Source: Parapedobacter tibetensis (GTDB lineage Bacteria; Bacteroidota; Bacteroidia; Sphingobacteriales; Sphingobacteriaceae). From it: a stretch of 64,000 nt of DNA. Below the pieces are notes generated by a model that saw only the letters and a list, made by a program, of their open reading frames with translations, was not told the origin of the DNA and did no database searches. The translations under genes and the position numbers were made by a program. Of this stretch, positions 1 to 64,000 are shown in pieces. The stretch spans positions 186,001 through 250,000 of the forward strand of contig NZ_JAMXBE010000001.1 in the NCBI RefSeq assembly GCF_024704835.1. Reading direction: 5' to 3'. The number at the start of each line of letters is the position of its first letter. The first letter of the stretch is position 1.

Positions 1-537
1 TTCCGATGCTTGCGAATGCTCATATCCAGGTACTCCTGAAAATTTGTACTGTACCCAATCACTGATACTGAGGAATAATGCTACACGATCCCATAAATCC
101 GTTTTCTTGGCTCTTAATCCTACCAATTTTAGGGCGGAAAATAACGATGTTGGGTAACGTCCGGTGAGGTCATACACACGTGATTTATCCAGGATGATGT
201 CCTCCCATTGGCGTCCGCGGTGGTCGATATTAGGCATGCCTAATATCGAGCGTCCTTCCGCATCAATGGCCACAATGCCTTCCCGTTGGCTGGTCGCCGT
301 GATGGCCTTAATCATTACTGGACCAGCTTCGGCCAATGCTTCCTGCGACAACCGCTTGATTTGCTGCCACAGCCGATCGGGGTCAAAATAAATCGAATCT
401 TCATAATCGACATCTTTTTCATAAATGACGTTTTCACGTTTGATGCTCAGGATGTCGCCATTTGATGACACGACAGCCGCCCGTACGTTGCCGGTACCGA
501 TATCGACGATTAAATAAGCGTTTTGTTCGTTTATCAT
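1..537 (-). CDS. FGGY-family carbohydrate/polyol kinase, 3' part cut by window edge
   Basis: This reading frame starts at an ATG at 537 and runs open for 179 codons off the left edge, so only the N-terminal domain is visible. Residues 12-19 (DIGTGNVR) form the phosphate-binding loop of the FGGY/ribokinase-like ATPase fold. The segment TSQREGIVAID followed by NIDHRGRQW is closer to the LsrK/YgcE branch (TSxREGIVxxD...NVDxRA) than to xylulokinase or glycerol kinase; this rests on remembered motifs. The family phosphorylates a sugar, polyol or related small molecule with ATP in the cytoplasm. The gene lies 35 bp after the dehydrogenase stop and follows a polyol permease, so the three look like one catabolic operon. 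The substrate cannot be read from the sequence. Confidence 0.85.
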   Translation of the reverse strand, partial: MINEQNAYLIVDIGTGNVRAAVVSSNGDILSIKRENVIYEKDVDYEDSIYFDPDRLWQQIKRLSQEALAEAGPVMIKAITATSQREGIVAIDAEGRSILGMPNIDHRGRQWEDIILDKSRVYDLTGRYPTSLFSALKLVGLRAKKTDLWDRVALFLSISDWVQYKFSGVPGYEHSQASE

Positions 538-572
538 AATATTAGGACGAAGTGATGTGCTCTTCAGTATTT

Positions 573-1559
573 CTAGACTTCCTTATTCACCAATTGCCTG
601 ATATCTCGTTTGTTTTCTTTGAAAAACTCCTTCAATACCTGATTCATGATTACCGTATGGTGATCTTCCACCTCATGCGTTGCACCTGCGATGTGTGGGG
701 TAGCCAATACATTGGGGTGCCGTATCAGGCGGTAGTCTATTTCGTCAGGAGGTTCATGGTCAAAGACATCCAGGATTGCCCCCCGGATTCGCTCGTTCTC
801 GATGGCGTCTAGTAAATCGCCCCGCTTTACGACAGCGGCACGGGCAGTGTTCACAAAAATGGCATCGGGCTTCATCAGCGACAGTAAACGGCTGTCAACC
901 ATTCCTATGGTGTGTTCATTGACCGGTAGGTGGATGGCCACCACATCGCTTATCTTGAAAAGTTCCTCCAGTGATACCTTGACATACCTATCGTCCTCCG
1001 CTGTATAAAAGGGGTCATAGTAGCATATTTCGCAAGGAAAACCCTTCAATATATTGGCTATGGTTTGTCCCACGGCGCCAAAACCTACCATGCCCACTTT
1101 CTTTCCGGCAAGTTCATTGCCTTTAAACTGCAAATAAGACGTATGTGACCCTTGGCCCCAATTTCCATCCTGAAGCCACTGTATCGTATCCAGCGTATTG
1201 CGCATAAAAGTAATGACATTGGCAATAAAAAGCTCGGCCACGGCCTGTGCATTCCGGGCAGGGGTGTTGAAAACCGGGATTCCGTTTTTGGTGGCCGCTT
1301 GTAAAGCCACATTCGATGGTGTGCCTCGGCATACCCCAATGAATTGGAGATTTGGGCAATGCCCTATAACTTCTTCCGTGACCTCATCATGTTCGGTAAT
1401 TAGGGCATCCGCTTTTGATTCATCCAACAACGCGATAAGCTCATTTTGGTTATATGCCCTGCCGTGGGACTTCCAGGGCTTATAGATTACCTGACCAAAT
1501 AATTGTTTTAATTCCTGCCTACCTGTTTCATGGTAAGGCGCTGTAACCAGTATCCTCAT
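573..1559 (-). CDS. D-isomer-specific 2-hydroxyacid dehydrogenase
   Basis: A 328-residue protein of the SerA/D-lactate dehydrogenase superfamily. It interconverts a 2-hydroxyacid and a 2-oxoacid with NAD(P) in the cytoplasm. The Rossmann motif GFGAVG is at residues 159-164. The catalytic triad is visible as R240 (NTARAA), E269 (DHEPP) and H289 (TPHIAGA). Length is normal for the single-substrate enzymes and there is no C-terminal ACT domain, so serine biosynthesis is less likely than a catabolic role. It sits between a polyol permease (35 bp upstream) and an FGGY kinase (35 bp downstream), consistent with co-transcription. The acid oxidised or reduced is unknown. Confidence 0.88.
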   Translation of the reverse strand: MRILVTAPYHETGRQELKQLFGQVIYKPWKSHGRAYNQNELIALLDESKADALITEHDEVTEEVIGHCPNLQFIGVCRGTPSNVALQAATKNGIPVFNTPARNAQAVAELFIANVITFMRNTLDTIQWLQDGNWGQGSHTSYLQFKGNELAGKKVGMVGFGAVGQTIANILKGFPCEICYYDPFYTAEDDRYVKVSLEELFKISDVVAIHLPVNEHTIGMVDSRLLSLMKPDAIFVNTARAAVVKRGDLLDAIENERIRGAILDVFDHEPPDEIDYRLIRHPNVLATPHIAGATHEVEDHHTVIMNQVLKEFFKENKRDIRQLVNKEV

Positions 1560-1594
1560 AAATATGTCAGTGTTTGGTGTATGGCTTTTTATGG

Positions 1595-2872
1595 TTAACT
1601 ATTTTGAATGACTTCTCCCAATGGTTCTATTTCCGTTTTATTGTGTTTGGGCAGTGTGATGAACTTGGTAAGCACTGCACTTAGGAAATACAGTCCAGCC
1701 AGCACCCAAATGACCCCTTCGCTACCAATGGTTCCGATCAGTGCACCCACAATAGCGGGGCCCACGAAAACTGGAAGGCCTGCCCCAAGGTTGAGGACAG
1801 CCATAGCCGCTCCTTTGTCTTTTTTAACCAGCGAGGGTACCAAGGCCGAAAGCGGCACATACCCAGCCAAAAGGGCTCCCCATAATACGCCACTCAACAT
1901 CACTGCCCAAAAGTCGCCCCCAAACCATACCGGGGAATAGAAAAAGAGCAAGGTGGTAAGGCCGCACCCCACACCGCCAAACCATAGGATGGTGTTGCGC
2001 CAACCCAAACGGTCGCCCACAAAGCCAAATATCAAGTTGAATGCAATATTGCTAGTAAAGATAGTACCCCAAATCTGCAACCACTCCTTGGTACTAAACC
2101 CATGGGTGGCCATGTAAATGGGTAGAAAAACAGGGAAGGCAAATTGCGCCGTTGTATTGATGACCCGCACGATTCCCCCTAAAAGCACTTTGGGCTCCTC
2201 CTTCATAATGGTTAGCCCCTTCAACAACTCCCGTGTCTTTGAGCTCGCATCCCCTGAGGGAACGAAGCGATCCTTGTTGAGCACCAAGGCAAAGAATGTG
2301 CCGACCAAGACCCAGAATATCGAACTCCACAAAGTATTATGGTATCCGATCGCCTCGATGGCCCAACTCGAATAGTATGCGCCAAAAACATTCAAACCAC
2401 CCGTAAATACGAACCAGAACCAGCCCACTGCCCTACCCAATTTGTTTTGCGGGGTTCGGTAGGTAATCCAAACCAGAAAAGAATAAGCAAACAATGGGTA
2501 GGCGAATCCCCTGATGCCATAAGTGATCAGCATGACGGGATAGTCCAATTTTTGCATACCTAATCCCACAAACCCTATGGTACCAATAATGTATAACACC
2601 AGTCCCAATAGCATGGCTTTCCTTGGCCCATACCCTTCTGCCAAAACACCGGAAAACCATGATGAGATCGCTATGGTAATACCATATACAGTAAAGAGAA
2701 GTGCAGATTGCTGCATGGAAAGGCCGTTTTCCAACAGGTAGGGACTCAACCAGCCTTGTTCGACCCCGTCGCCCATCATAAAGATGATGATTCCCAAATA
2801 TCCCCAAGCGAGCGGTTTAGGGAGACCGGATTTGTCAAAAAAATCGGGTTTTGCGTTTATTGCCATATTCAT
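1595..2872 (-). CDS. MFS polyol permease (RbtT/DalT/CsbX type)
   Basis: A 425-residue, roughly 12-helix inner-membrane transporter of the major facilitator superfamily. The N-terminal stretch with MGDGVEQGWLSPYL recalls the ribitol/arabinitol permeases RbtT and DalT and Bacillus CsbX. A charged MFS loop (GPRKA) follows the second helix. The likely role is proton-coupled uptake of a linear polyol or related molecule. It is the first gene of an apparent operon with the 2-hydroxyacid dehydrogenase and the FGGY kinase. A TAnnTTTG promoter box lies about 40 bp upstream. An alternative start two codons downstream (2866) is possible. The family assignment is from motif memory; the substrate is inference. 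Confidence 0.85.
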   Translation of the reverse strand: MNMAINAKPDFFDKSGLPKPLAWGYLGIIIFMMGDGVEQGWLSPYLLENGLSMQQSALLFTVYGITIAISSWFSGVLAEGYGPRKAMLLGLVLYIIGTIGFVGLGMQKLDYPVMLITYGIRGFAYPLFAYSFLVWITYRTPQNKLGRAVGWFWFVFTGGLNVFGAYYSSWAIEAIGYHNTLWSSIFWVLVGTFFALVLNKDRFVPSGDASSKTRELLKGLTIMKEEPKVLLGGIVRVINTTAQFAFPVFLPIYMATHGFSTKEWLQIWGTIFTSNIAFNLIFGFVGDRLGWRNTILWFGGVGCGLTTLLFFYSPVWFGGDFWAVMLSGVLWGALLAGYVPLSALVPSLVKKDKGAAMAVLNLGAGLPVFVGPAIVGALIGTIGSEGVIWVLAGLYFLSAVLTKFITLPKHNKTEIEPLGEVIQNS

Positions 2873-2912
2873 AAATGGTTACAATTGGTTGTTATTACTT
2901 GATAAAACTCCT

Positions 2913-2920
2913 CAAAGATA
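2913..2920 (-). promoter_or_regulatory. Candidate -7 promoter box for the polyol permease operon
   Basis: On the minus strand this reads TATCTTTG, an exact match to the Bacteroidota -7 consensus TAnnTTTG. It lies about 40 bp before the ATG at 2872, in a very AT-rich stretch (2873-2990). No clear TTTG -33 element is seen at the usual distance. It implies the permease-dehydrogenase-kinase genes have their own promoter. Confidence 0.4.
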
Positions 2921-3019
2921 ACAAAATTTAATATAATTAAATAAATATATAATAAAATTAAATGATTTTAAACCATTAACTACTCCATACCGAACGTTAA
3001 CCCTCGGCTTAAAACAGCA

Positions 3020-3053
3020 GGGAACACCTCACTTAATCAAGTGAGGTGCTCCC
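3020..3053 (-). terminator. Intrinsic terminator after the TonB receptor-phosphodiesterase operon
   Basis: Arms 3020-3034 and 3039-3053 form a 15-bp stem with one mismatch around the four-base loop AATC. On the minus strand the hairpin is followed by a T-rich stretch. It starts 50 bp after the stop of the glycerophosphodiesterase, which separates that operon from the polyol operon downstream. Confidence 0.7.
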
Positions 3054-3103
3054 CCCTACGATAATAAGAAGGATAATAAGTTTGAATCTGCTGTCAACCC
3101 TGA

Positions 3104-3901
3104 TTATTTGTTCTTTTCTCGGAGTAAGGTTAGGAGTTTCTCCGGTTCATCTGTGGTAATAAAATCTGCGCCTAAATCTATGAAATGCTGCATTTCTTCT
3201 TCTTCATTTATAGTCCATACATTAATGGCGAGCCCCAGTTCATGTGCAGTTTTAATCCAATCCGGGTGTTCCCGAAAAACTTTCATGTTATAATCGAGCC
3301 CATAAAAACCATCAGCCTTAGCTTGGCTCGGTTCAACATCACCATTCAGGTAGAACACTTTAGCCTGAGCATCCAGCTCAATGATCCGTTTTGCGGCATC
3401 ATAGTCAAACAGGATGTACTCCACCCATTCATCGGCTCCCGAAGCCTTCACCAATTCAACAGTGAGGTCGGCCGAGCGCAATGCACGTTCTTTACCCAAA
3501 TTCGAAGGTTTCAACTCAAAAACAAGTTTGGTTTGATTTTGCTTCATGCCTTCCCGAATATATGCTTCAGCTTTGGGAATGGATTCGCCATTGGGGTGCT
3601 TTTTCGACAGCAGCTCATCATATGTCGAAGTGGCGATATCAAGACCATAAAAATCCTTATCATGGTTAACCACAAGTACATCATCTTTGGTAAGATGGAC
3701 ATCAAACTCAGTTCCATAACATTTCAACGCTATGGCCTTTCGTAATGATGCAATAGAGTTTGAAGGAAGGCCATCCGTTTTCCATGCACCTTGATGAGCT
3801 ACCACCATATTATTTTTCTGGTCTGTAAAATCAGATTGATCCCTGCAGCCAAGCATGGTCAACAATAGTAGATATAATGCGAGTTTTGCTTTCATGTTCA
3901 T
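3104..3901 (-). CDS. Glycerophosphodiester phosphodiesterase family lipoprotein
   Basis: A 265-residue protein with a lipoprotein signal (lipobox TMLGC, Cys19), so it is probably anchored in the outer membrane or periplasm. The GDPD core is clear: VVAHQGAW holds the first catalytic histidine, GTEFDVHLT the metal-binding Glu/Asp pair, and VVNHD the second histidine. The family hydrolyses glycerophosphodiesters to glycerol 3-phosphate and an alcohol. Two normally conserved spots differ: HRG is HQG, and PENT is PSNS. It follows the Oar-type TonB receptor by only 6 bp, so they are almost certainly co-transcribed, suggesting scavenging of phosphodiesters or their alcohols. ATG at residue 3 is an alternative start. 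Confidence 0.88.
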   Translation of the reverse strand: MNMKAKLALYLLLLTMLGCRDQSDFTDQKNNMVVAHQGAWKTDGLPSNSIASLRKAIALKCYGTEFDVHLTKDDVLVVNHDKDFYGLDIATSTYDELLSKKHPNGESIPKAEAYIREGMKQNQTKLVFELKPSNLGKERALRSADLTVELVKASGADEWVEYILFDYDAAKRIIELDAQAKVFYLNGDVEPSQAKADGFYGLDYNMKVFREHPDWIKTAHELGLAINVWTINEEEEMQHFIDLGADFITTDEPEKLLTLLREKNK

Positions 3902-3907
3902 ACAAAG

Positions 3908-6900
3908 TTAAAAACCATACCGCAAACCCAATTGAATCTGATAGGGGTTCCCTGAAGGAAGCGCTACACCCGTATTGGGATTAACATCGTAATTATATGT
4001 ATTTGACACTGCGTCAAAACCTCTTGTTGAATAAATATTCTGTGCACCCAACACCTTGGACGAGCCCCATTCCTTGTTAAGGAGGTTCGCTACATTGAAG
4101 ATTTCCGCAGAGATTTCTACATGCTGTGTTTTATAGATGTTCACCTGCTTACTGATTCTCAGGTCCCAAAAACCGAAGAAACCGTTTTCACCACCGTTCC
4201 TTTCGGCAACATCCCCAAAACTGCTACGTAAGTAATTTTTAAGATGCTGGCTTACTTCAGGATTATCAAGGATGGCTTGTATGCCCGCGCGGTAACTTTC
4301 CCTTCCATTGGGGTCATTCGGGTCAAAAATATAAGCCAAATCATTTGAATTGACAAAGTCCCCGTTTACATTTCCGCTAACCCTGACCGAATACCTGGTT
4401 CCTCCCATTCCGGAATAACGAAAGCCAACGCTGAAACCATAAAAGGTCGGCAAGGTACCGTAAACAACCACCTTATTGCGGAACTGGTTGTTGGAATAGG
4501 ACATACGGCTTAAATCCCTGGGGTCATCGTATACCATCTGGCTAAGTGTTGCGGTATTTGCAACGTCACCATTAAAGGACGTGTTATCTTTTATGTCATT
4601 CCAAGTATAGCTGAAGAACAGTTCTCCATCCTTGTAATATTGGTAAGTACCATCCACAACAACGGCAAATTGATCTATTTTTCCCCCGCTGTTTAGCTCA
4701 AGAACCCGGCCCACTTGGTCAGACTTCCGGCCATGCATCCAATTTGTGGCGCCATTGACGGTATTGATCGTTTCGGAAGGCACAAACACACCTCTGTTCC
4801 CCTCATTTGATAAACGGAAAAACGGCTCATCAACCATATTGGCATCCACATACATGTAATTGTTTCGTGCGAAACTACCAAAGATACTGAGCCCCATTTT
4901 GAATTTGTTTGTGAAGAAACGGTTATAAGAAAGGTTGGCTTTATACAAGGTGGGAATCCGTGCATCCGCTCCGTTCATGTTGATAGTCGAAATTCTCGCC
5001 ACACCGGGCAAATCGAAAAGCTCCACCCCTGGGGCTGTGGAAGGATCTTGGCGATAACGTACAAAATCCGGGACCGGTACATGCTCACCTTGTATATCCA
5101 CAGAGGCGACCCTTACTCCATCAAATACCATGTTGTTGATCATGGCGTAGTTGTTGATATCGGAACCGAAGATACCAGCTCCCACACGTAGAATATCACG
5201 CTGCCTTTCACCGATATCCCAAGTTACTTGCACACGAGGTTGGATTTGGAAGGTAGCCAACCTATTGTCTGTGCGGAGGCCAAGTTCATCGAACACCAAT
5301 TGATTGAAATTGGGCTTGTTGAAATATCGGGTATAATCAGCACGGAGCCCCGCCATCACTTCCAATCCTTTATACGATTTTGTTTGCACCTGAGCGTACA
5401 ATCCCGTGTGCAAAATGTTTTGCTTGGCATTGTTTGCCCCTTCGGTAAGGGCAATTTCACGAGCATAGCGATAGGGTGCGAGGTTGTCAAAATTATCCAG
5501 TCCGGTGAAATAAAAACGACCATTCATCTCACTTCCATATAGGGAATTCATGTGCGTATACATCAAGTCCGCACCAAAGGTATAATCAATCTTGTTTGTA
5601 TTGTAGTAGACGTTATTGACGATGTGGGCAACATTGTTATAGAAAAATTCAGGTGTATAACGTTGTCCTCCCAATTGGATGGTCGTAAATACATCCTTGT
5701 CATTGACGGTTGATTGTACCCGCTCTACAATGGCACGGGGTATATTATCATCGGGCAACTGTTCGCTTGGGAATGCCAGCTCGGAGGTGTACAAATGCTG
5801 AACCTTCAACTCATTGGTGACCCTACTCCCCAGCTGTGAACGCAATGTGGCCAAGAAACTATTGTCTATTGTCCGGACAGAACTGTATACCTCGTACAAG
5901 TTGATGCTACTATTATCAGAAATCCCTTGATGATTAATATCATGCACAAAATTATTCCTTACCGTTAGCAGGTGTTTTTCATTAAGCTGCCAATCAACCC
6001 TGCCAAATACGGCATCAGTCCCTCTTTTTTTATCAAATGATCCAAATTGTGGGGATTGTACCACCCCATATTTATTGCGTGCAATATCAAGATACCTATC
6101 AAGTGATTGTTGGGTAACATTGTACCGTTGCTCATCAATCGGGTTACGGATATCGGCAATCTGTAGCGGACGGGCATCGGCTTGCCGATCCCATACAACG
6201 AAAAAATGGATTTTATCTTTTACAATGGGTCCTCCAAGTGAAAACCCGAATTGATATGTCGAAAACTCGGCATCCACTTCATTCCCTCTGATGTCATAAG
6301 GACTCGATAGCCAATCCGTCCTACCGAACATGAATGCACTACCAGTCAGTGTATTTGTTCCAGATTTGGTAACCGTATTAATCAACCCACCACCACTTCT
6401 ACCGTAAGTCACATCATATTGGTTGGTGACAATTTTAAATTCACGGATAGCTTCCATTGATACAGCATAGGATCCTCCGCGGCGATTTGCCGTTCCTCCA
6501 GAAGTAGGATTCCTTGCTGTCATCCCATCCACTGTAAAATTCGTTGAAGAAGCCAATTGGCCTGACAAATTATTCCCCCTACTCAATGGCGAGAGGTCAA
6601 TCAATGATGTAAAATTACGACCGTTCACAGGCAGGCTTGCGATGTTTCTGGATGTAACCGAGGTCGCGGCACCAAAATTCGAAATCGTATTTTGTAAGCT
6701 ATTTGCAGTCACTTCTACTTGATCAATTGCTTGCGTCGTCTCCTTGAGTTCGAAATCCAATCTCAATAAATCTCCCTGGTTAAGTGTGAACCCAGACTTC
6801 ACTTGTGTTCCGTGCCCTATTAACGAAGCTGTAACGGTATATGGTTTACCAAGGGGGAGTTGCCTTAACAGGTACTCACCCATTTCATTTGTAATCGTAC

Positions 6901-7072
6901 GTGACACAAACCCCGTGGATTCGTTTCTCGTATGAACGGATGCACCCACTACGGGTTGGTTTTGCTCGTCGGTCACTGTCCCAGTAATCGTAGCATGTGT
7001 AGCTTGCGCCAGCAATTCCATGTGAAATAACAGGCTCAATACAATCAGGAAGGAAAATTTACGAATCATCAT
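3908..7072 (-). CDS. TonB-dependent receptor, Oar type with carboxypeptidase-regulatory-like N-domain
   Basis: A 1054-residue outer-membrane protein. A signal peptide ends near residue 22 (LLAQA). A CarboxypepD_reg-like beta-sandwich follows (about 26-110: TITGTVTDEQNQPVVGASV), then a plug domain containing the Oar-type phrase LPVNGRNFTSLIDLSP, then a 22-strand-type barrel ending in a terminal phenylalanine (LRYGF). It differs from SusC in lacking the DGLPI-type plug signature and a SusD partner. The family imports large or scarce ligands using TonB energy. It is the first gene of a two-gene operon with the glycerophosphodiesterase. The cargo is unknown; a phosphodiester-containing molecule is an inference from that neighbour. 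Confidence 0.88.
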   Translation of the reverse strand: MMIRKFSFLIVLSLLFHMELLAQATHATITGTVTDEQNQPVVGASVHTRNESTGFVSRTITNEMGEYLLRQLPLGKPYTVTASLIGHGTQVKSGFTLNQGDLLRLDFELKETTQAIDQVEVTANSLQNTISNFGAATSVTSRNIASLPVNGRNFTSLIDLSPLSRGNNLSGQLASSTNFTVDGMTARNPTSGGTANRRGGSYAVSMEAIREFKIVTNQYDVTYGRSGGGLINTVTKSGTNTLTGSAFMFGRTDWLSSPYDIRGNEVDAEFSTYQFGFSLGGPIVKDKIHFFVVWDRQADARPLQIADIRNPIDEQRYNVTQQSLDRYLDIARNKYGVVQSPQFGSFDKKRGTDAVFGRVDWQLNEKHLLTVRNNFVHDINHQGISDNSSINLYEVYSSVRTIDNSFLATLRSQLGSRVTNELKVQHLYTSELAFPSEQLPDDNIPRAIVERVQSTVNDKDVFTTIQLGGQRYTPEFFYNNVAHIVNNVYYNTNKIDYTFGADLMYTHMNSLYGSEMNGRFYFTGLDNFDNLAPYRYAREIALTEGANNAKQNILHTGLYAQVQTKSYKGLEVMAGLRADYTRYFNKPNFNQLVFDELGLRTDNRLATFQIQPRVQVTWDIGERQRDILRVGAGIFGSDINNYAMINNMVFDGVRVASVDIQGEHVPVPDFVRYRQDPSTAPGVELFDLPGVARISTINMNGADARIPTLYKANLSYNRFFTNKFKMGLSIFGSFARNNYMYVDANMVDEPFFRLSNEGNRGVFVPSETINTVNGATNWMHGRKSDQVGRVLELNSGGKIDQFAVVVDGTYQYYKDGELFFSYTWNDIKDNTSFNGDVANTATLSQMVYDDPRDLSRMSYSNNQFRNKVVVYGTLPTFYGFSVGFRYSGMGGTRYSVRVSGNVNGDFVNSNDLAYIFDPNDPNGRESYRAGIQAILDNPEVSQHLKNYLRSSFGDVAERNGGENGFFGFWDLRISKQVNIYKTQHVEISAEIFNVANLLNKEWGSSKVLGAQNIYSTRGFDAVSNTYNYDVNPNTGVALPSGNPYQIQLGLRYGF

Positions 7073-7178
7073 TGATTTATTTTAAGAATAATTAGTGAAA
7101 CTCCTTGTCGTTCTTAACTCATAGCAGGTCACTCCGCTATCTTTACTTTTGAATGCATTCCCACCTGATTTACGCCGC

Positions 7179-7186
7179 CAAACTTA
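7179..7186 (-). promoter_or_regulatory. Candidate -7 promoter box for the Oar-type receptor operon
   Basis: The minus strand reads TAAGTTTG, an exact TAnnTTTG match, with a T-rich tract about 20 bp upstream. The start codon is at 7072, so the leader would be about 100 nt. The rest of the 232-bp gap is AT-rich with no other element seen. Confidence 0.4.
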
Positions 7187-7304
7187 ACAATACAAAAAAC
7201 TAAAAAATAAAAATAACCATTAAATAAATGAAATATAACATTCAGTTAAATATTTATTAACATTACAAAAAGATTTAATGCCCCTTCCGCCAAAAGCTTT
7301 TCTT

Positions 7305-9323
7305 TCAATTTTGATAGGAAAAATAATTCTTCAACGTTCCCTGATCATGCCCGCCGGGGGACTCTTCCCTGTTCCAGCGAATCTGATCAGCTTTGCCATC
7401 GCCATTTATATCGGCAAAGTAAAATTGAGTAACACTGCTCTGAGAAGTTCCCCTTAACGAATATATTGGATCATCAAAGGTGCCGTCGCCTTTGGAACGG
7501 TATAATTTGAGTTTTCCCAAATAAGCATTGGGATTCCAATAGATCTTATCCGCCTTGCCGTCCCCAGTTACATCGGTGAAATAAAAGGTGGTTTGGGCGC
7601 TTTCACTGCCTCCGTTGGTATTGGAGTTGCTCCAGCTAAACGTACCGTCGCCGTTAGCTATATATACCCGGGTATGCCCGGAGTCAAAGGTGGGGTTCCA
7701 GTAGATCTTATCCGCCTTGCCGTCCCCAGTTACATCGGTGAAATAAAAGGTGGTTTGGGCGCTTTCACTGCCTCCGTTGGTATTGGAGTTGCTCCAGCTA
7801 AACGTACCATCGCCGTTAGCTATATATACCCGGGTATGCCCGGAGTCAAAGGTGGGGTTCCAGTAAATCTTATCCGCCTTGCCGTCTCCGGTCACATCAG
7901 CAAAATAAAAGGTAGTGCTATTACTTTCGCTGCCTCCGTTGGTGTTGGAGTTGCTCCAGCTAAACGTACCGTCGCCGTTAGCTATATATACCCGGGTGCG
8001 CCCGGAGTCAAAAGTGGGATTCCAGTAGATCTTATCCGCCTTGCCGTCTCCGGTCACATCAGCAAAATAAAAGGTGGTTTGGGCGCTTTCACTGCCTCCG
8101 TTGGTGTTGGAGTTACTCCAGCTAAACGTACCGTCGCCGTTAGCTATATATACCCGGGTATGCCCGGAGTCAAAAGTGGGATTCCAGTAGATCTTATCCG
8201 CCTTGCCGTCTCCGGTCACATCAGCAAAATAAAAGGTAGTGCTATTACTTTCGCTGCCTCCGTTCGTATTGGAGTTCAGAAAAGTGAAGGTGCCATTCCC
8301 ATTGGATTTATATACCCGAGTATGGCCAGAATCATATGTAGGATTCCAATAAATCTTTTCCTCCACCCCATCACCAGTTACATCGGCAAAATAATAGCGG
8401 GTATTAGCGCTTGCACTGATACCATTAGTATCATAGTGCCCACCGTCAAATATCGCAGGGATAAACGTAGCAGTGATCGCCCAATGATCCGATGGCCAAT
8501 TACCATTATAACTAGTTGTTATCACTTTTGAATTTATATAAGCCAGATCCCTGGAACAAAAAATCCAATCCAATTTGGAGGTACCAGTAGCATCCCATCC
8601 GTGAAATGTGGGGCCACTTTCGCTGTGCGTACACACCATGTTGTTGCTCCCCTTGATGTTTTTGATGATGGAAATTTCCGGAGTACCCGGTTTTGCATTG
8701 AAGTCGCCGAACACGATTACCGGCAAGCCTTGGGAATGTTGTTCAACAACATCTTTTACCACATTGGCTGTTGCTACCCGCTCGCTCGATGATTCGGTAC
8801 TCCAGTGGCTATTGCAAACAAAATACTCCTTGTTTGTGGCATTATCTAGCAAAATAACCCAGGAACCACTCCTATTTTGTATTAACTGGATCTGAAAAGT
8901 GTCTTCGTCCAGGCGCGTAAAGCGGTTGCTCTTATAAAAGATCACCTTGGGTGAGCCAAAGCCGGCAGATTCGTTCATGTAATAATCGTAACCTGCCGAA
9001 GTCATCTGGGTTTGCATCCAGGTTTCAAACCAGTTGTCAGCAAATTCTTGTAATCCAACAATATCCGGATTATTATCCGTAATGGTTTGAAGAATGATAC
9101 CTTTCCGTTCATCCAACGATTGCGGGTCATTAGCATCGTGGTGCCTGATGTTGAAAGACATCACCTTAATTGCATTTGCAACATCGGCCTGTTGCGGGGA
9201 AAGCATGGCGTTCCTATTTAAAAGTAACGCATCGTTATCGGTCGGTAGTTGTATCAGCTCCGACTTGCAGCCTGCAAACGCTAAACTGACAATCAATATA
9301 GAAAACAGTCTCATATTTATCAT
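7305..9323 (-). CDS. Endonuclease/exonuclease/phosphatase-family lipoprotein fused to FG-GAP-like repeats
   Basis: A 672-residue lipoprotein (lipobox AFAGC, Cys19). Residues about 52-292 form an EEP-superfamily hydrolase. The active-site set is complete: N58 in SFNIRH, E93 in GLQEF, the GDFNAKPG motif, and the terminal SDHW. Members cut phosphoester bonds in DNA, inositol phosphates or sphingomyelin. Residues about 310-672 hold seven 54-residue FG-GAP/VCBS-like repeats with calcium-loop sequences such as DVTGDGKAD. Such repeats build beta-propellers or adhesive stalks. It lies downstream of the GH106 gene with its own promoter box. Substrate is uncertain: extracellular DNA or a phospho-ester glycolipid are both possible. 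Confidence 0.88.
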   Translation of the reverse strand: MINMRLFSILIVSLAFAGCKSELIQLPTDNDALLLNRNAMLSPQQADVANAIKVMSFNIRHHDANDPQSLDERKGIILQTITDNNPDIVGLQEFADNWFETWMQTQMTSAGYDYYMNESAGFGSPKVIFYKSNRFTRLDEDTFQIQLIQNRSGSWVILLDNATNKEYFVCNSHWSTESSSERVATANVVKDVVEQHSQGLPVIVFGDFNAKPGTPEISIIKNIKGSNNMVCTHSESGPTFHGWDATGTSKLDWIFCSRDLAYINSKVITTSYNGNWPSDHWAITATFIPAIFDGGHYDTNGISASANTRYYFADVTGDGVEEKIYWNPTYDSGHTRVYKSNGNGTFTFLNSNTNGGSESNSTTFYFADVTGDGKADKIYWNPTFDSGHTRVYIANGDGTFSWSNSNTNGGSESAQTTFYFADVTGDGKADKIYWNPTFDSGRTRVYIANGDGTFSWSNSNTNGGSESNSTTFYFADVTGDGKADKIYWNPTFDSGHTRVYIANGDGTFSWSNSNTNGGSESAQTTFYFTDVTGDGKADKIYWNPTFDSGHTRVYIANGDGTFSWSNSNTNGGSESAQTTFYFTDVTGDGKADKIYWNPNAYLGKLKLYRSKGDGTFDDPIYSLRGTSQSSVTQFYFADINGDGKADQIRWNREESPGGHDQGTLKNYFSYQN
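7308..8396 (-). repeat. Seven tandem 162-bp coding repeats (FG-GAP-like)
   Basis: Unit starts on the minus strand fall at 8396, 8234, 8072, 7910, 7748, 7586 and 7424, exactly 162 bp (54 codons) apart. The first unit and the last two are diverged and the seventh is truncated. The inner units are nearly identical in DNA, differing mainly at SAQTT versus SNSTT, FADV versus FTDV, and GHTR versus GRTR. This points to recent expansion by recombination or slippage inside the gene, and to likely length variation between strains. Confidence 0.95.
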
Positions 9324-9635
9324 AATTAGTTATTTCGTTATTGGTTACTCGTCCCGTTATCTTCGTTCCCTGCTGGGCCTGTACTATACAGGTCTGCAAA
9401 CGTAAAACAACAATAGATAGTAGATTTGTCTCGCCATAGATAAGTTAATATTTGAGATTTAATAATTAATGATTACGATTAAACTTGAATTATACGTTAT
9501 AGCATCACTATCCATCAATCCATTTCACACATGATTCTCGATAAACGAAAATGCAAAGCGCAGCCTATACCACTTCATTATTTACACAGTTCCGATATTA
9601 ACACGATTAATTCTTAAGGTTTACAATCACACCGC
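9324..9635. other. 312-bp intergenic gap between the GH106 and EEP genes
   Basis: AT-rich spacer. It contains the candidate promoter of the EEP-FG-GAP gene near 9400. No convincing hairpin terminator for the GH106 gene, no small ORF and no RNA gene were recognised. Confidence 0.6.
9397..9404 (-). promoter_or_regulatory. Candidate -7 promoter box for the EEP-FG-GAP gene
   Basis: The minus strand reads TACGTTTG, an exact TAnnTTTG match, about 75 bp before the start codon at 9323. It suggests this gene can be transcribed separately from the SusC-SusD-GH106 genes upstream. Confidence 0.4.
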
Positions 9636-12600
9636 TTATTGCAGCAGCCTCACCGGCCCTAGCAAACCCGATGGCAACAGTTCAGCATCTTTCTTAAATT
9701 CAATATTCGTGTTCGTCAGCCTTTTCTCCGGCGGGAGGGCAGCATCCCCGATCAAGCGATTTGGCCAGAGATTAATCACCTCGATTTTTAGTATATTATT
9801 ACGCTCTTTTACCGCTTCCGAGATATCAATACGCCAGGGTGCTGTCCAAACAATACCAAGGTCTTTCCCATTGAGCCATACCTGAGCAATGTTTTTCACT
9901 ACGCCAAGGTCCAATAATATCGACTTCCCTGTTTCGAGTGCTTGATCAAGATCAAATTCCTTCGTGTAAATAGCGCTACCTGAATAGTACATTATCTGTT
10001 CATCAGGATGTTTGCTCCAGTCTTGCAATGAATTGAATTCCACTGACTCGGGGCCACCCCATTTGGGATCGAAATGAACGTTCCATGTTTCACTGATATC
10101 CTTCATATCTGATAAAGCAGACGTGTCTTGCCACAACCATGCTTTACCTTGTTGTACCGTTGCACTCGGTGATTTCGGAAACACAATAAATACCGACTGG
10201 AACTCATCGAACTCAAGAGGTAGAGCCACCCTCTCTTCATTCACATGATATGATGGCTGTAAGATTCTGCCATTAATGGCGTCCCAGATCTCTGGCTTTC
10301 TATTTTTAACACGGAATAGGCATGTTGTTTTCGTTCGTTGTTTCTTCCGGTTCGTTAAAAAATATATCTCCGCTTCAGGAGTGGTACGATGGATAAAATC
10401 TATCCATGCATCGTTACCCGTATATTCAAAATCTGGTTTTACGCCATCCTGCAGCAGCACATTTCTGATGGTTTCGCCGGTAAACATACGGCCTTTGCCG
10501 TAGCTGTTTATTTTCACATGGACACCGTCGTTTTGCGCCCACACGTTTGATGCAATACGTTTTATTTCTTCATCGCATTCAGGATGGTTTTTTAATCCGG
10601 AATCTGTTAATGGCCTAGGCCCAATGACCGTGGCCCCTGCATGCACTAGCTCCCTGATTTTCTGTATCACGGAAAGGGGCATCTTTTCTGTATCAGGAAG
10701 CACCAGTATACGATAACTCATCCCATCGGGCAATACGACAAGGCCATTTTTAACGGCCAGTCGAGTCAAAACGACTTCCTCATTACATACATCATAATCA
10801 TATCCCTTACCCAGCGATGGGTCTACATGTTTCTGTTCAACCAGATTAGGGACAATATCGCCATTATAAAACAGCACATCAGCCACAAACATGCCCGCCT
10901 GTAGTAAATACTGGCAACGCGCGATATAATCGAAAAAAGGGCCTGACTTTTCCCACCACGTTACATTCGGATTAAAATGCGTGCCGGCACCATATTCATA
11001 CCCGGGTTTTCCATCACGGGGGCGGGTAGCCGTTGAGGTATGGATAGCTATTCGGTTTATTCCCTCGCAGTAAGCACGGTCCAGAGACTGCTTTAATGAG
11101 CCGGGATAGTCCAGCCAGTGCCTCATCGTAGTAAATGCTTCTGCAGAAGCCGTCTTCCGGCCGTATAAATGCGCAGCGGATGCGACCATTTTAGTTACTT
11201 TATTTTGGCCGTAGTCTAAGCGCGAAATTCCATAAGACTTGTCATCTATTAAGGTAGACTGATCTTCATGATTTGGCCCCAGCCAGAATTCGCCCATTGG
11301 CATATCACTTCTGCCAAGATTTTTCAATCCATCCAGGCAAATGGTGCCTGACCGACTGGGGCCGGCCGCCTCGTTCTGCACTTGCAGGCCCTGCTCATGA
11401 CACAGTTCGGCAAAGCGCTGATAATGCTCGTCGGCCATACAATCAGCAATCGTTTTTCGGTAATCATTCAAAAACCGATCGGATATTTCTGCGCTTCCAA
11501 TTAGGTATCCTGACAGGACAGGTAGGTAAAATGTGGCATCATATCCCCGATAGTGCTTAAATTTCTCAAGGATTTTTTCTGTCCAGTTTGGGAAACCGTC
11601 TTCAAAACTATCGTCACAGAAATAAGCAGGTTTCGTATCTTCTTTTGCCGCCTCGTCAATAAATATTTTCCCCAGTTTCTCAAACTGTATTTCAAGTCCC
11701 TTGCGGTCAAACCAATCAATTGACAGTCCATCGGCCTCGGGTTGAGCGATCATCAGGCGTGAGCCCGTCATGCGGTGCCCTGTACGGACAATGGTCCAGT
11801 TACCCGGTGGCACCTCCCACTCCAAATACCCATCATCCTTTACATATGATGCTAGGTCGATTACCTGTGACAAGGGGATCGGCCGATCCTCAGTCGCATT
11901 CTTCCATGGGGTCCTAGTCGGCTCCATGACGTCAGTCGCTTTGGCAAAGTTACTAGCATCTTTACGATTGGCCTTGGCAGTAAGAACGGATTCCCGGTCA
12001 CTGCTAATTTTACTTTTGCCCTTATGAGGAGTTAATATCGCGATAACAGCGGTATCGCGATAATCGAGCTCCTCAAGCGGCAGATCGATATAGTCTTTAT
12101 ATCCCGGAGGATTAAACACATGATCATAGCCATCACGGCCACCGGGTATCGGAAGCTTCCCTGAAAACAAGGAAGGGCCCTTCACCTCCAGTTCTGTTTG
12201 TAAATACCATCTGCCAGCATGTTCAGGAGCAATCCATGGCCCTCCCATACACCAACCGGAGCTTAAATTTATCCCTACTTCAATACCAAGTCGCTTTGCT
12301 TCTTTCATGGCATGGCGATACAGCGCTTTCCATTCATCTGAAAGAAACTTTGCACCTTGAGGAAAGGGAATGCCGCCTAAGCCGCCGGATGAATTAACCA
12401 AAAGTACACCACCCATTCCCTTATCCCCGAATTCTTCCAGATCACGGGTTATTCCTTCTTTGTCAATCAAACCATTAAACCACCACCAATAGCAGGATGA
12501 TTTACTCGCATCTGGTGGAGAAATAAAGTTAACGAATAGTTCATCGGATCTTGAGTTGAGGGATTTGATCGCATCATTCCCTGCCCATTCCGCCCGCCCG

Positions 12601-12680
12601 GAACGGGAAAGCAAAGCAAGGCTAGCTGTCGTGACTGCGCCTATTTGAATAAACTTTCTACGATCAATGCTTTTCTTCAT
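9636..12680 (-). CDS. Glycoside hydrolase, GH106-type alpha-L-rhamnosidase
   Basis: A 1014-residue exported hydrolase. The N-terminus has a twin-arginine signal (DRRKFIQIG plus a hydrophobic stretch ending near residue 30), so it is probably folded before export. Residues about 50-130 resemble the GH106 entry motif: YWWWFNGLIDKEGITRDL, then GMGGVLLVNSSGG and the GINLSSGWCMGGPW strand of the barrel. The C-terminal 130 residues are a jelly-roll carbohydrate-binding fold (VWLNGKDLGIVWTAPWRID). GH106 enzymes release terminal L-rhamnose from pectin side chains and other glycans. It follows SusD by 64 bp, forming a small polysaccharide utilisation operon. Catalytic glutamates were not individually assigned. 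The fold family is clearer than the exact substrate. Confidence 0.78.
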   Translation of the reverse strand: MKKSIDRRKFIQIGAVTTASLALLSRSGRAEWAGNDAIKSLNSRSDELFVNFISPPDASKSSCYWWWFNGLIDKEGITRDLEEFGDKGMGGVLLVNSSGGLGGIPFPQGAKFLSDEWKALYRHAMKEAKRLGIEVGINLSSGWCMGGPWIAPEHAGRWYLQTELEVKGPSLFSGKLPIPGGRDGYDHVFNPPGYKDYIDLPLEELDYRDTAVIAILTPHKGKSKISSDRESVLTAKANRKDASNFAKATDVMEPTRTPWKNATEDRPIPLSQVIDLASYVKDDGYLEWEVPPGNWTIVRTGHRMTGSRLMIAQPEADGLSIDWFDRKGLEIQFEKLGKIFIDEAAKEDTKPAYFCDDSFEDGFPNWTEKILEKFKHYRGYDATFYLPVLSGYLIGSAEISDRFLNDYRKTIADCMADEHYQRFAELCHEQGLQVQNEAAGPSRSGTICLDGLKNLGRSDMPMGEFWLGPNHEDQSTLIDDKSYGISRLDYGQNKVTKMVASAAHLYGRKTASAEAFTTMRHWLDYPGSLKQSLDRAYCEGINRIAIHTSTATRPRDGKPGYEYGAGTHFNPNVTWWEKSGPFFDYIARCQYLLQAGMFVADVLFYNGDIVPNLVEQKHVDPSLGKGYDYDVCNEEVVLTRLAVKNGLVVLPDGMSYRILVLPDTEKMPLSVIQKIRELVHAGATVIGPRPLTDSGLKNHPECDEEIKRIASNVWAQNDGVHVKINSYGKGRMFTGETIRNVLLQDGVKPDFEYTGNDAWIDFIHRTTPEAEIYFLTNRKKQRTKTTCLFRVKNRKPEIWDAINGRILQPSYHVNEERVALPLEFDEFQSVFIVFPKSPSATVQQGKAWLWQDTSALSDMKDISETWNVHFDPKWGGPESVEFNSLQDWSKHPDEQIMYYSGSAIYTKEFDLDQALETGKSILLDLGVVKNIAQVWLNGKDLGIVWTAPWRIDISEAVKERNNILKIEVINLWPNRLIGDAALPPEKRLTNTNIEFKKDAELLPSGLLGPVRLLQ

Positions 12681-12744
12681 TATGCTTTGATTTGATATAT
12701 GGGTGGCTAAAAACGCTTTACACTGGATTAGTTTATATGCCCCG

Positions 12745-14295
12745 TTAAAATGGATAACCCGGATTCTGCGTGAGATCGGGGTTGAGTTCCCGCTCCGACT
12801 GCGGTATGGGATATAGGAGACGAGTTGCCGTTACTTCATATGAAGCAGGTACCAGGTAATTATATTTTTCCTTCTGTGCAATCCCGTAGGCGGTCAACAC
12901 TTCCACCGCTTTGCCTGAACGCAGCAAATCAAACCAGCGGTGGTTCTCAAAAGCGAGTTCCACGCGACGCTCATGTGCAATCGCCTCACGCAACGCATCC
13001 TGATCCGTAATAGTCACGGGAGATATCCCTGCACCAAATGCGCGGTCTCTCACCTCATTCAAAAACAACAGCGCCTCATTTGATTTATTCTGCTCGTTTA
13101 ACGCTTCGGCCAGTAACAGCAATGCATCCGCATACCGGTAAACGGGCCAGTTGTCATCGGTGTTACTCGCAATGGAATGTGGGTTCAGGTATTTCTTGAT
13201 ATAAGGCACACTCGTTGTACCTGGGGCAGGAGTATAACCCACGATGCTTTTATTGGCCGTGATTGCAAACACATTGCTGGCGTTGTACGTGCCTTCGGCT
13301 ATAGCGATGGAGGCATCGAGCCGGGTATCATCCGGTTCATACGCAGCAATCATATTCTCGGTTGGCGTATTCCATCCACCGGCTGTTATGTTATTCGCTT
13401 GCACACCGGTTATCGGTGTAGTATTGGCTGTACGAGGCAAAAACCGGTAAATAAAATCACTTTGCTGGCCGCCTTGTGCCCCCTCCCGATATTGCACTTC
13501 AAAAATAGATTCGCGGCTGTTTTTATTGGCCGTTGAAAAAACGGAAGCATACTCGGGCAAAAGCTGGTAACCCATGGCAGGCAGTGTTTTGAGCAAACTT
13601 TCGGCATCCGGATACCGTTGCAGCGTGAGGTACACCTCGGCTAACAGCATGGTTGCCGCACCTTTGGTAGCTTCTCCCGTTTGCGGGAAGTCCGCCGGAA
13701 CTTGCAACTTATCGATGGCTTCCTGAGCGTCTGCTATGATCTGCTCATATACCTCTTCGGCCGATGAACGGAGCAGAAAAGCATCTTCCGCTACTTTTGT
13801 TTCCTTTAGAAACAGCGGTACACCGCCAAAATAGCGCACAAGCCTGAAGTAATTGAAAGCTCGTAGGAATTTGGCTTGGCCTTCGATATCCACCCTTGCT
13901 TCCTCGGGTATATCAGCCAAGGGCAATCGTTCGATGACAATATTTGCTCTTGAAATACCCTTGTAGCAATGGAAGTAGACCGCATTGGTATAGGCATTGT
14001 TGGGTGCATCGGTAAAGTCCGCGATGTTCTCGCGGTATTGATATGCCGTACCGCGATTGACCTCATAGTATTCATAATGCGTGTTATCAGTACGCATTTC
14101 AGCGGTGTAAAAATCATTGACCAGTACGTCGCGCAGCGGTGCATAAGCGGCAGCAAGGGCCTGCCTGAAGTGTGCTTCGGTTTGATAAAAGGTCATGCCC
14201 GACTGTGAGTCTTCCGGCGAGAGCGCTATAAAGCTCTTGTTACAGGATGTGCTGGTAACAGCAAGTATAAAAAGGGAATAAACGATCTTCTTCAT
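12745..14295 (-). CDS. SusD/RagB-type outer-membrane glycan-binding lipoprotein
   Basis: A 516-residue lipoprotein (lipobox STSC, Cys18). It shows the SusD pattern: an N-terminal FYQTEAHFRQALAAAYAPL helix, TPR-like helices (FLRAFNYFRLVRYFGGVPL), and the C-terminal block RRVELAFENHRWFDLLRSGK followed by YPIPQSE near the end. SusD proteins cap the SusC barrel at the cell surface and bind glycan. It lies 43 bp after SusC and 64 bp before the GH106 gene, all on one strand, so SusC-SusD-GH106 is one transcription unit by spacing. The bound glycan is probably rhamnose-containing, inferred from the GH106 neighbour. Confidence 0.95.
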   Translation of the reverse strand: MKKIVYSLFILAVTSTSCNKSFIALSPEDSQSGMTFYQTEAHFRQALAAAYAPLRDVLVNDFYTAEMRTDNTHYEYYEVNRGTAYQYRENIADFTDAPNNAYTNAVYFHCYKGISRANIVIERLPLADIPEEARVDIEGQAKFLRAFNYFRLVRYFGGVPLFLKETKVAEDAFLLRSSAEEVYEQIIADAQEAIDKLQVPADFPQTGEATKGAATMLLAEVYLTLQRYPDAESLLKTLPAMGYQLLPEYASVFSTANKNSRESIFEVQYREGAQGGQQSDFIYRFLPRTANTTPITGVQANNITAGGWNTPTENMIAAYEPDDTRLDASIAIAEGTYNASNVFAITANKSIVGYTPAPGTTSVPYIKKYLNPHSIASNTDDNWPVYRYADALLLLAEALNEQNKSNEALLFLNEVRDRAFGAGISPVTITDQDALREAIAHERRVELAFENHRWFDLLRSGKAVEVLTAYGIAQKEKYNYLVPASYEVTATRLLYPIPQSERELNPDLTQNPGYPF

Positions 14296-14338
14296 GAGAA
14301 ATAGGATTATGTTTTACACGATAAATCAACCTAAGCCT

Positions 14339-17300
14339 TTACCTGAATGATGTGCTGATACCGAAAGAATAGGTACGTGGCACCGGGTAGGCATTCTCAT
14401 CCACTCCGATGCCCCTTGTGGCATCCAGCCCGCTAAAATTAATCTCGGGATTCATCCCGGTATATCCCGTGATGACCAATGCTTGCTGTATAGAAGCATA
14501 CACCCGTAAGTGTTTCATCAGGAGATTATTTTTAAGCGGCACGGTATAGCCAAGGGAAATATTCTTAACAGTTAGGTACGAACCGTTTTCTACCCACTGC
14601 GAGTTGACCGAGCGGCCAATCGCCGTGGTATTGACCAAGGTGCGGGGATAAGTACCAGACCCGGGATTTTCTTCAGACCGCCAGCGGTCTTTTGCTGCCG
14701 CCACGAGATTTCTTGATCCATCCATATTGGTTTGATAGGCCCATTTCACGGGGTTCAGTATGTCTCCGCCTACCGATCCAGCCATGGTGATGTTCAGGTC
14801 AAAGTTTTTATACCTGAAATCGTTCGAGAAGCCAAATTGAAAATCGGGGGTTGGGTCGCCAATAAACGTGCGGTCGTTTACATCATCAATTACCCCATCG
14901 GGCACCCCATTCGGACCGGAAACGTCCCGTACCTTGATCGTCCCAACAGCCGAGTAATTATTGCCCGCGATATACTGAGCAGAGTTGGCCAGATCCTCAG
15001 CATCTTTATACAGGCCTTCATATATAAATCCATAAAACTCGCCTAACCTACGTCCTTCCTGATTGCGGAAATAATCGGAAGAAACGGTGTTATTCCGCCG
15101 GATGAAGCCTGGTGCTACCAGCGATTTAATTAGGTTCCTATCAAACGATACATTCAAACTGGAGTTCCACTGGAGGTTACCGGTCAGATTGGTGGTACTC
15201 ACTCCAATTTCATGTCCCCAGAACTCAAAAACCCCAATATTATATTGGATGCTGGAGAACCCCGAAGCCTGCGGGATAGGCCTACTTTGAATCATTCCGT
15301 CGGTTATCTTATGGTAGTAATCATAGGTCAATGACAGCCGGTTGGCCAGCAAACTCACATCCAATCCGATATCAAACTGTTTATTGCGTTCCCATTCCAA
15401 GTCATCATTGCCCAAATTGCCTATGGTAATACCCGGCACCATCGAACCATCAAACACGTAGTTGTAGTCTCCCAGAGTAGCCACATGCACATAGTTTCCG
15501 AAACTATTATTGCCTGTTATCCCGTAACTCGCCCGCAGCTTCAACAGGTTAATTTGCTCAAACCGATCCATAAAACTTTCATCACTAATGATCCACCCGG
15601 CAGAGATGGAGGGAAAATATCCGTATTTTCTGTTGTTTCCGAAACGCGACGATCCGTCCTGCCGGATTGCGGCCGACAGCAAATACTTACCTTTGTAATT
15701 ATAATTTAAGCGGGCAATTGTTGAGAGCAAAGAATAGTGAGTGGTATTGCTGCTCCCTCCACTGATGACCGTGGCGGCATTGATCCATTCCACCTCGTCG
15801 CTCGGAAACTCGGTTCCAGTCACCGTGTTGCTTTCCTGGTCAAACCGCTGTGCGGAATACCCGAGCATAGCCTCCATGTGGTGCTCGTTGAGGAACGTCT
15901 TATTGTATTGTAGATTCGCTTCGGCCGTCCACGAGTAATTGTCGACCGCCGTACTGACGCCCGTGGCGATTCCGGTTTGGACAACCGTTGATGGGATGAA
16001 ATAATTACGTGTTTCAGCACCTTTGTCGACACCCAGGTTGGTATTCAGACTCAATCCTTCCAGAAACTCATAGCTCAAGAACGCATTTCCCAGGATGCGT
16101 GTGGTTTTATAATCGTCTTTTATTTGGGTAAACAATGCATACGGGTTGATGTTGGTGACCATGCCTGGCGTATTCACGTTGATTGGGAAGCTTCCATCAG
16201 GATTTATATGCGGAGTAATCGGACTTGCTTCCACCGCTTTCTGGAACCAACCACCAACCCCGTCACTGTTCAACCGGTTATTATGGTCAATACGGTAGCT
16301 GGGAGCAATATTAAAGCCTATTTTTAATTTATCTGCCAATGTCAGGTCTTGGTTAAGGCGTAATGAAAAAAGCCTGGTACCGGTATTAATGATGACGCCC
16401 TGCTGTTCTTGGTACCCCGCAACAACGGTAGAAGTCGAATTCTCGCGGGCGGTAGAAATAGTCAGATCATAATTTTGAATGGGCGCCGTACGCGTAAGCA
16501 ACTGATACCAGTTGGTGCCCTCTCCATACTGCTCCGGGTTTTGATATATGGGATCCAACGTTCCAGTAAAACCTTCATATTTTACCCGGTCTTCATGGCG
16601 CTCTTTCATGAATTGCGCGAATTCGCGGGCATTCATCATATTCGGCACCCTGTTCCCGGGTATTTGCTGGATACCGTAGTTGCTGTTGAAGTCAACCTTT
16701 GCATCACCGACCTTCGCACGTTTCGTGGTAATGAGGATTACCCCATTAGCGGCCCGGGAGCCATATAATGCAGTGGCCGAAGCATCTTTCAATACGGTAA
16801 ACGTCTCTATTTCGGATGGATTTATATTGTTGATACTTCCGGTAATGGGCAATCCGTCGATCACAAACAACGGCTGACTGCTTGAAAACAATGATGCTGC
16901 CCCGCGTATCCGGAATGACATTCCTCTGCCCGGTTGTCCACTACTCTGTGCAATCTGCACACCGGCTACTTTTCCCTGAAGCTGTTGGGCAAACTGCCCT
17001 ACGGGCATATCCTGTAATTGTGCGGCGCTCACCTCTGCAATGGATCCGGTGACCTCGCGTTTGCGCTGTTTACCATAGGCAACTTCTACCTCTTGCAGCA
17101 GTACGTTGCCGCTCATCTCAATATCAAGTTCTTGTTTTTCGCCCGCCGTAACTTTTACATTTGCAAACTTCACAGGCTCATAACCCACATAGCTAGCAAC
17201 GACCGTGTAAACACCAGTTGCCAAGCTAATCGAGTAGTTTCCGTTGGCATCGGTTTTTGTGCCGATTGTTATTCCTGAGATAGATACAGAAGCCCCAACT

Positions 17301-17446
17301 AGAGGAAGCTGTCCATCAGTGATCTTTCCATGGATAATGCCGTTCCCACTTTCTTGCGAAAACACCAGCATTCCACAAAACACAAAAAGGGTTGTCAAAC
17401 AGGCACTCCAACACTTTAAAATGCTTTCATAATGTTTATTTATCAT
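14339..17446 (-). CDS. SusC/RagA-type TonB-dependent outer-membrane transporter
   Basis: A 1035-residue protein. After the signal peptide (ending near residue 30) comes a carboxypeptidase-regulatory-like domain (about 37-115, GKITDGQLPLVGASVSI). The plug carries the SusC signatures GKVAGVQIAQSSGQPG and PLFVIDGLPI, and a long beta-barrel ends in aromatic/basic ISTSFR. It imports oligosaccharides with its SusD partner, powered by TonB-ExbBD. It is the first gene of the SusC-SusD-GH106 unit and is divergent from a DeoR-type regulator 356 bp away. No ECF sigma/anti-sigma pair or hybrid two-component regulator is adjacent, which makes the DeoR protein the prime candidate controller. Confidence 0.96.
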   Translation of the reverse strand: MINKHYESILKCWSACLTTLFVFCGMLVFSQESGNGIIHGKITDGQLPLVGASVSISGITIGTKTDANGNYSISLATGVYTVVASYVGYEPVKFANVKVTAGEKQELDIEMSGNVLLQEVEVAYGKQRKREVTGSIAEVSAAQLQDMPVGQFAQQLQGKVAGVQIAQSSGQPGRGMSFRIRGAASLFSSSQPLFVIDGLPITGSINNINPSEIETFTVLKDASATALYGSRAANGVILITTKRAKVGDAKVDFNSNYGIQQIPGNRVPNMMNAREFAQFMKERHEDRVKYEGFTGTLDPIYQNPEQYGEGTNWYQLLTRTAPIQNYDLTISTARENSTSTVVAGYQEQQGVIINTGTRLFSLRLNQDLTLADKLKIGFNIAPSYRIDHNNRLNSDGVGGWFQKAVEASPITPHINPDGSFPINVNTPGMVTNINPYALFTQIKDDYKTTRILGNAFLSYEFLEGLSLNTNLGVDKGAETRNYFIPSTVVQTGIATGVSTAVDNYSWTAEANLQYNKTFLNEHHMEAMLGYSAQRFDQESNTVTGTEFPSDEVEWINAATVISGGSSNTTHYSLLSTIARLNYNYKGKYLLSAAIRQDGSSRFGNNRKYGYFPSISAGWIISDESFMDRFEQINLLKLRASYGITGNNSFGNYVHVATLGDYNYVFDGSMVPGITIGNLGNDDLEWERNKQFDIGLDVSLLANRLSLTYDYYHKITDGMIQSRPIPQASGFSSIQYNIGVFEFWGHEIGVSTTNLTGNLQWNSSLNVSFDRNLIKSLVAPGFIRRNNTVSSDYFRNQEGRRLGEFYGFIYEGLYKDAEDLANSAQYIAGNNYSAVGTIKVRDVSGPNGVPDGVIDDVNDRTFIGDPTPDFQFGFSNDFRYKNFDLNITMAGSVGGDILNPVKWAYQTNMDGSRNLVAAAKDRWRSEENPGSGTYPRTLVNTTAIGRSVNSQWVENGSYLTVKNISLGYTVPLKNNLLMKHLRVYASIQQALVITGYTGMNPEINFSGLDATRGIGVDENAYPVPRTYSFGISTSFR

Positions 17447-17490
17447 AACGATTTAATTGGTATATAATGGCATTAAGTGAATTGGTAACT

Positions 17491-17498
17491 CAAAATTA
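17491..17498 (-). promoter_or_regulatory. Candidate -7 promoter box for the SusC operon
   Basis: The minus strand reads TAATTTTG, an exact TAnnTTTG match, about 45 bp before the SusC start at 17446. No good TTTG -33 element is visible upstream, which would fit a promoter that is weak or factor-dependent. Confidence 0.4.
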
Positions 17499-17517
17499 GC
17501 GCGAATAAGTAAATTAT

Positions 17518-17535
17518 CTGTCATGAACTGTCATG
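17518..17535. promoter_or_regulatory. Possible operator: direct repeat CTGTCATG with 10-bp period
   Basis: CTGTCATG occurs at 17518-17525 and again at 17528-17535, one helical turn apart. It lies directly upstream of the SusC -7 box, where a -33 element would be. Tandem sites of this spacing suit an oligomeric regulator. The divergent DeoR-type protein is the obvious candidate, but this is inference. Confidence 0.35.
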
Positions 17536-17802
17536 GTTTTAAATAAAAAACAAATGTATTTTAACATTATTAAAATAATATTAAACATATATTAAAATAT
17601 TAAATAAATAAAAATAAATCAGGTCAGGGTGTTGCACTGTAAAAAAGCATATATGCAGCGTTCCAATTCTTAACAAAGCAACTTTTATAGCTAAAAAGTT
17701 AGCTTATGTTCATAAAATCTGTTAACATTGTATCTTGGGTGACCAAATTAAAAGATATAAGGTTAAGAAACTTAAGGCATAATCGATATTAATATTATCC
17801 CG

Positions 17803-18570
17803 ATGAAAAATATTACTAAACGGCACCAATTCATCTTAGAGCGACTCAAAGACAAAGGCCAAATCACCATACCCGAACTCATCGATCTTACGCAAGTATC
17901 GGGGGTGACCATTAGAAAGGATCTCAAGTTTCTGGAAGACAAGGGGCTTATTTTTATCACGCGTGGTGGGGCCTCGCTCACGAATCCCTATACTGTAGAC
18001 CGCCCCATTTATGAAAAAGCGACCATTAACGCCGAGCAGAAAAAGAAAATTGCCCATGCTGCCGTCAAACTAATCGGAGAAAATGACGCCATCATCATCG
18101 GGTCGGGCACCACGGCATTTGAATTCGCTCATCATCTCCATCCACAAAAACCTTTGACAGTAATCACCCCTGCCGTGAAAGTGACCATGGAACTCTGCAA
18201 TCGACCCAATGTGGAGGTATTGCAGCTTGGCGGCCTCATCCGCCCCAATTCATCATCCGTAGCGGGCCCCTATGCCGAATATATGCTTGATCGGGTATCG
18301 TGTGGAGTGCTATTCATTGGTGTAGATGGCATCGACCTCGGCTTTGGATTTTCGATCAGCAACCTAACCGAAGCCAATATCAACCAAAAAATGATTAACA
18401 CCTCACAAATCATCGTGGTGCTGGCAGACAGTTCTAAATTTGGGAAACGGGGCATCGGGAAGATCTGCGACTTGGAGCAGGTGCAATATATCATCACAGA
18501 TGATGGCATCTCCGAGTCTACGGTGAGGGCCTTAGAGGACAATGGGGTAAAGGTAATCGTGGCCAAATAA
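17803..18570 (+). CDS. DeoR-family transcriptional regulator
   Basis: A 255-residue cytoplasmic regulator. Residues about 5-60 form the DeoR helix-turn-helix (RHQFILERLKDKGQITIPEL, then VSGVTIRKDLKFLEDKG). Residues about 75-240 are the sugar-phosphate-sensing DeoR C-terminal domain, with the IIGSGTTAFEFAHHL loop, and VLADSSKFGKRG near the end. Members usually repress sugar catabolic genes until a phosphorylated sugar binds. It is transcribed away from the SusC operon across a shared regulatory region, which suggests it controls that operon and possibly the kinase/permease genes. That the effector is the product of the FGGY kinase is a hypothesis. Confidence 0.92.
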   Translation: MKNITKRHQFILERLKDKGQITIPELIDLTQVSGVTIRKDLKFLEDKGLIFITRGGASLTNPYTVDRPIYEKATINAEQKKKIAHAAVKLIGENDAIIIGSGTTAFEFAHHLHPQKPLTVITPAVKVTMELCNRPNVEVLQLGGLIRPNSSSVAGPYAEYMLDRVSCGVLFIGVDGIDLGFGFSISNLTEANINQKMINTSQIIVVLADSSKFGKRGIGKICDLEQVQYIITDDGISESTVRALEDNGVKVIVAK

Positions 18571-18582
18571 CCTGGGTATCCG

Positions 18583-18933
18583 CTACCGCTTCACTAAGAG
18601 CACTTCGTCATTGCCTAAGAGCAAATAGCCGTATTCATAGCAATAGCGGTATTGGTCGCCCTTCTTGGTCGTGTAAGTACTGGTGATATAACCGAAATCA
18701 AAACCTTCGTCCTGCAATGTTTTGCGTTTCAACTTTGCTTTACCATCGGGATTAAGGGTTTCAAGGATTTTCCGGTTGCGTTTAAGTATGGAATTGACCT
18801 TACGGAGATAGATAGTCTCCTCACTATGTAGTCGGTTGTTGTGGTTGCTGCGACAGGCATCGTCGCAGAATTTCTTGTCGGCTCGTCCAATGATTGGCTG
18901 TTCGCAATCTAGGCATCTTCGTTCCATAGGCAA
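18583..18933 (-). CDS. Small zinc-ribbon protein (DUF2116-like)
   Basis: A 116-residue protein with an N-terminal zinc-binding motif: Cys7-x2-Cys10 and Cys23-x3-Cys27 within RRCLDCEQPIIGRADKKFC. The remainder is basic and partly helical (about residues 40-70), then a beta-rich tail. It resembles small Bacteroidota proteins annotated as DUF2116 zinc-ribbon; the function is not known. The stop lies 12 bp from the convergent DeoR-type stop. On its upstream side the 154-bp gap is shared with a divergent glycosyltransferase. Confidence 0.8.
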   Translation of the reverse strand: MPMERRCLDCEQPIIGRADKKFCDDACRSNHNNRLHSEETIYLRKVNSILKRNRKILETLNPDGKAKLKRKTLQDEGFDFGYITSTYTTKKGDQYRYCYEYGYLLLGNDEVLLVKR

Positions 18934-19039
18934 CGGCTTTGTTGAATAATTATGTTCAGATGATGGCTAAAGATAAGAGTTCTTCCATTAAATAAAAAAC
19001 TTTTACGCTCACCATAACGTATGGGTATAACACCATTTT

Positions 19040-19067
19040 TATATTTGCGAGGCTAATTGTAGCTTTG
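19040..19067 (+). promoter_or_regulatory. Two overlapping candidate -7 boxes before the glycosyltransferase
   Basis: TATATTTG at 19040-19047 and TAGCTTTG at 19060-19067 both match TAnnTTTG exactly. The start codon is at 19088. Either could be used; the second would give a leader of about 15 nt. Confidence 0.4.
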
Positions 19068-19087
19068 TCTACATTCATCCTGCATAG

Positions 19088-20242
19088 ATGCGCATACTCA
19101 TTATACACAACCATTACCAATCTTCAGGTGGCGAAGATGCTGTTTTTGAGCAAGAAAAATCATTATTATCTACCACAGAAGTAGTTGCTTCACTCACTTT
19201 TCAAAATCGAAAGAGTTGGAAGGGCGCCTGGCAGACGTTATGGTCGCCCTGGAACATATGGGCAGGCCGCAGGGTAAAAAAGGCCATCCAAGCGCATCGG
19301 CCTGATGTCATCCATATCCACAATCTGCATTACGCTATCGGGCCCATTGCCATCCGTGTGGCCAAGCGACAGGGTATTCCTGTGGTAATGACTCTCCACA
19401 ACTATCGCCTATTATGCCCCTCGGCCACCCTGTTCCATCAGGGGAAGCCATTTACGGACAGCATACATGTTCGCTTCCCTTGGAAGGCCATCCGGTTGGG
19501 TGTGCATGCCGGCTCTATGGCCAAAACCTTTTGGCTTGCGTTTACGGTGTGGCTGCATAAGAAAATAGGCACCTGGCAAATGGTAGACCGTTACATTGCG
19601 CTGACGGACTTTGCCAAAAGGTTATTCCTCGACTCAACGTTCGGGGTGCCTGCAAACCAGTTTACAGTGAAACCCAATTTCGTGACAGAACCAAACCTAC
19701 GTCCTATGAAACGGCAACCGCATTTCCTATTTATCGGCCGGCTTACCGAAGAAAAAGGCATCGCTGTATTACTGGAAGCTTTCATGGACAGCAATCTATT
19801 GCTCCGGATAGCGGGAGACGGGCCACTAAAGGGCGCTGTTGTGAATGCCTCCAAAAAGTACACCAACATCACCTATCTTGGCAGACTTGACAGAGCCGCT
19901 ATCGGCGCACAACTAGCCGAATGTAGCGCGCTGATATTCCCATCCATCTGGTATGAGGGCATGCCGATGACCATCATAGAGGCTTTTGCCGCCGGCACTC
20001 CCATGATTGCCAGCGACATTGGCGCAATGCCGTCCATGGTCGCCGAAGGCCGCTCCGGATACCTGTTCCCCGCCGGGAATGCGTCGGCATTACGAAAAAA
20101 AATACAACAATGGTTTCATACAGATGAAGCCGCCAAGGCGCAGTTGGGAAGCATTGCGCGGCAGGAATATGAGCGCAGGTATACTCCGGAAAAAAATAAA
20201 ACCTTACTTTTAGGAATCTATGCAGCTGTCATACAACGATAA
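19088..20242 (+). CDS. Glycosyltransferase family 4 protein
   Basis: A 384-residue GT-B-fold enzyme. The N-terminal half has the acceptor-side features HNHYQSSGGEDAVFEQE and DVIHIHNLHYAIGP. The C-terminal half holds the donor-binding GT4 signatures FIGRLTEEKGIAVLLEAF and EGMPMTIIEAFAAGTPMIAS with the E-x7-E motif. It transfers a sugar from a nucleotide-sugar to a glycan or lipid acceptor, usually in lipopolysaccharide, capsule or exopolysaccharide synthesis at the inner membrane. It is not inside a polysaccharide synthesis cluster. A sulfatase follows 41 bp later, which may reflect read-through rather than shared function. Donor and acceptor are unknown. Confidence 0.9.
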   Translation: MRILIIHNHYQSSGGEDAVFEQEKSLLSTTEVVASLTFQNRKSWKGAWQTLWSPWNIWAGRRVKKAIQAHRPDVIHIHNLHYAIGPIAIRVAKRQGIPVVMTLHNYRLLCPSATLFHQGKPFTDSIHVRFPWKAIRLGVHAGSMAKTFWLAFTVWLHKKIGTWQMVDRYIALTDFAKRLFLDSTFGVPANQFTVKPNFVTEPNLRPMKRQPHFLFIGRLTEEKGIAVLLEAFMDSNLLLRIAGDGPLKGAVVNASKKYTNITYLGRLDRAAIGAQLAECSALIFPSIWYEGMPMTIIEAFAAGTPMIASDIGAMPSMVAEGRSGYLFPAGNASALRKKIQQWFHTDEAAKAQLGSIARQEYERRYTPEKNKTLLLGIYAAVIQR

Positions 20243-20283
20243 CCTACACAGAAAAGGCCAGTTACTAAATCAAATTAAATACC

Positions 20284-21726
20284 ATGAGATCGCTTCTTAT
20301 TCACGCACTATCATTCATTTGCACGATATCGTTTATGGGCTGCACACCCCAATCAAGGCATACCGAAAAAAGCCCGAATATTGTGTTCATCCTCGCCGAT
20401 GACTTAGGGTATGGTGATTTGGGTTCTTACGGCCAACAGCTTATCAAAACTCCCCATCTCGACCGGCTCGCCGCCGAAGGGATGCGTTTTACGCAGTTCT
20501 ACGTGGGCACTACGGTATGCGCTCCTTCCCGATCGGCCTTGCTTACCGGACAACACACCGGGCACACGTTCGTGAGGGGCAACAAGGAAATTCAGCCTGA
20601 AGGGCAAGAGCCACTTCCTGATTCTGCCCAGACTTTTGCTCAACTGCTACAACAAACAGGCTACGTAACAGGGGCCTTTGGCAAATGGGGCTTGGGTATG
20701 GTGGGTACCAGTGGCGATCCCAACCAAAAAGGCTTCGATGTTTTCTTTGGATACAACTGCCAACGCCAATCGCACCGCTATTATCCCACCCATCTGTGGC
20801 ACAACGATGAGAAAGTCGTACTGGAGGGCAATGACCTAACGGATAAGGCATACTATGCGCCAGAAATCATTCAGAATCAAACCCTGGCATTCATTGAAAG
20901 CAATAAAGATAAACCTTTCTTCCTGTTCGTGCCTATGGTTTTGCCCCATGCCGAGCTCCAAGGCCCTGAAGACGAACATTATAAACAGTATGCAGAAACC
21001 TTCGACGAGACGCCCCACCAAGGTAACGGCTATGGTCCGGATGCCACCACTGGGGGTTACGCGTCTGTGGACAAGCCCAGGGCCACATATGCTGCCATGG
21101 TAAGCCGGCTGGACGCCTATGTAGGTCAGGTATTGGAAAAACTGGATGAGCTGGGCCTGGCTGACAACACAATCGTCCTGTTCGGAAGCGACAACGGTCC
21201 GCATGTAGAAGGAGGTGCCGATCCTAATTTTTTTAACAGCGCAGGCGGACTGCGCGGTGTGAAGCGTGACTTGTATGAAGGCGGCATCCGTACGCCTTTC
21301 ATTGTAAGGTGGCCGGGAAAGGTTGCTGCGGGAAGCTCTTCGGACCATATCGGTGCGTTTTGGGATATCATGCCTACATTCGTGGAAATTGCGGGCGCAC
21401 CGAAGCCCAATTATACCGATGGCCTTTCGTTTTTGCCTACGCTGCTTGGACAAGAAGGGCAACAACAACACGCATACCTCTACTGGGAGTTCCACGAAGG
21501 CGGCGGCAGGCAGGCGGTACGTATGGGCAATTGGAAGGGCGTTCGGTTGCAGGTCAAGAAAAATCCGGATGCTCCCATCGAGCTTTATGACTTGGCCACC
21601 GATACCGCCGAACAGCATAATGTCGCCGACGAGCATCCGGACATTGTAAAGCAAATAGCGGAACTCATGAAGGAATCGCATCAGGAAAGCGCGGTATTCC
21701 CTTTTTTCGGCGGGCGAACGGAATAG
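20284..21726 (+). CDS. Arylsulfatase-type sulfatase lipoprotein
   Basis: A 480-residue formylglycine-dependent sulfatase. It has a lipoprotein signal (lipobox SFMGC, Cys20). The catalytic motif is Cys79-A-P-Ser82-Arg83 (CAPSR), where Cys79 would be converted to formylglycine. Asp39-Asp40 (ADDLGYGDLG) are metal ligands, and GSDNGPH later supplies more metal ligands. Cys-type sulfatases in Bacteroidota need a radical-SAM or FGE activator, which is not in this window. It removes sulfate esters from glycans or aryl compounds in the periplasm or at the cell surface. A weak hairpin (21760-21780) follows it. Confidence 0.92.
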   Translation: MRSLLIHALSFICTISFMGCTPQSRHTEKSPNIVFILADDLGYGDLGSYGQQLIKTPHLDRLAAEGMRFTQFYVGTTVCAPSRSALLTGQHTGHTFVRGNKEIQPEGQEPLPDSAQTFAQLLQQTGYVTGAFGKWGLGMVGTSGDPNQKGFDVFFGYNCQRQSHRYYPTHLWHNDEKVVLEGNDLTDKAYYAPEIIQNQTLAFIESNKDKPFFLFVPMVLPHAELQGPEDEHYKQYAETFDETPHQGNGYGPDATTGGYASVDKPRATYAAMVSRLDAYVGQVLEKLDELGLADNTIVLFGSDNGPHVEGGADPNFFNSAGGLRGVKRDLYEGGIRTPFIVRWPGKVAAGSSSDHIGAFWDIMPTFVEIAGAPKPNYTDGLSFLPTLLGQEGQQQHAYLYWEFHEGGGRQAVRMGNWKGVRLQVKKNPDAPIELYDLATDTAEQHNVADEHPDIVKQIAELMKESHQESAVFPFFGGRTE

Positions 21727-22134
21727 GACAACCTAACACAATATCATTTTACTTTGTGCTTCTTCCATCACGCGGAAGAAATTACTGTACCCTATTCTGA
21801 TAATTTCTTATATGTAGATAGAAAAAGGATAAGATAATCTCAGTACTAAGTGTGTTTATTATTATCTTTATAACGTTATTATATAATAGTATAAATTTTC
21901 TTCTTTGCTTATTTAATTTTTTATAAAGAGAAGCCATAGGGAGATCGTATACAATGTGTCATCCATTATGTCACTGAGGTCGTAGTCCAGCATAATATAA
22001 CAACATGAAAAACAACGCTAAAACCTGTGGTTATACGAAAAATGTAACAATAGGTTTCCTTTTTCATCCAAGAATGGTAAACTTGCAAGTGTTATTATCA
22101 ACATAGCTTGTTCTGTTAACCATATCACAGCACA
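21727..22134. other. 408-bp intergenic region before the M16 operon
   Basis: AT-rich spacer. A short hairpin, TTCTTCC at 21760-21766 with GGAAGAA at 21774-21780, could be a weak terminator for the sulfatase. A 12-base palindrome TATTATATAATA lies near 21877. The M16 promoter is at the right end. No ORF or RNA gene was recognised. Confidence 0.6.
22083..22111 (+). promoter_or_regulatory. Candidate promoter of the M16 peptidase operon
   Basis: TTGC at 22083-22086, a 17-bp spacer, and TAGCTTGT at 22104-22111 resemble the Bacteroidota -33 TTTG / -7 TAnnTTTG arrangement with one mismatch in each. The ATG is at 22135. Confidence 0.4.
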
Positions 22135-23472
22135 ATGAAGAAAATTCTATCAGCCCTTGCGTTTGCCGGTTTACTGTTGCATGCAGTTACTCCCGCAAAT
22201 GCCCAAAACAGCATTGAGTTCAAGGAATTCAAGCTGGATAATGGCCTCACGGTCATCCTCCACCAAGACAAGACCACTCCTATCGTGGCTGTATCTGTCA
22301 TGTATCATGTGGGCTCGAAAAACGAGAACCCGGAGCGTACCGGCTTTGCCCACTTCTTTGAACACTTGCTCTTCGAGGGCACCGAAAACATTGGCCGGGG
22401 CGAGTACATGAAAAAAATCGAATCCATCGGCGGCACGCTCAATGCATTTACCTCCAATGACATCACCTACTACCATGAAGTGGTACCTTCCAATTATCTA
22501 GAGACTGCGCTTTATATGGAAAGCGAACGCATGCTACATGCTAAGATTGATTCCATAGGCATCGCCACGCAACGCAGCGTCGTCAAAGAGGAGAAGAAAC
22601 AATCGTATGACAACCGCCCATATGGTACCATTCTGTTGGAGACCTTCAAACGTACCCATCAAGTGCATCCCTATAATTGGACGGTCATCGGTTCAACCGA
22701 GCATTTGGATGCAGCCACGTTGGATGAATTCATGCAGTTTTACCGAACTTATTATGTACCCAACAATGCCGTGCTTTCCATCGCGGGCGATATCGATTAT
22801 GCCCAAACCGAGGAATGGATAAGGAAATACTTTACGGAGATACCGATCGGCATTGGCACCATCAATCGCCCTTCGGTTAAGGAGCCGAAGCGCACCGCGG
22901 AAATACGTGATATCGTCTATGACAACATCCAATTGCCTGCGGTCATCCATGCCTATAACCTACCTCCAAAAAAACACAAAGATGGCCCTGCACTGGAAAT
23001 GTTATCCACTTATCTTACCGGTGGAAAAAGCTCGTTGCTAACCAAGGAAGTGGTAGACAGGCAGCAAAAAGCCGTGGCCGTGGCAGCTTTCCCATTGGAT
23101 TTGGAAGATGGGGGTGTATTCCTGCTGTATGGAATTGCTAACATGGGCGTAGCGGCAGACACGGTTGAACAAGCTATTGATGAGCAAATCAATAAAGTCA
23201 TGGCCAATGGGATTTCGGAAACTGATTTCCAGAAGCTCAAAGCGCAGATTGAAAACTCCGTAGTAAACCGACATGCCTCCGTGGCGGGCATTGCACAAAG
23301 CCTTGCCGAAGCCAAGACATTTTTCGGCGATGCCAATGCCGTGAACAAAGAGCTGGACAAATACAATAAAGTTTCCCGCTCCGACATTCAACGGGTGGCA
23401 AAGGAGTATCTCAACAAGGATGGCCGGGTAGTATTGTATTACTTACCCAAACCTGCCCAAGCACAGCAATAG
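22135..23472 (+). CDS. M16 family zinc metallopeptidase, catalytic subunit
   Basis: A 445-residue pitrilysin-family peptidase. A signal peptide ends near residue 23 (ANAQ), so it acts in the periplasm. The inverted zinc motif is intact at H73-F-F-E76-H77 (HFFEHLLFEG), with the downstream acidic EEKKQ segment. The C-terminal half is the second, inactive M16 lobe. It is followed 33 bp later by a second M16 gene that lacks the zinc motif, the usual layout of a heterodimeric two-subunit peptidase. These enzymes degrade short peptides; a more specific substrate cannot be read. Confidence 0.93.
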   Translation: MKKILSALAFAGLLLHAVTPANAQNSIEFKEFKLDNGLTVILHQDKTTPIVAVSVMYHVGSKNENPERTGFAHFFEHLLFEGTENIGRGEYMKKIESIGGTLNAFTSNDITYYHEVVPSNYLETALYMESERMLHAKIDSIGIATQRSVVKEEKKQSYDNRPYGTILLETFKRTHQVHPYNWTVIGSTEHLDAATLDEFMQFYRTYYVPNNAVLSIAGDIDYAQTEEWIRKYFTEIPIGIGTINRPSVKEPKRTAEIRDIVYDNIQLPAVIHAYNLPPKKHKDGPALEMLSTYLTGGKSSLLTKEVVDRQQKAVAVAAFPLDLEDGGVFLLYGIANMGVAADTVEQAIDEQINKVMANGISETDFQKLKAQIENSVVNRHASVAGIAQSLAEAKTFFGDANAVNKELDKYNKVSRSDIQRVAKEYLNKDGRVVLYYLPKPAQAQQ

Positions 23473-23505
23473 GCCGTATCATTTTATCAATAAATAGGAA
23501 AAGCC

Positions 23506-25551
23506 ATGAACAAGATCAGCATATACCTCTTAGTTGCATTATGCAGCACTGCGGCTGCTTTTGCCCAAGTAGATCGCAGCAAATACCCCGAACCCGGTCC
23601 GGCGCCACAAATCAATATCGGCGAACCTGCCACGTTCACCTTGCCTAATGGATTGAACGTGTTCGTGGTAGAAAATCACAAATTACCGCGGGTCACCTAC
23701 TCGTTGGTATTGGACCGTGATCCCCTCTTCGAAGGCGATAAGGCCGGCATCACTTCCCTCATGGGCGACATGCTCTTGGGTGGCACCACCGGCCGTAGTA
23801 AGGACGAACTGGATGAGGCCATCGACCGCATCGGCGCACGCATCGGCGCATCCTCCACTTCGGCAAATGCTTCATCCTTGAAAAAATACAACGGCCAATT
23901 GCTTGAACTATTTGCCGATGTACTGTTCAATCCTTCGTTCCCACAGGCAGAGTTAGATAAGCTCAAGAAACAGACTATCTCAGGCCTGGCTGCTGCCAAG
24001 GACGACCCCAATAGCATCGTGGGTGTGGTGAGAAACGCTGCCATGTATGGCAAGGACCATCCTTATGGGGAAACCGAAACCGAAAAGACGGTGGAAAACA
24101 TCCAGGTAGAAGACATTAAAAACTACTACAACACTTATTTTAAGCCCAACATTTCCTACCTAGCCATCGTGGGTGATATTACCGTAGACGAGGCAAAAAG
24201 ACTTGTGGATAAGTACTTTGCAAATTGGCAAAAAGGCGAGGTACCCAAGCACGAATGGCCGGCTCCCAAAACTCCCCAAGGCAACAAGGTGGTGCTGGCA
24301 AACCGTACCGCAAGCGCCCAATCCATCATTAATGTGGGTTACCCGTTTGATCTCAAGCCCAATGACCCGGATGTCATTGCCGCCAGCGTAGTGAGCCGTG
24401 TACTTGGGGGTGGTTCGTCGGGCCGTTTGTTCCTCAATCTACGCGAAGACAAGGGATACACCTATGGTGCGTATGGAGGCATCAGCCCAGGCAAACTCAC
24501 CGCTACCATCAATACCAACGCCAGCGTGAGTACAGCCGTCACCGATAGCGCCACGCAGGAATTCATCCATGAGTTGAAAAGGCTAAGCGAGAAAACGATC
24601 ACACAGGATGAGCTCGACCTCGCTAAGGCCGCGCTGGCAGGCAGCTTTGGCCGTTCGCTGGAGCAGCCATCTACAATAGCCAGCTTTGCCATCAATACGG
24701 AATTACAGAAGCTTCCGAATGATTATTATAAAAATTACCTAAAAAACCTCGACGCCATTACACTGGATCAGATAAATGACATTGCTTCCAAGTATGTCCG
24801 TGGTGATAACCTACAAATTACCGTCGTGGGCAAGACGGATGACTTCGCCGACAAGATGGCACGTTTTGGCGATGTACAATTCTATACCGTCACAGGTGAT
24901 CCAGAAGTGAAAGTGGAAATCACCGATGCCAGTATCACCGCCGAAGGCGTTATCGCGAAATACATCGAAGCCATTGGTGGCCCAGAAAAACTAAAGGCGG
25001 TGAAAACTTTGAAATCCGTAATCGAAGCAGAGATTCAAGGGATGGCCATCAGTATCGAACAATTGGTAGACAAAGACAAAGGCATTGCCGTGCAAAACAC
25101 CAAAATGGGTGGGCAGGTGCTATCAAAAGTGCTCATTACGAAAGACAAGGTAAACATAACGGCACAAGGGCAACCGCAAGAACTCCCTGCCGAAGCAGCT
25201 AAGGCCTACCAGATACTTTTGGATATTTTCCCGGAACTTACTTATGGGGAGAAGGGTGCTAGCCTGGAGTTGGACGGTATAACCAAGGTGAATGATGAGG
25301 ATGCATATAAAGTGAAAATAACTCAGGGAAGCATCTCTACCGTCGACTACTTCAGCATCGCATCTGGCCTCAAACTAAAATCAGAAAGCGAATTGTCTGG
25401 CGAAACAACCATTGCACAATATGGCACATACGGCGGTATACAATTCCCGGAAACCATCACCATCGTTAACAAGATGATGCCCATGCCGTTGAAAGCGGTG
25501 ACCAAAGAAGTGGTCATTAATGGGGAAATCAGCGCTGAAGAACTGAAATAA
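23506..25551 (+). CDS. M16 family protein, non-catalytic subunit with C-terminal extension
   Basis: A 681-residue exported protein (signal ending AAFAQ). Residues about 40-460 are two M16 lobes. The zinc motif is absent: the equivalent position reads SLMGDMLLGG. The R/Y pair of the second lobe is suggested by NLREDKGYTYGAYG. A further 220 residues (about 460-681) do not belong to M16 and have a beta-rich look similar to LolA-like outer-membrane lipoprotein carriers (ITDASITAEGVIAKYIEAIGG at the junction). It probably pairs with the upstream catalytic subunit. The role of the extension is unknown; substrate capture or envelope tethering are possible. Confidence 0.9.
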   Translation: MNKISIYLLVALCSTAAAFAQVDRSKYPEPGPAPQINIGEPATFTLPNGLNVFVVENHKLPRVTYSLVLDRDPLFEGDKAGITSLMGDMLLGGTTGRSKDELDEAIDRIGARIGASSTSANASSLKKYNGQLLELFADVLFNPSFPQAELDKLKKQTISGLAAAKDDPNSIVGVVRNAAMYGKDHPYGETETEKTVENIQVEDIKNYYNTYFKPNISYLAIVGDITVDEAKRLVDKYFANWQKGEVPKHEWPAPKTPQGNKVVLANRTASAQSIINVGYPFDLKPNDPDVIAASVVSRVLGGGSSGRLFLNLREDKGYTYGAYGGISPGKLTATINTNASVSTAVTDSATQEFIHELKRLSEKTITQDELDLAKAALAGSFGRSLEQPSTIASFAINTELQKLPNDYYKNYLKNLDAITLDQINDIASKYVRGDNLQITVVGKTDDFADKMARFGDVQFYTVTGDPEVKVEITDASITAEGVIAKYIEAIGGPEKLKAVKTLKSVIEAEIQGMAISIEQLVDKDKGIAVQNTKMGGQVLSKVLITKDKVNITAQGQPQELPAEAAKAYQILLDIFPELTYGEKGASLELDGITKVNDEDAYKVKITQGSISTVDYFSIASGLKLKSESELSGETTIAQYGTYGGIQFPETITIVNKMMPMPLKAVTKEVVINGEISAEELK

Positions 25552-25559
25552 TAGCTAAA

Positions 25560-25607
25560 CCTGATGGGTTAGAAATCAGGTCTGATAGCTTTTTAAAAAC
25601 CTATCAG
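25560..25607. terminator. Bidirectional terminator, AAACCT-type inverted repeat
   Basis: CTGATAG-C-TTTTT at 25582-25594 faces AAAAA-C-CTATCAG at 25595-25607, a near-perfect palindrome, preceded by a smaller CCTGAT/ATCAGG hairpin (25560-25580). It lies between convergent stops at 25551 and 25611 and resembles four other intergenic repeats in the window. Confidence 0.7.
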
Positions 25608-25610
25608 GCC

Positions 25611-26132
25611 TTAAAACCGAATAAACGCCTCTATCTGTTCATTGGTGAAACGTAGCGTATCGACTTTATAAAGGTCGCCCGCTTCATTTAGCTCACTGAA
25701 AATATGCGGGATGTGGATGCGTAGAGGCAGTACGTTCAAGCGAACATAATGGCAAACACCCGTGAAATGGTCTACACCACGCACATTGCCATATTTGCCA
25801 CTGGAAAGCCCCACCAATGCTGCTTTCTTATTGAAAAAACTATCAGGGAACTTGCAAGCATCCACAAATGTCTTTAAGATGCCCGGGAAGCTGCCATTAT
25901 ACTCAGGAATCACGAAGATAAACTTTTCCGTGGCTATGATGCGTTCCTGTACGGGCTTGAACGTAGCGCTGCACTTGCCGTACATATCTGCCGAAATGAA
26001 ATTGGCTTGTAGGTCGGCAAGCGAAAGCACATGCGCACCTACGCCTTTTTCCACTAGCTTGCGCTGGTAGTAACTGGCCAATTTGAATGTATTGCTATGC
26101 GGACGATTTGTCCCCGAGACGATTGTAATCAT
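25611..26132 (-). CDS. NADPH-dependent FMN reductase-like flavoprotein
   Basis: A 173-residue flavodoxin-like protein. The N-terminal GTNRPHSNTFKLA is the phosphate-binding loop for FMN, and EYNGSFPGILKTFVD matches the conserved YNGSxPGxLKN-type motif of the family. Members reduce FMN, azo dyes, quinones or chromate using NAD(P)H in the cytoplasm. It is divergent from parA across a structured intergenic region and convergent with the M16 operon. Function beyond the fold is not determined. Confidence 0.88.
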   Translation of the reverse strand: MITIVSGTNRPHSNTFKLASYYQRKLVEKGVGAHVLSLADLQANFISADMYGKCSATFKPVQERIIATEKFIFVIPEYNGSFPGILKTFVDACKFPDSFFNKKAALVGLSSGKYGNVRGVDHFTGVCHYVRLNVLPLRIHIPHIFSELNEAGDLYKVDTLRFTNEQIEAFIRF

Positions 26133-26185
26133 TATAATATCATTTAAAAAGCATAGGTGATAACTTATCTTGAACGCTTAATGCT

Positions 26186-26262
26186 CATATGGACATTATT
26201 TCTTCGTTATCAGCCATATGGAATATTCATGTGAATTTGCGCTATAAGGCATCATGAATATT
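26186..26262. repeat. Two inverted repeats between the FMN reductase and parA
   Basis: CATATGG (26186-26192) pairs with CCATATG (26214-26220). GAATATTCATG (26221-26231) pairs with CATGAATATT (26253-26262). Both are perfect over 7 and 10 bases. They lie immediately upstream of the larger multi-branched element before parA. Confidence 0.6.
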
Positions 26263-26276
26263 TCGTATCTTAGCCC

Positions 26277-26431
26277 CTCGTATTCGTACCTGTTGAAATG
26301 CCCAAAAGTACAAATTAACGGATACTTCTGGGCGCCCAACAACAATGTTTGTATGGTTTGGCTCGTTTTTATTCCAAACGTAGCCACCAAATGTGGGATA
26401 TTCCCACATTTGGTAAACAGATACGAACGAA
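26277..26431 (+). other. Multi-branched inverted-repeat element upstream of parA (structured RNA or MITE-like)
   Basis: An outer stem, TCGT-TCGTACCTGTT (about 26277-26294, with a 2-base bulge) against AACAGATACGA-ACGA (26416-26430), encloses three hairpins. These are CCCAAAAGTA/TACTTCTGGG (26301-26310/26323-26332), GTTTGG/CCAAAC (26356-26361/26374-26379), and a 13-bp perfect stem ACCAAATGTGGGA/TCCCACATTTGGT (26386-26398/26402-26414) with a 3-base loop. The architecture is that of a closed multi-helix junction. It ends about 26 bp before the parA ATG, so it could be a 5'-leader RNA, a regulatory DNA site, or a small palindromic mobile element. No known RNA family was recognised. Confidence 0.6.
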
Positions 26432-26456
26432 AAAGGATCATTTTTTATCATTATTC

Positions 26457-27254
26457 ATGGGTAAAATTATTGCAATAGCCAATCAAAAAGGAGGTGTTGG
26501 CAAGACTACCTCATCCATCAACCTGGCGGCGAGCTTGGCGGTGTTAGAGTATAAAACGTTGTTGGTGGATGCTGACCCACAGGCCAATTCTACATCGGGG
26601 ATCGGGTTCGATCCGCGTACCATCAAATCCAGTGTCTATGAGTGTTTAATCAATGACCTGGATCCACATGAAGCCATCCAGCATACCGATACGCCCAATC
26701 TGGATTTGATGCCTGCGCATATTGACCTTGTAGGTGCTGAAATTGAAATGATCAACCTGCATGAGCGGGAATTCAAAATGAAGCAAGTATTGCGTCAAAT
26801 CAGCGATGAGTACGATTTCATCGTAATCGATTGTTCGCCCTCTTTGGGCTTGATTACCATTAATGCCTTGTCAGCCGCCAATTCGGTTATCATCCCTGTA
26901 CAATGTGAATATTTCGCACTCGAAGGATTGGGCAAATTGCTCAATACCATCAAAATCGTACAAAACAGGCTCAACACCGACTTGGAAATCGAAGGTATTT
27001 TACTGACCATGTACGATGTACGTTTACGGCTGTCTAACCAAGTGGTGGAAGAAGTGAAATCGCATTTCAACGAATTGGTCTTTGACACCATCATACAGCG
27101 CAACACACGGCTAAGCGAAGCACCAAGCTTCGGCATATCCGTCATCATGCACGACGCCAATTGCAAAGGCGCTATTAACTATTTGAATTTGGCACGCGAG
27201 ATACTCCAAAAAAACGGCCTAGCAAAAGAAGAGAAAGAACAGGTAACTGTATAA
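26457..27254 (+). CDS. parA: ParA chromosome-partitioning ATPase (Soj)
   Basis: A 265-residue cytoplasmic ATPase from the ATG at 26457, where the protein begins MGKIIAIANQKGGVGKTT, the deviant Walker A motif at its usual position. An upstream in-frame start at 26349 would add 36 residues translated from the palindromic element and is rejected. Further motifs include VDADPQANST and VIDCSPSLG (Walker B). ParA forms ATP-dependent gradients on the nucleoid that move ParB-parS complexes apart during segregation. The parB stop-start gap is 1 bp. Length and order match other Bacteroidota. Confidence 0.97.
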   Translation: MGKIIAIANQKGGVGKTTSSINLAASLAVLEYKTLLVDADPQANSTSGIGFDPRTIKSSVYECLINDLDPHEAIQHTDTPNLDLMPAHIDLVGAEIEMINLHEREFKMKQVLRQISDEYDFIVIDCSPSLGLITINALSAANSVIIPVQCEYFALEGLGKLLNTIKIVQNRLNTDLEIEGILLTMYDVRLRLSNQVVEEVKSHFNELVFDTIIQRNTRLSEAPSFGISVIMHDANCKGAINYLNLAREILQKNGLAKEEKEQVTV

Positions 27255-27255
27255 C

Positions 27256-28176
27256 ATGGCAGCACAACAACGGAAAATTGGATTGGGTAAGGGATTGAGT
27301 GCATTGCTCAATGATTCGGAAGATGTAAAGCGGCAATCCGAAAATAAATCGGTGGGGGAAGTGCCGGCACAAAAAGTGCCCGGCAATATCAGTACAGTAA
27401 ACGTTTCACAAATCGCTATCAACCCTTTTCAACCGCGGACGGATTTCGATGAGGACGCACTGCGCGAATTGGCGGATTCCATCAAGTTACAAGGTCTCAT
27501 ACAACCCATAACGGTGCGCCAAACAGCTAATGGCACCTATCAATTGATTAGTGGCGAACGACGGTTGAGAGCCTCAAAACTCGCTGGACTCACTGAAATA
27601 CCAGCATACATCCGCACAGCCAATGACCAGCAGATGTTGGAAATGGCCCTCATCGAGAATATCCAACGCGAAAACCTCAATGCCATCGAGGTAGCGCTGA
27701 GTTTTCGGCGGATGATCGAGGAATGCAACCTCAATCAAGAGGAGCTTGGCGAACGGGTGAGCAAAAACCGTTCAACAGTGACCAATTACCTACGCTTGCT
27801 GAAATTACCTCCAGTCATACAGGCTGCCATTCGTGATGGACAGCTCAGTATGGGGCATGCACGAGCACTTGTCAATGCGCCTGAGGTGGATAAGCAACTA
27901 TATATTTTCCGCGAAATCATCAAGAAAGGACTTTCTGTGCGAAGGACCGAGGAACTGGTGCGCGAAATGCAACAACAGGCTACCAAGCAATCCAGTAAAC
28001 GTGACAAACCTTCCCCCCTATCCTTCCAGTACCAGAAAGTGGAAGATGACTTGGCTTCCAAATTCGCGACGCGGGTGAAGCTTAAGGTCACTGACAGAAA
28101 GGGCATCGGTGCCATTGAAATCCCATTCCATTCCGAAGATGATCTGAATAGAATCCTCGAATTATTAGACTGGTGA
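27256..28176 (+). CDS. parB: ParB chromosome-partitioning CTPase/DNA-binding protein
   Basis: A 306-residue protein. The N-terminal GLGKGLSALL contacts ParA. The ParB/sulfiredoxin fold carries the CTP-binding motifs GERRLRAS and ENIQRENLNAIE. The helix-turn-helix follows (VSKNRSTVTNYLRLLKLP), then a C-terminal dimerisation segment. It binds parS sites and spreads as a CTP-dependent clamp. It starts 1 bp after parA and overlaps the next gene by 4 bp (ATGA), so the operon continues. No full parS site (TGTTNCACGTGAAACA) was seen near the operon. Confidence 0.97.
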   Translation: MAAQQRKIGLGKGLSALLNDSEDVKRQSENKSVGEVPAQKVPGNISTVNVSQIAINPFQPRTDFDEDALRELADSIKLQGLIQPITVRQTANGTYQLISGERRLRASKLAGLTEIPAYIRTANDQQMLEMALIENIQRENLNAIEVALSFRRMIEECNLNQEELGERVSKNRSTVTNYLRLLKLPPVIQAAIRDGQLSMGHARALVNAPEVDKQLYIFREIIKKGLSVRRTEELVREMQQQATKQSSKRDKPSPLSFQYQKVEDDLASKFATRVKLKVTDRKGIGAIEIPFHSEDDLNRILELLDW

Positions 28177-28904
28177 TGAATCGCTTGTTACTCATCATGT
28201 TTTTTATTTTCGTAGCCATGGGCACCATTCGGGCGCAGGAACCGGACAGCCTCCGGCGTGATACCATACCGAAAGTGGCCGATAGCCTTGCCGTAGATAG
28301 CGATACCACGGAAACCCGTAGAGAAAGAAGGCAACGGGAAAAGCGCGAAAGAGAGGCCAAGGAACAGGAGCAGGTGATTTTCAAGGATTCAGCCAGATTG
28401 GCGCTTGAAGCACTCTCAAACAAAGCTTGGAAACGTTCATTGGCGATTCCCGGATGGGGGCAATACACCAACGGTGGACTTTGGTGGATTAAGGTGCCTG
28501 TTATTTATGGAGGATTTGTTTCGACCGCATTGATATTCGAATTTAATAATAGATACTATAGCGATATACTTGAAGAAGTGCAGTACCGACTCGCCAACAA
28601 TCATGCACAGCCTCCTAATACAAAATATCCTAATTTACCCACAGATAGCTGGGCCACGGAACGCTTGATAAACGCAAAAGACGTTTACCGCCGTAACCGT
28701 GATCTTTCGATTTTAATCACCGTAGGTTGGTGGGGAATTAATGCCATCGAAGCCTATGTCAATTCCATGTTAAAGTATCGATGGGATATCGGTGATGATT
28801 TGGGATTCAAGGTTACCCCAACGCTATTGCCCCAACCCGCCACCTCATTAGCCTACCAGCCATTTGCCCTTGGCGTCAAAGTAAGCATCAATATTGGTAA
28901 GTGA
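28173..28904 (+). CDS. DUF5683 membrane protein
   Basis: A 243-residue protein of the Bacteroidota family DUF5683. It has a signal sequence (residues 1-22), a charged Arg/Glu-rich linker (about 50-70), the family block SLAIPGWGQYTNGGLWWIKVP with a membrane segment, and another hydrophobic stretch around ITVGWWGINAIEAYVN. It starts within the parB stop (4-bp overlap), so it is translationally coupled to parAB. The function is unknown; conservation beside parAB suggests an envelope role connected to growth or division, which is inference. Confidence 0.85.
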   Translation: MMNRLLLIMFFIFVAMGTIRAQEPDSLRRDTIPKVADSLAVDSDTTETRRERRQREKREREAKEQEQVIFKDSARLALEALSNKAWKRSLAIPGWGQYTNGGLWWIKVPVIYGGFVSTALIFEFNNRYYSDILEEVQYRLANNHAQPPNTKYPNLPTDSWATERLINAKDVYRRNRDLSILITVGWWGINAIEAYVNSMLKYRWDIGDDLGFKVTPTLLPQPATSLAYQPFALGVKVSINIGK

Positions 28905-28956
28905 AAGCGATGTGAGAAAAAATCACGTTCCAATGAAATTGCTGGACATTTTATAC

Positions 28957-28964
28957 TAAGTTTG
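28957..28964 (+). promoter_or_regulatory. Candidate -7 promoter box for dapB
   Basis: TAAGTTTG matches TAnnTTTG exactly and lies 56 bp before the dapB ATG. An upstream TTGC is only 14 bp away, short of the usual spacing. It suggests dapB has its own promoter inside the parA-lepB block. Confidence 0.35.
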
Positions 28965-29020
28965 CGAATTGGCAATTAACCAGAGATAGACAAACGACAA
29001 TCACCCAGTCATTTACTGAA

Positions 29021-29770
29021 ATGAACATTACATTACTTGGATACGGCAAAATGGGGCAGCTCATCGAGAAATTTGCGCTACAGCGTGGTCACCAGATCCA
29101 CCTTATTGTGGACGAAAACAATCGAGAAAACATCCGTGCCTCAGATATCGAGGGAGCCGACATGGCCATTGATTTCAGTAGGCCAGAGGCCGCGGTAAGT
29201 AATATCGATTTATGTTTCAAAGCAAATGTGCCCCTTGTAGTGGGTACTACCGGTTGGTATGACCAGCTCGATGAAATAAAAAATAGGTGTCTTGACGGTA
29301 ACAAAACGCTACTTTATGGCTCTAATTTCAGTATTGGGATAAATGTTTTTTTCCATATCAATAAGCTATTGGCAGCCGTGATGAATCCGTATAAACAATA
29401 TGATGTACAGGTAGAGGAAATCCACCATACCCACAAACTGGATGCTCCCAGCGGCACAGCCATTACCATTGCCGAGGGAATCATCGATCATACGGATTCC
29501 AAGTCGGAATGGTTAAACAACCTTATTGGTGAAGGAGAGGAGACTATTCCCAAAGCCCACCAGTTGCTCATTGAAAGCCACCGTATCGATGAGGTACCGG
29601 GTACACATACCGTCTTATATAGCTCGGAGGTAGACCAGATCGAATTCAAGCACACTGCCCACAGCCGGGCGGGCTTTGCACTTGGTGCAATCATCGCCGC
29701 TGAATGGCTCGAAGGCAAAACCGGGTTTTACCAAGTGACGGAAATGTTTAACTTTGGCGGGCGCATTTAA
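29021..29770 (+). CDS. dapB: 4-hydroxy-tetrahydrodipicolinate reductase
   Basis: A 249-residue cytoplasmic enzyme of lysine and diaminopimelate synthesis. It reduces 4-hydroxy-tetrahydrodipicolinate with NAD(P)H. The Rossmann loop GYGKMG is at residues 7-12. The active-site block VEEIHHTHKLDAPSGTA contains the catalytic histidine pair and Lys139, followed by the substrate-binding GTA. The protein is slightly shorter than the E. coli enzyme (273), as in other Bacteroidota. It is followed 62 bp later by lepB. Confidence 0.95.
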   Translation: MNITLLGYGKMGQLIEKFALQRGHQIHLIVDENNRENIRASDIEGADMAIDFSRPEAAVSNIDLCFKANVPLVVGTTGWYDQLDEIKNRCLDGNKTLLYGSNFSIGINVFFHINKLLAAVMNPYKQYDVQVEEIHHTHKLDAPSGTAITIAEGIIDHTDSKSEWLNNLIGEGEETIPKAHQLLIESHRIDEVPGTHTVLYSSEVDQIEFKHTAHSRAGFALGAIIAAEWLEGKTGFYQVTEMFNFGGRI

Positions 29771-29832
29771 CACAGCATGGCATACATGCTTAAGCTATTT
29801 GTAAATAAACGTATTTAAACAGAACCAACCAT

Positions 29833-31248
29833 ATGGGATATATTGTTTTTGCTATCATTCTTGTCCTTATCCATTTTGGTCTTTGGAAACTCTTTGTCAA
29901 AGCAGGTCGCCATGGCTGGGAATCGCTGATACCCATATATAGGGAATATGTCATTGCTAAAATCACTGGGCGACCGGGATGGTGGATTGCATTGTTACTG
30001 ATACCCATTGTCAATATTTTCATTTTCTTTGGCTTATATCTTGATTTGGTCAAGAGCTTTGGGAAATATCGGTTTTGGGAACATGCGGCAACGATCTTCC
30101 TGCCATTTGTGGTCTTACCGTTCTGGGGCAATGACCTCAAGACCGCTTACCTGGGCAAATCCGCGACACCCGAATTCCGGAAGGAACACCCTTATAAAAA
30201 ATCCGTAGCCCGCGAATGGGCCGATGCCATCGTGTTTGCGGTGGTAGCTGCCACCCTTATCAGGGGCTTCCTTATAGAGGCCTACATGATTCCTACCGGC
30301 TCCATGGAAAAAAGCCTGCTTGTGGGCGATTTCCTGTTCGTGAGCAAGTTGAATTATGGGCCCCGAGTACCCATGACGCCTGTGGCCTTCCCCTTTGCGC
30401 ACCATACCATGCCGCTCACCGGGGGCAAAGCCTACTGGGAAGGCATTAAATTGAAATACAACCGACTGCCGGGCTTCCAGCAGATTGAGCGTAATGACGT
30501 GGTCGTGTTTAACTATCCGATGGAGGCTGATCCCCCATTCAGCAGACCCATAGACAAACGTGAAAATTACATCAAACGTGCCGTGGGTATTCCGGGCGAT
30601 ACCCTTGCCCTGCGGGAAGCACAAGTGTATGTCAACGGAAAAAAAGGATTCAACCCACCAAATGGACAATTGGATTATTATGTGTATACCGATGGAACCG
30701 GATTGAACCCAAAGCGGTTGCTTGATATGCGCATCGAGCATCATCTTCGCGAGCCCTATCTACTCTTTCTTACGGACAAGGCCTACGATGAAGTAAAAAA
30801 CTGGGCAAACGTGACCAAGATAATCCCCAATATCAGGCACCGTGACATGGCTGAGCCAGGTGTATTTCCAAGTAACCCGTTATATGCTTGGAACATCGAT
30901 AATTTTGGGCCCATCATCATACCTAAAAAAGGTTGGACCGTGAGCCTTGATACCCTTACCATGCCGCTATATGAGCGTGTCATCCGGGTTTATGAAGGCA
31001 ATGAATTGGAAAGCCGTGAAGACGGGTATTATCTTAATGGAAACAAGGCTGATAGCTATACCTTCAAAATGGATTACTATTGGATGATGGGCGACAACCG
31101 CCACAATTCCGAAGATGCGCGGACCTGGGGTTTCGTACCTGAAGATCATATTGTAGGCAAGGCCTTATTTGTATGGCTTAGCTGGGACAAGGATGGCACA
31201 TTCCTGAGCAAAATACGATGGAATCGCCTATTCATGGGCATCAAATAA
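29833..31248 (+). CDS. lepB: Signal peptidase I with N-terminal DUF5684 membrane domain
   Basis: A 471-residue inner-membrane protease. Residues 1-105 are a DUF5684-like multi-helix domain (KAGRHGWESLIPIY). The S26 domain begins with an anchoring helix near 130-148, then the catalytic serine S157 in YMIPTGSMEKSLLVGD. The catalytic lysine is K248 (NYIKRAVGIPGD). The terminal MMGDNRHNSEDARTWG box is present. It removes signal peptides from exported proteins. A roughly 110-residue insertion between the lysine box and the GDN box makes it longer than E. coli LepB (324), as is usual in this phylum. Confidence 0.95.
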   Translation: MGYIVFAIILVLIHFGLWKLFVKAGRHGWESLIPIYREYVIAKITGRPGWWIALLLIPIVNIFIFFGLYLDLVKSFGKYRFWEHAATIFLPFVVLPFWGNDLKTAYLGKSATPEFRKEHPYKKSVAREWADAIVFAVVAATLIRGFLIEAYMIPTGSMEKSLLVGDFLFVSKLNYGPRVPMTPVAFPFAHHTMPLTGGKAYWEGIKLKYNRLPGFQQIERNDVVVFNYPMEADPPFSRPIDKRENYIKRAVGIPGDTLALREAQVYVNGKKGFNPPNGQLDYYVYTDGTGLNPKRLLDMRIEHHLREPYLLFLTDKAYDEVKNWANVTKIIPNIRHRDMAEPGVFPSNPLYAWNIDNFGPIIIPKKGWTVSLDTLTMPLYERVIRVYEGNELESREDGYYLNGNKADSYTFKMDYYWMMGDNRHNSEDARTWGFVPEDHIVGKALFVWLSWDKDGTFLSKIRWNRLFMGIK

Positions 31249-31258
31249 AAATAATCCG

Positions 31259-31296
31259 CATAAGTTTGCCCGGGCCAGCACACGGGTAAACCTATG
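31259..31296. terminator. Bidirectional terminator, AAACCT-type inverted repeat
   Basis: CATAAGTTTGCCCG (31259-31272) pairs with CGGGTAAACCTATG (31283-31296) with one mismatch and one wobble. It sits between the convergent lepB stop (31248) and the thioredoxin gene stop (31319). Its sequence is related to the repeat at 35050-35102, including the GGGTAAACCTATGAGG tail. Confidence 0.65.
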
Positions 31297-31318
31297 AGGA
31301 TTAGACTTTGATGGTTAT

Positions 31319-33241
31319 TTACTCGATGACCGCAGTAGTCGGAGCATTTTCGGCTAGTTCAATCATCAGGGCCACTTTCTGCATTTCACCTTCCGCAGAC
31401 CCGGAGAAACCAACGGCCTTGAAACGAATCCGCCCATTTTTGTCTACGATGAACTTGGTAGGGATGCCGCTTACCTTATAGGCCCCCACCACATCGAAGT
31501 CATTGCCATCCCCCTCCACGGTGTCAAACAACACATTGAAGGAATATTGATTGTCGGCAATGAATTTCTTGACCGCCTCTTCTCGATCTGGAATATTTTC
31601 CCAAGTGTTTACAAAAAGGAATTCAATATCATCGCGATCCCTGAATTTATCAACCGCCAGTTGCATCCCCGGAAAAGAAGCCTTACATGGTCCGCACCAA
31701 GTGGCCCAGAAATCTACCACATATACCTTGCCTTTCAATGATTCGGAAGAAACTGTCTTGCCATCCATATTGACAAGCGAAAATACCGGAGCCTCTTCGT
31801 CGATAAGCTCCGAAACCAGTTTTTTCCGCACAGCGGCCACATGCCTTTCCTCCAATTCTGATAGGTATGAAACCCATTGTTCCTCATTGCTACCTCTGAC
31901 AGTATATATTTCTTTTAAATACCCTTTCAACACTTCGGTTGCCTGACCTTTTTCGATGGATTTTTCAGCAGCGGACTGTGCCTCATCAGCCAAGCCCGAT
32001 TCGCTAAGGAATTGAACGAAACGTTCGTTAACTTCAGCACTGGTATATTCACCTACAGCCTGTCTTTGGTATTCGAGTGCTCCCCCAACGTTGCCCTGTT
32101 TGTAAAGAATAAGCGCATATGTGTCGGCATTGTTGCGGTACGTGGATTCAGCATTCTTCTTCCATTGGCTAGCGGTCATCGTGGCCGGTTTGGAATTCAC
32201 AGGATCTGCAATGATTTCATCCAACAAATCGAGCGACTTCTTGGATTTGGCTTCAGCAACATCAAGCTTCTCACCAGCCTCAGCAAGTGGCCATGCTACT
32301 TGGTTGAGCAGCGAGGCCCGCGTACTCTTGTTCGTTACTTTGGCCAAATACACGTCGAATTTGGGGTAATCCTTTTCCCTAAGTGCAGCTTGTGCCATCA
32401 TCGAATATACCGGCTGGAGATTGGCTGCACCTCCTGTCGTGCTGTGCTTGCCGATATAGGTCTGATACAACGCAGTCTTCTTGGCGTAATCCTGCTCGGC
32501 ACGCAGGGCTTCGAGTTCATTTGAAGAAGCCAACGAACCATCAGGAAACCGCTGAAGCACAATAGCTTTCAAAGAATCAGCGGTCTCCCTATCACCCAAA
32601 TAACGGGCATAACCATTGGCTACGTTGATGAGGTCTGTCTCCTTGCTATTTAAATCGGCAAATACGGCATCCGCCCGCTCATCCACCAGTCCCTTCGCCT
32701 CATCCACTTTTTTATTCGCTACCAGTGCACCAATATAAGTCAGAAAGTACTTCTCCTTGGTGGCTGGATAACTAGCCATTTCCATTTCTAAATACTCTTC
32801 GTTCTTGACAACATCACGTTCAATATCGGCAAAGTATTCGCCCATACCGTTATAAATTTGTGCAAGTGCGGCATATGAACCATTGACAGGGCTACCGCTT
32901 TCATAAACCTGAAATGGATATCCTGTTTTCTTTCCCCCCTCATCTGCGGTGATGCTCACCAAGAAAGCTGTAGCGCTATCCGGCAGGGTAAAGGTACCTG
33001 AATACCCCGGTCCAGCTCCCACCATATCCAAATCATCTGCATTGAATCCTGATGGGTGAAATATATAAAGTGCAGCCTTATACGTTTGCTTAGTATCTTC
33101 GGGCGTAAAAGAAAATGTCACCTGTTTCCCCTGTCGGGGTTTTTGAGTCGACAAGGAAAATACGTTGGATTGCTGGCCTATCGCCTGCAAGCCGATAATG
33201 AGCATCCACACACTCATAATGGCTGATTTTAATCTTTTCAT
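31319..33241 (-). CDS. TlpA-like thioredoxin-fold protein with helical-repeat region
   Basis: A 640-residue exported protein from the ATG at 33241, where a normal signal peptide begins (MKRLKSAIMSVWMLIIG...GQQ). The upstream in-frame start at 33322 would bury the signal and is rejected. Residues about 25-120 are beta-rich, 130-470 contain TPR-like helices, and the last 160 form a TlpA/ResA thioredoxin domain with the redox motif WCGPC (cysteines at 516 and 519) and the cis-proline loop SGIPTKF. The family reduces or isomerises disulfides in the periplasm, for example for cytochrome c maturation. Partner unknown. Confidence 0.88.
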   Translation of the reverse strand: MKRLKSAIMSVWMLIIGLQAIGQQSNVFSLSTQKPRQGKQVTFSFTPEDTKQTYKAALYIFHPSGFNADDLDMVGAGPGYSGTFTLPDSATAFLVSITADEGGKKTGYPFQVYESGSPVNGSYAALAQIYNGMGEYFADIERDVVKNEEYLEMEMASYPATKEKYFLTYIGALVANKKVDEAKGLVDERADAVFADLNSKETDLINVANGYARYLGDRETADSLKAIVLQRFPDGSLASSNELEALRAEQDYAKKTALYQTYIGKHSTTGGAANLQPVYSMMAQAALREKDYPKFDVYLAKVTNKSTRASLLNQVAWPLAEAGEKLDVAEAKSKKSLDLLDEIIADPVNSKPATMTASQWKKNAESTYRNNADTYALILYKQGNVGGALEYQRQAVGEYTSAEVNERFVQFLSESGLADEAQSAAEKSIEKGQATEVLKGYLKEIYTVRGSNEEQWVSYLSELEERHVAAVRKKLVSELIDEEAPVFSLVNMDGKTVSSESLKGKVYVVDFWATWCGPCKASFPGMQLAVDKFRDRDDIEFLFVNTWENIPDREEAVKKFIADNQYSFNVLFDTVEGDGNDFDVVGAYKVSGIPTKFIVDKNGRIRFKAVGFSGSAEGEMQKVALMIELAENAPTTAVIE

Positions 33242-33377
33242 GGCTATTAAATTAAATGGCGGCACAAAGAATCTGTTATCGGAACAACTATCGTTTAGTA
33301 AAACGTCTAACCAAATATACAAACAAAATATTTTAAAACTAAAAAATTAGTATGTTTTTTTCGTATATAAGGCAGGG

Positions 33378-34094
33378 TTAATGTAATTTACTGAGGTACT
33401 GTTTGATAGTTTCTTTTAGTCCTAAATAAAGCGCATCGGCAATCAGCGCATGTCCGATACTTACTTCCAGCAATCCCCGTATATGTTGGTTAAAATACTT
33501 GAGATTATTCAGATCGAGATCATGTCCGGCATTGAGCCCCAATCCCGCTTGTTGCGCCACCTCTGCAGCCATTACATAAGGAGCGATGGCCTGCTCCCGG
33601 TCGTGGTGATATCCGCTGGCATACGCTTCCGTATATAGCTCTATACGATTGGTACCTGTTTTTGCAGCAGCTTCCACCATGGTAGGATCGGGATCTACAA
33701 AAATGGATACACGTATACCTGCCTCCTTAAACAGTGTACAGGTATCTTGGAGGTAGGATTGATGCTTGATGGTATCCCAGCCGCGGTTTGAGGTCAATTG
33801 ACCAGGGTCATCTGGCACTAGGGTCACCTGAGCCGGTCGGGTATCCAGCACTAAGCTGACAAACTTCTCCTCGCGGCTATTTCCCTCTATGTTCAGCTCC
33901 GTTTTGATATTTGCCTTCAGATCATATATGTCCTGATACCGGATATGTCTTTCATCCGGGCGTGGATGCACAGTGATGCCTTGAGCGCCAAATCGTTCGC
34001 ACGCCAATGCCGCATGGAGCACATCTGGGTTGTTTCCACCTCGTGAATTCCGGAGTGTTGCTATCTTATTGATATTTACAGAAAGTCTTGCCAT
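33378..34094 (-). CDS. pdxJ: Pyridoxine 5'-phosphate synthase
   Basis: A 238-residue cytoplasmic TIM-barrel enzyme of vitamin B6 synthesis. It condenses 1-deoxyxylulose 5-phosphate with 3-amino-2-oxopropyl phosphate. The start at 34094 gives [16 protein letters not shown], the expected N-terminus; a -7 box lies between it and the upstream in-frame ATG at 34169, arguing against the longer form. Family motifs are [25 protein letters not shown], split here as seen ([14 protein letters not shown]), EGNSREEKF, and [13 protein letters not shown]. Length agrees with E. coli PdxJ (243). Confidence 0.95.
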
Positions 34095-34109
34095 GGGAAT
34101 TACTTTTTG

Positions 34110-34117
34110 CAAACTTA
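34110..34117 (-). promoter_or_regulatory. Candidate -7 promoter box for pdxJ
   Basis: The minus strand reads TAAGTTTG, an exact TAnnTTTG match, ending 15 bp before the ATG at 34094. The transcript would carry a leader of only about 10 nt. Confidence 0.45.
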
Positions 34118-34185
34118 GATAAAAAAGTTTTATACGCAGTTGTTCGCTAATTGACGATTTCAGTTCCATCCATGATGAAGCTATA

Positions 34186-34218
34186 AAACCTAACAGGTTT
34201 TAGAAACCTGTTAGGTTT
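34186..34218. repeat. Perfect 15-bp inverted repeat (AAACCT family) between pdxJ and cdaA
   Basis: AAACCTAACAGGTTT (34186-34200), the loop TAG, and AAACCTGTTAGGTTT (34204-34218) form a perfect 15-bp stem. Each arm is itself nearly palindromic. Unlike the other copies it lies between divergently transcribed genes, 31 bp before the cdaA ATG, so a terminator role is not obvious here. Confidence 0.8.
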
Positions 34219-34248
34219 GGGCCAAAAATTTGCTAAATTGCGTGGATT

Positions 34249-35040
34249 ATGGAGAGCTTTGACCTCAGCTTTTTCAGTATAAGATTGCTGGACGCGATTG
34301 ACATCATTTTGGTGGCTATCATCCTTTATTACATATACAGCCTTATCCGTGGCACCATTGCTGTCAACATCCTTATTGGCTTAGGGCTCATCTATGTGAT
34401 ATATATCATCGTAAGGCAATTCAACATGCATTTACTCACCGAGATTTTCGGGGGGTTCATCAGTGTTGGTTCCATTGCGCTCATCGTGGTTTTCCAACAG
34501 GAAATCAGACGATTTCTTATCCATATCGGTAAGAACATATCTGTAAGGCGAAAAAATCTACTGTGGTCTATCTTCGTGAACAAGAAGACTGCCGATCAGG
34601 ATAACCGAGCGCACCTCAAACCCATTATCGATGCCTGTAGGAGCATGTCTAAATCATACACCGGTGCGCTGCTTGTTTTCTCTAAATACTTTGATGAGGA
34701 ATACTACCAAAGCAGCGGTGAATACATTGATGCCCAGCTTTCCAAGCGTCTGCTCGAAAGTATATTCCAAAAAAATAGCCCATTGCATGACGGGGCAGTG
34801 GTCATTGTCGACTTCAAGATTAAAACCGCCAGTTGTGTGCTTCCGCTTTCAGATAGTGAGGATTTGCCACTCCATTTTGGCCTGCGCCATCGTGCCGCTA
34901 TCGGGGTCACCGAAGTGAGTGATGCCGTGGCTGTGGTGGTTTCCGAGGAAACCGGTGAGATTTCGTTTGCCAAGGATGGCAATGTAAACATGAATATCAG
35001 CCACGAGGAGCTGGAAGAGCTACTCAATGCTTCGATATAG
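34249..35040 (+). CDS. cdaA: Diadenylate cyclase CdaA
   Basis: A 263-residue inner-membrane enzyme. Three N-terminal transmembrane helices (about residues 12-32, 37-56 and 66-84) precede a DisA_N cyclase domain. The catalytic motifs are DGA at 181-183 (SPLHDGAVVIVD) and RHR at 213-215 (GLRHRAAIG). It makes cyclic di-AMP from two ATP, a messenger that controls osmolyte balance and envelope stress. It is monocistronic: a repeat-type terminator follows. The usual Firmicutes partner CdaR is not next to it. Confidence 0.95.
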   Translation: MESFDLSFFSIRLLDAIDIILVAIILYYIYSLIRGTIAVNILIGLGLIYVIYIIVRQFNMHLLTEIFGGFISVGSIALIVVFQQEIRRFLIHIGKNISVRRKNLLWSIFVNKKTADQDNRAHLKPIIDACRSMSKSYTGALLVFSKYFDEEYYQSSGEYIDAQLSKRLLESIFQKNSPLHDGAVVIVDFKIKTASCVLPLSDSEDLPLHFGLRHRAAIGVTEVSDAVAVVVSEETGEISFAKDGNVNMNISHEELEELLNASI

Positions 35041-35049
35041 GGAATTAAA

Positions 35050-35102
35050 AAACCTCATAGGTTTGCGCACAGGTCACTGCACGGGGTAAACCTATGAGGT
35101 TT
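35050..35102. terminator. Bidirectional terminator, AAACCT-type inverted repeat
   Basis: AAACCTCATAGGTTT (35050-35064) and AAACCTATGAGGTTT (35088-35102) are exact reverse complements around a 23-base loop. The element sits between convergent stops of cdaA (35040) and the DUF2911 gene (35110). T-runs flank both sides. Confidence 0.75.
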
Positions 35103-35109
35103 GTTGTTT

Positions 35110-35958
35110 TTATTTCTGCGCTTCCGCGATCACCTGCCCATTCAGCTTTACATACTCTTCATTGTTGGCCTGCTTTGCCAACTCTGCACCTTGTTGGGCT
35201 GTTGCAATCGCACCTTTCTTGTCTCCTGCCTTCAATTGCATCTGAGCTTTCCAGTACTTGACATGGGGAGCCTGTGGACTTGCCTTTTCGGCTTCGTTAA
35301 TCCACTCCAATGCCTTAGTCAGATCTTTACCGTTCTTGAAGTAATACTGTGCTGCCGGGAAATAAGGTTTCTTTTCACCCTTCATGGCTTCATCGATGGA
35401 TGCCATGATTTCGGTATCTTGGTCAACCGCCAAATCGAAACTTACCTTGGTGTTTTCCCAAGCGATGTTTAGCTTCGCACTTTGGGGTTTTACGTCCGAA
35501 AAATCCATGGTAAAGGTTTCCACAGGTTTCGCCAACCGTTCGGGTTTAACCGTAAACCGGAAAAGGTCCTCGTCTTGCTTATAGGAATAAGCTCCCCATT
35601 GCTTGCTATTTTTGCTAAAGATAACCGTCCACTCATTGGTGCCTGGTATGGTAAGTAATCCGTAGGTCCCGGCTTCCACCTTGGTGCCCGCAATGGTCAC
35701 GTCACTATCAAAAGTAAGGATTGGAATGTTATTCGCCCCGGTACGCCATACGTTGTCATAAGGTTCCAACCCTCCAAATATTTTCCTCCCGTTCATATTG
35801 GGGCGGCTATATGCAAGTGTAACCGTGCTAATCCCCAAACTTTGGGTGATGGTTTGCGAACTGCTCGCTGGCGGCAGCTTCAATTGGGCTTGTGTGGGCT
35901 GCCACCCCAAGGTGACTACCGCGGCAATGATTGTCGAAGTAAATAAACGCTTTTTCAT
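35110..35958 (-). CDS. DUF2911 domain exported protein
   Basis: A 282-residue protein from the ATG at 35958, which starts a clear signal peptide (MKKRLFTSTIIAAVVTLGW ending TQAQ). The upstream in-frame ATG at 36006 would bury it. Residues about 25-165 match DUF2911, with SRPNMNGRKIFGGL, VWRTGANN and AGTYGLLTIPG. Residues about 170-282 form TPR-like helices (DLTKALEWINEAEKASP). The function of the domain is not known; it is common and often multi-copy in Bacteroidota and is predicted periplasmic. Confidence 0.88.
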   Translation of the reverse strand: MKKRLFTSTIIAAVVTLGWQPTQAQLKLPPASSSQTITQSLGISTVTLAYSRPNMNGRKIFGGLEPYDNVWRTGANNIPILTFDSDVTIAGTKVEAGTYGLLTIPGTNEWTVIFSKNSKQWGAYSYKQDEDLFRFTVKPERLAKPVETFTMDFSDVKPQSAKLNIAWENTKVSFDLAVDQDTEIMASIDEAMKGEKKPYFPAAQYYFKNGKDLTKALEWINEAEKASPQAPHVKYWKAQMQLKAGDKKGAIATAQQGAELAKQANNEEYVKLNGQVIAEAQK

Positions 35959-36006
35959 TACAATTGTTTTTAGATGGTAATGAAGCTTGCATGCACTGTT
36001 ATTCAT

Positions 36007-36373
36007 TTTTGTGAGCGGCAGCTTATGCAGGTTTCATTGGAATGATTTATTGCTTGTTATATTGTTTACAATGGTTCGAAGTTATGAAATATCTTTTGTG
36101 CAACTTGTACAATGCCGATTAAAAATTATCAAAAACTTCAACATTACCGAATTTTGACAAACCCCTAATACTATCTCTTCCCAATGGTGCGTTTAATCAC
36201 TGTCATTTATTGAATGACACAGCCAGATGTTCTCAAAAATCACGTTGATTTTAACTAACTGTCTGGCCTATCAAGATTGACTACATCATTGACGATTTGT
36301 TTCACAAAGTCCTGTTTTCCTGCACCGATCAACGTGGTGCAGGAAAAACAGGCACAACTACCTTAACCGCTGT
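36007..36373. other. 367-bp intergenic region between the DUF2911 and FucP-like genes
   Basis: It holds the upstream region of the DUF2911 gene and the terminator of the FucP-like gene (36311-36352). A 7-bp inverted repeat TGTCATT/AATGACA lies at 36201-36219. No ORF or RNA gene is seen. Confidence 0.6.
36311..36352 (-). terminator. Strong hairpin terminator of the FucP-like transporter
   Basis: CCTGTTTTCCTGCACC (36311-36326) pairs with GGTGCAGGAAAAACAGG (36336-36352) over 16 bp with one bulged A. It begins 22 bp after the transporter stop on the minus strand. Confidence 0.75.
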
Positions 36374-37663
36374 TTATGCTTGTCTCTTGCCCGTCTTATG
36401 ACCGGGACCGGAATAATATAAGATATAGAGGTAGCATAGTCCCATCAATATTAAAAAGACCAACTGAAAATCGAACTTGTCTTTAAATGATGCAAATAAT
36501 TGGGGGATGACGGCGCCTCCCGCAATTCCCATTACCAGCAATGCGGAACCTTTTTCTGTGAATTTGCCCAGACCTTCAATGGCCAATGGCCAAATGGCCG
36601 GCCATATCAAGGCATTAGCCAAGCCTAAAAGCGCCACGAACACCACCGAAGTATATCCCGTAGTAAAATAAGCTCCCGCGGTAAATACAATGCCTAAGAT
36701 GGCAGATATCTTCAAAGCTTGTCCCTGTGTGATGATTTTTGGGATGGTGAATAGGCCGATAACATACCCAACTAACATGGCCCCCAATGTGAAGGATGTA
36801 TAAATAGTAGTTTCAGCAGCAGGGATATTGAAACCCTGCGCATACGCACCAATCGCGTCGCCAGCCATCACTTCCACACCAACATACAGGAAGATGCAGA
36901 GTGCGCCTAGCAGCAAATGTGGGAACTGTAGTATACTGGTTTTTTCTTTGGCCCCCACGGCTTTACCTACCGGTTCTGCATTTACCTCGGAAGCATTGAT
37001 GTCAGGCAACGTGGATTTGGCTACCCATATTGCTAGTAGCACCAATATTACGGCCATTACCATATAGGGCATATATATTTTGGCAGCAAACTCATTGAGG
37101 ATGCCTTCTTGTACTTCATACGATGATGCTTCCGCTACGCGCGTCTCTAAATCTCCCACTCCCTGAAACACCAATGCACTGATGACAATAGGGCTCAGGA
37201 TACCGGCCAATTTGTTGCATATTCCCATGATACTAATACGGCGTGCGGCGGTCTCGATCGGCCCTAGAATACTGATATAAGGATTCGACGCCGTTTGCAG
37301 CAACGATAAACCTGAACCGATAACAAAGAGTCCGACAAGCGAAATATTGTAATTACGCTGCGTGGCATAGGTTCCAAATATAAAGGTACCTATCGCCATC
37401 ACAAACAGTCCCAAAGCCATCCCTTTCTTCATCCCCGTCCGCTCCAATATCCAGGAAGAGGGCAGTGCCAAGAAAAAATAAGCCATGTAAAATGCCGTGG
37501 TGACCATGAAGGCCTTGGCAAATGTATCCAGGTTAAAAGCCAGCTTCACAAACGTGATTAACGGGCCATTGAGCCAGGTGACAAAGCCAAAGATAAAAAA
37601 AAGGGTGCCTATAATAATCATAGGGCCTACTGTAGATTTAGGGGTAGCAGGGTTTACATTCAT
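36374..37663 (-). CDS. FucP/GluP-type sugar:proton symporter (MFS)
   Basis: A 429-residue, 12-helix inner-membrane transporter of the fucose/glucose-galactose (FHS) branch of the major facilitator superfamily. Helix 1 carries FFIFGFVTWLNGPLI, and the family block LLQTASNPYISILGP followed by NKLAGILSPI is clear. Members take up L-fucose, galactose, glucose or N-acetylglucosamine with protons. It stands alone, with a strong terminator after it. A one-mismatch -7 box (TAGTCTTG) lies upstream. The sugar cannot be decided from the sequence. Confidence 0.88.
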   Translation of the reverse strand: MNVNPATPKSTVGPMIIIGTLFFIFGFVTWLNGPLITFVKLAFNLDTFAKAFMVTTAFYMAYFFLALPSSWILERTGMKKGMALGLFVMAIGTFIFGTYATQRNYNISLVGLFVIGSGLSLLQTASNPYISILGPIETAARRISIMGICNKLAGILSPIVISALVFQGVGDLETRVAEASSYEVQEGILNEFAAKIYMPYMVMAVILVLLAIWVAKSTLPDINASEVNAEPVGKAVGAKEKTSILQFPHLLLGALCIFLYVGVEVMAGDAIGAYAQGFNIPAAETTIYTSFTLGAMLVGYVIGLFTIPKIITQGQALKISAILGIVFTAGAYFTTGYTSVVFVALLGLANALIWPAIWPLAIEGLGKFTEKGSALLVMGIAGGAVIPQLFASFKDKFDFQLVFLILMGLCYLYILYYSGPGHKTGKRQA

Positions 37664-37855
37664 TTGGATTAGTAGTTAATTTGTTTAACGGTATTCGGCT
37701 ACGGAATCGTGCTGCCTTATACGCTTTTACAAGACTATAAAATAAAATCAACAATTGAAACAAAAAAAATCATGCAATCGGTTGTTTAATTAAATGGTGA
37801 TCGTGGGTCGGAGGTCAGTGATTGGGGCCGGAGGCAGTGGTCGAAGAGCTAAATA

Positions 37856-37886
37856 GGAAACGCCCCGAAAGTATCAGGGCATTTCC
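37856..37886 (-). terminator. Terminator of the kinase-DinB-thioesterase operon
   Basis: GGAAACGCCCCGA (37856-37868) pairs with TCAGGGCATTTCC (37874-37886) over 13 positions with two wobble-type differences. It lies 77 bp after the thioesterase stop. The neighbouring 37801-37850 stretch is G-rich with an imperfect direct repeat of GGTCGGAGGTCAGTG. Confidence 0.6.
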
Positions 37887-37962
37887 TACACCTAAACCGT
37901 ATCATAAAACCATGGAAATGGTTTTGTAGATACCTTAACTACAAATGACACGCAAAAAAGTT

Positions 37963-38406
37963 TTAAGTAGTTTGTACTTTTGGCACGATAGCCACTGTCA
38001 ACCTACTTATACAATTCATTTTGCCTCTTTTGTCGTATATCCTGATTTCCCAAACATGTGTTTTTGTTCCCAAATGAAGTGGGGAACATATCCCGGTTAC
38101 TTGTCCGTCTTTTACTGGCCGGAGGTGGTTGGCATTCACTTCTAAACCTACCCCTATAAACTGATCACTGTCTATGATCAAATTGGATGCCACACTACCC
38201 AATGATTCAGCCAATACGACTGATGCTCCACCATGTAGGATGCCATAAGGCTGGTGTGTCCGCTCATCCACTGGCATTGTAGCTGATAATGTATCATCGG
38301 TAATGGCTGAAAAGCGGATACCCAATAAAGACGCCAAATTCTTATCAAACCGTGTGTTCAGTTCGGCTACCGATGGTTTGTTCAGCCATATCATGTTATC
38401 ATTCAT
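37963..38406 (-). CDS. Hotdog-fold thioesterase (PaaI/MenI type)
   Basis: A 147-residue acyl-CoA thioesterase. The core motif is QPYGILHGGASVVLAESLGSVAS, where the GxxHGG and the glutamate are the active-site features of the 1,4-dihydroxy-2-naphthoyl-CoA / PaaI group. It would release free acid and CoA in the cytoplasm. A role in menaquinone synthesis is possible but no men genes are nearby. The start at 38406 overlaps the upstream DinB stop by 8 bp; an internal ATG at 38394 would avoid the overlap. Confidence 0.88.
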   Translation of the reverse strand: MNDNMIWLNKPSVAELNTRFDKNLASLLGIRFSAITDDTLSATMPVDERTHQPYGILHGGASVVLAESLGSVASNLIIDSDQFIGVGLEVNANHLRPVKDGQVTGICSPLHLGTKTHVWEIRIYDKRGKMNCISRLTVAIVPKVQTT

Positions 38407-38911
38407 TGAGATACCTTTCGCGGATAATGTTACGGTGGTGGTTTAGGTGGCCCGCAATAATATACATGAAAGCTCTTACACTGATCAGTCTTTCTGAGGC
38501 AAGCCCTTTTCGGGCCAATTCATGGTCATTAAAACTTTTAAATAGTATTAAGTTTGATTTACGCACCAATACAAATTCTTCCGAGAAGCTATCCAGCGAC
38601 CGATCGTTGAAGCGAGCATAGGCCACAAAATCCTCCGGTTCGAAACCAAGTAGCTCCTTTGTATCATTGCGCGCAAAGCGCAATGCCCGGTAAGCCATGA
38701 TTCGTTCGGTATCAATCACATGTCCGATTACTTCCTTGATGGTCCATTTGTCTTCAGCATATGCATATTCAGATTTTCCCGCGGGGATGTTGGCCAGAAA
38801 TTCGGGAAATGTTTCAATCTGCTCATCGAGCAATTCCGTCACGTCAGCGATAACGGTATCAATGTAGGCGGTATATATCGCCGGGTATTCGTCAGATTTG
38901 AGCGGGTTCAT
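38399..38911 (-). CDS. DinB-family (DfsB) putative metalloenzyme
   Basis: A 170-residue four-helix-bundle protein of the DinB/YfiT superfamily. The sequence shows KWTIKEVIGHVIDTERIMAYR, with the first metal-binding histidine, and HLNHHRNIIRERY near the C-terminus with the others. Members bind a divalent metal and some are thiol-dependent transferases; the actual reaction here is unknown. Its start lies 20 bp inside the end of the histidine kinase gene, and its stop overlaps the thioesterase, so all three are translationally coupled. Confidence 0.88.
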   Translation of the reverse strand: MNPLKSDEYPAIYTAYIDTVIADVTELLDEQIETFPEFLANIPAGKSEYAYAEDKWTIKEVIGHVIDTERIMAYRALRFARNDTKELLGFEPEDFVAYARFNDRSLDSFSEEFVLVRKSNLILFKSFNDHELARKGLASERLISVRAFMYIIAGHLNHHRNIIRERYLNE

Positions 38912-40106
38912 ACGTTTGGTTACTTGGTAAAATGATTCTAAATGTGGTTCCTTTGTCTATTTCCGATTCCTTTACAAAAATCTGTCCTTTATGGTAGTCT
39001 ATCATCCGCTTTGTGAGGCTCAGCCCCAAACCCCAACCCCGCTTCCTGGTGGTGAATCCTGGTTGGAAAACAGCATCAAATTTTGCCCGGGGAATACCCT
39101 TTCCTGTGTCGCTAATGTCTACAAAAATTTGCTCTTTTGCAATATTTTCTGAAATAACAATGTCTATCCTCCCTGCCGATTCAATAGCATTGGCCGCATT
39201 TTTGAGTAAATTTTCGAGCACCCAATCAAACAACGGCACATTGAGCATCGCTTGCGCTTTGGTATCTCCGGACACATTGAAAACGATTTTATCACTGGTG
39301 CGCACCTTAAAATAGTTAACGAAATCAACCACTACTTTATATAGGGTATGGCCCTGTAAAACGGGCGTTGAGCCAATCTTCGAAAACCTGTCTGCCACCA
39401 CCTCCAACCGTTTTACGTCGTTTTCCATTTCCGTAAGCAGGGGGTCTTCCTCCGCGTCAAACTTAGCACGAACCAACTCAAGCCAAGCCATGAGCGAGGA
39501 TATGGGAGTGCCCAATTGGTGTGCGGCTTCCTTGGCCATTCCCACCCATACCAGATTTTGCTCAGACTTGCGGATTGAGTTGAACACCGTGTAGGCAATG
39601 CCAAGAAAAATGGCAATCAATGTGAGCTGCACGTAAGGGAAAAAGCGTAATAGGTTCAACAGCAAAGAATCTTTGTAATAGACAAACCATTGACCGCCAC
39701 TCGGCAAGTTGATGATGATAGGTGGATGACTCTTTTTCATGATGGCCAACTGCCTTTTGAAATACGCGGGATCATATACCAAATCTTTATCACCATTATC
39801 ATCTAAGACTTTGGTGGAGTCTAAATCGCGCCAATAAATGATACTATCTCTTGAATCTGCGATGATAGCTGGTAAAGAAAGGCTATCACGGACAGCATAA
39901 ATAAAAGTGATCATCTCATCATCAACATCGGGCATGGTGATAATGCTACGTGTACTCATTGCCCACACTTCGGCTTTTGTACGCTCGGATTTCGAAAGAT
40001 TCCTTACCAAATAATTTGTATAGAGCAGCGATGCCGCCGCAATGAGGGCCGCAAATATTAGCAATGTGAATTTCCATCGCTGCTGGTTGTACTGATAAGG
40101 GTTCAT
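38892..40106 (-). CDS. Membrane sensor histidine kinase without adjacent response regulator
   Basis: A 404-residue kinase from the ATG at 40106 (MNPYQYNQQRWKF), just before the first transmembrane helix. A start 11 codons upstream (40139) is also open. A periplasmic sensor of about 120 residues lies between two membrane helices. The phospho-acceptor box is KEAAHQLGTPISSLMAWLEL, and the ATPase motifs are NAANAIES (N), DTGKGIPRAKF (G1) and RGWGLGLSLTKRM (G2). It should phosphorylate a response regulator, but none is next to it. It heads an overlapping operon with DinB and a thioesterase. The signal is unknown. Confidence 0.92.
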   Translation of the reverse strand: MNPYQYNQQRWKFTLLIFAALIAAASLLYTNYLVRNLSKSERTKAEVWAMSTRSIITMPDVDDEMITFIYAVRDSLSLPAIIADSRDSIIYWRDLDSTKVLDDNGDKDLVYDPAYFKRQLAIMKKSHPPIIINLPSGGQWFVYYKDSLLLNLLRFFPYVQLTLIAIFLGIAYTVFNSIRKSEQNLVWVGMAKEAAHQLGTPISSLMAWLELVRAKFDAEEDPLLTEMENDVKRLEVVADRFSKIGSTPVLQGHTLYKVVVDFVNYFKVRTSDKIVFNVSGDTKAQAMLNVPLFDWVLENLLKNAANAIESAGRIDIVISENIAKEQIFVDISDTGKGIPRAKFDAVFQPGFTTRKRGWGLGLSLTKRMIDYHKGQIFVKESEIDKGTTFRIILPSNQTYEPAQI

Positions 40107-40185
40107 TTGCCTTGTTAACGCTAATTTAATTTTCGCCAAAATACATAATTCCGACTTAAATGCCGGTTTCGGCTTATGTATTTTT

Positions 40186-40193
40186 TATCTTTG
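40186..40193 (+). promoter_or_regulatory. Candidate -7 box implying a leaderless gltX transcript
   Basis: TATCTTTG matches TAnnTTTG exactly and ends only 4 bp before the gltX ATG at 40198. Transcription would begin at or a few bases around the start codon. A TTTC at 40167-40170 could serve as a weak -33 element. Confidence 0.4.
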
Positions 40194-40197
40194 CCGC

Positions 40198-41721
40198 ATG
40201 GATACCGATAGAAAAATAAGGGTGCGCTTTGCGCCGAGCCCCACAGGTGGCTTGCATTTGGGTGGCGTACGCACAGCGTTATTCAATTACTTGTTTGCCA
40301 AGCATCATGGGGGCGATTTCGTGTTACGCGTAGAGGATACGGACAAAACACGTTTTGTACTAGAGGCTGAGGAATACATCCTCGATTGCCTCAAATGGTG
40401 CGGAATAGAACCAGACGAAAGCCCTGTGCATGGGGGTAACTACGGCCCTTATCGGCAAAGCGAGCGGAAAGCATCCTACCGCCAATACGCGGAACAACTC
40501 GTGGCTGATGGGTACGCATACTATGCTTTCGATACTTCTGAAGAATTGGAAGCCCAACGCAAACTGCACCCCAACTTCAAATACAGCCATGAAAACCGGT
40601 TACAGTTGTGTAATTCCCTTAGTCTATCGGATGAAGAAACCCAACGGTTCTTGGCCGATGGCCATCCTCATGTCATCCGCATCAAAATGCCCACTGGCGA
40701 AACCATCAGTTTCGAAGACATGATCCGAGGGGTGGTGACCTTTGATTCCTCGCTGGTAGATGACAAAGTACTGCTCAAGGCCGATGGGATGCCCACATAC
40801 CATCTTGCCGTAGTGGTAGACGACCACCAAATGGCCATCAGCCATACCTTCCGTGGTGAGGAATGGCTACCTTCGGCTCCTGTACACATCTTGTTGTGGG
40901 AATACCTTGGCTGGCGCGACTTGATGCCACAATGGGCGCATTTCCCGCTCATCCTTAAGCCTGATGGCAACGGCAAACTTAGCAAACGCGATGGCGACCG
41001 GCTAGGTTTCCCAGTGTATGCCATGAATTGGCAGGATTCCAAAACCGGGCAACTAACCAAGGGATTCCGTGAAATGGGATTCCTCCCCGAAGCATTTGTG
41101 AATATGCTAGCCTTACTCGGCTGGAACGATGGCACCGAGCAAGAACTCTTCACGCTCGATGAGTTGGTAACGAAATTTTCGGTGGATCGCATCAGCAAGG
41201 CCGGTGCGAAATTTGATTTCGAAAAAGCCAAATGGTTCAACCATGAATGGATAAAACGGATTGAATACAGTGGCTTATTGCCACAAATCAACAGCCTATT
41301 GGCGATTAATGGCATATTAGATGTTGACGAAAAGTACCTCAGGGAAGTATTGGCGTTGGTGAAGGAACGACTGACCTTCATTGCCGACTTTTGGGAACAG
41401 GCCTCATTCTTTTTCGTACGCCCTGAACACTACGACCTGCAGGCCGTACAGCCCAAATGGAATGATGAAAAGACGGTTTTCTTCACGGACATGATAGCGC
41501 AATTGGAAAATTTTGACCCCTGGCATAGCGCCGAGCTGGAAAGTTTCTATAAACTGGCCATCAACGCCTCGGGCATGAAAATGGGTGAACTGATGTTGCC
41601 TCTCCGTATTATGCTTGTGGGTGGCAAATTCGGGCCGCATGTCTTTGATATTGCCGCGCTATTGGGGCGGGAAGAGACCGTGGCTCGGATGAAAAAGGGC
41701 TTGGAGGCGTTCTTTACATGA
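40198..41721 (+). CDS. gltX: Glutamyl-tRNA synthetase
   Basis: A 507-residue class I aminoacyl-tRNA synthetase that charges tRNA-Glu with glutamate. The HIGH-type signature is FAPSPTGGLHLGG (residues 11-23) and the KMSKS-type loop is GKLSKRDGDRLG. The N-terminal VRFAPSPTG start is at the expected position. The C-terminal anticodon-binding domain is complete. The gene converges on the SNF2-type helicase with a 6-bp gap, so transcription of the two must interfere or share a terminator inside coding DNA. Confidence 0.97.
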   Translation: MDTDRKIRVRFAPSPTGGLHLGGVRTALFNYLFAKHHGGDFVLRVEDTDKTRFVLEAEEYILDCLKWCGIEPDESPVHGGNYGPYRQSERKASYRQYAEQLVADGYAYYAFDTSEELEAQRKLHPNFKYSHENRLQLCNSLSLSDEETQRFLADGHPHVIRIKMPTGETISFEDMIRGVVTFDSSLVDDKVLLKADGMPTYHLAVVVDDHQMAISHTFRGEEWLPSAPVHILLWEYLGWRDLMPQWAHFPLILKPDGNGKLSKRDGDRLGFPVYAMNWQDSKTGQLTKGFREMGFLPEAFVNMLALLGWNDGTEQELFTLDELVTKFSVDRISKAGAKFDFEKAKWFNHEWIKRIEYSGLLPQINSLLAINGILDVDEKYLREVLALVKERLTFIADFWEQASFFFVRPEHYDLQAVQPKWNDEKTVFFTDMIAQLENFDPWHSAELESFYKLAINASGMKMGELMLPLRIMLVGGKFGPHVFDIAALLGREETVARMKKGLEAFFT

Positions 41722-41727
41722 ACCAAT

Positions 41728-44613
41728 TTAACCAAGCAGTTCCCTGATATCGTCCTGTGTAAGTGATTTGATAAAGCTTTCCTCGGTGGTGATCAGCGTA
41801 TCGGCAATGACTTTCTTACGGTTTTGTAAAGCCAATATTTTTTCTTCCACGGTATCTTTTGTGATGAATTTATAGATAAACACATTGCGTGTTTGGCCAA
41901 TGCGGTGGGTGCGATCTATAGCTTGCTGTTCTACAGCCGGATTCCACCAAGGGTCAAGGATAAACACATAATCGGCTTCCACCAAGTTGAGTCCCACCCC
42001 ACCGGCCTTGATGGAAATGAGGAACAAACGGGTATCTTCGTTTTGGCGGAACTGCCTGACCACTTCTTCCCTATTCTTGGTGGCGCCATCCAAATAGGCA
42101 TATCCAATATCATGCTTATCGAAATATTGCTTGAAAATCACCAATTGTTTAACGAATTGTGAAAACACCAATACCTTATTTCCGCGTTGAAGTACATTTT
42201 CAAGTGTGTGGATTACGCTTTCGAATTTGCCGGATTCCCCTTTAAACGTATTGTCCACCATCCTTGGATGATTGGCCAATTGGCGTAACTTGGTCAATCC
42301 CTGCAATAACGCTATTTGCGGTGTTTTGGTCTTTTCTTCTCCCAGGTTTTCCAGTATGGCATTGCGGTATTCAGATTTTACACGTTCATAACATTCGGTC
42401 TGCTCTATGCCCATCGCGCAATAAAACACCTGTTCGGATTTGGAAGGCAGTTCGGTTGCCACTTGGCTTTTGGTCCGTCGTAACACAAAGGGTTTGATCA
42501 TCGCTTGCAGTCTCCTCGCCCTTTCCTCATCTTTTTTCTTTTCTATGGGCTGTACAAATTCTTGTTGGAAATAATGGTAACTGCCCAGTAAACCTGGATT
42601 GAGAAATGCCATCTGCGACCAAAGATCTGCCACCGAATTCTCCACCGGTGTTCCACTCAACACCAGCCGATGCTTGCCTTTAAGGCTTTTTACGGCTTTG
42701 AATGATTTCGATACCGGGTTCTTAATGCTTTGGCTCTCGTCAAGGATAATGTAGTTGAAATAAAATGATTTAAGCAATTCTTCATCGCTACGGACGATAC
42801 CATACGTAGTAATGACCAAATCATAGCTTGCAAATATTATCGGATCTTTTGACCTGCTTATACCTGTATGTACCAATACGCGCAACTCAGGTACAAACTT
42901 ATCTGCTTCGTTCTGCCAATTATACACTAAGGAAGTGGGCATGACGATAAGCGAAGTGAATGTGCCTTCCTCCGCCATCCTGGTTTCCTTTTGCCTTTGG
43001 AGCAATGCGAGCGTTTGGATGGTCTTTCCCAGCCCCATATCATCTGCCAAACATCCACCGAAGTGGTATTTTTGCAGGAAATGGAACCAATTGTATCCCG
43101 CCTTTTGGTACGGCCGAAGCGAACCGTTAAATTGCTGGGGCTCCTTGATATCTGCTATCTCATTAAAATCTATCAGCCGCTCCAGTTTACGGTCCATGGT
43201 CAGATTAGTATGTTCCGTGAGGTCACTAAGTAAGCCGATATGGTGTTTACTCAACCTGATGCCCTTTTTACTTTCTGAGAAATGGAAAAGATGGTTGTAT
43301 TCCGCAAACCATTCTTCAGGAATGATGGCCACTTCGCCATTGGGCAGTACAAATTCCCGGATATAGTTGAGGATATGGTTGCGCAACTGGGTAAAAGGCA
43401 CTTCATAATTCCCAAAGCGGGCAATCGCCTGTACATCAAACCAATCATTGTTTTCATTGATGGAAAGATCCAGCTCGGTTTGTCCGAAGAAAAACCGCTT
43501 GTGCGGGTCTTCCTGTATTATTTCAAAACCTAAATGCTGCAAATCTTCATTTTTGTTACGGAGCCAGTCGATTACCGAAATGCTATCCATCCCATTAGGC
43601 TGTGGTTCAAGGTCACTGAAAAGTGCACTAGTTCTTTGCAATCCCATGCTCAACAATTCCTGCATCCGATTCTCTTCCCATTGCAGCGAACGTTTGATGC
43701 GGTGGAAGGTATAATGATCAGTGCCTTCATCATACTGCAACCTTACAGTCACTTTATTTTCACTACCCGAAGCGAAGAGGTATGGGCCATAGCGAAAATT
43801 CAATTGCAGTTGCGATGTGCCATTTTCCACATAGCGCAATTTCAACACAGGCACCGCGTTGTGCTGGTGCGTTTCAATATCAAAACCTTCTGCGTAGACG
43901 TGGTGTTTTTCAATCAGTCCACGTACAAACGTTTCGAAATACTTGCGTTCCGTTGAACGACCTACCGAGATGTAGCGCTTTTGCAGGAACGGCGAGAGCT
44001 TTTTCCCTTCCAACGATTCGTCAAAATGATAAAGCACGTTTTCAAGCAGCAGCCACGCCTGCTGGTTGATAATCACCTGTGCATCCTTATACATAAACTC
44101 GGTGCGCTGTCCATTGTACTTGATGGTGGGAAAATAACGCGTCTCTTCACCATTGCGTCTAAAATGAAACAGCACGGAAGCTGGCTGGGGAGCTATTTCA
44201 AGCTGCTGCTCGGCAGCATACCCATCCTTGCCCATAAGAAACAGGGGTTTGTCCTTGAGTAATTCCAATGCCTGCAGTAAGCGCATCTCAATTTTTGGCC
44301 GTATGTATTCAAAAAGCTTCTTATCAAAAAACTTGGAAAAGAAATCCACAGGTCTTACCGGTTTTTTGTGGTAGCGTTTAATGATATTGGTTTGTTCAAC
44401 CTCATCCAGCAACTTGATGAGCCTAAGATCGGTATCATCCAATACACGAGCATATTCAGTCGAGGTATGACTAAAAATGCGTCGATGTGTCAACGAATAC
44501 CCACCATTGGGATTGAGTTGCACAACGTGTGGTTCTATCAAGTAGCCCAAATAGGGATGTTGGCAAAGCGAATAGACTAATTCATAAGGTAGCGTAGTAT
44601 CAATTTGCTGCAT
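41728..44613 (-). CDS. SNF2/Rad54-family helicase-like ATPase
   Basis: A 961-residue DNA-translocating ATPase. The N-terminal 480 residues are a bacterial SNF2-associated region with no recognised domain. The ATPase core shows motif I (LADDMGLGKTIQTLAL), motif II as DESQ (IILDESQSIKNP, where DEAQ or DEAH is usual), motif III LSGTPVENS, motif V KAGGVGLNLVEADYVF and motif VI QAIDRTHRIGQ. Such proteins remodel protein-DNA or RNA-polymerase complexes; the bacterial role here is not known. The DESQ variant retains the catalytic acidic pair. No restriction or defence genes are beside it. Confidence 0.93.
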   Translation of the reverse strand: MQQIDTTLPYELVYSLCQHPYLGYLIEPHVVQLNPNGGYSLTHRRIFSHTSTEYARVLDDTDLRLIKLLDEVEQTNIIKRYHKKPVRPVDFFSKFFDKKLFEYIRPKIEMRLLQALELLKDKPLFLMGKDGYAAEQQLEIAPQPASVLFHFRRNGEETRYFPTIKYNGQRTEFMYKDAQVIINQQAWLLLENVLYHFDESLEGKKLSPFLQKRYISVGRSTERKYFETFVRGLIEKHHVYAEGFDIETHQHNAVPVLKLRYVENGTSQLQLNFRYGPYLFASGSENKVTVRLQYDEGTDHYTFHRIKRSLQWEENRMQELLSMGLQRTSALFSDLEPQPNGMDSISVIDWLRNKNEDLQHLGFEIIQEDPHKRFFFGQTELDLSINENNDWFDVQAIARFGNYEVPFTQLRNHILNYIREFVLPNGEVAIIPEEWFAEYNHLFHFSESKKGIRLSKHHIGLLSDLTEHTNLTMDRKLERLIDFNEIADIKEPQQFNGSLRPYQKAGYNWFHFLQKYHFGGCLADDMGLGKTIQTLALLQRQKETRMAEEGTFTSLIVMPTSLVYNWQNEADKFVPELRVLVHTGISRSKDPIIFASYDLVITTYGIVRSDEELLKSFYFNYIILDESQSIKNPVSKSFKAVKSLKGKHRLVLSGTPVENSVADLWSQMAFLNPGLLGSYHYFQQEFVQPIEKKKDEERARRLQAMIKPFVLRRTKSQVATELPSKSEQVFYCAMGIEQTECYERVKSEYRNAILENLGEEKTKTPQIALLQGLTKLRQLANHPRMVDNTFKGESGKFESVIHTLENVLQRGNKVLVFSQFVKQLVIFKQYFDKHDIGYAYLDGATKNREEVVRQFRQNEDTRLFLISIKAGGVGLNLVEADYVFILDPWWNPAVEQQAIDRTHRIGQTRNVFIYKFITKDTVEEKILALQNRKKVIADTLITTEESFIKSLTQDDIRELLG

Positions 44614-44641
44614 CTAACAACTATGGTATCCAAAAAATAAA

Positions 44642-44699
44642 GGCACGAAAGATACGGAAATCCGTAGACATGTGCCCTATCCTTTCCAAAAAGAATAGG
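44642..44699 (-). terminator. Hairpins after the PIF1-like helicase gene
   Basis: GGCAC/GTGCC (44642-44646/44672-44676) encloses TACGGA/TCCGTA (44653-44658/44661-44666). A second hairpin is CCTATCCTTT/AAAGAATAGG (44676-44685/44690-44699). They lie 37-94 bp after the helicase stop on the minus strand and just before the SNF2 gene, so they probably end the helicase transcript. Confidence 0.55.
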
Positions 44700-44735
44700 C
44701 GTGCTTCCTACTTAGCAAGACCTGTGCCATTCTGT

Positions 44736-46994
44736 TTACGCGGTTTCCGATAATGATGACGGCTTTCCTCCCTGCATTTTCCCCATTGAAACCTGCGCTA
44801 CACGAATCTCATGGTAATCTACCTCGTTTCCCAACATGGCTTTTATTTCGGAGGATGATTTACCTGGATATTTCCGCAACATGGCTAGGATAGCTTCCAA
44901 TTTTGGTGCATCTACCAATTGGCTGGCATCCACCCCTTTGCCGATGAAATCAATCAAGTGGCCAATGATGGTGCCTTTGGTTAAGCTGCGCTCCTTGGAA
45001 ATTCCACCCACTGACTTGCCGGATTTGAATAATTCAAAACTGATCCGCTTCGTTTCGCCTTTTACAGTTTTCCGCTTTGCGGAACTATCGGGCAGTTCAT
45101 CTGGGCTTATGACTATGGTAGTGAACTGCTCAGCTTTTGCCATGACGTTTTGTAAGGAGTCGCCTTTCGCTAGCGCCTCGGAAATGGTAGCACACTGCCG
45201 TAATTGCTCCCTTTTGCGCTTAATATCTACCAACAAATCCTTTAATTCCTCTACATATCGTTTTGTCCGCTTCTTAATGGCCCAGGCCTTGATGTGTGTT
45301 TCAAGGGTAGCTATCAATTGGGTATCTATCTTGGGTAGAAACCATTCCACTGCCTTGGTTGTACGCTCATGTATTTGGGGGTAATCTGCACTTGCAGACT
45401 TATTGAGTAAACGATCTAACTGGTTCCTGAATTTATTGGCCACATCCTGCAACATTCCACCAGCTTGGTATAGCGTTTGGGCAACAAGAAACGCCTCCTC
45501 CTGGTCGGCTATGTTTCGTGCTGGCAAGTCGGTCTTCAGCGCCGTCAGCGCTACCATCAAGCGATCCCAATTAAATGCGTTCAATAGGATATGTCCGATG
45601 TAATTGCGCTGTGAGGCCGCCAATAGTATAGCGGCCTCTTCTTCTGGCACCGTATTACTAGAAAAGTGTGCTACTTGGTGATCTGTGCGGATGCTATGCG
45701 ATGGGATCCGCGAATGTAACACCAATCCCTCCAATGTACGCAAGCGGCTCAACGCCACATACACCTGTCCGGCAGCAAAGGAAGCGCCCGCATCGATGAT
45801 GGCCCTGTCAAACGTGAGCCCTTGGCTCTTGTGGATGGTAATCGCCCAGGCCAACCGAAGGGGAAACTGTGCAAACGTGCCCAGCACTTCTTCGTTTATC
45901 TTGTCTTCGGCCTTATCATAGTTGTACTTGATGTTTTCCCACACCTCACGTTTTACCCGTACATCCTCCTCACCATTTTGAAATCCCACGGTCACCACGG
46001 CATCATCTACATCGATGTGCTTTACAAAGCCAATTTTCCCATTGTAATACCTCCGGTCATCACCGCTGTCATTACGCATGAACATCACCTGCGCCCCCAC
46101 CTTCAGTTCCATTACTTCATCTACTGGAAAAGAACCTTCCGTAAAATCATCCTTCACGATAGCTTTTAACCATATAGCTTTATCAGGGAGCATTTCCAGC
46201 TCCCTTTTGTTGATCGTATCGGCACGGTGGTTGTGGGTGGTGAGGGTAATATAGGGTTCTTCCTTGGTGGGCACGAAATCAGATTTGTGATAACCGTTGA
46301 GCACCTCCAACTGCTGGGGTGAGCAACAATTGTTGCGAATATCGTTGAGGATATCGATAAATACTTGCTCACTTTGCCGGTATATTTTCTTGAGCTCCAA
46401 TAATACTGGTGGATGTTCACGCAACACCTTGGCATCAAAGAAAAAGGGGCTGGGATAATATTTGCCCATGATTTCCCGTTCCCTATCCTTCACCACAGGA
46501 GGCAATTGGTACATATCGCCGATAAACAACACTTGTAGCCCTCCAAAGGGTCGAGCATCACGCCTTACTGATTTCAGGATAGTGTCTATGGCATCCAGCA
46601 AATCAGCACGGACCATGGACACCTCGTCAATAACCAATAGGTCGATCTCTTGTAGCAATGCACGCCGCTGCTTGGTCAGCTTCACTTTACCAAACAAACG
46701 GCGTCGATTGTAGATGTGGCTATCGTCATCGTTCCATGCCAGCTCATAATCCTCAATATACATCCCAAAAGGTAGCCAAAACAAGGAATGCAAGGTGGTA
46801 CCACCCGCATTTATGGCTGCCACACCTGTAGGGGCCGCTACAGCCATCTTCTTATAGCTTTGCTTCTGGATGTATCTCAGGAAAGTGGTCTTGCCTGTAC
46901 CAGCCTTACCGGTGAGAAAAATATTGCGGTTAGTGTGATTTACAAAAGATACCGCTTGCATGAAAGCCGTGTTTTGCACGTCCAGTTCGGCCAT
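44736..46994 (-). CDS. PIF1-like helicase with C-terminal helix-turn-helix region
   Basis: A 752-residue superfamily 1 DNA helicase from the ATG at 46994 (MAELDVQNTAFMQAV). The in-frame ATG at 47114 would add 40 hydrophobic residues from the feoA promoter region and is rejected. Motif I is FLTGKAGTGKTTFLR, motif II LLVIDEVSMVRADLLD, motif III QVLFIGDMYQLPPV, and the UvrD_C_2 motif AWAITIHKSQGLTFD. Residues about 640-690 form a regulatory HTH_40-like segment (SFELFKSGKSVGGISKERSL). The family unwinds DNA at forks, gaps or G-quadruplexes. The gene is divergent from feoA. Confidence 0.92.
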   Translation of the reverse strand: MAELDVQNTAFMQAVSFVNHTNRNIFLTGKAGTGKTTFLRYIQKQSYKKMAVAAPTGVAAINAGGTTLHSLFWLPFGMYIEDYELAWNDDDSHIYNRRRLFGKVKLTKQRRALLQEIDLLVIDEVSMVRADLLDAIDTILKSVRRDARPFGGLQVLFIGDMYQLPPVVKDREREIMGKYYPSPFFFDAKVLREHPPVLLELKKIYRQSEQVFIDILNDIRNNCCSPQQLEVLNGYHKSDFVPTKEEPYITLTTHNHRADTINKRELEMLPDKAIWLKAIVKDDFTEGSFPVDEVMELKVGAQVMFMRNDSGDDRRYYNGKIGFVKHIDVDDAVVTVGFQNGEEDVRVKREVWENIKYNYDKAEDKINEEVLGTFAQFPLRLAWAITIHKSQGLTFDRAIIDAGASFAAGQVYVALSRLRTLEGLVLHSRIPSHSIRTDHQVAHFSSNTVPEEEAAILLAASQRNYIGHILLNAFNWDRLMVALTALKTDLPARNIADQEEAFLVAQTLYQAGGMLQDVANKFRNQLDRLLNKSASADYPQIHERTTKAVEWFLPKIDTQLIATLETHIKAWAIKKRTKRYVEELKDLLVDIKRKREQLRQCATISEALAKGDSLQNVMAKAEQFTTIVISPDELPDSSAKRKTVKGETKRISFELFKSGKSVGGISKERSLTKGTIIGHLIDFIGKGVDASQLVDAPKLEAILAMLRKYPGKSSSEIKAMLGNEVDYHEIRVAQVSMGKMQGGKPSSLSETA

Positions 46995-47112
46995 AATGCT
47001 GATAGGGATTAAAAGGTAAATAACAAACTTAGCTAATTTGCTATTATATGCAAAAAAAACAGGATATAAAAGCAAACTATTCGCTAGGAATCCAAAATAT
47101 TTATAGACCTCC

Positions 47113-47143
47113 ATTTAGATTTATTCTAAATTTGATACCTTTG
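47113..47143 (+). promoter_or_regulatory. feoA promoter with overlapping metalloregulator-like operator
   Basis: ATTTAGA (47113-47119), five bases, and TCTAAAT (47125-47131) form a perfect inverted repeat resembling DtxR/MntR-type sites. Two exact TAnnTTTG boxes follow: TAAATTTG (47127-47134) and TACCTTTG (47136-47143). The operator covers the -33 to -7 interval of the second, the position expected for a repressor. The feoA ATG is at 47170. Iron-dependent repression is the inference. Confidence 0.5.
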
Positions 47144-47169
47144 AGGATTGTTTTCTTTTATAGCATACC

Positions 47170-47415
47170 ATGGTTCAGCATAAATCAATCACCTCACTAA
47201 AACAGGGGGAAACAGGCACAATCATTGGGTACGGTTCAGACAGTATTCCCATCAAGGTCTATGAAATGGGGCTTTTGCCTGGGGTAGTTCTCACCATGAA
47301 ACGGCTGCTGCCATTCAATGGACCAGTCTGTGTTCGTATCAAAGATAATCCAAATGCCATCGCCTTACGCAGATCCGAAGCCGACCTCATTTTAATAGAA
47401 TCCTTATCAATATGA
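47170..47415 (+). CDS. feoA: FeoA ferrous iron transport accessory protein
   Basis: An 81-residue SH3-fold protein with the FeoA pattern: SLKQGETGTIIGYGSD, then YEMGLLPGVVLTMKRLLPFNGPVCV and ALRRSEADLI near the end. It supports FeoB-mediated Fe(II) uptake at the inner membrane. It overlaps feoB by 4 bp (ATGA), so the two are translationally coupled, and an iron-regulator-like operator precedes it. Confidence 0.95.
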   Translation: MVQHKSITSLKQGETGTIIGYGSDSIPIKVYEMGLLPGVVLTMKRLLPFNGPVCVRIKDNPNAIALRRSEADLILIESLSI

Positions 47416-49496
47416 CGGAAATGAAAATTGCCTTGGTTGGAAATCCTAACGTGGGAAAATCCACGTTGTTCAATAGATTAACCGGATTAAGGCAAAAAGC
47501 GGGAAATTATCCAGGAGTGACCGTAGAAAAGAAGACGGGGAGCTTTACCTTTAAGCATACGAAATACCAACTTACCGATTTGCCCGGCGCATATGGCATC
47601 CATCCCTCTTCGTTGGATGAAGAGGCGGTTTATGCTGTACTTATCGATGAGACTCACCCCAACCATCCGGAAATGGTTGTTGTCATTGGCGACCCGTTCA
47701 ACCTGAAACGGTCTGTTTTGTTTTATCAGCAAATCCGTGAAATGGGATTGCCGGCGATTTTCGTAGTGAACATGATCGATGAAGCTGAACGAGCCGGCCT
47801 CGTCATCGATACTGACAAACTTGAAAAGCTTTTATCCACCAAGGTTGTTTTGACTGACGCTCGATCCGGAAAAGGTATCGAAGAGCTCAAAGTAGCATTG
47901 GCAGCAAAGCACATGCATTACGAGCCAATTTTCCAGGTACCCGAGGAGTATGGTGAAGCTGTGGCTGAAGCCAAAACACTTTTGGAGATGGACAACAATT
48001 ACAGAGCTTGGTTATATCTTTCGCAGAAGCATAGCAATCACCTTAGCGCTGTATACTCAAATGGCATCGAAGAGATAAAAAACACGCACCAAATCAATCG
48101 TCATAGCCTGCAAATCCGTGAAACGATGGATCGGTATGCGGCGATTGACATGGCCTTTAACGGTTTGATGAAGGATTCTTCAAAGGAGCAAGCCAGTTTT
48201 ACAGACAAGTTAGATCGGTTTTTGACGCATCCTTTTTGGGGGTATGTGACTTTCTTCACCTTACTATTGTTGATTTTCCAAGCAATCTACACCTGGTCTG
48301 GCCCCTTCATGGATGGCATTGAGAACGGCTTTGCATGGCTAGCTACTAGTGCGGGCGAATTATTGCCCGACGGGCCAATTAACGGACTCATTACCGATGG
48401 CATCATTACTGGTATCGGCGGAATCGTTATTTTCATCCCTCAGATTGCTATTCTCTTTATTTTCATCTCACTGATGGAAGAATCGGGGTATATGAGCCGG
48501 GTGGTATATTTAATGGATAGGTGGCTCCGCCCCTTTGGCCTCAGTGGCAAAAGTGCCGTACCGTTGATGTCTGGCGCGGCTTGTGCCATCCCTGCGGTCA
48601 TGTCAGCCCGAACCATTGAAAATGACAAGGAACGGTTGATTACCATCTTGGTTACCCCTTTTATGACTTGCTCGGCCCGGCTTCCGATTTACATCATTAT
48701 CATTGGGCTCATCATACCTGAATCTCAATTTTTGGGATTCGAATTACAGGGTTGGGTTTTGTTTGGCATGTACGTTTTAGGCTTATTGGCCGCATTGGGG
48801 AGCGCTTGGCTATTGAAGCTGTTGATGAAAACCAACTACAAAAGCTTCCTCATCATGGAGATGCCTACCTATAAATACCCCGTGGTACGGAATGTATTGT
48901 TGAACGTTTGGGACAAGACCATGGGATTTGTGCTGGGAGCCGGTAAAATCATTCTGGCCATTAGCATCATCTTATGGGTATTGGGATCATTCGGCATTGG
49001 TGAGCGGTTTACCAATGCTGAGGAAATTGTACGGATGGAAAATCCAGCGCTACATGGTAAAGATTTCGAAAACGAGGTACAATCGCAACGATTGGAATAT
49101 TCCTTCCTCGGGGTAATGGGCCGGTCGATAGAACCCCTTATTGAACCGCTGGGTTATGATTGGAAAATGGGAATCGGGCTGATTGCCTCATTTGCTGCCA
49201 GGGAAGTGTTCGTTAGCACCATGGCTATTGTATATAGCTTGGGGGACTCGGATGATGAGCTAACCATCCGCTCGCGGATGGCCGGTGAAATCAACCAAAA
49301 TATCGGCCGTCCGGCCTACAACTTTGCTTCAGGCATATCATTGCTATTGTTTTATGCATTCGCCATGCAGTGTATGAGTACCATTGCTATTGTCAGAAAA
49401 GAAACAAATTCTTGGAAATGGACGTTTATACAGTTGGCATTTATGACCGGATTTGCGTATTTTGCAGCTTTACTGGCATACCAGTTGTTAAAATAA
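47412..49496 (+). CDS. feoB: FeoB ferrous iron transporter
   Basis: A 694-residue inner-membrane Fe(II) permease. The N-terminal GTPase domain has G1 (GNPNVGKSTLFNRL), the G2/switch segment NYPGVTVEKKTG, G3 (DLPGAYGI) and G4 (NMID), followed by a helical domain to about 260. The membrane core carries two gate blocks with conserved cysteines: LMSGAACAIPAVMSART with TPFMTCSARLPIY, and later SFAAREVFVSTMA. Length is typical for Bacteroidota FeoB. A small cysteine-rich membrane protein follows 6 bp later. Confidence 0.97.
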   Translation: MTEMKIALVGNPNVGKSTLFNRLTGLRQKAGNYPGVTVEKKTGSFTFKHTKYQLTDLPGAYGIHPSSLDEEAVYAVLIDETHPNHPEMVVVIGDPFNLKRSVLFYQQIREMGLPAIFVVNMIDEAERAGLVIDTDKLEKLLSTKVVLTDARSGKGIEELKVALAAKHMHYEPIFQVPEEYGEAVAEAKTLLEMDNNYRAWLYLSQKHSNHLSAVYSNGIEEIKNTHQINRHSLQIRETMDRYAAIDMAFNGLMKDSSKEQASFTDKLDRFLTHPFWGYVTFFTLLLLIFQAIYTWSGPFMDGIENGFAWLATSAGELLPDGPINGLITDGIITGIGGIVIFIPQIAILFIFISLMEESGYMSRVVYLMDRWLRPFGLSGKSAVPLMSGAACAIPAVMSARTIENDKERLITILVTPFMTCSARLPIYIIIIGLIIPESQFLGFELQGWVLFGMYVLGLLAALGSAWLLKLLMKTNYKSFLIMEMPTYKYPVVRNVLLNVWDKTMGFVLGAGKIILAISIILWVLGSFGIGERFTNAEEIVRMENPALHGKDFENEVQSQRLEYSFLGVMGRSIEPLIEPLGYDWKMGIGLIASFAAREVFVSTMAIVYSLGDSDDELTIRSRMAGEINQNIGRPAYNFASGISLLLFYAFAMQCMSTIAIVRKETNSWKWTFIQLAFMTGFAYFAALLAYQLLK

Positions 49497-49502
49497 CGTA
49501 TT

Positions 49503-49688
49503 ATGGACGCTACGATTATTCAATATATCGGCATCGCTGTACTATTCTGTGTGGCCTTGGTGTATGTTTACCGAAGGACAAAGCAGTCTTTAAAAGGAGA
49601 GAAAACATGCTCAAAAGGGTGCGACTGCCCTGCCAACGAAAAAAATAATGCGTTCCTTAAAGCGAACACATCTCCAAACAAAACCTGA
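49503..49688 (+). CDS. Small FeoB-associated Cys-rich membrane protein
   Basis: A 61-residue protein with one transmembrane helix (about residues 8-25), a basic YRRTKQSLKG stretch, then a CSKGCDCPA cysteine cluster facing the cytoplasm by the positive-inside rule. It starts 6 bp after feoB, and short proteins of this layout commonly follow feoB in Bacteroidota and other phyla. It may help iron handover or insertion, as proposed for FeoC-like partners; the function is unproven. Its stop codon lies within the AAACCT-type terminator. Confidence 0.85.
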   Translation: MDATIIQYIGIAVLFCVALVYVYRRTKQSLKGEKTCSKGCDCPANEKNNAFLKANTSPNKT

Positions 49689-49715
49689 CAGGTTTTTTTG
49701 AAACCTATCAGGTTT
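49681..49715. terminator. Terminator of the feo operon, AAACCT-type inverted repeat
   Basis: AAACCTGACAGGTTT (49681-49695) and AAACCTATCAGGTTT (49701-49715) pair with one mismatch around a 5-base loop. The second arm is followed by TATTTTAT. The first arm overlaps the last codons and stop of the small feo protein. Confidence 0.75.
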
Positions 49716-49746
49716 ATTTTATATTAGCCGTTTCAAAGTATAAACC

Positions 49747-50247
49747 ATGAATTACCAAGCAAAGACATCGCTTTTCAACGAAATGGAAGGAGTCCTTATC
49801 GCACAAGGGTTCCAAATTGTGCAGCAAGATCAAACCCGCCCATGGGGTGGGTTTTTCGTGATTGACGAATCACAGGCCCAACAATTCGCCAATACCTATT
49901 TCAACGGACTCGATGTCCAAGAACTTAAGATATCGGGCAAACTCAGCCCTAAAATCCTTATCGTCGCCCCAGGCAAGCGTCTTTCCTGGCAATACCACCA
50001 TCGCCGTGCAGAAATTTGGCAGGTGGTACGCGGCATTGTTGGTGTGGTCACTAGTGATACGGATGAGGAACATGAATTGCAAATTCTTAATCCCGGCGAT
50101 ATTATCCGGTTAAATCAAGGGGAGCGACATCGTCTTGTTGGTTTGGACGAGTGGGGTATACTGGCCGAAATTTGGCAACATACGAATACCGAAAATCCTT
50201 CCGACGAAGATGACATCGTAAGGGTACAGGATGATTTTGGGAGGTAG
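49747..50247 (+). CDS. Cupin-domain phosphoheptose/mannose-6-phosphate isomerase-like protein
   Basis: A 166-residue protein with the type II phosphomannose isomerase/guanylyltransferase cupin signature. It shows TRPWGGFFVIDE, then APGKRLSWQYHHRRAEIWQVVRG with the metal-binding histidines and glutamate, and NPGDIIRLNQGERHRL with the second set. The guanylyltransferase half is absent, so it would be a stand-alone isomerase or a sugar-phosphate binding cupin acting in the cytoplasm. It follows the feo terminator and converges on the lactate permease. Confidence 0.85.
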   Translation: MNYQAKTSLFNEMEGVLIAQGFQIVQQDQTRPWGGFFVIDESQAQQFANTYFNGLDVQELKISGKLSPKILIVAPGKRLSWQYHHRRAEIWQVVRGIVGVVTSDTDEEHELQILNPGDIIRLNQGERHRLVGLDEWGILAEIWQHTNTENPSDEDDIVRVQDDFGR

Positions 50248-50295
50248 GCTTAAGGCTATGTTAGTGGTTAATTGGTTTATAAGTTACGGGATCTT

Positions 50296-51945
50296 TTAAC
50301 CTGAGGAGATTAACACCATCCCCAAGATTCCGGCTGCTAAAACATAATAGATAGTAGGAATAATGGTTTTCCCTAAAATGTAGCCCTCTTTGCCCATCAG
50401 CCCCACCACCGCTGAAGCAGCTACCACGTTATGTATCGCAACCATGTTTCCCGCTGCCGCCCCTACCGCTTGTAGTGATACGATAATGACATTTGATATG
50501 TCAAGTTTTGTTGCAATGCTATTCTGAAATTCAGCAAACATTAAATTACTGACGGTATTGCTGCCCGCAATAAAGGCGCCCAAAGCTCCTACCGATGGTG
50601 CCACTAGGGGCCATAGCGCACCGACTTTGGCGGCAGTCCAATCAGCTAGTGCCACTGGCATGCTATCTATTCCTTGTGGGTTTATTCCTGAGTTGATGTA
50701 AATCCTTACCATGGGAATGGTAAATACCAATACGAATGCAGCCATCATCGCCATTGAAGTTGACTCGTTAAATGCTTTCCGAAAATTGGTGACAGGCATT
50801 TTGTGGATTAACATGGCAGCAATTGCTGCTAATATGAGCATCGTTCCTGGTAAATACAAAGGAGAAGAAGAAGCGGATATGGAAGTTCCGAAAATTACTG
50901 GCCAGGATACATTCAAGTTGTTAAGAAAATCTCCTATCCCTAGATTTTGCTTCCTTGTGATGATCAATAATATCGAAACAAGCACATAGGGCATCCATGC
51001 TTTATAAATAGTTACCGATGGCGTAATTAACCCTTTTTCTTCCACTTGCACCTTGCCAGACCATGTTTTCGGCCAGTTTTTCTTCTCAGGAAAATCCCAG
51101 TTGTCCGCTGGAATCAAGAATTTATATTTCACCGCGATAACGACAAGGACAAGCCCAATCATGGCCCCCAAAAGCGATGGAAATTCAGGGCCAAGGAAAA
51201 TAGCGGTACAAGCATAGGGTATGGTAAATGCCAATCCTGAAAAAATGGCAAAGGGGGCAATCGTTATTATTTTTTTCCAATCACTTTTTCGGCCGAATAT
51301 GAATATGGTCGTCGCAATCATTAGCCATGGCATAAATGTTCCAATAATGGCGTGTATCATGCCTATTTGTGCGGTAGCAGCTTGTAAAAACGCAATCTTT
51401 TCATCTGGATTGGCAAAACCAGTTGTCAGTCCGTTGTTCAACCCGATCAATACAGGTGTTCCTATCGCACCAAATGTCACGGCTGTGCTTTGAACCATTA
51501 ACCCGATGACAACGGCTGACAACGCCGGAAAGCCTAAAGCAACCAACAATGGGGCCACGATGGCGGCGGGTGTACCGAAGCCAGATGCCCCTTCTATAAA
51601 CGATCCAAAAAGCCAAGCAATAACAATGATCTGTACCCGCCTATCCGGACTAATCTGTGTGAAATTATAACGGATACTGGCAAGACCCCCAGAATATTTC
51701 AATACAGAAAGTAGCAATAAGGCCCCAAATATGATATACAGCACATCGAAGGTGATGAACAGCCCTTGAATTGTTGACGCAGCAATATGTGCTACCCCCA
51801 TATCCCAGTATTGAAAGGCGATCCAAGCCGTCACAAATAAGACCAGAGGCATAGTGTATTTTGCTGGCAGCCTACATCCTACCAACAAGACCATCGCTAG
51901 TAAAATCGGAATAAAGGCTAACGCCGCTTGTAATGCCAAACTCAT
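50296..51945 (-). CDS. L-lactate permease (LctP family)
   Basis: A 549-residue inner-membrane carrier with about 13-14 helices. Family motifs include [23 protein letters not shown] near residue 125 (seen as [14 protein letters not shown]), [13 protein letters not shown], and [20 protein letters not shown] near the C-terminus. It imports L-lactate or glycolate with protons. No lactate utilisation genes are adjacent. Immediately upstream lies the decayed end of a glycoside hydrolase gene, so the present promoter must lie within or beyond that remnant. Confidence 0.93.
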
Positions 51946-51948
51946 ATG

Positions 51949-52112
51949 CTATCTCGATACTTTATATGGCTTTTTAGCCATTTTGACAACCTCACCACCG
52001 GCCAATAAAAACGACCCAACAGCGTAGACTTCGGAATCATCATAACTTACCTGACCAAGAACGGCACCAATACGCTGTGACGGCCCAACACATCCCAGTT
52101 TTCGATAGTCTC
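51949..52112 (-). pseudogene. C-terminal remnant of a GH88/GH105-like hydrolase
   Basis: The minus-strand frame ending at the stop 51949-51951 reads KLGCVGPSQRIGAV, then VSYDDSEVYAVGSFLLAGGE and a basic tail. This closely resembles the end of GH88/GH105 unsaturated glucuronyl or rhamnogalacturonyl hydrolases (pattern KLGWVQPVG...YGVGAFLLAGSE). No start codon or N-terminal barrel precedes it. Fragments in the other two minus frames upstream (a 71-codon ORF at 52255-52040) do not restore a gene. It looks like a degraded gene, possibly lost from pectin-type glycan use. The match is from memory of family motifs. Confidence 0.45.
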
Positions 52113-52284
52113 AAGGCGAATATACCGAAGGGCGGGGTGTTTTCAAAATTTATTTCTTCCCCTGCCAAAGCACAAATCTTGACATAAGTGTCGGAATCTG
52201 CATTTTCCAATATCCATACGAGGTATTTTTTATGGAATTTTATTCCTTGTAGCATCCGTGTACCACTTAGCGTTATGATAACAG

Positions 52285-52312
52285 TTTATCAAGCATTTTT
52301 TAGTTAAGTTTG
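52285..52312 (+). promoter_or_regulatory. Candidate promoter of the alpha-2-macroglobulin gene
   Basis: TTTA (52285-52288), a 16-bp spacer and an exact TAAGTTTG (52305-52312) fit the Bacteroidota -33/-7 pattern. The start codon is at 52347, giving a leader of about 30 nt. The remaining 52113-52284 stretch holds only the degenerate frames upstream of the GH88/105 remnant. Confidence 0.45.
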
Positions 52313-52346
52313 TACAACAACATTGAGGGCCTTTAATAGACACACC

Positions 52347-55300
52347 ATGATTCGTAACATCTTTTCCGTAGCGGTAATCCTAATCACAATGGTCACCACC
52401 ACCATGGCACAAAAACACCCTGAAAACACGCCGTTCCAAAAAGAATGGCGGCAAATAGACTCCCTCACGGGCAAAGGTCTACCTCAATCGGCTGCTAAAA
52501 TTGCCCGCCAGGTATTGGTTGCGGCCAAAGAAAAAAAAGATAATGCCAGCGCCATCAAGGCCCAAATCTTCCTGATGGGTGTGGATGAAAGCATACAGGA
52601 AAACGCAGATATCCGTAACCTACTCTTCGTCGATTCGCTGATTACAGAAAGCCAAGGTTCCGAAAAAGCACTTTGGCAAAGCATCAACGCAGAGCAATAT
52701 TGGCAATATTTTCAACAGAACCGCTGGAGGATATATAACCGTACACCCATCCAAGGGGAAGCTCCAACGGATATCGCCACATGGGATGCTCCGGCTTTCA
52801 TCAACAAAGCAAGTACACTATACCTCGCCTCCATTGCTGAAAGGGAGCAGTTAAAAGCTATCCCCGTAAAACGCTACATGCCCATTCTTGCTGAAGGAAA
52901 AAATACCCGGCATCTGCGTCCCACCTTATATGATTTCCTGGTATTCAGAGCCATCGAATTTTTCCAGGATGATGAAAAGGACGTGATAAGCCCGGCATAC
53001 CGATTTCAGGTGGATGGCGCACTGTGGTTTGAACCTGCCCAACGGTTTAGCGAAGTGAGGGTAAAACCTGCCGACCCAGATGCCCTGCACTTCAAAGCGC
53101 TGAGTCTCTATCAGGAAATCATTAGCTTCCATCTCAACGACAAGGAACCCGATGCACTCATCGATGCCGACCTGCATCGCTTGCAATTCGTACATACGCA
53201 TTCCGTAAATCCGCACAAAGACAGCCTGTATCTAGATGCCCTGTTTAGGCTTGAAAAGCAATATCGTAAGCATCCAGCATCAGCTGAAGTGTCTTTCCGC
53301 ATCGTGCAGCAACAATATGGGAATGGTGTTTCCCCTACCGATGGGCCCATACCGATGCGCTCCGGAACCCAACAGTCGGGCAAAAGGGATGTACCGGCTC
53401 TCCGAGCGAAATTGGAACAAATTATTGCGCAGCATCCTGATACGGAGGGCGCTGCCCATGCCACCGAGTTGCTCAACCAGATTCAGATGAAGGAAATCGC
53501 CCTTAAGGTAGAAGAGGTGAACATTCCTAAGCAAAATATCAGAGCCCTGATTACCTATCGGAATGTAGATAAAATCCACTTATCCCTCTATAAGATACCC
53601 ATAGGGTTTGAATTTCGTAGGGGCAATGATCAAGAAAGGGAAGCAACCAGGCAGGCACTCCAAGCGTTGGCACCAGTAAAGGCTTGGGAACAATCACTGC
53701 CGGGAACTGCCGACATGGAAACACATCATACCGAAATCAAAGTGGACGCTTTGCCTGCAGGCAGCTATGCACTGGTTGCTACGGTCAGCCCAAACTCGGG
53801 GGATTTGCCGAATCTGGATTTGGGTGAAGACAATAGCCTAATACACTTGATAGATTTTCAGGTATCGCGCCTCAGCTTGATAAGCAATACTGGCGGGAAA
53901 CAGGACTGGCTCTACGTTCTTGATCGCCAAACTGGGAAACCTGTTGCCCATGCCAAGGCACAGTATTGGGAGCAACGGTGGGATGCCGAAAAGCAAATAA
54001 ACGTATATAGCAAGCTGGCCGAAAACACAACTGACAAGGAGGGTAAATCAACCATTCCCAATGGAGACAGGCAATATACCAGAATAAACCGCATTACCCT
54101 CATCGCCGAGACAGACACCCTGAGGGCCGATGTCCATTTATATCGTTATCGTGACAATGCCGATGAACCAAAAGCCCATAGCAGTACATTCCTTTTTACT
54201 GATCGGGCCATCTACCGCCCCGGACAAACCATCTATTTTAAAGGCATTATGGTGGAACGCATCAACGAGGGGAAGAAAAACCGCGTACTGCCTAACCGTA
54301 AAACCGAGGTAACCTTATATGATGCTAACGGCCAAGTCGTGTCTACCACCAATGCAAAAAGCAACGAATTTGGTTCGTTTGAAGGCTCCTTTATAGCTCC
54401 CGAAACTGGCCTCACAGGTGAAATGCGCATTCAAGAGGAGCATGGGTCTGTCGCTTTCTCCGTGGAAGAATACAAGCGCCCCAAATTCTTCGTGGAGTTC
54501 GACACCTTAAAAGGCAACTATGCCCTCAATGAACAACTAACTGTAAAGGCTCATGCCAAAGCCTATGCGGGCAACAATATTGATGGTGCCGAGGTCAAAT
54601 ACCGGGTGGTGAGGCAAACGCGCTTCCCCTATTTCTGGGCCTATTACCGTTGGGGGCAACCTCAATCCCAAGAAATGGAAATCGCCAACGGAACTGCAAT
54701 AACCAAAGCTGATGGCACTTTTGAGGTGACCTTTGAAACTATACCCGACCGTAGCATCAACCCCGAAACGCTACCTACTTTTACCTATCAGATACATGCC
54801 GATGTGACGGATATCAGTGGTGAAACGCGGAGTGGAAGCCAACAGCTTCATGTTGGGTACCGATCCCTCCAAATCATAGCCGCAGTAGATGAAACCATCG
54901 AAAGCAAGGAGCTGACCCTTACGGCTTACACGCAGAATATGAATGGTGTATTCACGCCCGCGCAACTGCACCTAAACGTGGCTCCCCTGCGGTTTCCTGA
55001 AAAAATCTTCCGCAAGCGCTTATGGGAAAAACCTGACCAATTCGTATTATCCGAACAGGAATACCGGAATGCCTTTCCGGACGACGAATACCAAGAGGAA
55101 TCGAACTACCTGAATTGGGAAAAGGGTGAAACGGCCTACGAGACTTCTTTTACCACTACAGCGGATGGCCAGGTGACTATCCCCCAGTCGGCCTGGGGAG
55201 AAGAAGGCTGGTATGTACTGGAATTGAAAGGCAAAGACAAACAGGGCAATGAAATCACGGAAAGAAAATACACATATTTAGTAGATCCATCGGGGAAAAG

Positions 55301-58300
55301 TCTGCCACAACGCACCTTGCTCGTACATACCAACCAAAAGCGATATGAACCAGGCGATCAGCTGGAGTTATCAGTGAAGGCGGGGCATGAAGGCGCTTAC
55401 CTGCTTGAAAGCCGCACGCAGTCGGCCAACACACTGCCCTACCCAATAGGCGACCGGCAGCACATCGAACAACCCATCACCGAAAACGACCGCGGTGGCA
55501 TAGCCTACCAGTGGATTTATGTATACAACAACCGCGTATATACCGCGCAACACCAAGTCCAAGTACCTTGGTCAAATCGTGACCTCCAATTGGAATGGGC
55601 CACGCACCGCGATAAATTATTGCCCGGTGAACAGGAAGAGTGGACACTAACCGTCAAAGGAGACAAAAAAGACAACGTGGCTGCTGAACTGCTTACAGGG
55701 ATGTATGATGCCTCACTGGATGCATTCAAGCCACATCAATGGCGCTGGGATCGGTTTTCGCCCGACAATCTGTTGGGCAACTATTGGAATACCCAATACG
55801 GTTTTGGTAGTAAGGATGGCATCGAATGGAAAGACGGACTCAACTGGAGCCGCTCTGGCACGTCATATACCAAAATATACGACCGGCTGTATGATTTCGG
55901 ACGGCATCTACGCCAGCTAAGCGGGACAGGGATGATGATAAGAGGCATGGCTACTCCAACCGAACAGCGTATGGCCCTACCCGCTGGCGCTGCCAAGGAG
56001 GAGGCTGCAATGAGTGAAGCGGTGATCATGGGTTACGGAAAAGACCAATCAGATGGGAGCACACCCCCCCCACCTACCGAAAATGAGGAAAACATTGAAG
56101 CAGATCCGCTGACCAGCACACAGGTGCGTACAAATCTCCAAGAAACCGCCTTCTTTCTACCCCAGCTACGCACCGATTCAGCGGGCAGCGTAACCTTCAA
56201 ATTTACCATTCCCGAGGCACTTACCGAATGGAAGATGATGGCCTTTGCCCATACCCAAGACTGGAAAACGGGTTATCTGGAAGGCCGGGTGAAAACTCAG
56301 AAAGACTTGATGGTGATGCCCAACCTGCCTCGGTTTCTGCGTCAAGGTGATGATATCCATATCAGCGCCAAAATTAGCAACCTGGGCGAACAAGTAATAC
56401 AGGGAACGGCTCGCTTAGAAATACTAGATGCCACCACCCTGGAACCCATCACTACTAGTTTTATTGACGACACGGCAGAAAAGAATTTTTCGGCACGGCA
56501 AAGCCAAAGCACCGCTGTGAGTTGGGCACTCCAGATCCCTAATGGTCATTTTGAACCGGTAGTGGTCCGCATCACGGCCAAAGCAGGCAATTTTACCGAC
56601 GGTGAGGAAAACACACTACCCGTCATCACCAACCGGATGCTGGTAACCGAAACATTGCCCCTGCCGGTGCGGGGCAATGAAAGCAAATCATTCACGCTGC
56701 CTAAATTGCTGAATCCGGAAAGCAATACCTTATCACACCACGCCCTTACCGTGGAGTTCACCGGCAATCCGGCATGGTATGCTGTACAGGCCCTACCTTA
56801 CCTGATGGAATATCCTTACGAATGCGCCGAACAGGTATTCAACCGCTTCTATGCCAATGCACTGGCTGCACATATTGTGGCGCAATCGCCAAAAGTAAGT
56901 GCCATATTTGATCAATGGCGAGAAAGCGATACAACGGCGCTATTGTCTAACCTGGAGAAAAACCAAGAACTAAAATCCGCGCTGCTTGAAGAGACACCAT
57001 GGGTGATGGAAGCTAAAAATGAAAGTGAGCAGAAACGTCGGATAGCCTTGCTCTTTGACAGCCACAAGCTGGCGCAGGGCTTGCAACAAAACCTAACCAA
57101 ACTGGCTGAAATGCAACTGCCGGAGGGAAGCTTCCCTTGGTTCAGGGGCATGCAAAGCAACCGTTACATCACCCAATATATCATAACGGGGATTGCACGT
57201 CTGAAACATCTTGGTGTTGAAGCAGCAAATACCACTGTGGCCAAGGGAATCATAGACAAGGCTCTCCCCTACCTTGATCAACAAATTAAGGTTGACTACG
57301 ACCAATTGGTGGAACGCAAGGCAAAACTCGATGATCAGCAAATCGGGTACTCACATGTGCAATACCTATATATGCGCAGCTTCTTTGCCAGCACACCCCT
57401 GCCGGAAGCAAGTCGCAAGGCTTTTGGCTACTACCAAGCTCAAGCCAAAACATATTGGGCCCAATTCAACCCCTACCTCAAAGGCCAAATCGCCTTGGCG
57501 CTCCATCGCTCCAACAACGAGGACTCAACACCTGCTGATATCATGGCCTCCCTACGGGAAACCTCCATCCAACACGAGGAAATGGGCATGTACTGGAAAT
57601 CCATGCCACGGGGCTATTGGTGGCATGAGGCCCCCATTGAAGCTCAAGCACTGCTTGTAGAGGCTTTTGCCGAGATAGGCAAAAACACCCAAGCCGTAGA
57701 TGACCTGAAGGTATGGTTGCTCAAGCAAAAGCAAACCCAACACTGGAATACCACCAAAGCCACCGCAGATGCCATTTATGCGTTGCTGTTGCAGGGCAGC
57801 GACTGGTTGGCCAACGAGCCCATTGTAAATATCACCCTGGGGCAGGAACATATAAGCTCCACCGAAGTGAAGGCCGAGGCCGGAACAGGGTATTTCAAGA
57901 AGCGTTTTGAAGGCGATGCCGTAAAACAAGATATGGGCAATATTACCGTAAAGGTAGATAAAGTCGTCAACGAGGGTGTCGCTTGGGGAGCTGTGTATTG
58001 GCAATATTTCGAAAACCTCGATAAGATCACATCCGCAGAAACCCCGCTCAGCCTGCGCAAACAACTTTACATCGAGCGCAATACGGACAGTGGCCCTGTA
58101 CTCACTGAAATCACGGAAGGTAATGCGCTGAAGGTAGGTGACAAGGTGAAAATTCGCATCGAACTCCGTGTAGACCGCGATATGGAATACGTGCACTTGA
58201 AGGATATGCGGGCAGCTTGCTTTGAACCAATCAACGTATTGAGCGGATACCGTTATCAAGGCGGATTGGGCTACTATGAAAGCACCAAAGATGTCTCCAC

Positions 58301-58463
58301 CAACTTTTTCTTCGATTACCTGCGTAAAGGGACGTATGTGTTTGAGTATCCGGTGTTCGTGTCACAAGCAGGGGATTTCTCCAATGGCATCAGTACCATC
58401 CAGTGTATGTATGCACCAGAATTCAGTAGCCACAGCGCGGGGATAAGGGTGTCGGTGGAGTAG
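52347..58463 (+). CDS. Alpha-2-macroglobulin family protein with thioester motif
   Basis: A 2038-residue exported protein from the ATG at 52347, which begins a standard signal peptide ending TTTMAQ; the in-frame start at 52323 is less likely. An N-terminal helical/MG region (to about 600) is followed by the MG2 hallmark FTDRAIYRPGQTIYFKG. A Pro/Glu-rich segment near residue 1235 (STPPPPTENEENIEAD) resembles a bait region, then comes LTEWKMMAFAHTQDWKTG. The thioester motif YPYECAEQ is intact, with Cys1493 and Gln1496. Such proteins trap proteases in the periplasm. It is not beside a pbpC gene, the usual partner in Proteobacteria. Confidence 0.92.
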   Translation: MIRNIFSVAVILITMVTTTMAQKHPENTPFQKEWRQIDSLTGKGLPQSAAKIARQVLVAAKEKKDNASAIKAQIFLMGVDESIQENADIRNLLFVDSLITESQGSEKALWQSINAEQYWQYFQQNRWRIYNRTPIQGEAPTDIATWDAPAFINKASTLYLASIAEREQLKAIPVKRYMPILAEGKNTRHLRPTLYDFLVFRAIEFFQDDEKDVISPAYRFQVDGALWFEPAQRFSEVRVKPADPDALHFKALSLYQEIISFHLNDKEPDALIDADLHRLQFVHTHSVNPHKDSLYLDALFRLEKQYRKHPASAEVSFRIVQQQYGNGVSPTDGPIPMRSGTQQSGKRDVPALRAKLEQIIAQHPDTEGAAHATELLNQIQMKEIALKVEEVNIPKQNIRALITYRNVDKIHLSLYKIPIGFEFRRGNDQEREATRQALQALAPVKAWEQSLPGTADMETHHTEIKVDALPAGSYALVATVSPNSGDLPNLDLGEDNSLIHLIDFQVSRLSLISNTGGKQDWLYVLDRQTGKPVAHAKAQYWEQRWDAEKQINVYSKLAENTTDKEGKSTIPNGDRQYTRINRITLIAETDTLRADVHLYRYRDNADEPKAHSSTFLFTDRAIYRPGQTIYFKGIMVERINEGKKNRVLPNRKTEVTLYDANGQVVSTTNAKSNEFGSFEGSFIAPETGLTGEMRIQEEHGSVAFSVEEYKRPKFFVEFDTLKGNYALNEQLTVKAHAKAYAGNNIDGAEVKYRVVRQTRFPYFWAYYRWGQPQSQEMEIANGTAITKADGTFEVTFETIPDRSINPETLPTFTYQIHADVTDISGETRSGSQQLHVGYRSLQIIAAVDETIESKELTLTAYTQNMNGVFTPAQLHLNVAPLRFPEKIFRKRLWEKPDQFVLSEQEYRNAFPDDEYQEESNYLNWEKGETAYETSFTTTADGQVTIPQSAWGEEGWYVLELKGKDKQGNEITERKYTYLVDPSGKSLPQRTLLVHTNQKRYEPGDQLELSVKAGHEGAYLLESRTQSANTLPYPIGDRQHIEQPITENDRGGIAYQWIYVYNNRVYTAQHQVQVPWSNRDLQLEWATHRDKLLPGEQEEWTLTVKGDKKDNVAAELLTGMYDASLDAFKPHQWRWDRFSPDNLLGNYWNTQYGFGSKDGIEWKDGLNWSRSGTSYTKIYDRLYDFGRHLRQLSGTGMMIRGMATPTEQRMALPAGAAKEEAAMSEAVIMGYGKDQSDGSTPPPPTENEENIEADPLTSTQVRTNLQETAFFLPQLRTDSAGSVTFKFTIPEALTEWKMMAFAHTQDWKTGYLEGRVKTQKDLMVMPNLPRFLRQGDDIHISAKISNLGEQVIQGTARLEILDATTLEPITTSFIDDTAEKNFSARQSQSTAVSWALQIPNGHFEPVVVRITAKAGNFTDGEENTLPVITNRMLVTETLPLPVRGNESKSFTLPKLLNPESNTLSHHALTVEFTGNPAWYAVQALPYLMEYPYECAEQVFNRFYANALAAHIVAQSPKVSAIFDQWRESDTTALLSNLEKNQELKSALLEETPWVMEAKNESEQKRRIALLFDSHKLAQGLQQNLTKLAEMQLPEGSFPWFRGMQSNRYITQYIITGIARLKHLGVEAANTTVAKGIIDKALPYLDQQIKVDYDQLVERKAKLDDQQIGYSHVQYLYMRSFFASTPLPEASRKAFGYYQAQAKTYWAQFNPYLKGQIALALHRSNNEDSTPADIMASLRETSIQHEEMGMYWKSMPRGYWWHEAPIEAQALLVEAFAEIGKNTQAVDDLKVWLLKQKQTQHWNTTKATADAIYALLLQGSDWLANEPIVNITLGQEHISSTEVKAEAGTGYFKKRFEGDAVKQDMGNITVKVDKVVNEGVAWGAVYWQYFENLDKITSAETPLSLRKQLYIERNTDSGPVLTEITEGNALKVGDKVKIRIELRVDRDMEYVHLKDMRAACFEPINVLSGYRYQGGLGYYESTKDVSTNFFFDYLRKGTYVFEYPVFVSQAGDFSNGISTIQCMYAPEFSSHSAGIRVSVE

Positions 58464-58552
58464 AAGATATGTGGTGTGAGATGTGAGATAGGCTATAGAA
58501 TCATCAAAATTTCGTATTATTGCGTGACTTTAATACATGGTGAGATCAAGGA

Positions 58553-58572
58553 GTCTAATATCTAACGTCTAA
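58553..58572. repeat. Short degenerate TCTAA-type intergenic repeat
   Basis: Direct repeats of TCTAAT/TCTAAC/TCTAAA occur before parE, preceded at about 58472-58490 by GTGTGAGATGTGAGAT, another short direct repeat. Such low-complexity intergenic repeats are common in Bacteroidota. No function is evident. Confidence 0.4.
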
Positions 58573-58577
58573 ATAAA

Positions 58578-60446
58578 ATGACAGCAGCATACAACGAAGA
58601 TAGCATACGATCACTAGATTGGAAAGAGCACATCCGACTAAGGCCAGGGATGTATATCGGCAAGCTGGGTGATGGCTCGGCTTATGACGATGGCATCTAT
58701 GTACTCCTTAAGGAAGTGATGGATAACTCCATAGACGAATTTGTAATGGGCGCTGGAAAAACCATCGAAATCACTGTCAACGAACAAAAAGTGTCCGTAC
58801 GTGATTACGGCCGAGGCATCCCGTTGGGTTCAGTAGTGGATGTGGTATCAAAAATCAATACCGGCGGCAAGTACGACAGCAAAGCTTTCCAAAAATCCGT
58901 AGGACTCAACGGGGTGGGAACTAAAGCGGTTAATGCACTTTCCTCATCATTCACTGTGCAATCCTACCGCCAAGGGAAGACCCGTATTGCTGAATTCAGT
59001 CAAGGAGAACTCCTCAAAGACGAGGAAAAAGATACCACCCAACGCAACGGTACAGCGGTAATCTTTTACCCTGACGACAGCATTTTCAGGCATTATCATT
59101 ACCGTCCGGAATTTGTAGAGAACATGATTTGGTATTATGTCTTTCTAAACTCCGGACTAACCATCAATTTTAATGGGCAAAAGTTCGTGTCTGAAAATGG
59201 CCTGAAAGACTTGCTCGAACGCAACATCGATACGGAATCCATGCGTTATCCCATCATCCACCTGAAGGGAGAAGACATTGAAATCGCCATCACCCATGGA
59301 CAGCAATATGGTGAGGAATATTACTCCTTTGTGAACGGGCAACATACCACCCAGGGCGGCACACATCAAGCAGCATTCCGCGAGGCAGTGGTGAAAACTG
59401 TTCGTGAGTTTTATAAGAAGGATTTCGAGGCCGCTGATGTCCGGGCATCCGTCATCGGGGCCATCGCCATCAAAGTACAGGAACCCGTTTTTGAGTCGCA
59501 GACCAAAACCAAGCTCGGATCGCAGAATATTGGTCCAGAGGGGCCTACCGTCCGCACTTTCATCAATGATTTTGTGAAAAAAGCACTTGATGATTACTTA
59601 CATAGGCATTCCGATACCGCCGATGCCTTGCTCAAGCGTATCCTTCAGTCCGAACGCGAACGAAAAGATATTGCGGGTATCAAAAAACTGGCCAACGAAC
59701 GGGCAAAAAAAGCATCGCTACATAACCGAAAGCTGCGCGATTGTAAAATTCACTATGGCGACAAGCATGAGCGGGCTATGGAGACCACCCTATTTATCAC
59801 AGAGGGCGATTCGGCCAGTGGCTCCATTACCAAATCACGTGATGTGCAGACCCAAGCTGTATTCAGCCTCAAAGGGAAACCCCTTAACGCCTTTGGCCTC
59901 ACCAAAAAGGTGGTATACGAAAATGAGGAGTTTAACCTATTGCAACATGCACTCAATATTGAAGATGGGTTAGATGGACTACGTTATAACAACATTGTCA
60001 TCGCCACGGATGCCGATGTGGACGGCATGCACATCCGTTTATTGATTATGACCTTCTTCCTGCAATTTTTCCCCGATCTCGTGAAAGCGGGCCATGTATC
60101 CATCCTGCAAACGCCGTTGTTCCGTGTGCGCAACAAAAAAGAAACCATTTATTGCTATAGCGACGTGGAGCGCCAATACGCTATGCTGAAATTGGGTAGT
60201 AAACCTGAAATCACTCGCTTCAAGGGGCTGGGTGAGATTTCGCCGGACGAATTTGGGCTATTTATAGGCAAGGACATGCGCTTGGACCCTGTAATTCTTT
60301 CGAAGGATCAGAAAATTATCCAATTGCTTGAATATTACATGGGCAAGAACACTCCCGATAGGCAAAAACACATTGTAAACAACCTCCGGGTAGAGGTAGA
60401 TATCGCTGAGCAGCAAAAAACAACAGCAGAAGAACTAGTGGCTTGA
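58578..60446 (+). CDS. parE: DNA topoisomerase IV subunit B (ParE/GyrB type)
   Basis: A 622-residue type IIA topoisomerase ATPase subunit. The GHKL ATPase has [19 protein letters not shown] and GRGIPLG, with the [11 protein letters not shown] loop. The TOPRIM domain has [11 protein letters not shown] and the metal-binding DADVDGMHI, with [10 protein letters not shown] near the end. The length is that of ParE-type subunits rather than GyrB with an insert. It decatenates chromosomes together with a ParC subunit, which is not adjacent here. purU follows 9 bp later from its ATG. Confidence 0.93.
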
Positions 60447-60455
60447 TGTAATGTG

Positions 60456-61298
60456 ATGACTGACCAGACCTTAATCTTAATCCAATGCCGTGATGCCGTA
60501 GGCTTGGTGGCATTGATAGCCAATACCGTTGCCGCCCATAAGCTCAACATTGTGACCATGCGTGAATATGTGGATGAAGCGGCAAACCGCTTCTATGTAC
60601 GCATTGTTTGTGCCGGCGGAGCAAATAATATACAACAGCTTACTGATGAACTGTTGGTTGAACTCCCCGAAGGGGCCAATGTGCACGTAAATCCCCCGCA
60701 ACAAAAACGCCTGGCCATTTTGGTTACCAAAGAACACCACTGTTTGGGTGATATCATTATCCGCCATTTTTTCAATACATTGGGGGCTGAAATTTGCTGT
60801 GTGGTGAGCAATTACGATAATTTAAGGGCTTTTACTGAACGTTTTGCCATTCCTTTCCACCATGTGGCTCATGAGGGGAAAACGAAAGAAGATTTTGAAA
60901 TCGAGATTGGCCACATCCTTGAACGCTATCAACCAGATTACCTGGTGCTGGCCAAATTCATGCGTATCCTCTCGCCCACTTTCGTGGAGCGTTATCCGGG
61001 ACAGATTATCAACATCCACCACTCATTCCTCCCCGCATTCATTGGAGCCAATCCATATAAGCAGGCCCACGCCCGCGGCGTCAAATTAATTGGAGCCACA
61101 GCCCATTTTGTGACCAATGATCTCGACGAAGGCCCAATCATTGCGCAGGATACCAAATCCGTAAACCACAGCTACACGGTGAAAGATATGGTACGAGCCG
61201 GAAAGGAAGTGGAAAAATCGGTGTTGAGCAAGGCGTTGTCATTGGTTATTGAAGACCGTGTCATCATCACAGGCAATAAAACGGTAATCTTTGAGTGA
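60456..61298 (+). CDS. purU: Formyltetrahydrofolate deformylase
   Basis: A 280-residue cytoplasmic enzyme that hydrolyses 10-formyltetrahydrofolate to formate and tetrahydrofolate, supplying formate for purine synthesis. The N-terminal 85 residues are an ACT domain (LILIQCRDAVGLVALIANTV). The formyltransferase-like domain has FHHVAHEGKTK, LAKFMRILSP and the catalytic INIHHSFLPAF with TAHFVTNDLDEGPIIAQD. The ATG at 60456 is preferred over the GTG one codon earlier. It follows parE by 9 bp and is probably co-transcribed. Confidence 0.94.
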   Translation: MTDQTLILIQCRDAVGLVALIANTVAAHKLNIVTMREYVDEAANRFYVRIVCAGGANNIQQLTDELLVELPEGANVHVNPPQQKRLAILVTKEHHCLGDIIIRHFFNTLGAEICCVVSNYDNLRAFTERFAIPFHHVAHEGKTKEDFEIEIGHILERYQPDYLVLAKFMRILSPTFVERYPGQIINIHHSFLPAFIGANPYKQAHARGVKLIGATAHFVTNDLDEGPIIAQDTKSVNHSYTVKDMVRAGKEVEKSVLSKALSLVIEDRVIITGNKTVIFE

Positions 61299-61309
61299 TA
61301 ATGGACTGC

Positions 61310-61636
61310 CTATAAAAAATCCTCGCGTACAGGACTGAATGCATCAACCAGTATACCCGCATTGATACAGTGACACCCGTGTAACGTATTGGGTGGTATC
61401 AAACAGGTGTCACCTGCCTCTATGGTAAAGGTTTCATCGGCAATGGTGTACTCAAACGTGCCGCTTTCTACATAGCTGATTTGGGTATGCGGATGCTGGT
61501 GTCCGGCGCCGATACTCCCTACTTCGAACCTAACCTTTACGACCATCAAGTCCGCATTGTAAGACATCACTTTGCGGCTGACGCCTGCTCCAAGATCTTC
61601 CCAAGCACGTTTTTCATCATTGATAAACAATCCCAT
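61310..61636 (-). CDS. Single-domain cupin protein
   Basis: A 108-residue cupin. Motif 1 is seen as GSIGAGHQHPHTQISYVESGTFEYTI, split at its histidines (GHQHPHTQ) and glutamate, and motif 2 as EAGDTCLIPPNTLHGCH. It should form a small metal-binding beta-barrel. Such proteins resemble KdgF-like pectin-degradation enzymes or sugar-binding regulators, but the reaction is not known. It follows the methyltransferase gene by 18 bp on the same strand, and converges on purU with an 11-bp gap. Confidence 0.85.
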   Translation of the reverse strand: MGLFINDEKRAWEDLGAGVSRKVMSYNADLMVVKVRFEVGSIGAGHQHPHTQISYVESGTFEYTIADETFTIEAGDTCLIPPNTLHGCHCINAGILVDAFSPVREDFL

Positions 61637-61654
61637 CGATAGTCTAAATAGCCG

Positions 61655-62551
61655 TTATCCAATTTTCCTGAATTTCCCAAATACGCCTAGAGGCAGTTTG
61701 CTCCCTGCTGTAGCTTGCAGATACAATTCACCCGTTTCCAGGTTTGGCACTTGGGGCAAAAATGTTTTTACCAAATTTTCCACAATAACAGATGAAAAGC
61801 CCAGTGAGTAGGTATTAAGGATCAAAAAATGTTCGCTGGGATCCAGCAATTGTACAACATCACGCATCATCTCGGCAATATGGTCCTCAAGTTTCCATTT
61901 CTCCCCTTTGGGACCATGCCCATAGGCAGGGGGATCCAATATGATGCCCTGATAGATATTGCCACGTTTCAACTCACGCTTCACAAATTTCAACGCATCC
62001 TCCACTACCCATCGAATACCGGATAGCCCGGAAAGCTCCTGGTTTTCATTGGCCCAGGTAACCACTTGCTTGATGGAATCGATATGTGTAGTGTCGGCAC
62101 CGGCAGCTTTGGCCACCAGTGAGGCCCCTCCTGTGTAAGCAAAGAGGTTCAACACTTTAGGGCTGGGTGTCTTGAAGGATTTTATGGTATTGGATATAAA
62201 ATCCCAATTGACCGCCTGTTCGGGGAAAACCCCTACATGCTTGAATGCGGTGAGGCCAAGACGTAGCTTGATGGTTATATCAGCGTTTTTGTAGCTTATA
62301 TGCCAACGGTCGGGTATTTTGGGGTTCTTTTTAAGCCAATCTCCACTCGTGGCAGACCGCCCTTTGAAACGAATATCATGGCGCTTGTTCCATTCGGATT
62401 CGGGCAGCGCTTTGGGCCATATAGCTTGGGGTTCAGGGCGTATCAGCACCACGTTGCCAAAGCGTTCGAGCTTTTCGAAATCACCACAATCAATGAGTTC
62501 ATAATCTTCCCAGTGCTTTGGGGTGAGGAGTTGGATGTTGTTTGATGCCAA
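61655..62551 (-). CDS. Class I SAM-dependent methyltransferase (RlmI/RlmK-like)
   Basis: A 298-residue enzyme of the rRNA large-subunit methyltransferase group. The SAM-binding motif I is VLNLFAYTGGASLVAKAAGA, and the catalytic loop is GIILDPPAYGHGPKGEKW, where DPPAYG is typical of the RlmI/RlmK/YccW family. The PUA domain of full RlmI is missing; the N-terminal 90 residues instead form a short beta domain. It probably methylates a cytosine or guanine in rRNA, by analogy. It heads a two-gene unit with the cupin. Confidence 0.85.
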   Translation of the reverse strand: MASNNIQLLTPKHWEDYELIDCGDFEKLERFGNVVLIRPEPQAIWPKALPESEWNKRHDIRFKGRSATSGDWLKKNPKIPDRWHISYKNADITIKLRLGLTAFKHVGVFPEQAVNWDFISNTIKSFKTPSPKVLNLFAYTGGASLVAKAAGADTTHIDSIKQVVTWANENQELSGLSGIRWVVEDALKFVKRELKRGNIYQGIILDPPAYGHGPKGEKWKLEDHIAEMMRDVVQLLDPSEHFLILNTYSLGFSSVIVENLVKTFLPQVPNLETGELYLQATAGSKLPLGVFGKFRKIG

Positions 62552-62569
62552 GTGTCAAGTATTTTGTGG

Positions 62570-62700
62570 CAAAGATAAAGATATCACGCTGTTTCTCGCA
62601 GAGAACGCTAAGGATTTCGCAAAGTCCGCTTAGAACTCCCCTTTGCGAGCTCCACGTGAAAAAACTTCGCGTCCTTTGCGTGAAATACTCAAAACCGCTC
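62570..62700. repeat. Interspersed GCAAAG/CTTTGCG-type intergenic repeat
   Basis: The 137-bp gap holds several degenerate copies of a TTTGCG/CGCAAAG unit, for example TTTCTCGCAGAGAACGC, TTTCGCAAAG, CTTTGCGAG and CCTTTGCGTGAAA. Such stretches recur in Bacteroidota genomes as non-coding repeats. CCACGTGAAA within it (62652-62661) resembles part of a parS site. The element may also terminate or separate the flanking minus-strand genes. Confidence 0.5.
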
Positions 62701-63441
62701 CTTCGCCACTTTCATAAATGGGCTGGCAAACACGAAGTTATTCAATTCTTCCAAATCCGAATGGGTGATTTCCTTATTGGAGCCCTCCCACCATTTTTGG
62801 CCCTGGTGTAAAAAGAGAATATAATTCCCAATACCCATCACCGAATTCATATCATGTGTTACCACCACGGTAGTGCATTGATACTCTTCCGTTAGTTCCG
62901 CTATCAATTCATCAATCACAATGGCGGTCTCGGGATCGAGGCCTGAGTTGGGCTCATCTACAAAAAGATATTTTGGGCTCATGCTGATGGCACGGGCAAT
63001 ACCCACGCGCTTTTTCATCCCGCCAGAAAGCTCCGCTGGATATAATTTGTTGTTCCCCACAAGGTTCACCCGTTCCAAACAAAAGTTGGCCCGGTCTATT
63101 TTCTCGCTTCTACTCATTTCGGTGAACATCTCCAGCGGAAAAATAATGTTCTGCTCCACGGTCATCGAATCAAACAGTGCCGAGTTTTGAAAAAGCATAC
63201 CGATTTCCTTACGGATGGGAATGCGGGTCTCAAAGTCCATACGTGTGAAATCTTCGCCCTGATAGAGCACCTTGCCTTGCTCCGGCGCATGTAACCCCAC
63301 CATGCATTTCAATAATGTGCTCTTCCCCGAACCCGAGCCACCAATGATCAAACTGATCTTACCGGCTTCGAATTTCGCGTCAATACCCCTTAATACATGG
63401 TTATCGCCAAATGATTTATGGATATTCTGGATTTCAATCAT
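62689..63441 (-). CDS. Mla-type ABC transporter ATP-binding protein (MlaF-like)
   Basis: A 250-residue cytoplasmic ATPase. Walker A is IIGGSGSGKSTLLKC, the signature ELSGGMKKRVGIARAI is the MlaF variant, Walker B is YLFVDEPNSGLDPET, and the H-loop VVVTHDMNSVMGIG. It powers phospholipid transport between inner and outer membranes with an MlaE-type permease, encoded 37 bp upstream on the same strand. An MlaD-type substrate protein is not in the window and might lie beyond it. Confidence 0.92.
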   Translation of the reverse strand: MIEIQNIHKSFGDNHVLRGIDAKFEAGKISLIIGGSGSGKSTLLKCMVGLHAPEQGKVLYQGEDFTRMDFETRIPIRKEIGMLFQNSALFDSMTVEQNIIFPLEMFTEMSRSEKIDRANFCLERVNLVGNNKLYPAELSGGMKKRVGIARAISMSPKYLFVDEPNSGLDPETAIVIDELIAELTEEYQCTTVVVTHDMNSVMGIGNYILFLHQGQKWWEGSNKEITHSDLEELNNFVFASPFMKVAKERF

Positions 63442-63478
63442 AAAGAAAAAGAAACTAAAACTAAAAATGATAATCGGC

Positions 63479-64000
63479 CTAAAGCATCAATGCTGTAACG
63501 ATATAATCGGCCACCAAAATGGTAATGCAGCTGATAACCACACCACGAGTACTGGCCTGCCCGACTTCCAATGCTCCACCCCGCACATAAAATCCCTTGA
63601 AAGCCGAAACAGTTGTAATAATAAACCCAAAAACAAAGGCCTTAACCAACGCTACTGCAACTGTGTAGCCTCTGAAACCATCCGTAATACCATTGATATA
63701 ATCTTCGGGGGTAACGGCACCAGATAGTGACCCACCCAAAAGCCCACCAGTTAAAGCAAGGAAAATGGATATAATTACCAATGCCGGAATCATGGTAATG
63801 CCCGCCAATATCTTGGGGAGAATAAGGTACCCCGGAGCATTGATCCCCATGATTTCAAGGGCATCGATTTGCTCTGTCACCCGCATGGACCCGATCTGGG
63901 AAGAAATGGACGACCCCACTTTACCGGCCAATACCAAGGCGGTGATGGTAGGGCTCAGTTCCAGGATGCTCGAATCACGGTTGATCTGTCCGATAACGGA
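63479..64000 (-). CDS. MlaE-type ABC transporter permease, 5' part beyond window edge
   Basis: The reading frame stays open from its stop at 63479 to the right edge (174 codons), so the N-terminus is outside. The visible part has the MlaE signature ALVLAGKVGSSISSQIGSMR with VTEQIDALEIMGINAPGYLI, followed by three or four membrane helices and the terminal GGALEVGQASTRGVV block. It forms the membrane channel of a phospholipid transport complex with the MlaF-like ATPase downstream. A shorter version starting at an internal TTG (63937) is an artefact of the truncation. Confidence 0.9.
   Translation of the reverse strand, partial: SVIGQINRDSSILELSPTITALVLAGKVGSSISSQIGSMRVTEQIDALEIMGINAPGYLILPKILAGITMIPALVIISIFLALTGGLLGGSLSGAVTPEDYINGITDGFRGYTVAVALVKAFVFGFIITTVSAFKGFYVRGGALEVGQASTRGVVISCITILVADYIVTALML

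Follow-up and report, generated by a model that had tools for sequence, protein, structure and literature searches.

The 64-kb window, the whole stretch of Parapedobacter tibetensis DNA that was analysed, contains a divergent gene pair separated by 324 bp. On the minus strand, positions 25611 to 26132 encode a reductase of the FMN_red family (Pfam PF03358, E 6.1e-23), and parA occupies 26457 to 27254 of the plus strand (Pfam AAA_31, E 1.1e-68; CbiA, or CobQ/CobB/MinD/ParA, E 2.1e-25), followed on the same strand by parB at 27256 to 28176 (Pfam HTH_ParB, ParB_N and ParB_C). The folded stretch before parA, at 26277 to 26431, is real. It lies near the parA start, as the first-pass annotation had it, but the distance given there as about 26 bp is 25 bp, since the parA ATG is at 26457-26459. 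The inverted repeats that had been reported further upstream are present (26216-26231 with 26253-26268, 88%; 26153-26164 with 26206-26217, 83%), and a further palindrome lies at 26179-26198 (85%). An 81-aa minus-strand open reading frame that crosses much of this DNA (26196-26441) was without a match in a Pfam search.

As plus-strand RNA, the 26277-26431 stretch has a minimum free energy of -59.0 kcal/mol (z -8.0), and as minus-strand RNA one of -69.8 (z -8.7); on neither strand did any of 200 shuffles go so low. As single-stranded DNA it reaches -34.9 (z -7.0). When 851 plus-strand windows of 155 nt were scanned over the 64 kb, with 25 shuffles each and the grid phased to contain this stretch, its z of -7.0 was the minimum. 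Because folding is stronger on the minus strand (-69.8) than on the plus strand (-59.0), these energies do not favour a reading as plus-strand RNA.

The architecture is close to the one first described, an outer stem of about 15 bp around three hairpins: the enclosing stem is real, with 14 pairs in the plus fold (26278-26294 with 26416-26430; pair probabilities 0.68-0.98), but it encloses four hairpins. The first of these, at 26300-26333, covers the predicted reductase promoter box discussed below, is partly common to relatives and has 82% of cells paired, and the additional one, at 26334-26357, is weak (probabilities 0.39-0.90; 41% of cells paired). These are followed by a 9-pair hairpin at 26360-26385, seen in the fold and the pair probabilities, in which GGCTCGTTT pairs with AAACGTAGCC around one bulge, and by a hairpin at 26386-26414 whose 13 bp (26386-26398 with 26402-26414, loop TAT) are perfect, as had been claimed, and which is found in this genome only. 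Pair probabilities in the extended leader are 0.66-1.0 for the outer stem and for the 26300-26333, 26360-26385 and 26386-26414 hairpins. A scan of the whole window for perfect inverted repeats (arms of at least 11 bp, loops of 3-12) returned four, among which the 13-bp hairpin ranks second after one of 15 bp at 34186-34218. That longer hairpin, with a 3-nt loop, also lies between divergent open reading frames (crude calls, 33378-34169 on the minus strand and 34249-35040 on the plus strand).

Several identities proposed or conceivable for such an element were examined by similarity searches. The earlier remark that it belongs to no recognised family agrees with Rfam, where nothing in the window reached the gathering score; the lowest E in a permissive search of the window was 0.38, for a microRNA precursor model far below its cut-off, and three other loci were likewise without a match at gathering score. 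No intrinsic terminator, taken as a GC-containing stem plus a T run, was found on either strand of 26100-26500.

The idea of a small palindromic mobile element finds no support, as a search for further genome copies returned none beside the element itself, and the left half of this single copy is predicted promoter DNA that matches all eight relatives. A mobile repeat with its own terminal repeats finds no support either, the left half having a homologue without the stems in 8/8 relatives. When the 110-bp right part was used as a query (E up to 1), it gave a third, weak match in its own genome and matches in 252 of 301 family genomes, with the two best candidates scored per genome; among the matches listed outside this genome, lengths were 16-46 bases and the best E was 0.0018. 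A recurring 22-bp match (21 identities), which in five of six inspected loci falls where a ychF-like gene encoding a GLPNVGKST motif begins, was set aside as chance.

A role as a partition site finds no counterpart in the sequence either, for a search of its own genome with a parS consensus, allowing up to two mismatches, gave no match in the element or elsewhere in the window. The same search located two identical palindromes, TGTTCCACGTGGAACA, 45 bp apart at C23:402657-402717 (locus L125), each two mismatches from the consensus; the reversed control pattern gave two chance matches per strand. The TGTTCCACGTGGAACA string occurs in papers on parS, and the pair, which lies on a different contig from parAB, probably represents parS sites.

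Comparison with relatives separates the gene arrangement from the fold. The divergent FMN-reductase/parA pair is kept in all eight other Parapedobacter genomes, each of which matches the region, and parA stands divergent beside the reductase in 79 of the 80 named loci that encode the reductase (the eight congeners included); at the 80th, L089, parA was not found within the stretch examined. The intergenic region measures 324 bp here vs 92-185 bp in the eight congeners, and the distance from the end of the parA box to the ATG is 183 nt vs 63-124 nt. A leader RNA controlling parAB had been among the first suggestions, with lack of conservation of the stems in close relatives named as an observation that would speak against it. 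None of the eight congeners has an equivalent of the outer stem or of the 13-bp hairpin, which goes against a conserved leader RNA. In an alignment of nine species, where the row of relative L008 begins downstream of its parA box, these two elements have letters on both sides in the window alone. For the 5' arm of the outer stem the relatives have homologous DNA of varying sequence; its 3' arm, the 13-bp hairpin and most of the 3' arm of the third helix fall within about 60 bp that are absent from 8/8 relatives, the outer 3' arm being found in this genome only. For the 26360-26385 helix, five of nine pairs have letters in Parapedobacter composti (L004) and none do in the other seven.

Covariation in the stems was not convincing. 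Pairs changed on both sides numbered 4 vs 2.9 in shuffles (158/500 as high), and the covariation score was reached by 12/500 shuffles, which is within what relatedness alone can give. An apparent covariation of an older outer stem, noticed by eye, was dismissed after a permutation test on seven species (the short-leader relatives L017 and L018 left out), in which the observed energy was reached in 1907/5040 permutations for the plus strand and 1028/5040 for the minus strand; the inner stem of the hairpin over the reductase box was also without co-variation (1440/5040).

Across the family, mean z over 79 parA leaders was -0.44 on the plus strand and -0.82 on the minus strand, and over their first 70 nt -1.02 and -0.79, vs -0.36 for 55 upstream controls, although the share with z < -2 hardly differs (10/79 for the first 70 nt, plus strand, vs 6/55 controls). 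The whole leaders with a plus-strand z < -4 were that of the window and that of Olivibacter sitiensis (-4.6). The latter (L022 / L102) folds strongly, with a minimum free energy of -36.7 and a plus-strand z of -4.6 to -4.95, and its fold was not seen in four other genomes of its genus (plus-strand z 0.8 to -1.4). On the minus strand, the first 70 nt reach z values of about -4.2 to -4.7 in three congeners (L014, L016, L019), a signal that corresponds to the hairpin over the reductase box; this older hairpin may serve a separate function, a point that we count against our preferred reading.

The 80 intergenic regions compared (79 loci plus the window, close relatives not thinned out) share short promoter-like boxes. 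The motif TATCTT[TAG]?[AG] occurs in 79 of them (50 shuffles: mean 5.8, maximum 12), the exception being L040, which reads TATCTTCG; in the window it is represented by TATCTTAG at 26266-26273, the predicted -7 box of parA. Facing it, an exact minus-strand TAnnTTTG (CAAANNTA) is found 25-50 nt from the parA-box start in 43 of the 80 (50 shuffles: mean 2.1, maximum 5), at an offset of 36-38 in 32 of the 43. The window again has such a box, TACTTTTG at 26303-26310 on the minus strand. The 37 regions without an exact reductase box in that interval count against a promoter pair, though one of them, L016, is in that group by scoring only, the last TATCTT, close to the ATG, having been taken as its parA box.

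Two studies place the SigA -7 box at -12 to -5 (PMC9723704; PMC6847099), and from this span transcription would begin at about 26278 for parA and about 26298 for the reductase, giving a predicted overlap of 21 nt between the 5' ends. With the boxes placed as they are in 26266-26310, the two mRNAs would be able to pair with each other over about 21 nt at their predicted 5' ends, an arrangement seen repeatedly in the family. The predicted parA +1 at 26278 coincides with the first paired base of the outer stem (pair 26278-26430), and the element is therefore essentially the predicted parA 5' leader, which would run for 179 nt (26278-26456) by the box-to-ATG distance.

The two boxes differ in how closely they resemble known promoters. 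On the reductase side there is an exact TACTTTTG at a conserved place, as in a SigA -7 box. The parA box, by comparison, is conserved in 79/80 regions, yet one of the six fixed positions of TAnnTTTG is not matched, with A for a fixed T, and 29 upstream regions of the window show no excess of its general form, TANNTTAG (3 vs 3.2 in shuffles); the parA box thus rests mainly on conservation and could be another kind of site. In the same 29 regions, taken from crude open reading frame calls (parA called from a later ATG) and compared with single-base shuffles, TANNTTTG has 15 sense-strand occurrences (shuffles: mean 3.2, maximum 9; backward motif 5), but its 12 antisense-strand occurrences count against a promoter reading; TATCTT[TA]G occurs four times vs a shuffle mean of 0.45. 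No -33 TTTG stands out in column counts of the intergenic regions, and passages of PMC6847099 describe the -33 element as weak in F. johnsoniae too. Judged from sequence, what the relatives share looks like an ordinary overlapping, oppositely directed promoter pair, not the fold.

Other features of these intergenic regions were noticed in passing. Among the sequences listed, regions L021-L088, many of them from Mucilaginibacter, show by eye, upstream of the parA box, both long inverted repeats and a TGTTTGTAA..CTGTGGATTTC stretch that recurs. A DnaA-box-like TTATNCACA is present in 9 of the 80 regions and absent from that of the window.

Since what the relatives share looks like the promoter pair, the element is best read as the elaborated parA leader of one species, and not as a conserved RNA or partition site. 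We consider it reasonably likely that this leader, lying over the conserved promoter pair, has been enlarged into a closed domain, which may have a stabilising or insulating effect. Of the three options first offered, a 5' leader fits best, in that the predicted start is the first base of the outer stem, but the stems are not conserved in the congeners. In the sequence of events that we propose, the conserved face-to-face SigA-type (TAnnTTTG-like) boxes would serve parA and the divergent FMN reductase, with parA transcribed from 26278, and about 60 bp, placed after the promoter core and ahead of the parA start codon, would have been gained here, not lost elsewhere. As this DNA pairs with older sequence and with itself, the RNA would close into one multi-helix domain that begins at its predicted first nucleotide and stops 26 nt short of the AUG. 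The closed stem might hide the mRNA 5' end from decay and insulate the start region, giving mild stabilisation of parAB, and its arms may have arisen by local inverted copying. Mean unpaired probability around the start is 0.57, vs 0.44-0.65 in congeners, so the domain seems not to change access to the start codon. In the model, 12 of the 20 bases preceding the AUG are unpaired more than half of the time; the AUG itself is mostly paired (unpaired 0.40-0.47), which counts against our reading. The leader probably acts, if at all, by protecting the 5' end or by insulation.

Measured from 26263 to the ATG, this genome has 58 nt more than P. composti has in the corresponding stretch, and the addition, judged by eye, extends from about AAACGTAGCC to GAAAAAG. 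At 26419-26427 the 9 bp of 26262-26270 recur exactly in inverted orientation, and the arms of the extra DNA are complementary to older upstream sequence, suggesting local inverted copying, a process (template switching) described for RNA hairpins in PMC8794818. The species-specific stretch, a perfect palindrome plus arms complementary to older flanks, would also be in keeping with a functionless, neutral by-product of template switching during replication, and when the right part was reverse-complemented and aligned to the left part, its score was reached by just 16/2000 shuffles. However, the middle part of this alignment does not stand out from chance (271/1000 shuffles reach it), and the relatives are all too distant for the event to be seen; we regard a purely neutral origin as distinctly unlikely. 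An inverted duplication of the whole leader was also considered and rejected, these same counts lending it little support.

It is unlikely, though less so, that the fold is a structured leader with a function in controlling parAB, either riboswitch-like or protein-binding, and of recent origin in this lineage. The very low fold energy, a closed architecture that begins at the predicted +1 and the second, unrelated strongly folded parA leader of O. sitiensis would be in keeping with such a role, but the stems are not kept in 8/8 congeners, the O. sitiensis fold was not seen in the four other genomes searched of its genus, and the element shows neither an Rfam match nor a terminator-like site. 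A DNA site between the two facing promoters, such as a cruciform or the operator of a regulator, could draw on the palindromic hairpin over the reductase box, on the good folding of both strands and on the DNA z of -7.0; given that the element lacks a parS-like match and that the arms of the shared hairpin do not co-vary (outer 1907/5040, inner 1440/5040), we hold it to be highly improbable. A broader conjecture, which we rate as quite improbable, is that Sphingobacteriaceae parA leaders sit on conserved overlapping promoters and that this Parapedobacter and O. sitiensis independently grew a closed domain that tunes parAB, possibly in competition with the antisense pairing of about 21 nt.

As it stands, the fold is real but its place is ordinary and it belongs to one lineage, and the case illustrates that even a striking fold may be confined to a single lineage. 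The information conserved before parA looks like facing promoters rather than RNA structure, and if the predicted overlap of 5' ends is true, there would be a physical coupling in this family between partition-gene expression and the promoter of a redox enzyme.

The locus can be compared with three known systems. Relative to Bacteroidota SigA promoters (TTTG / TAnnTTTG), the parA box here differs by its A for a fixed T, while the exact TACTTTTG on the reductase side corresponds and the TATCTTAG on the parA side is conserved in the family. Structured mRNA 5' leaders of flavobacteria, as presented in passages of PMC9723704, resemble this element in having a strong fold in a Bacteroidota mRNA leader; unlike them, the leader here is a predicted one and its stems are not kept within the genus. 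The hairpins made by template switching that PMC8794818 describes are unlike the present case in that no ancestral state was found here and the inverted copying is weakly supported, but the likeness lies in the structure itself, a perfect stem in one lineage with arms complementary to its flanks.
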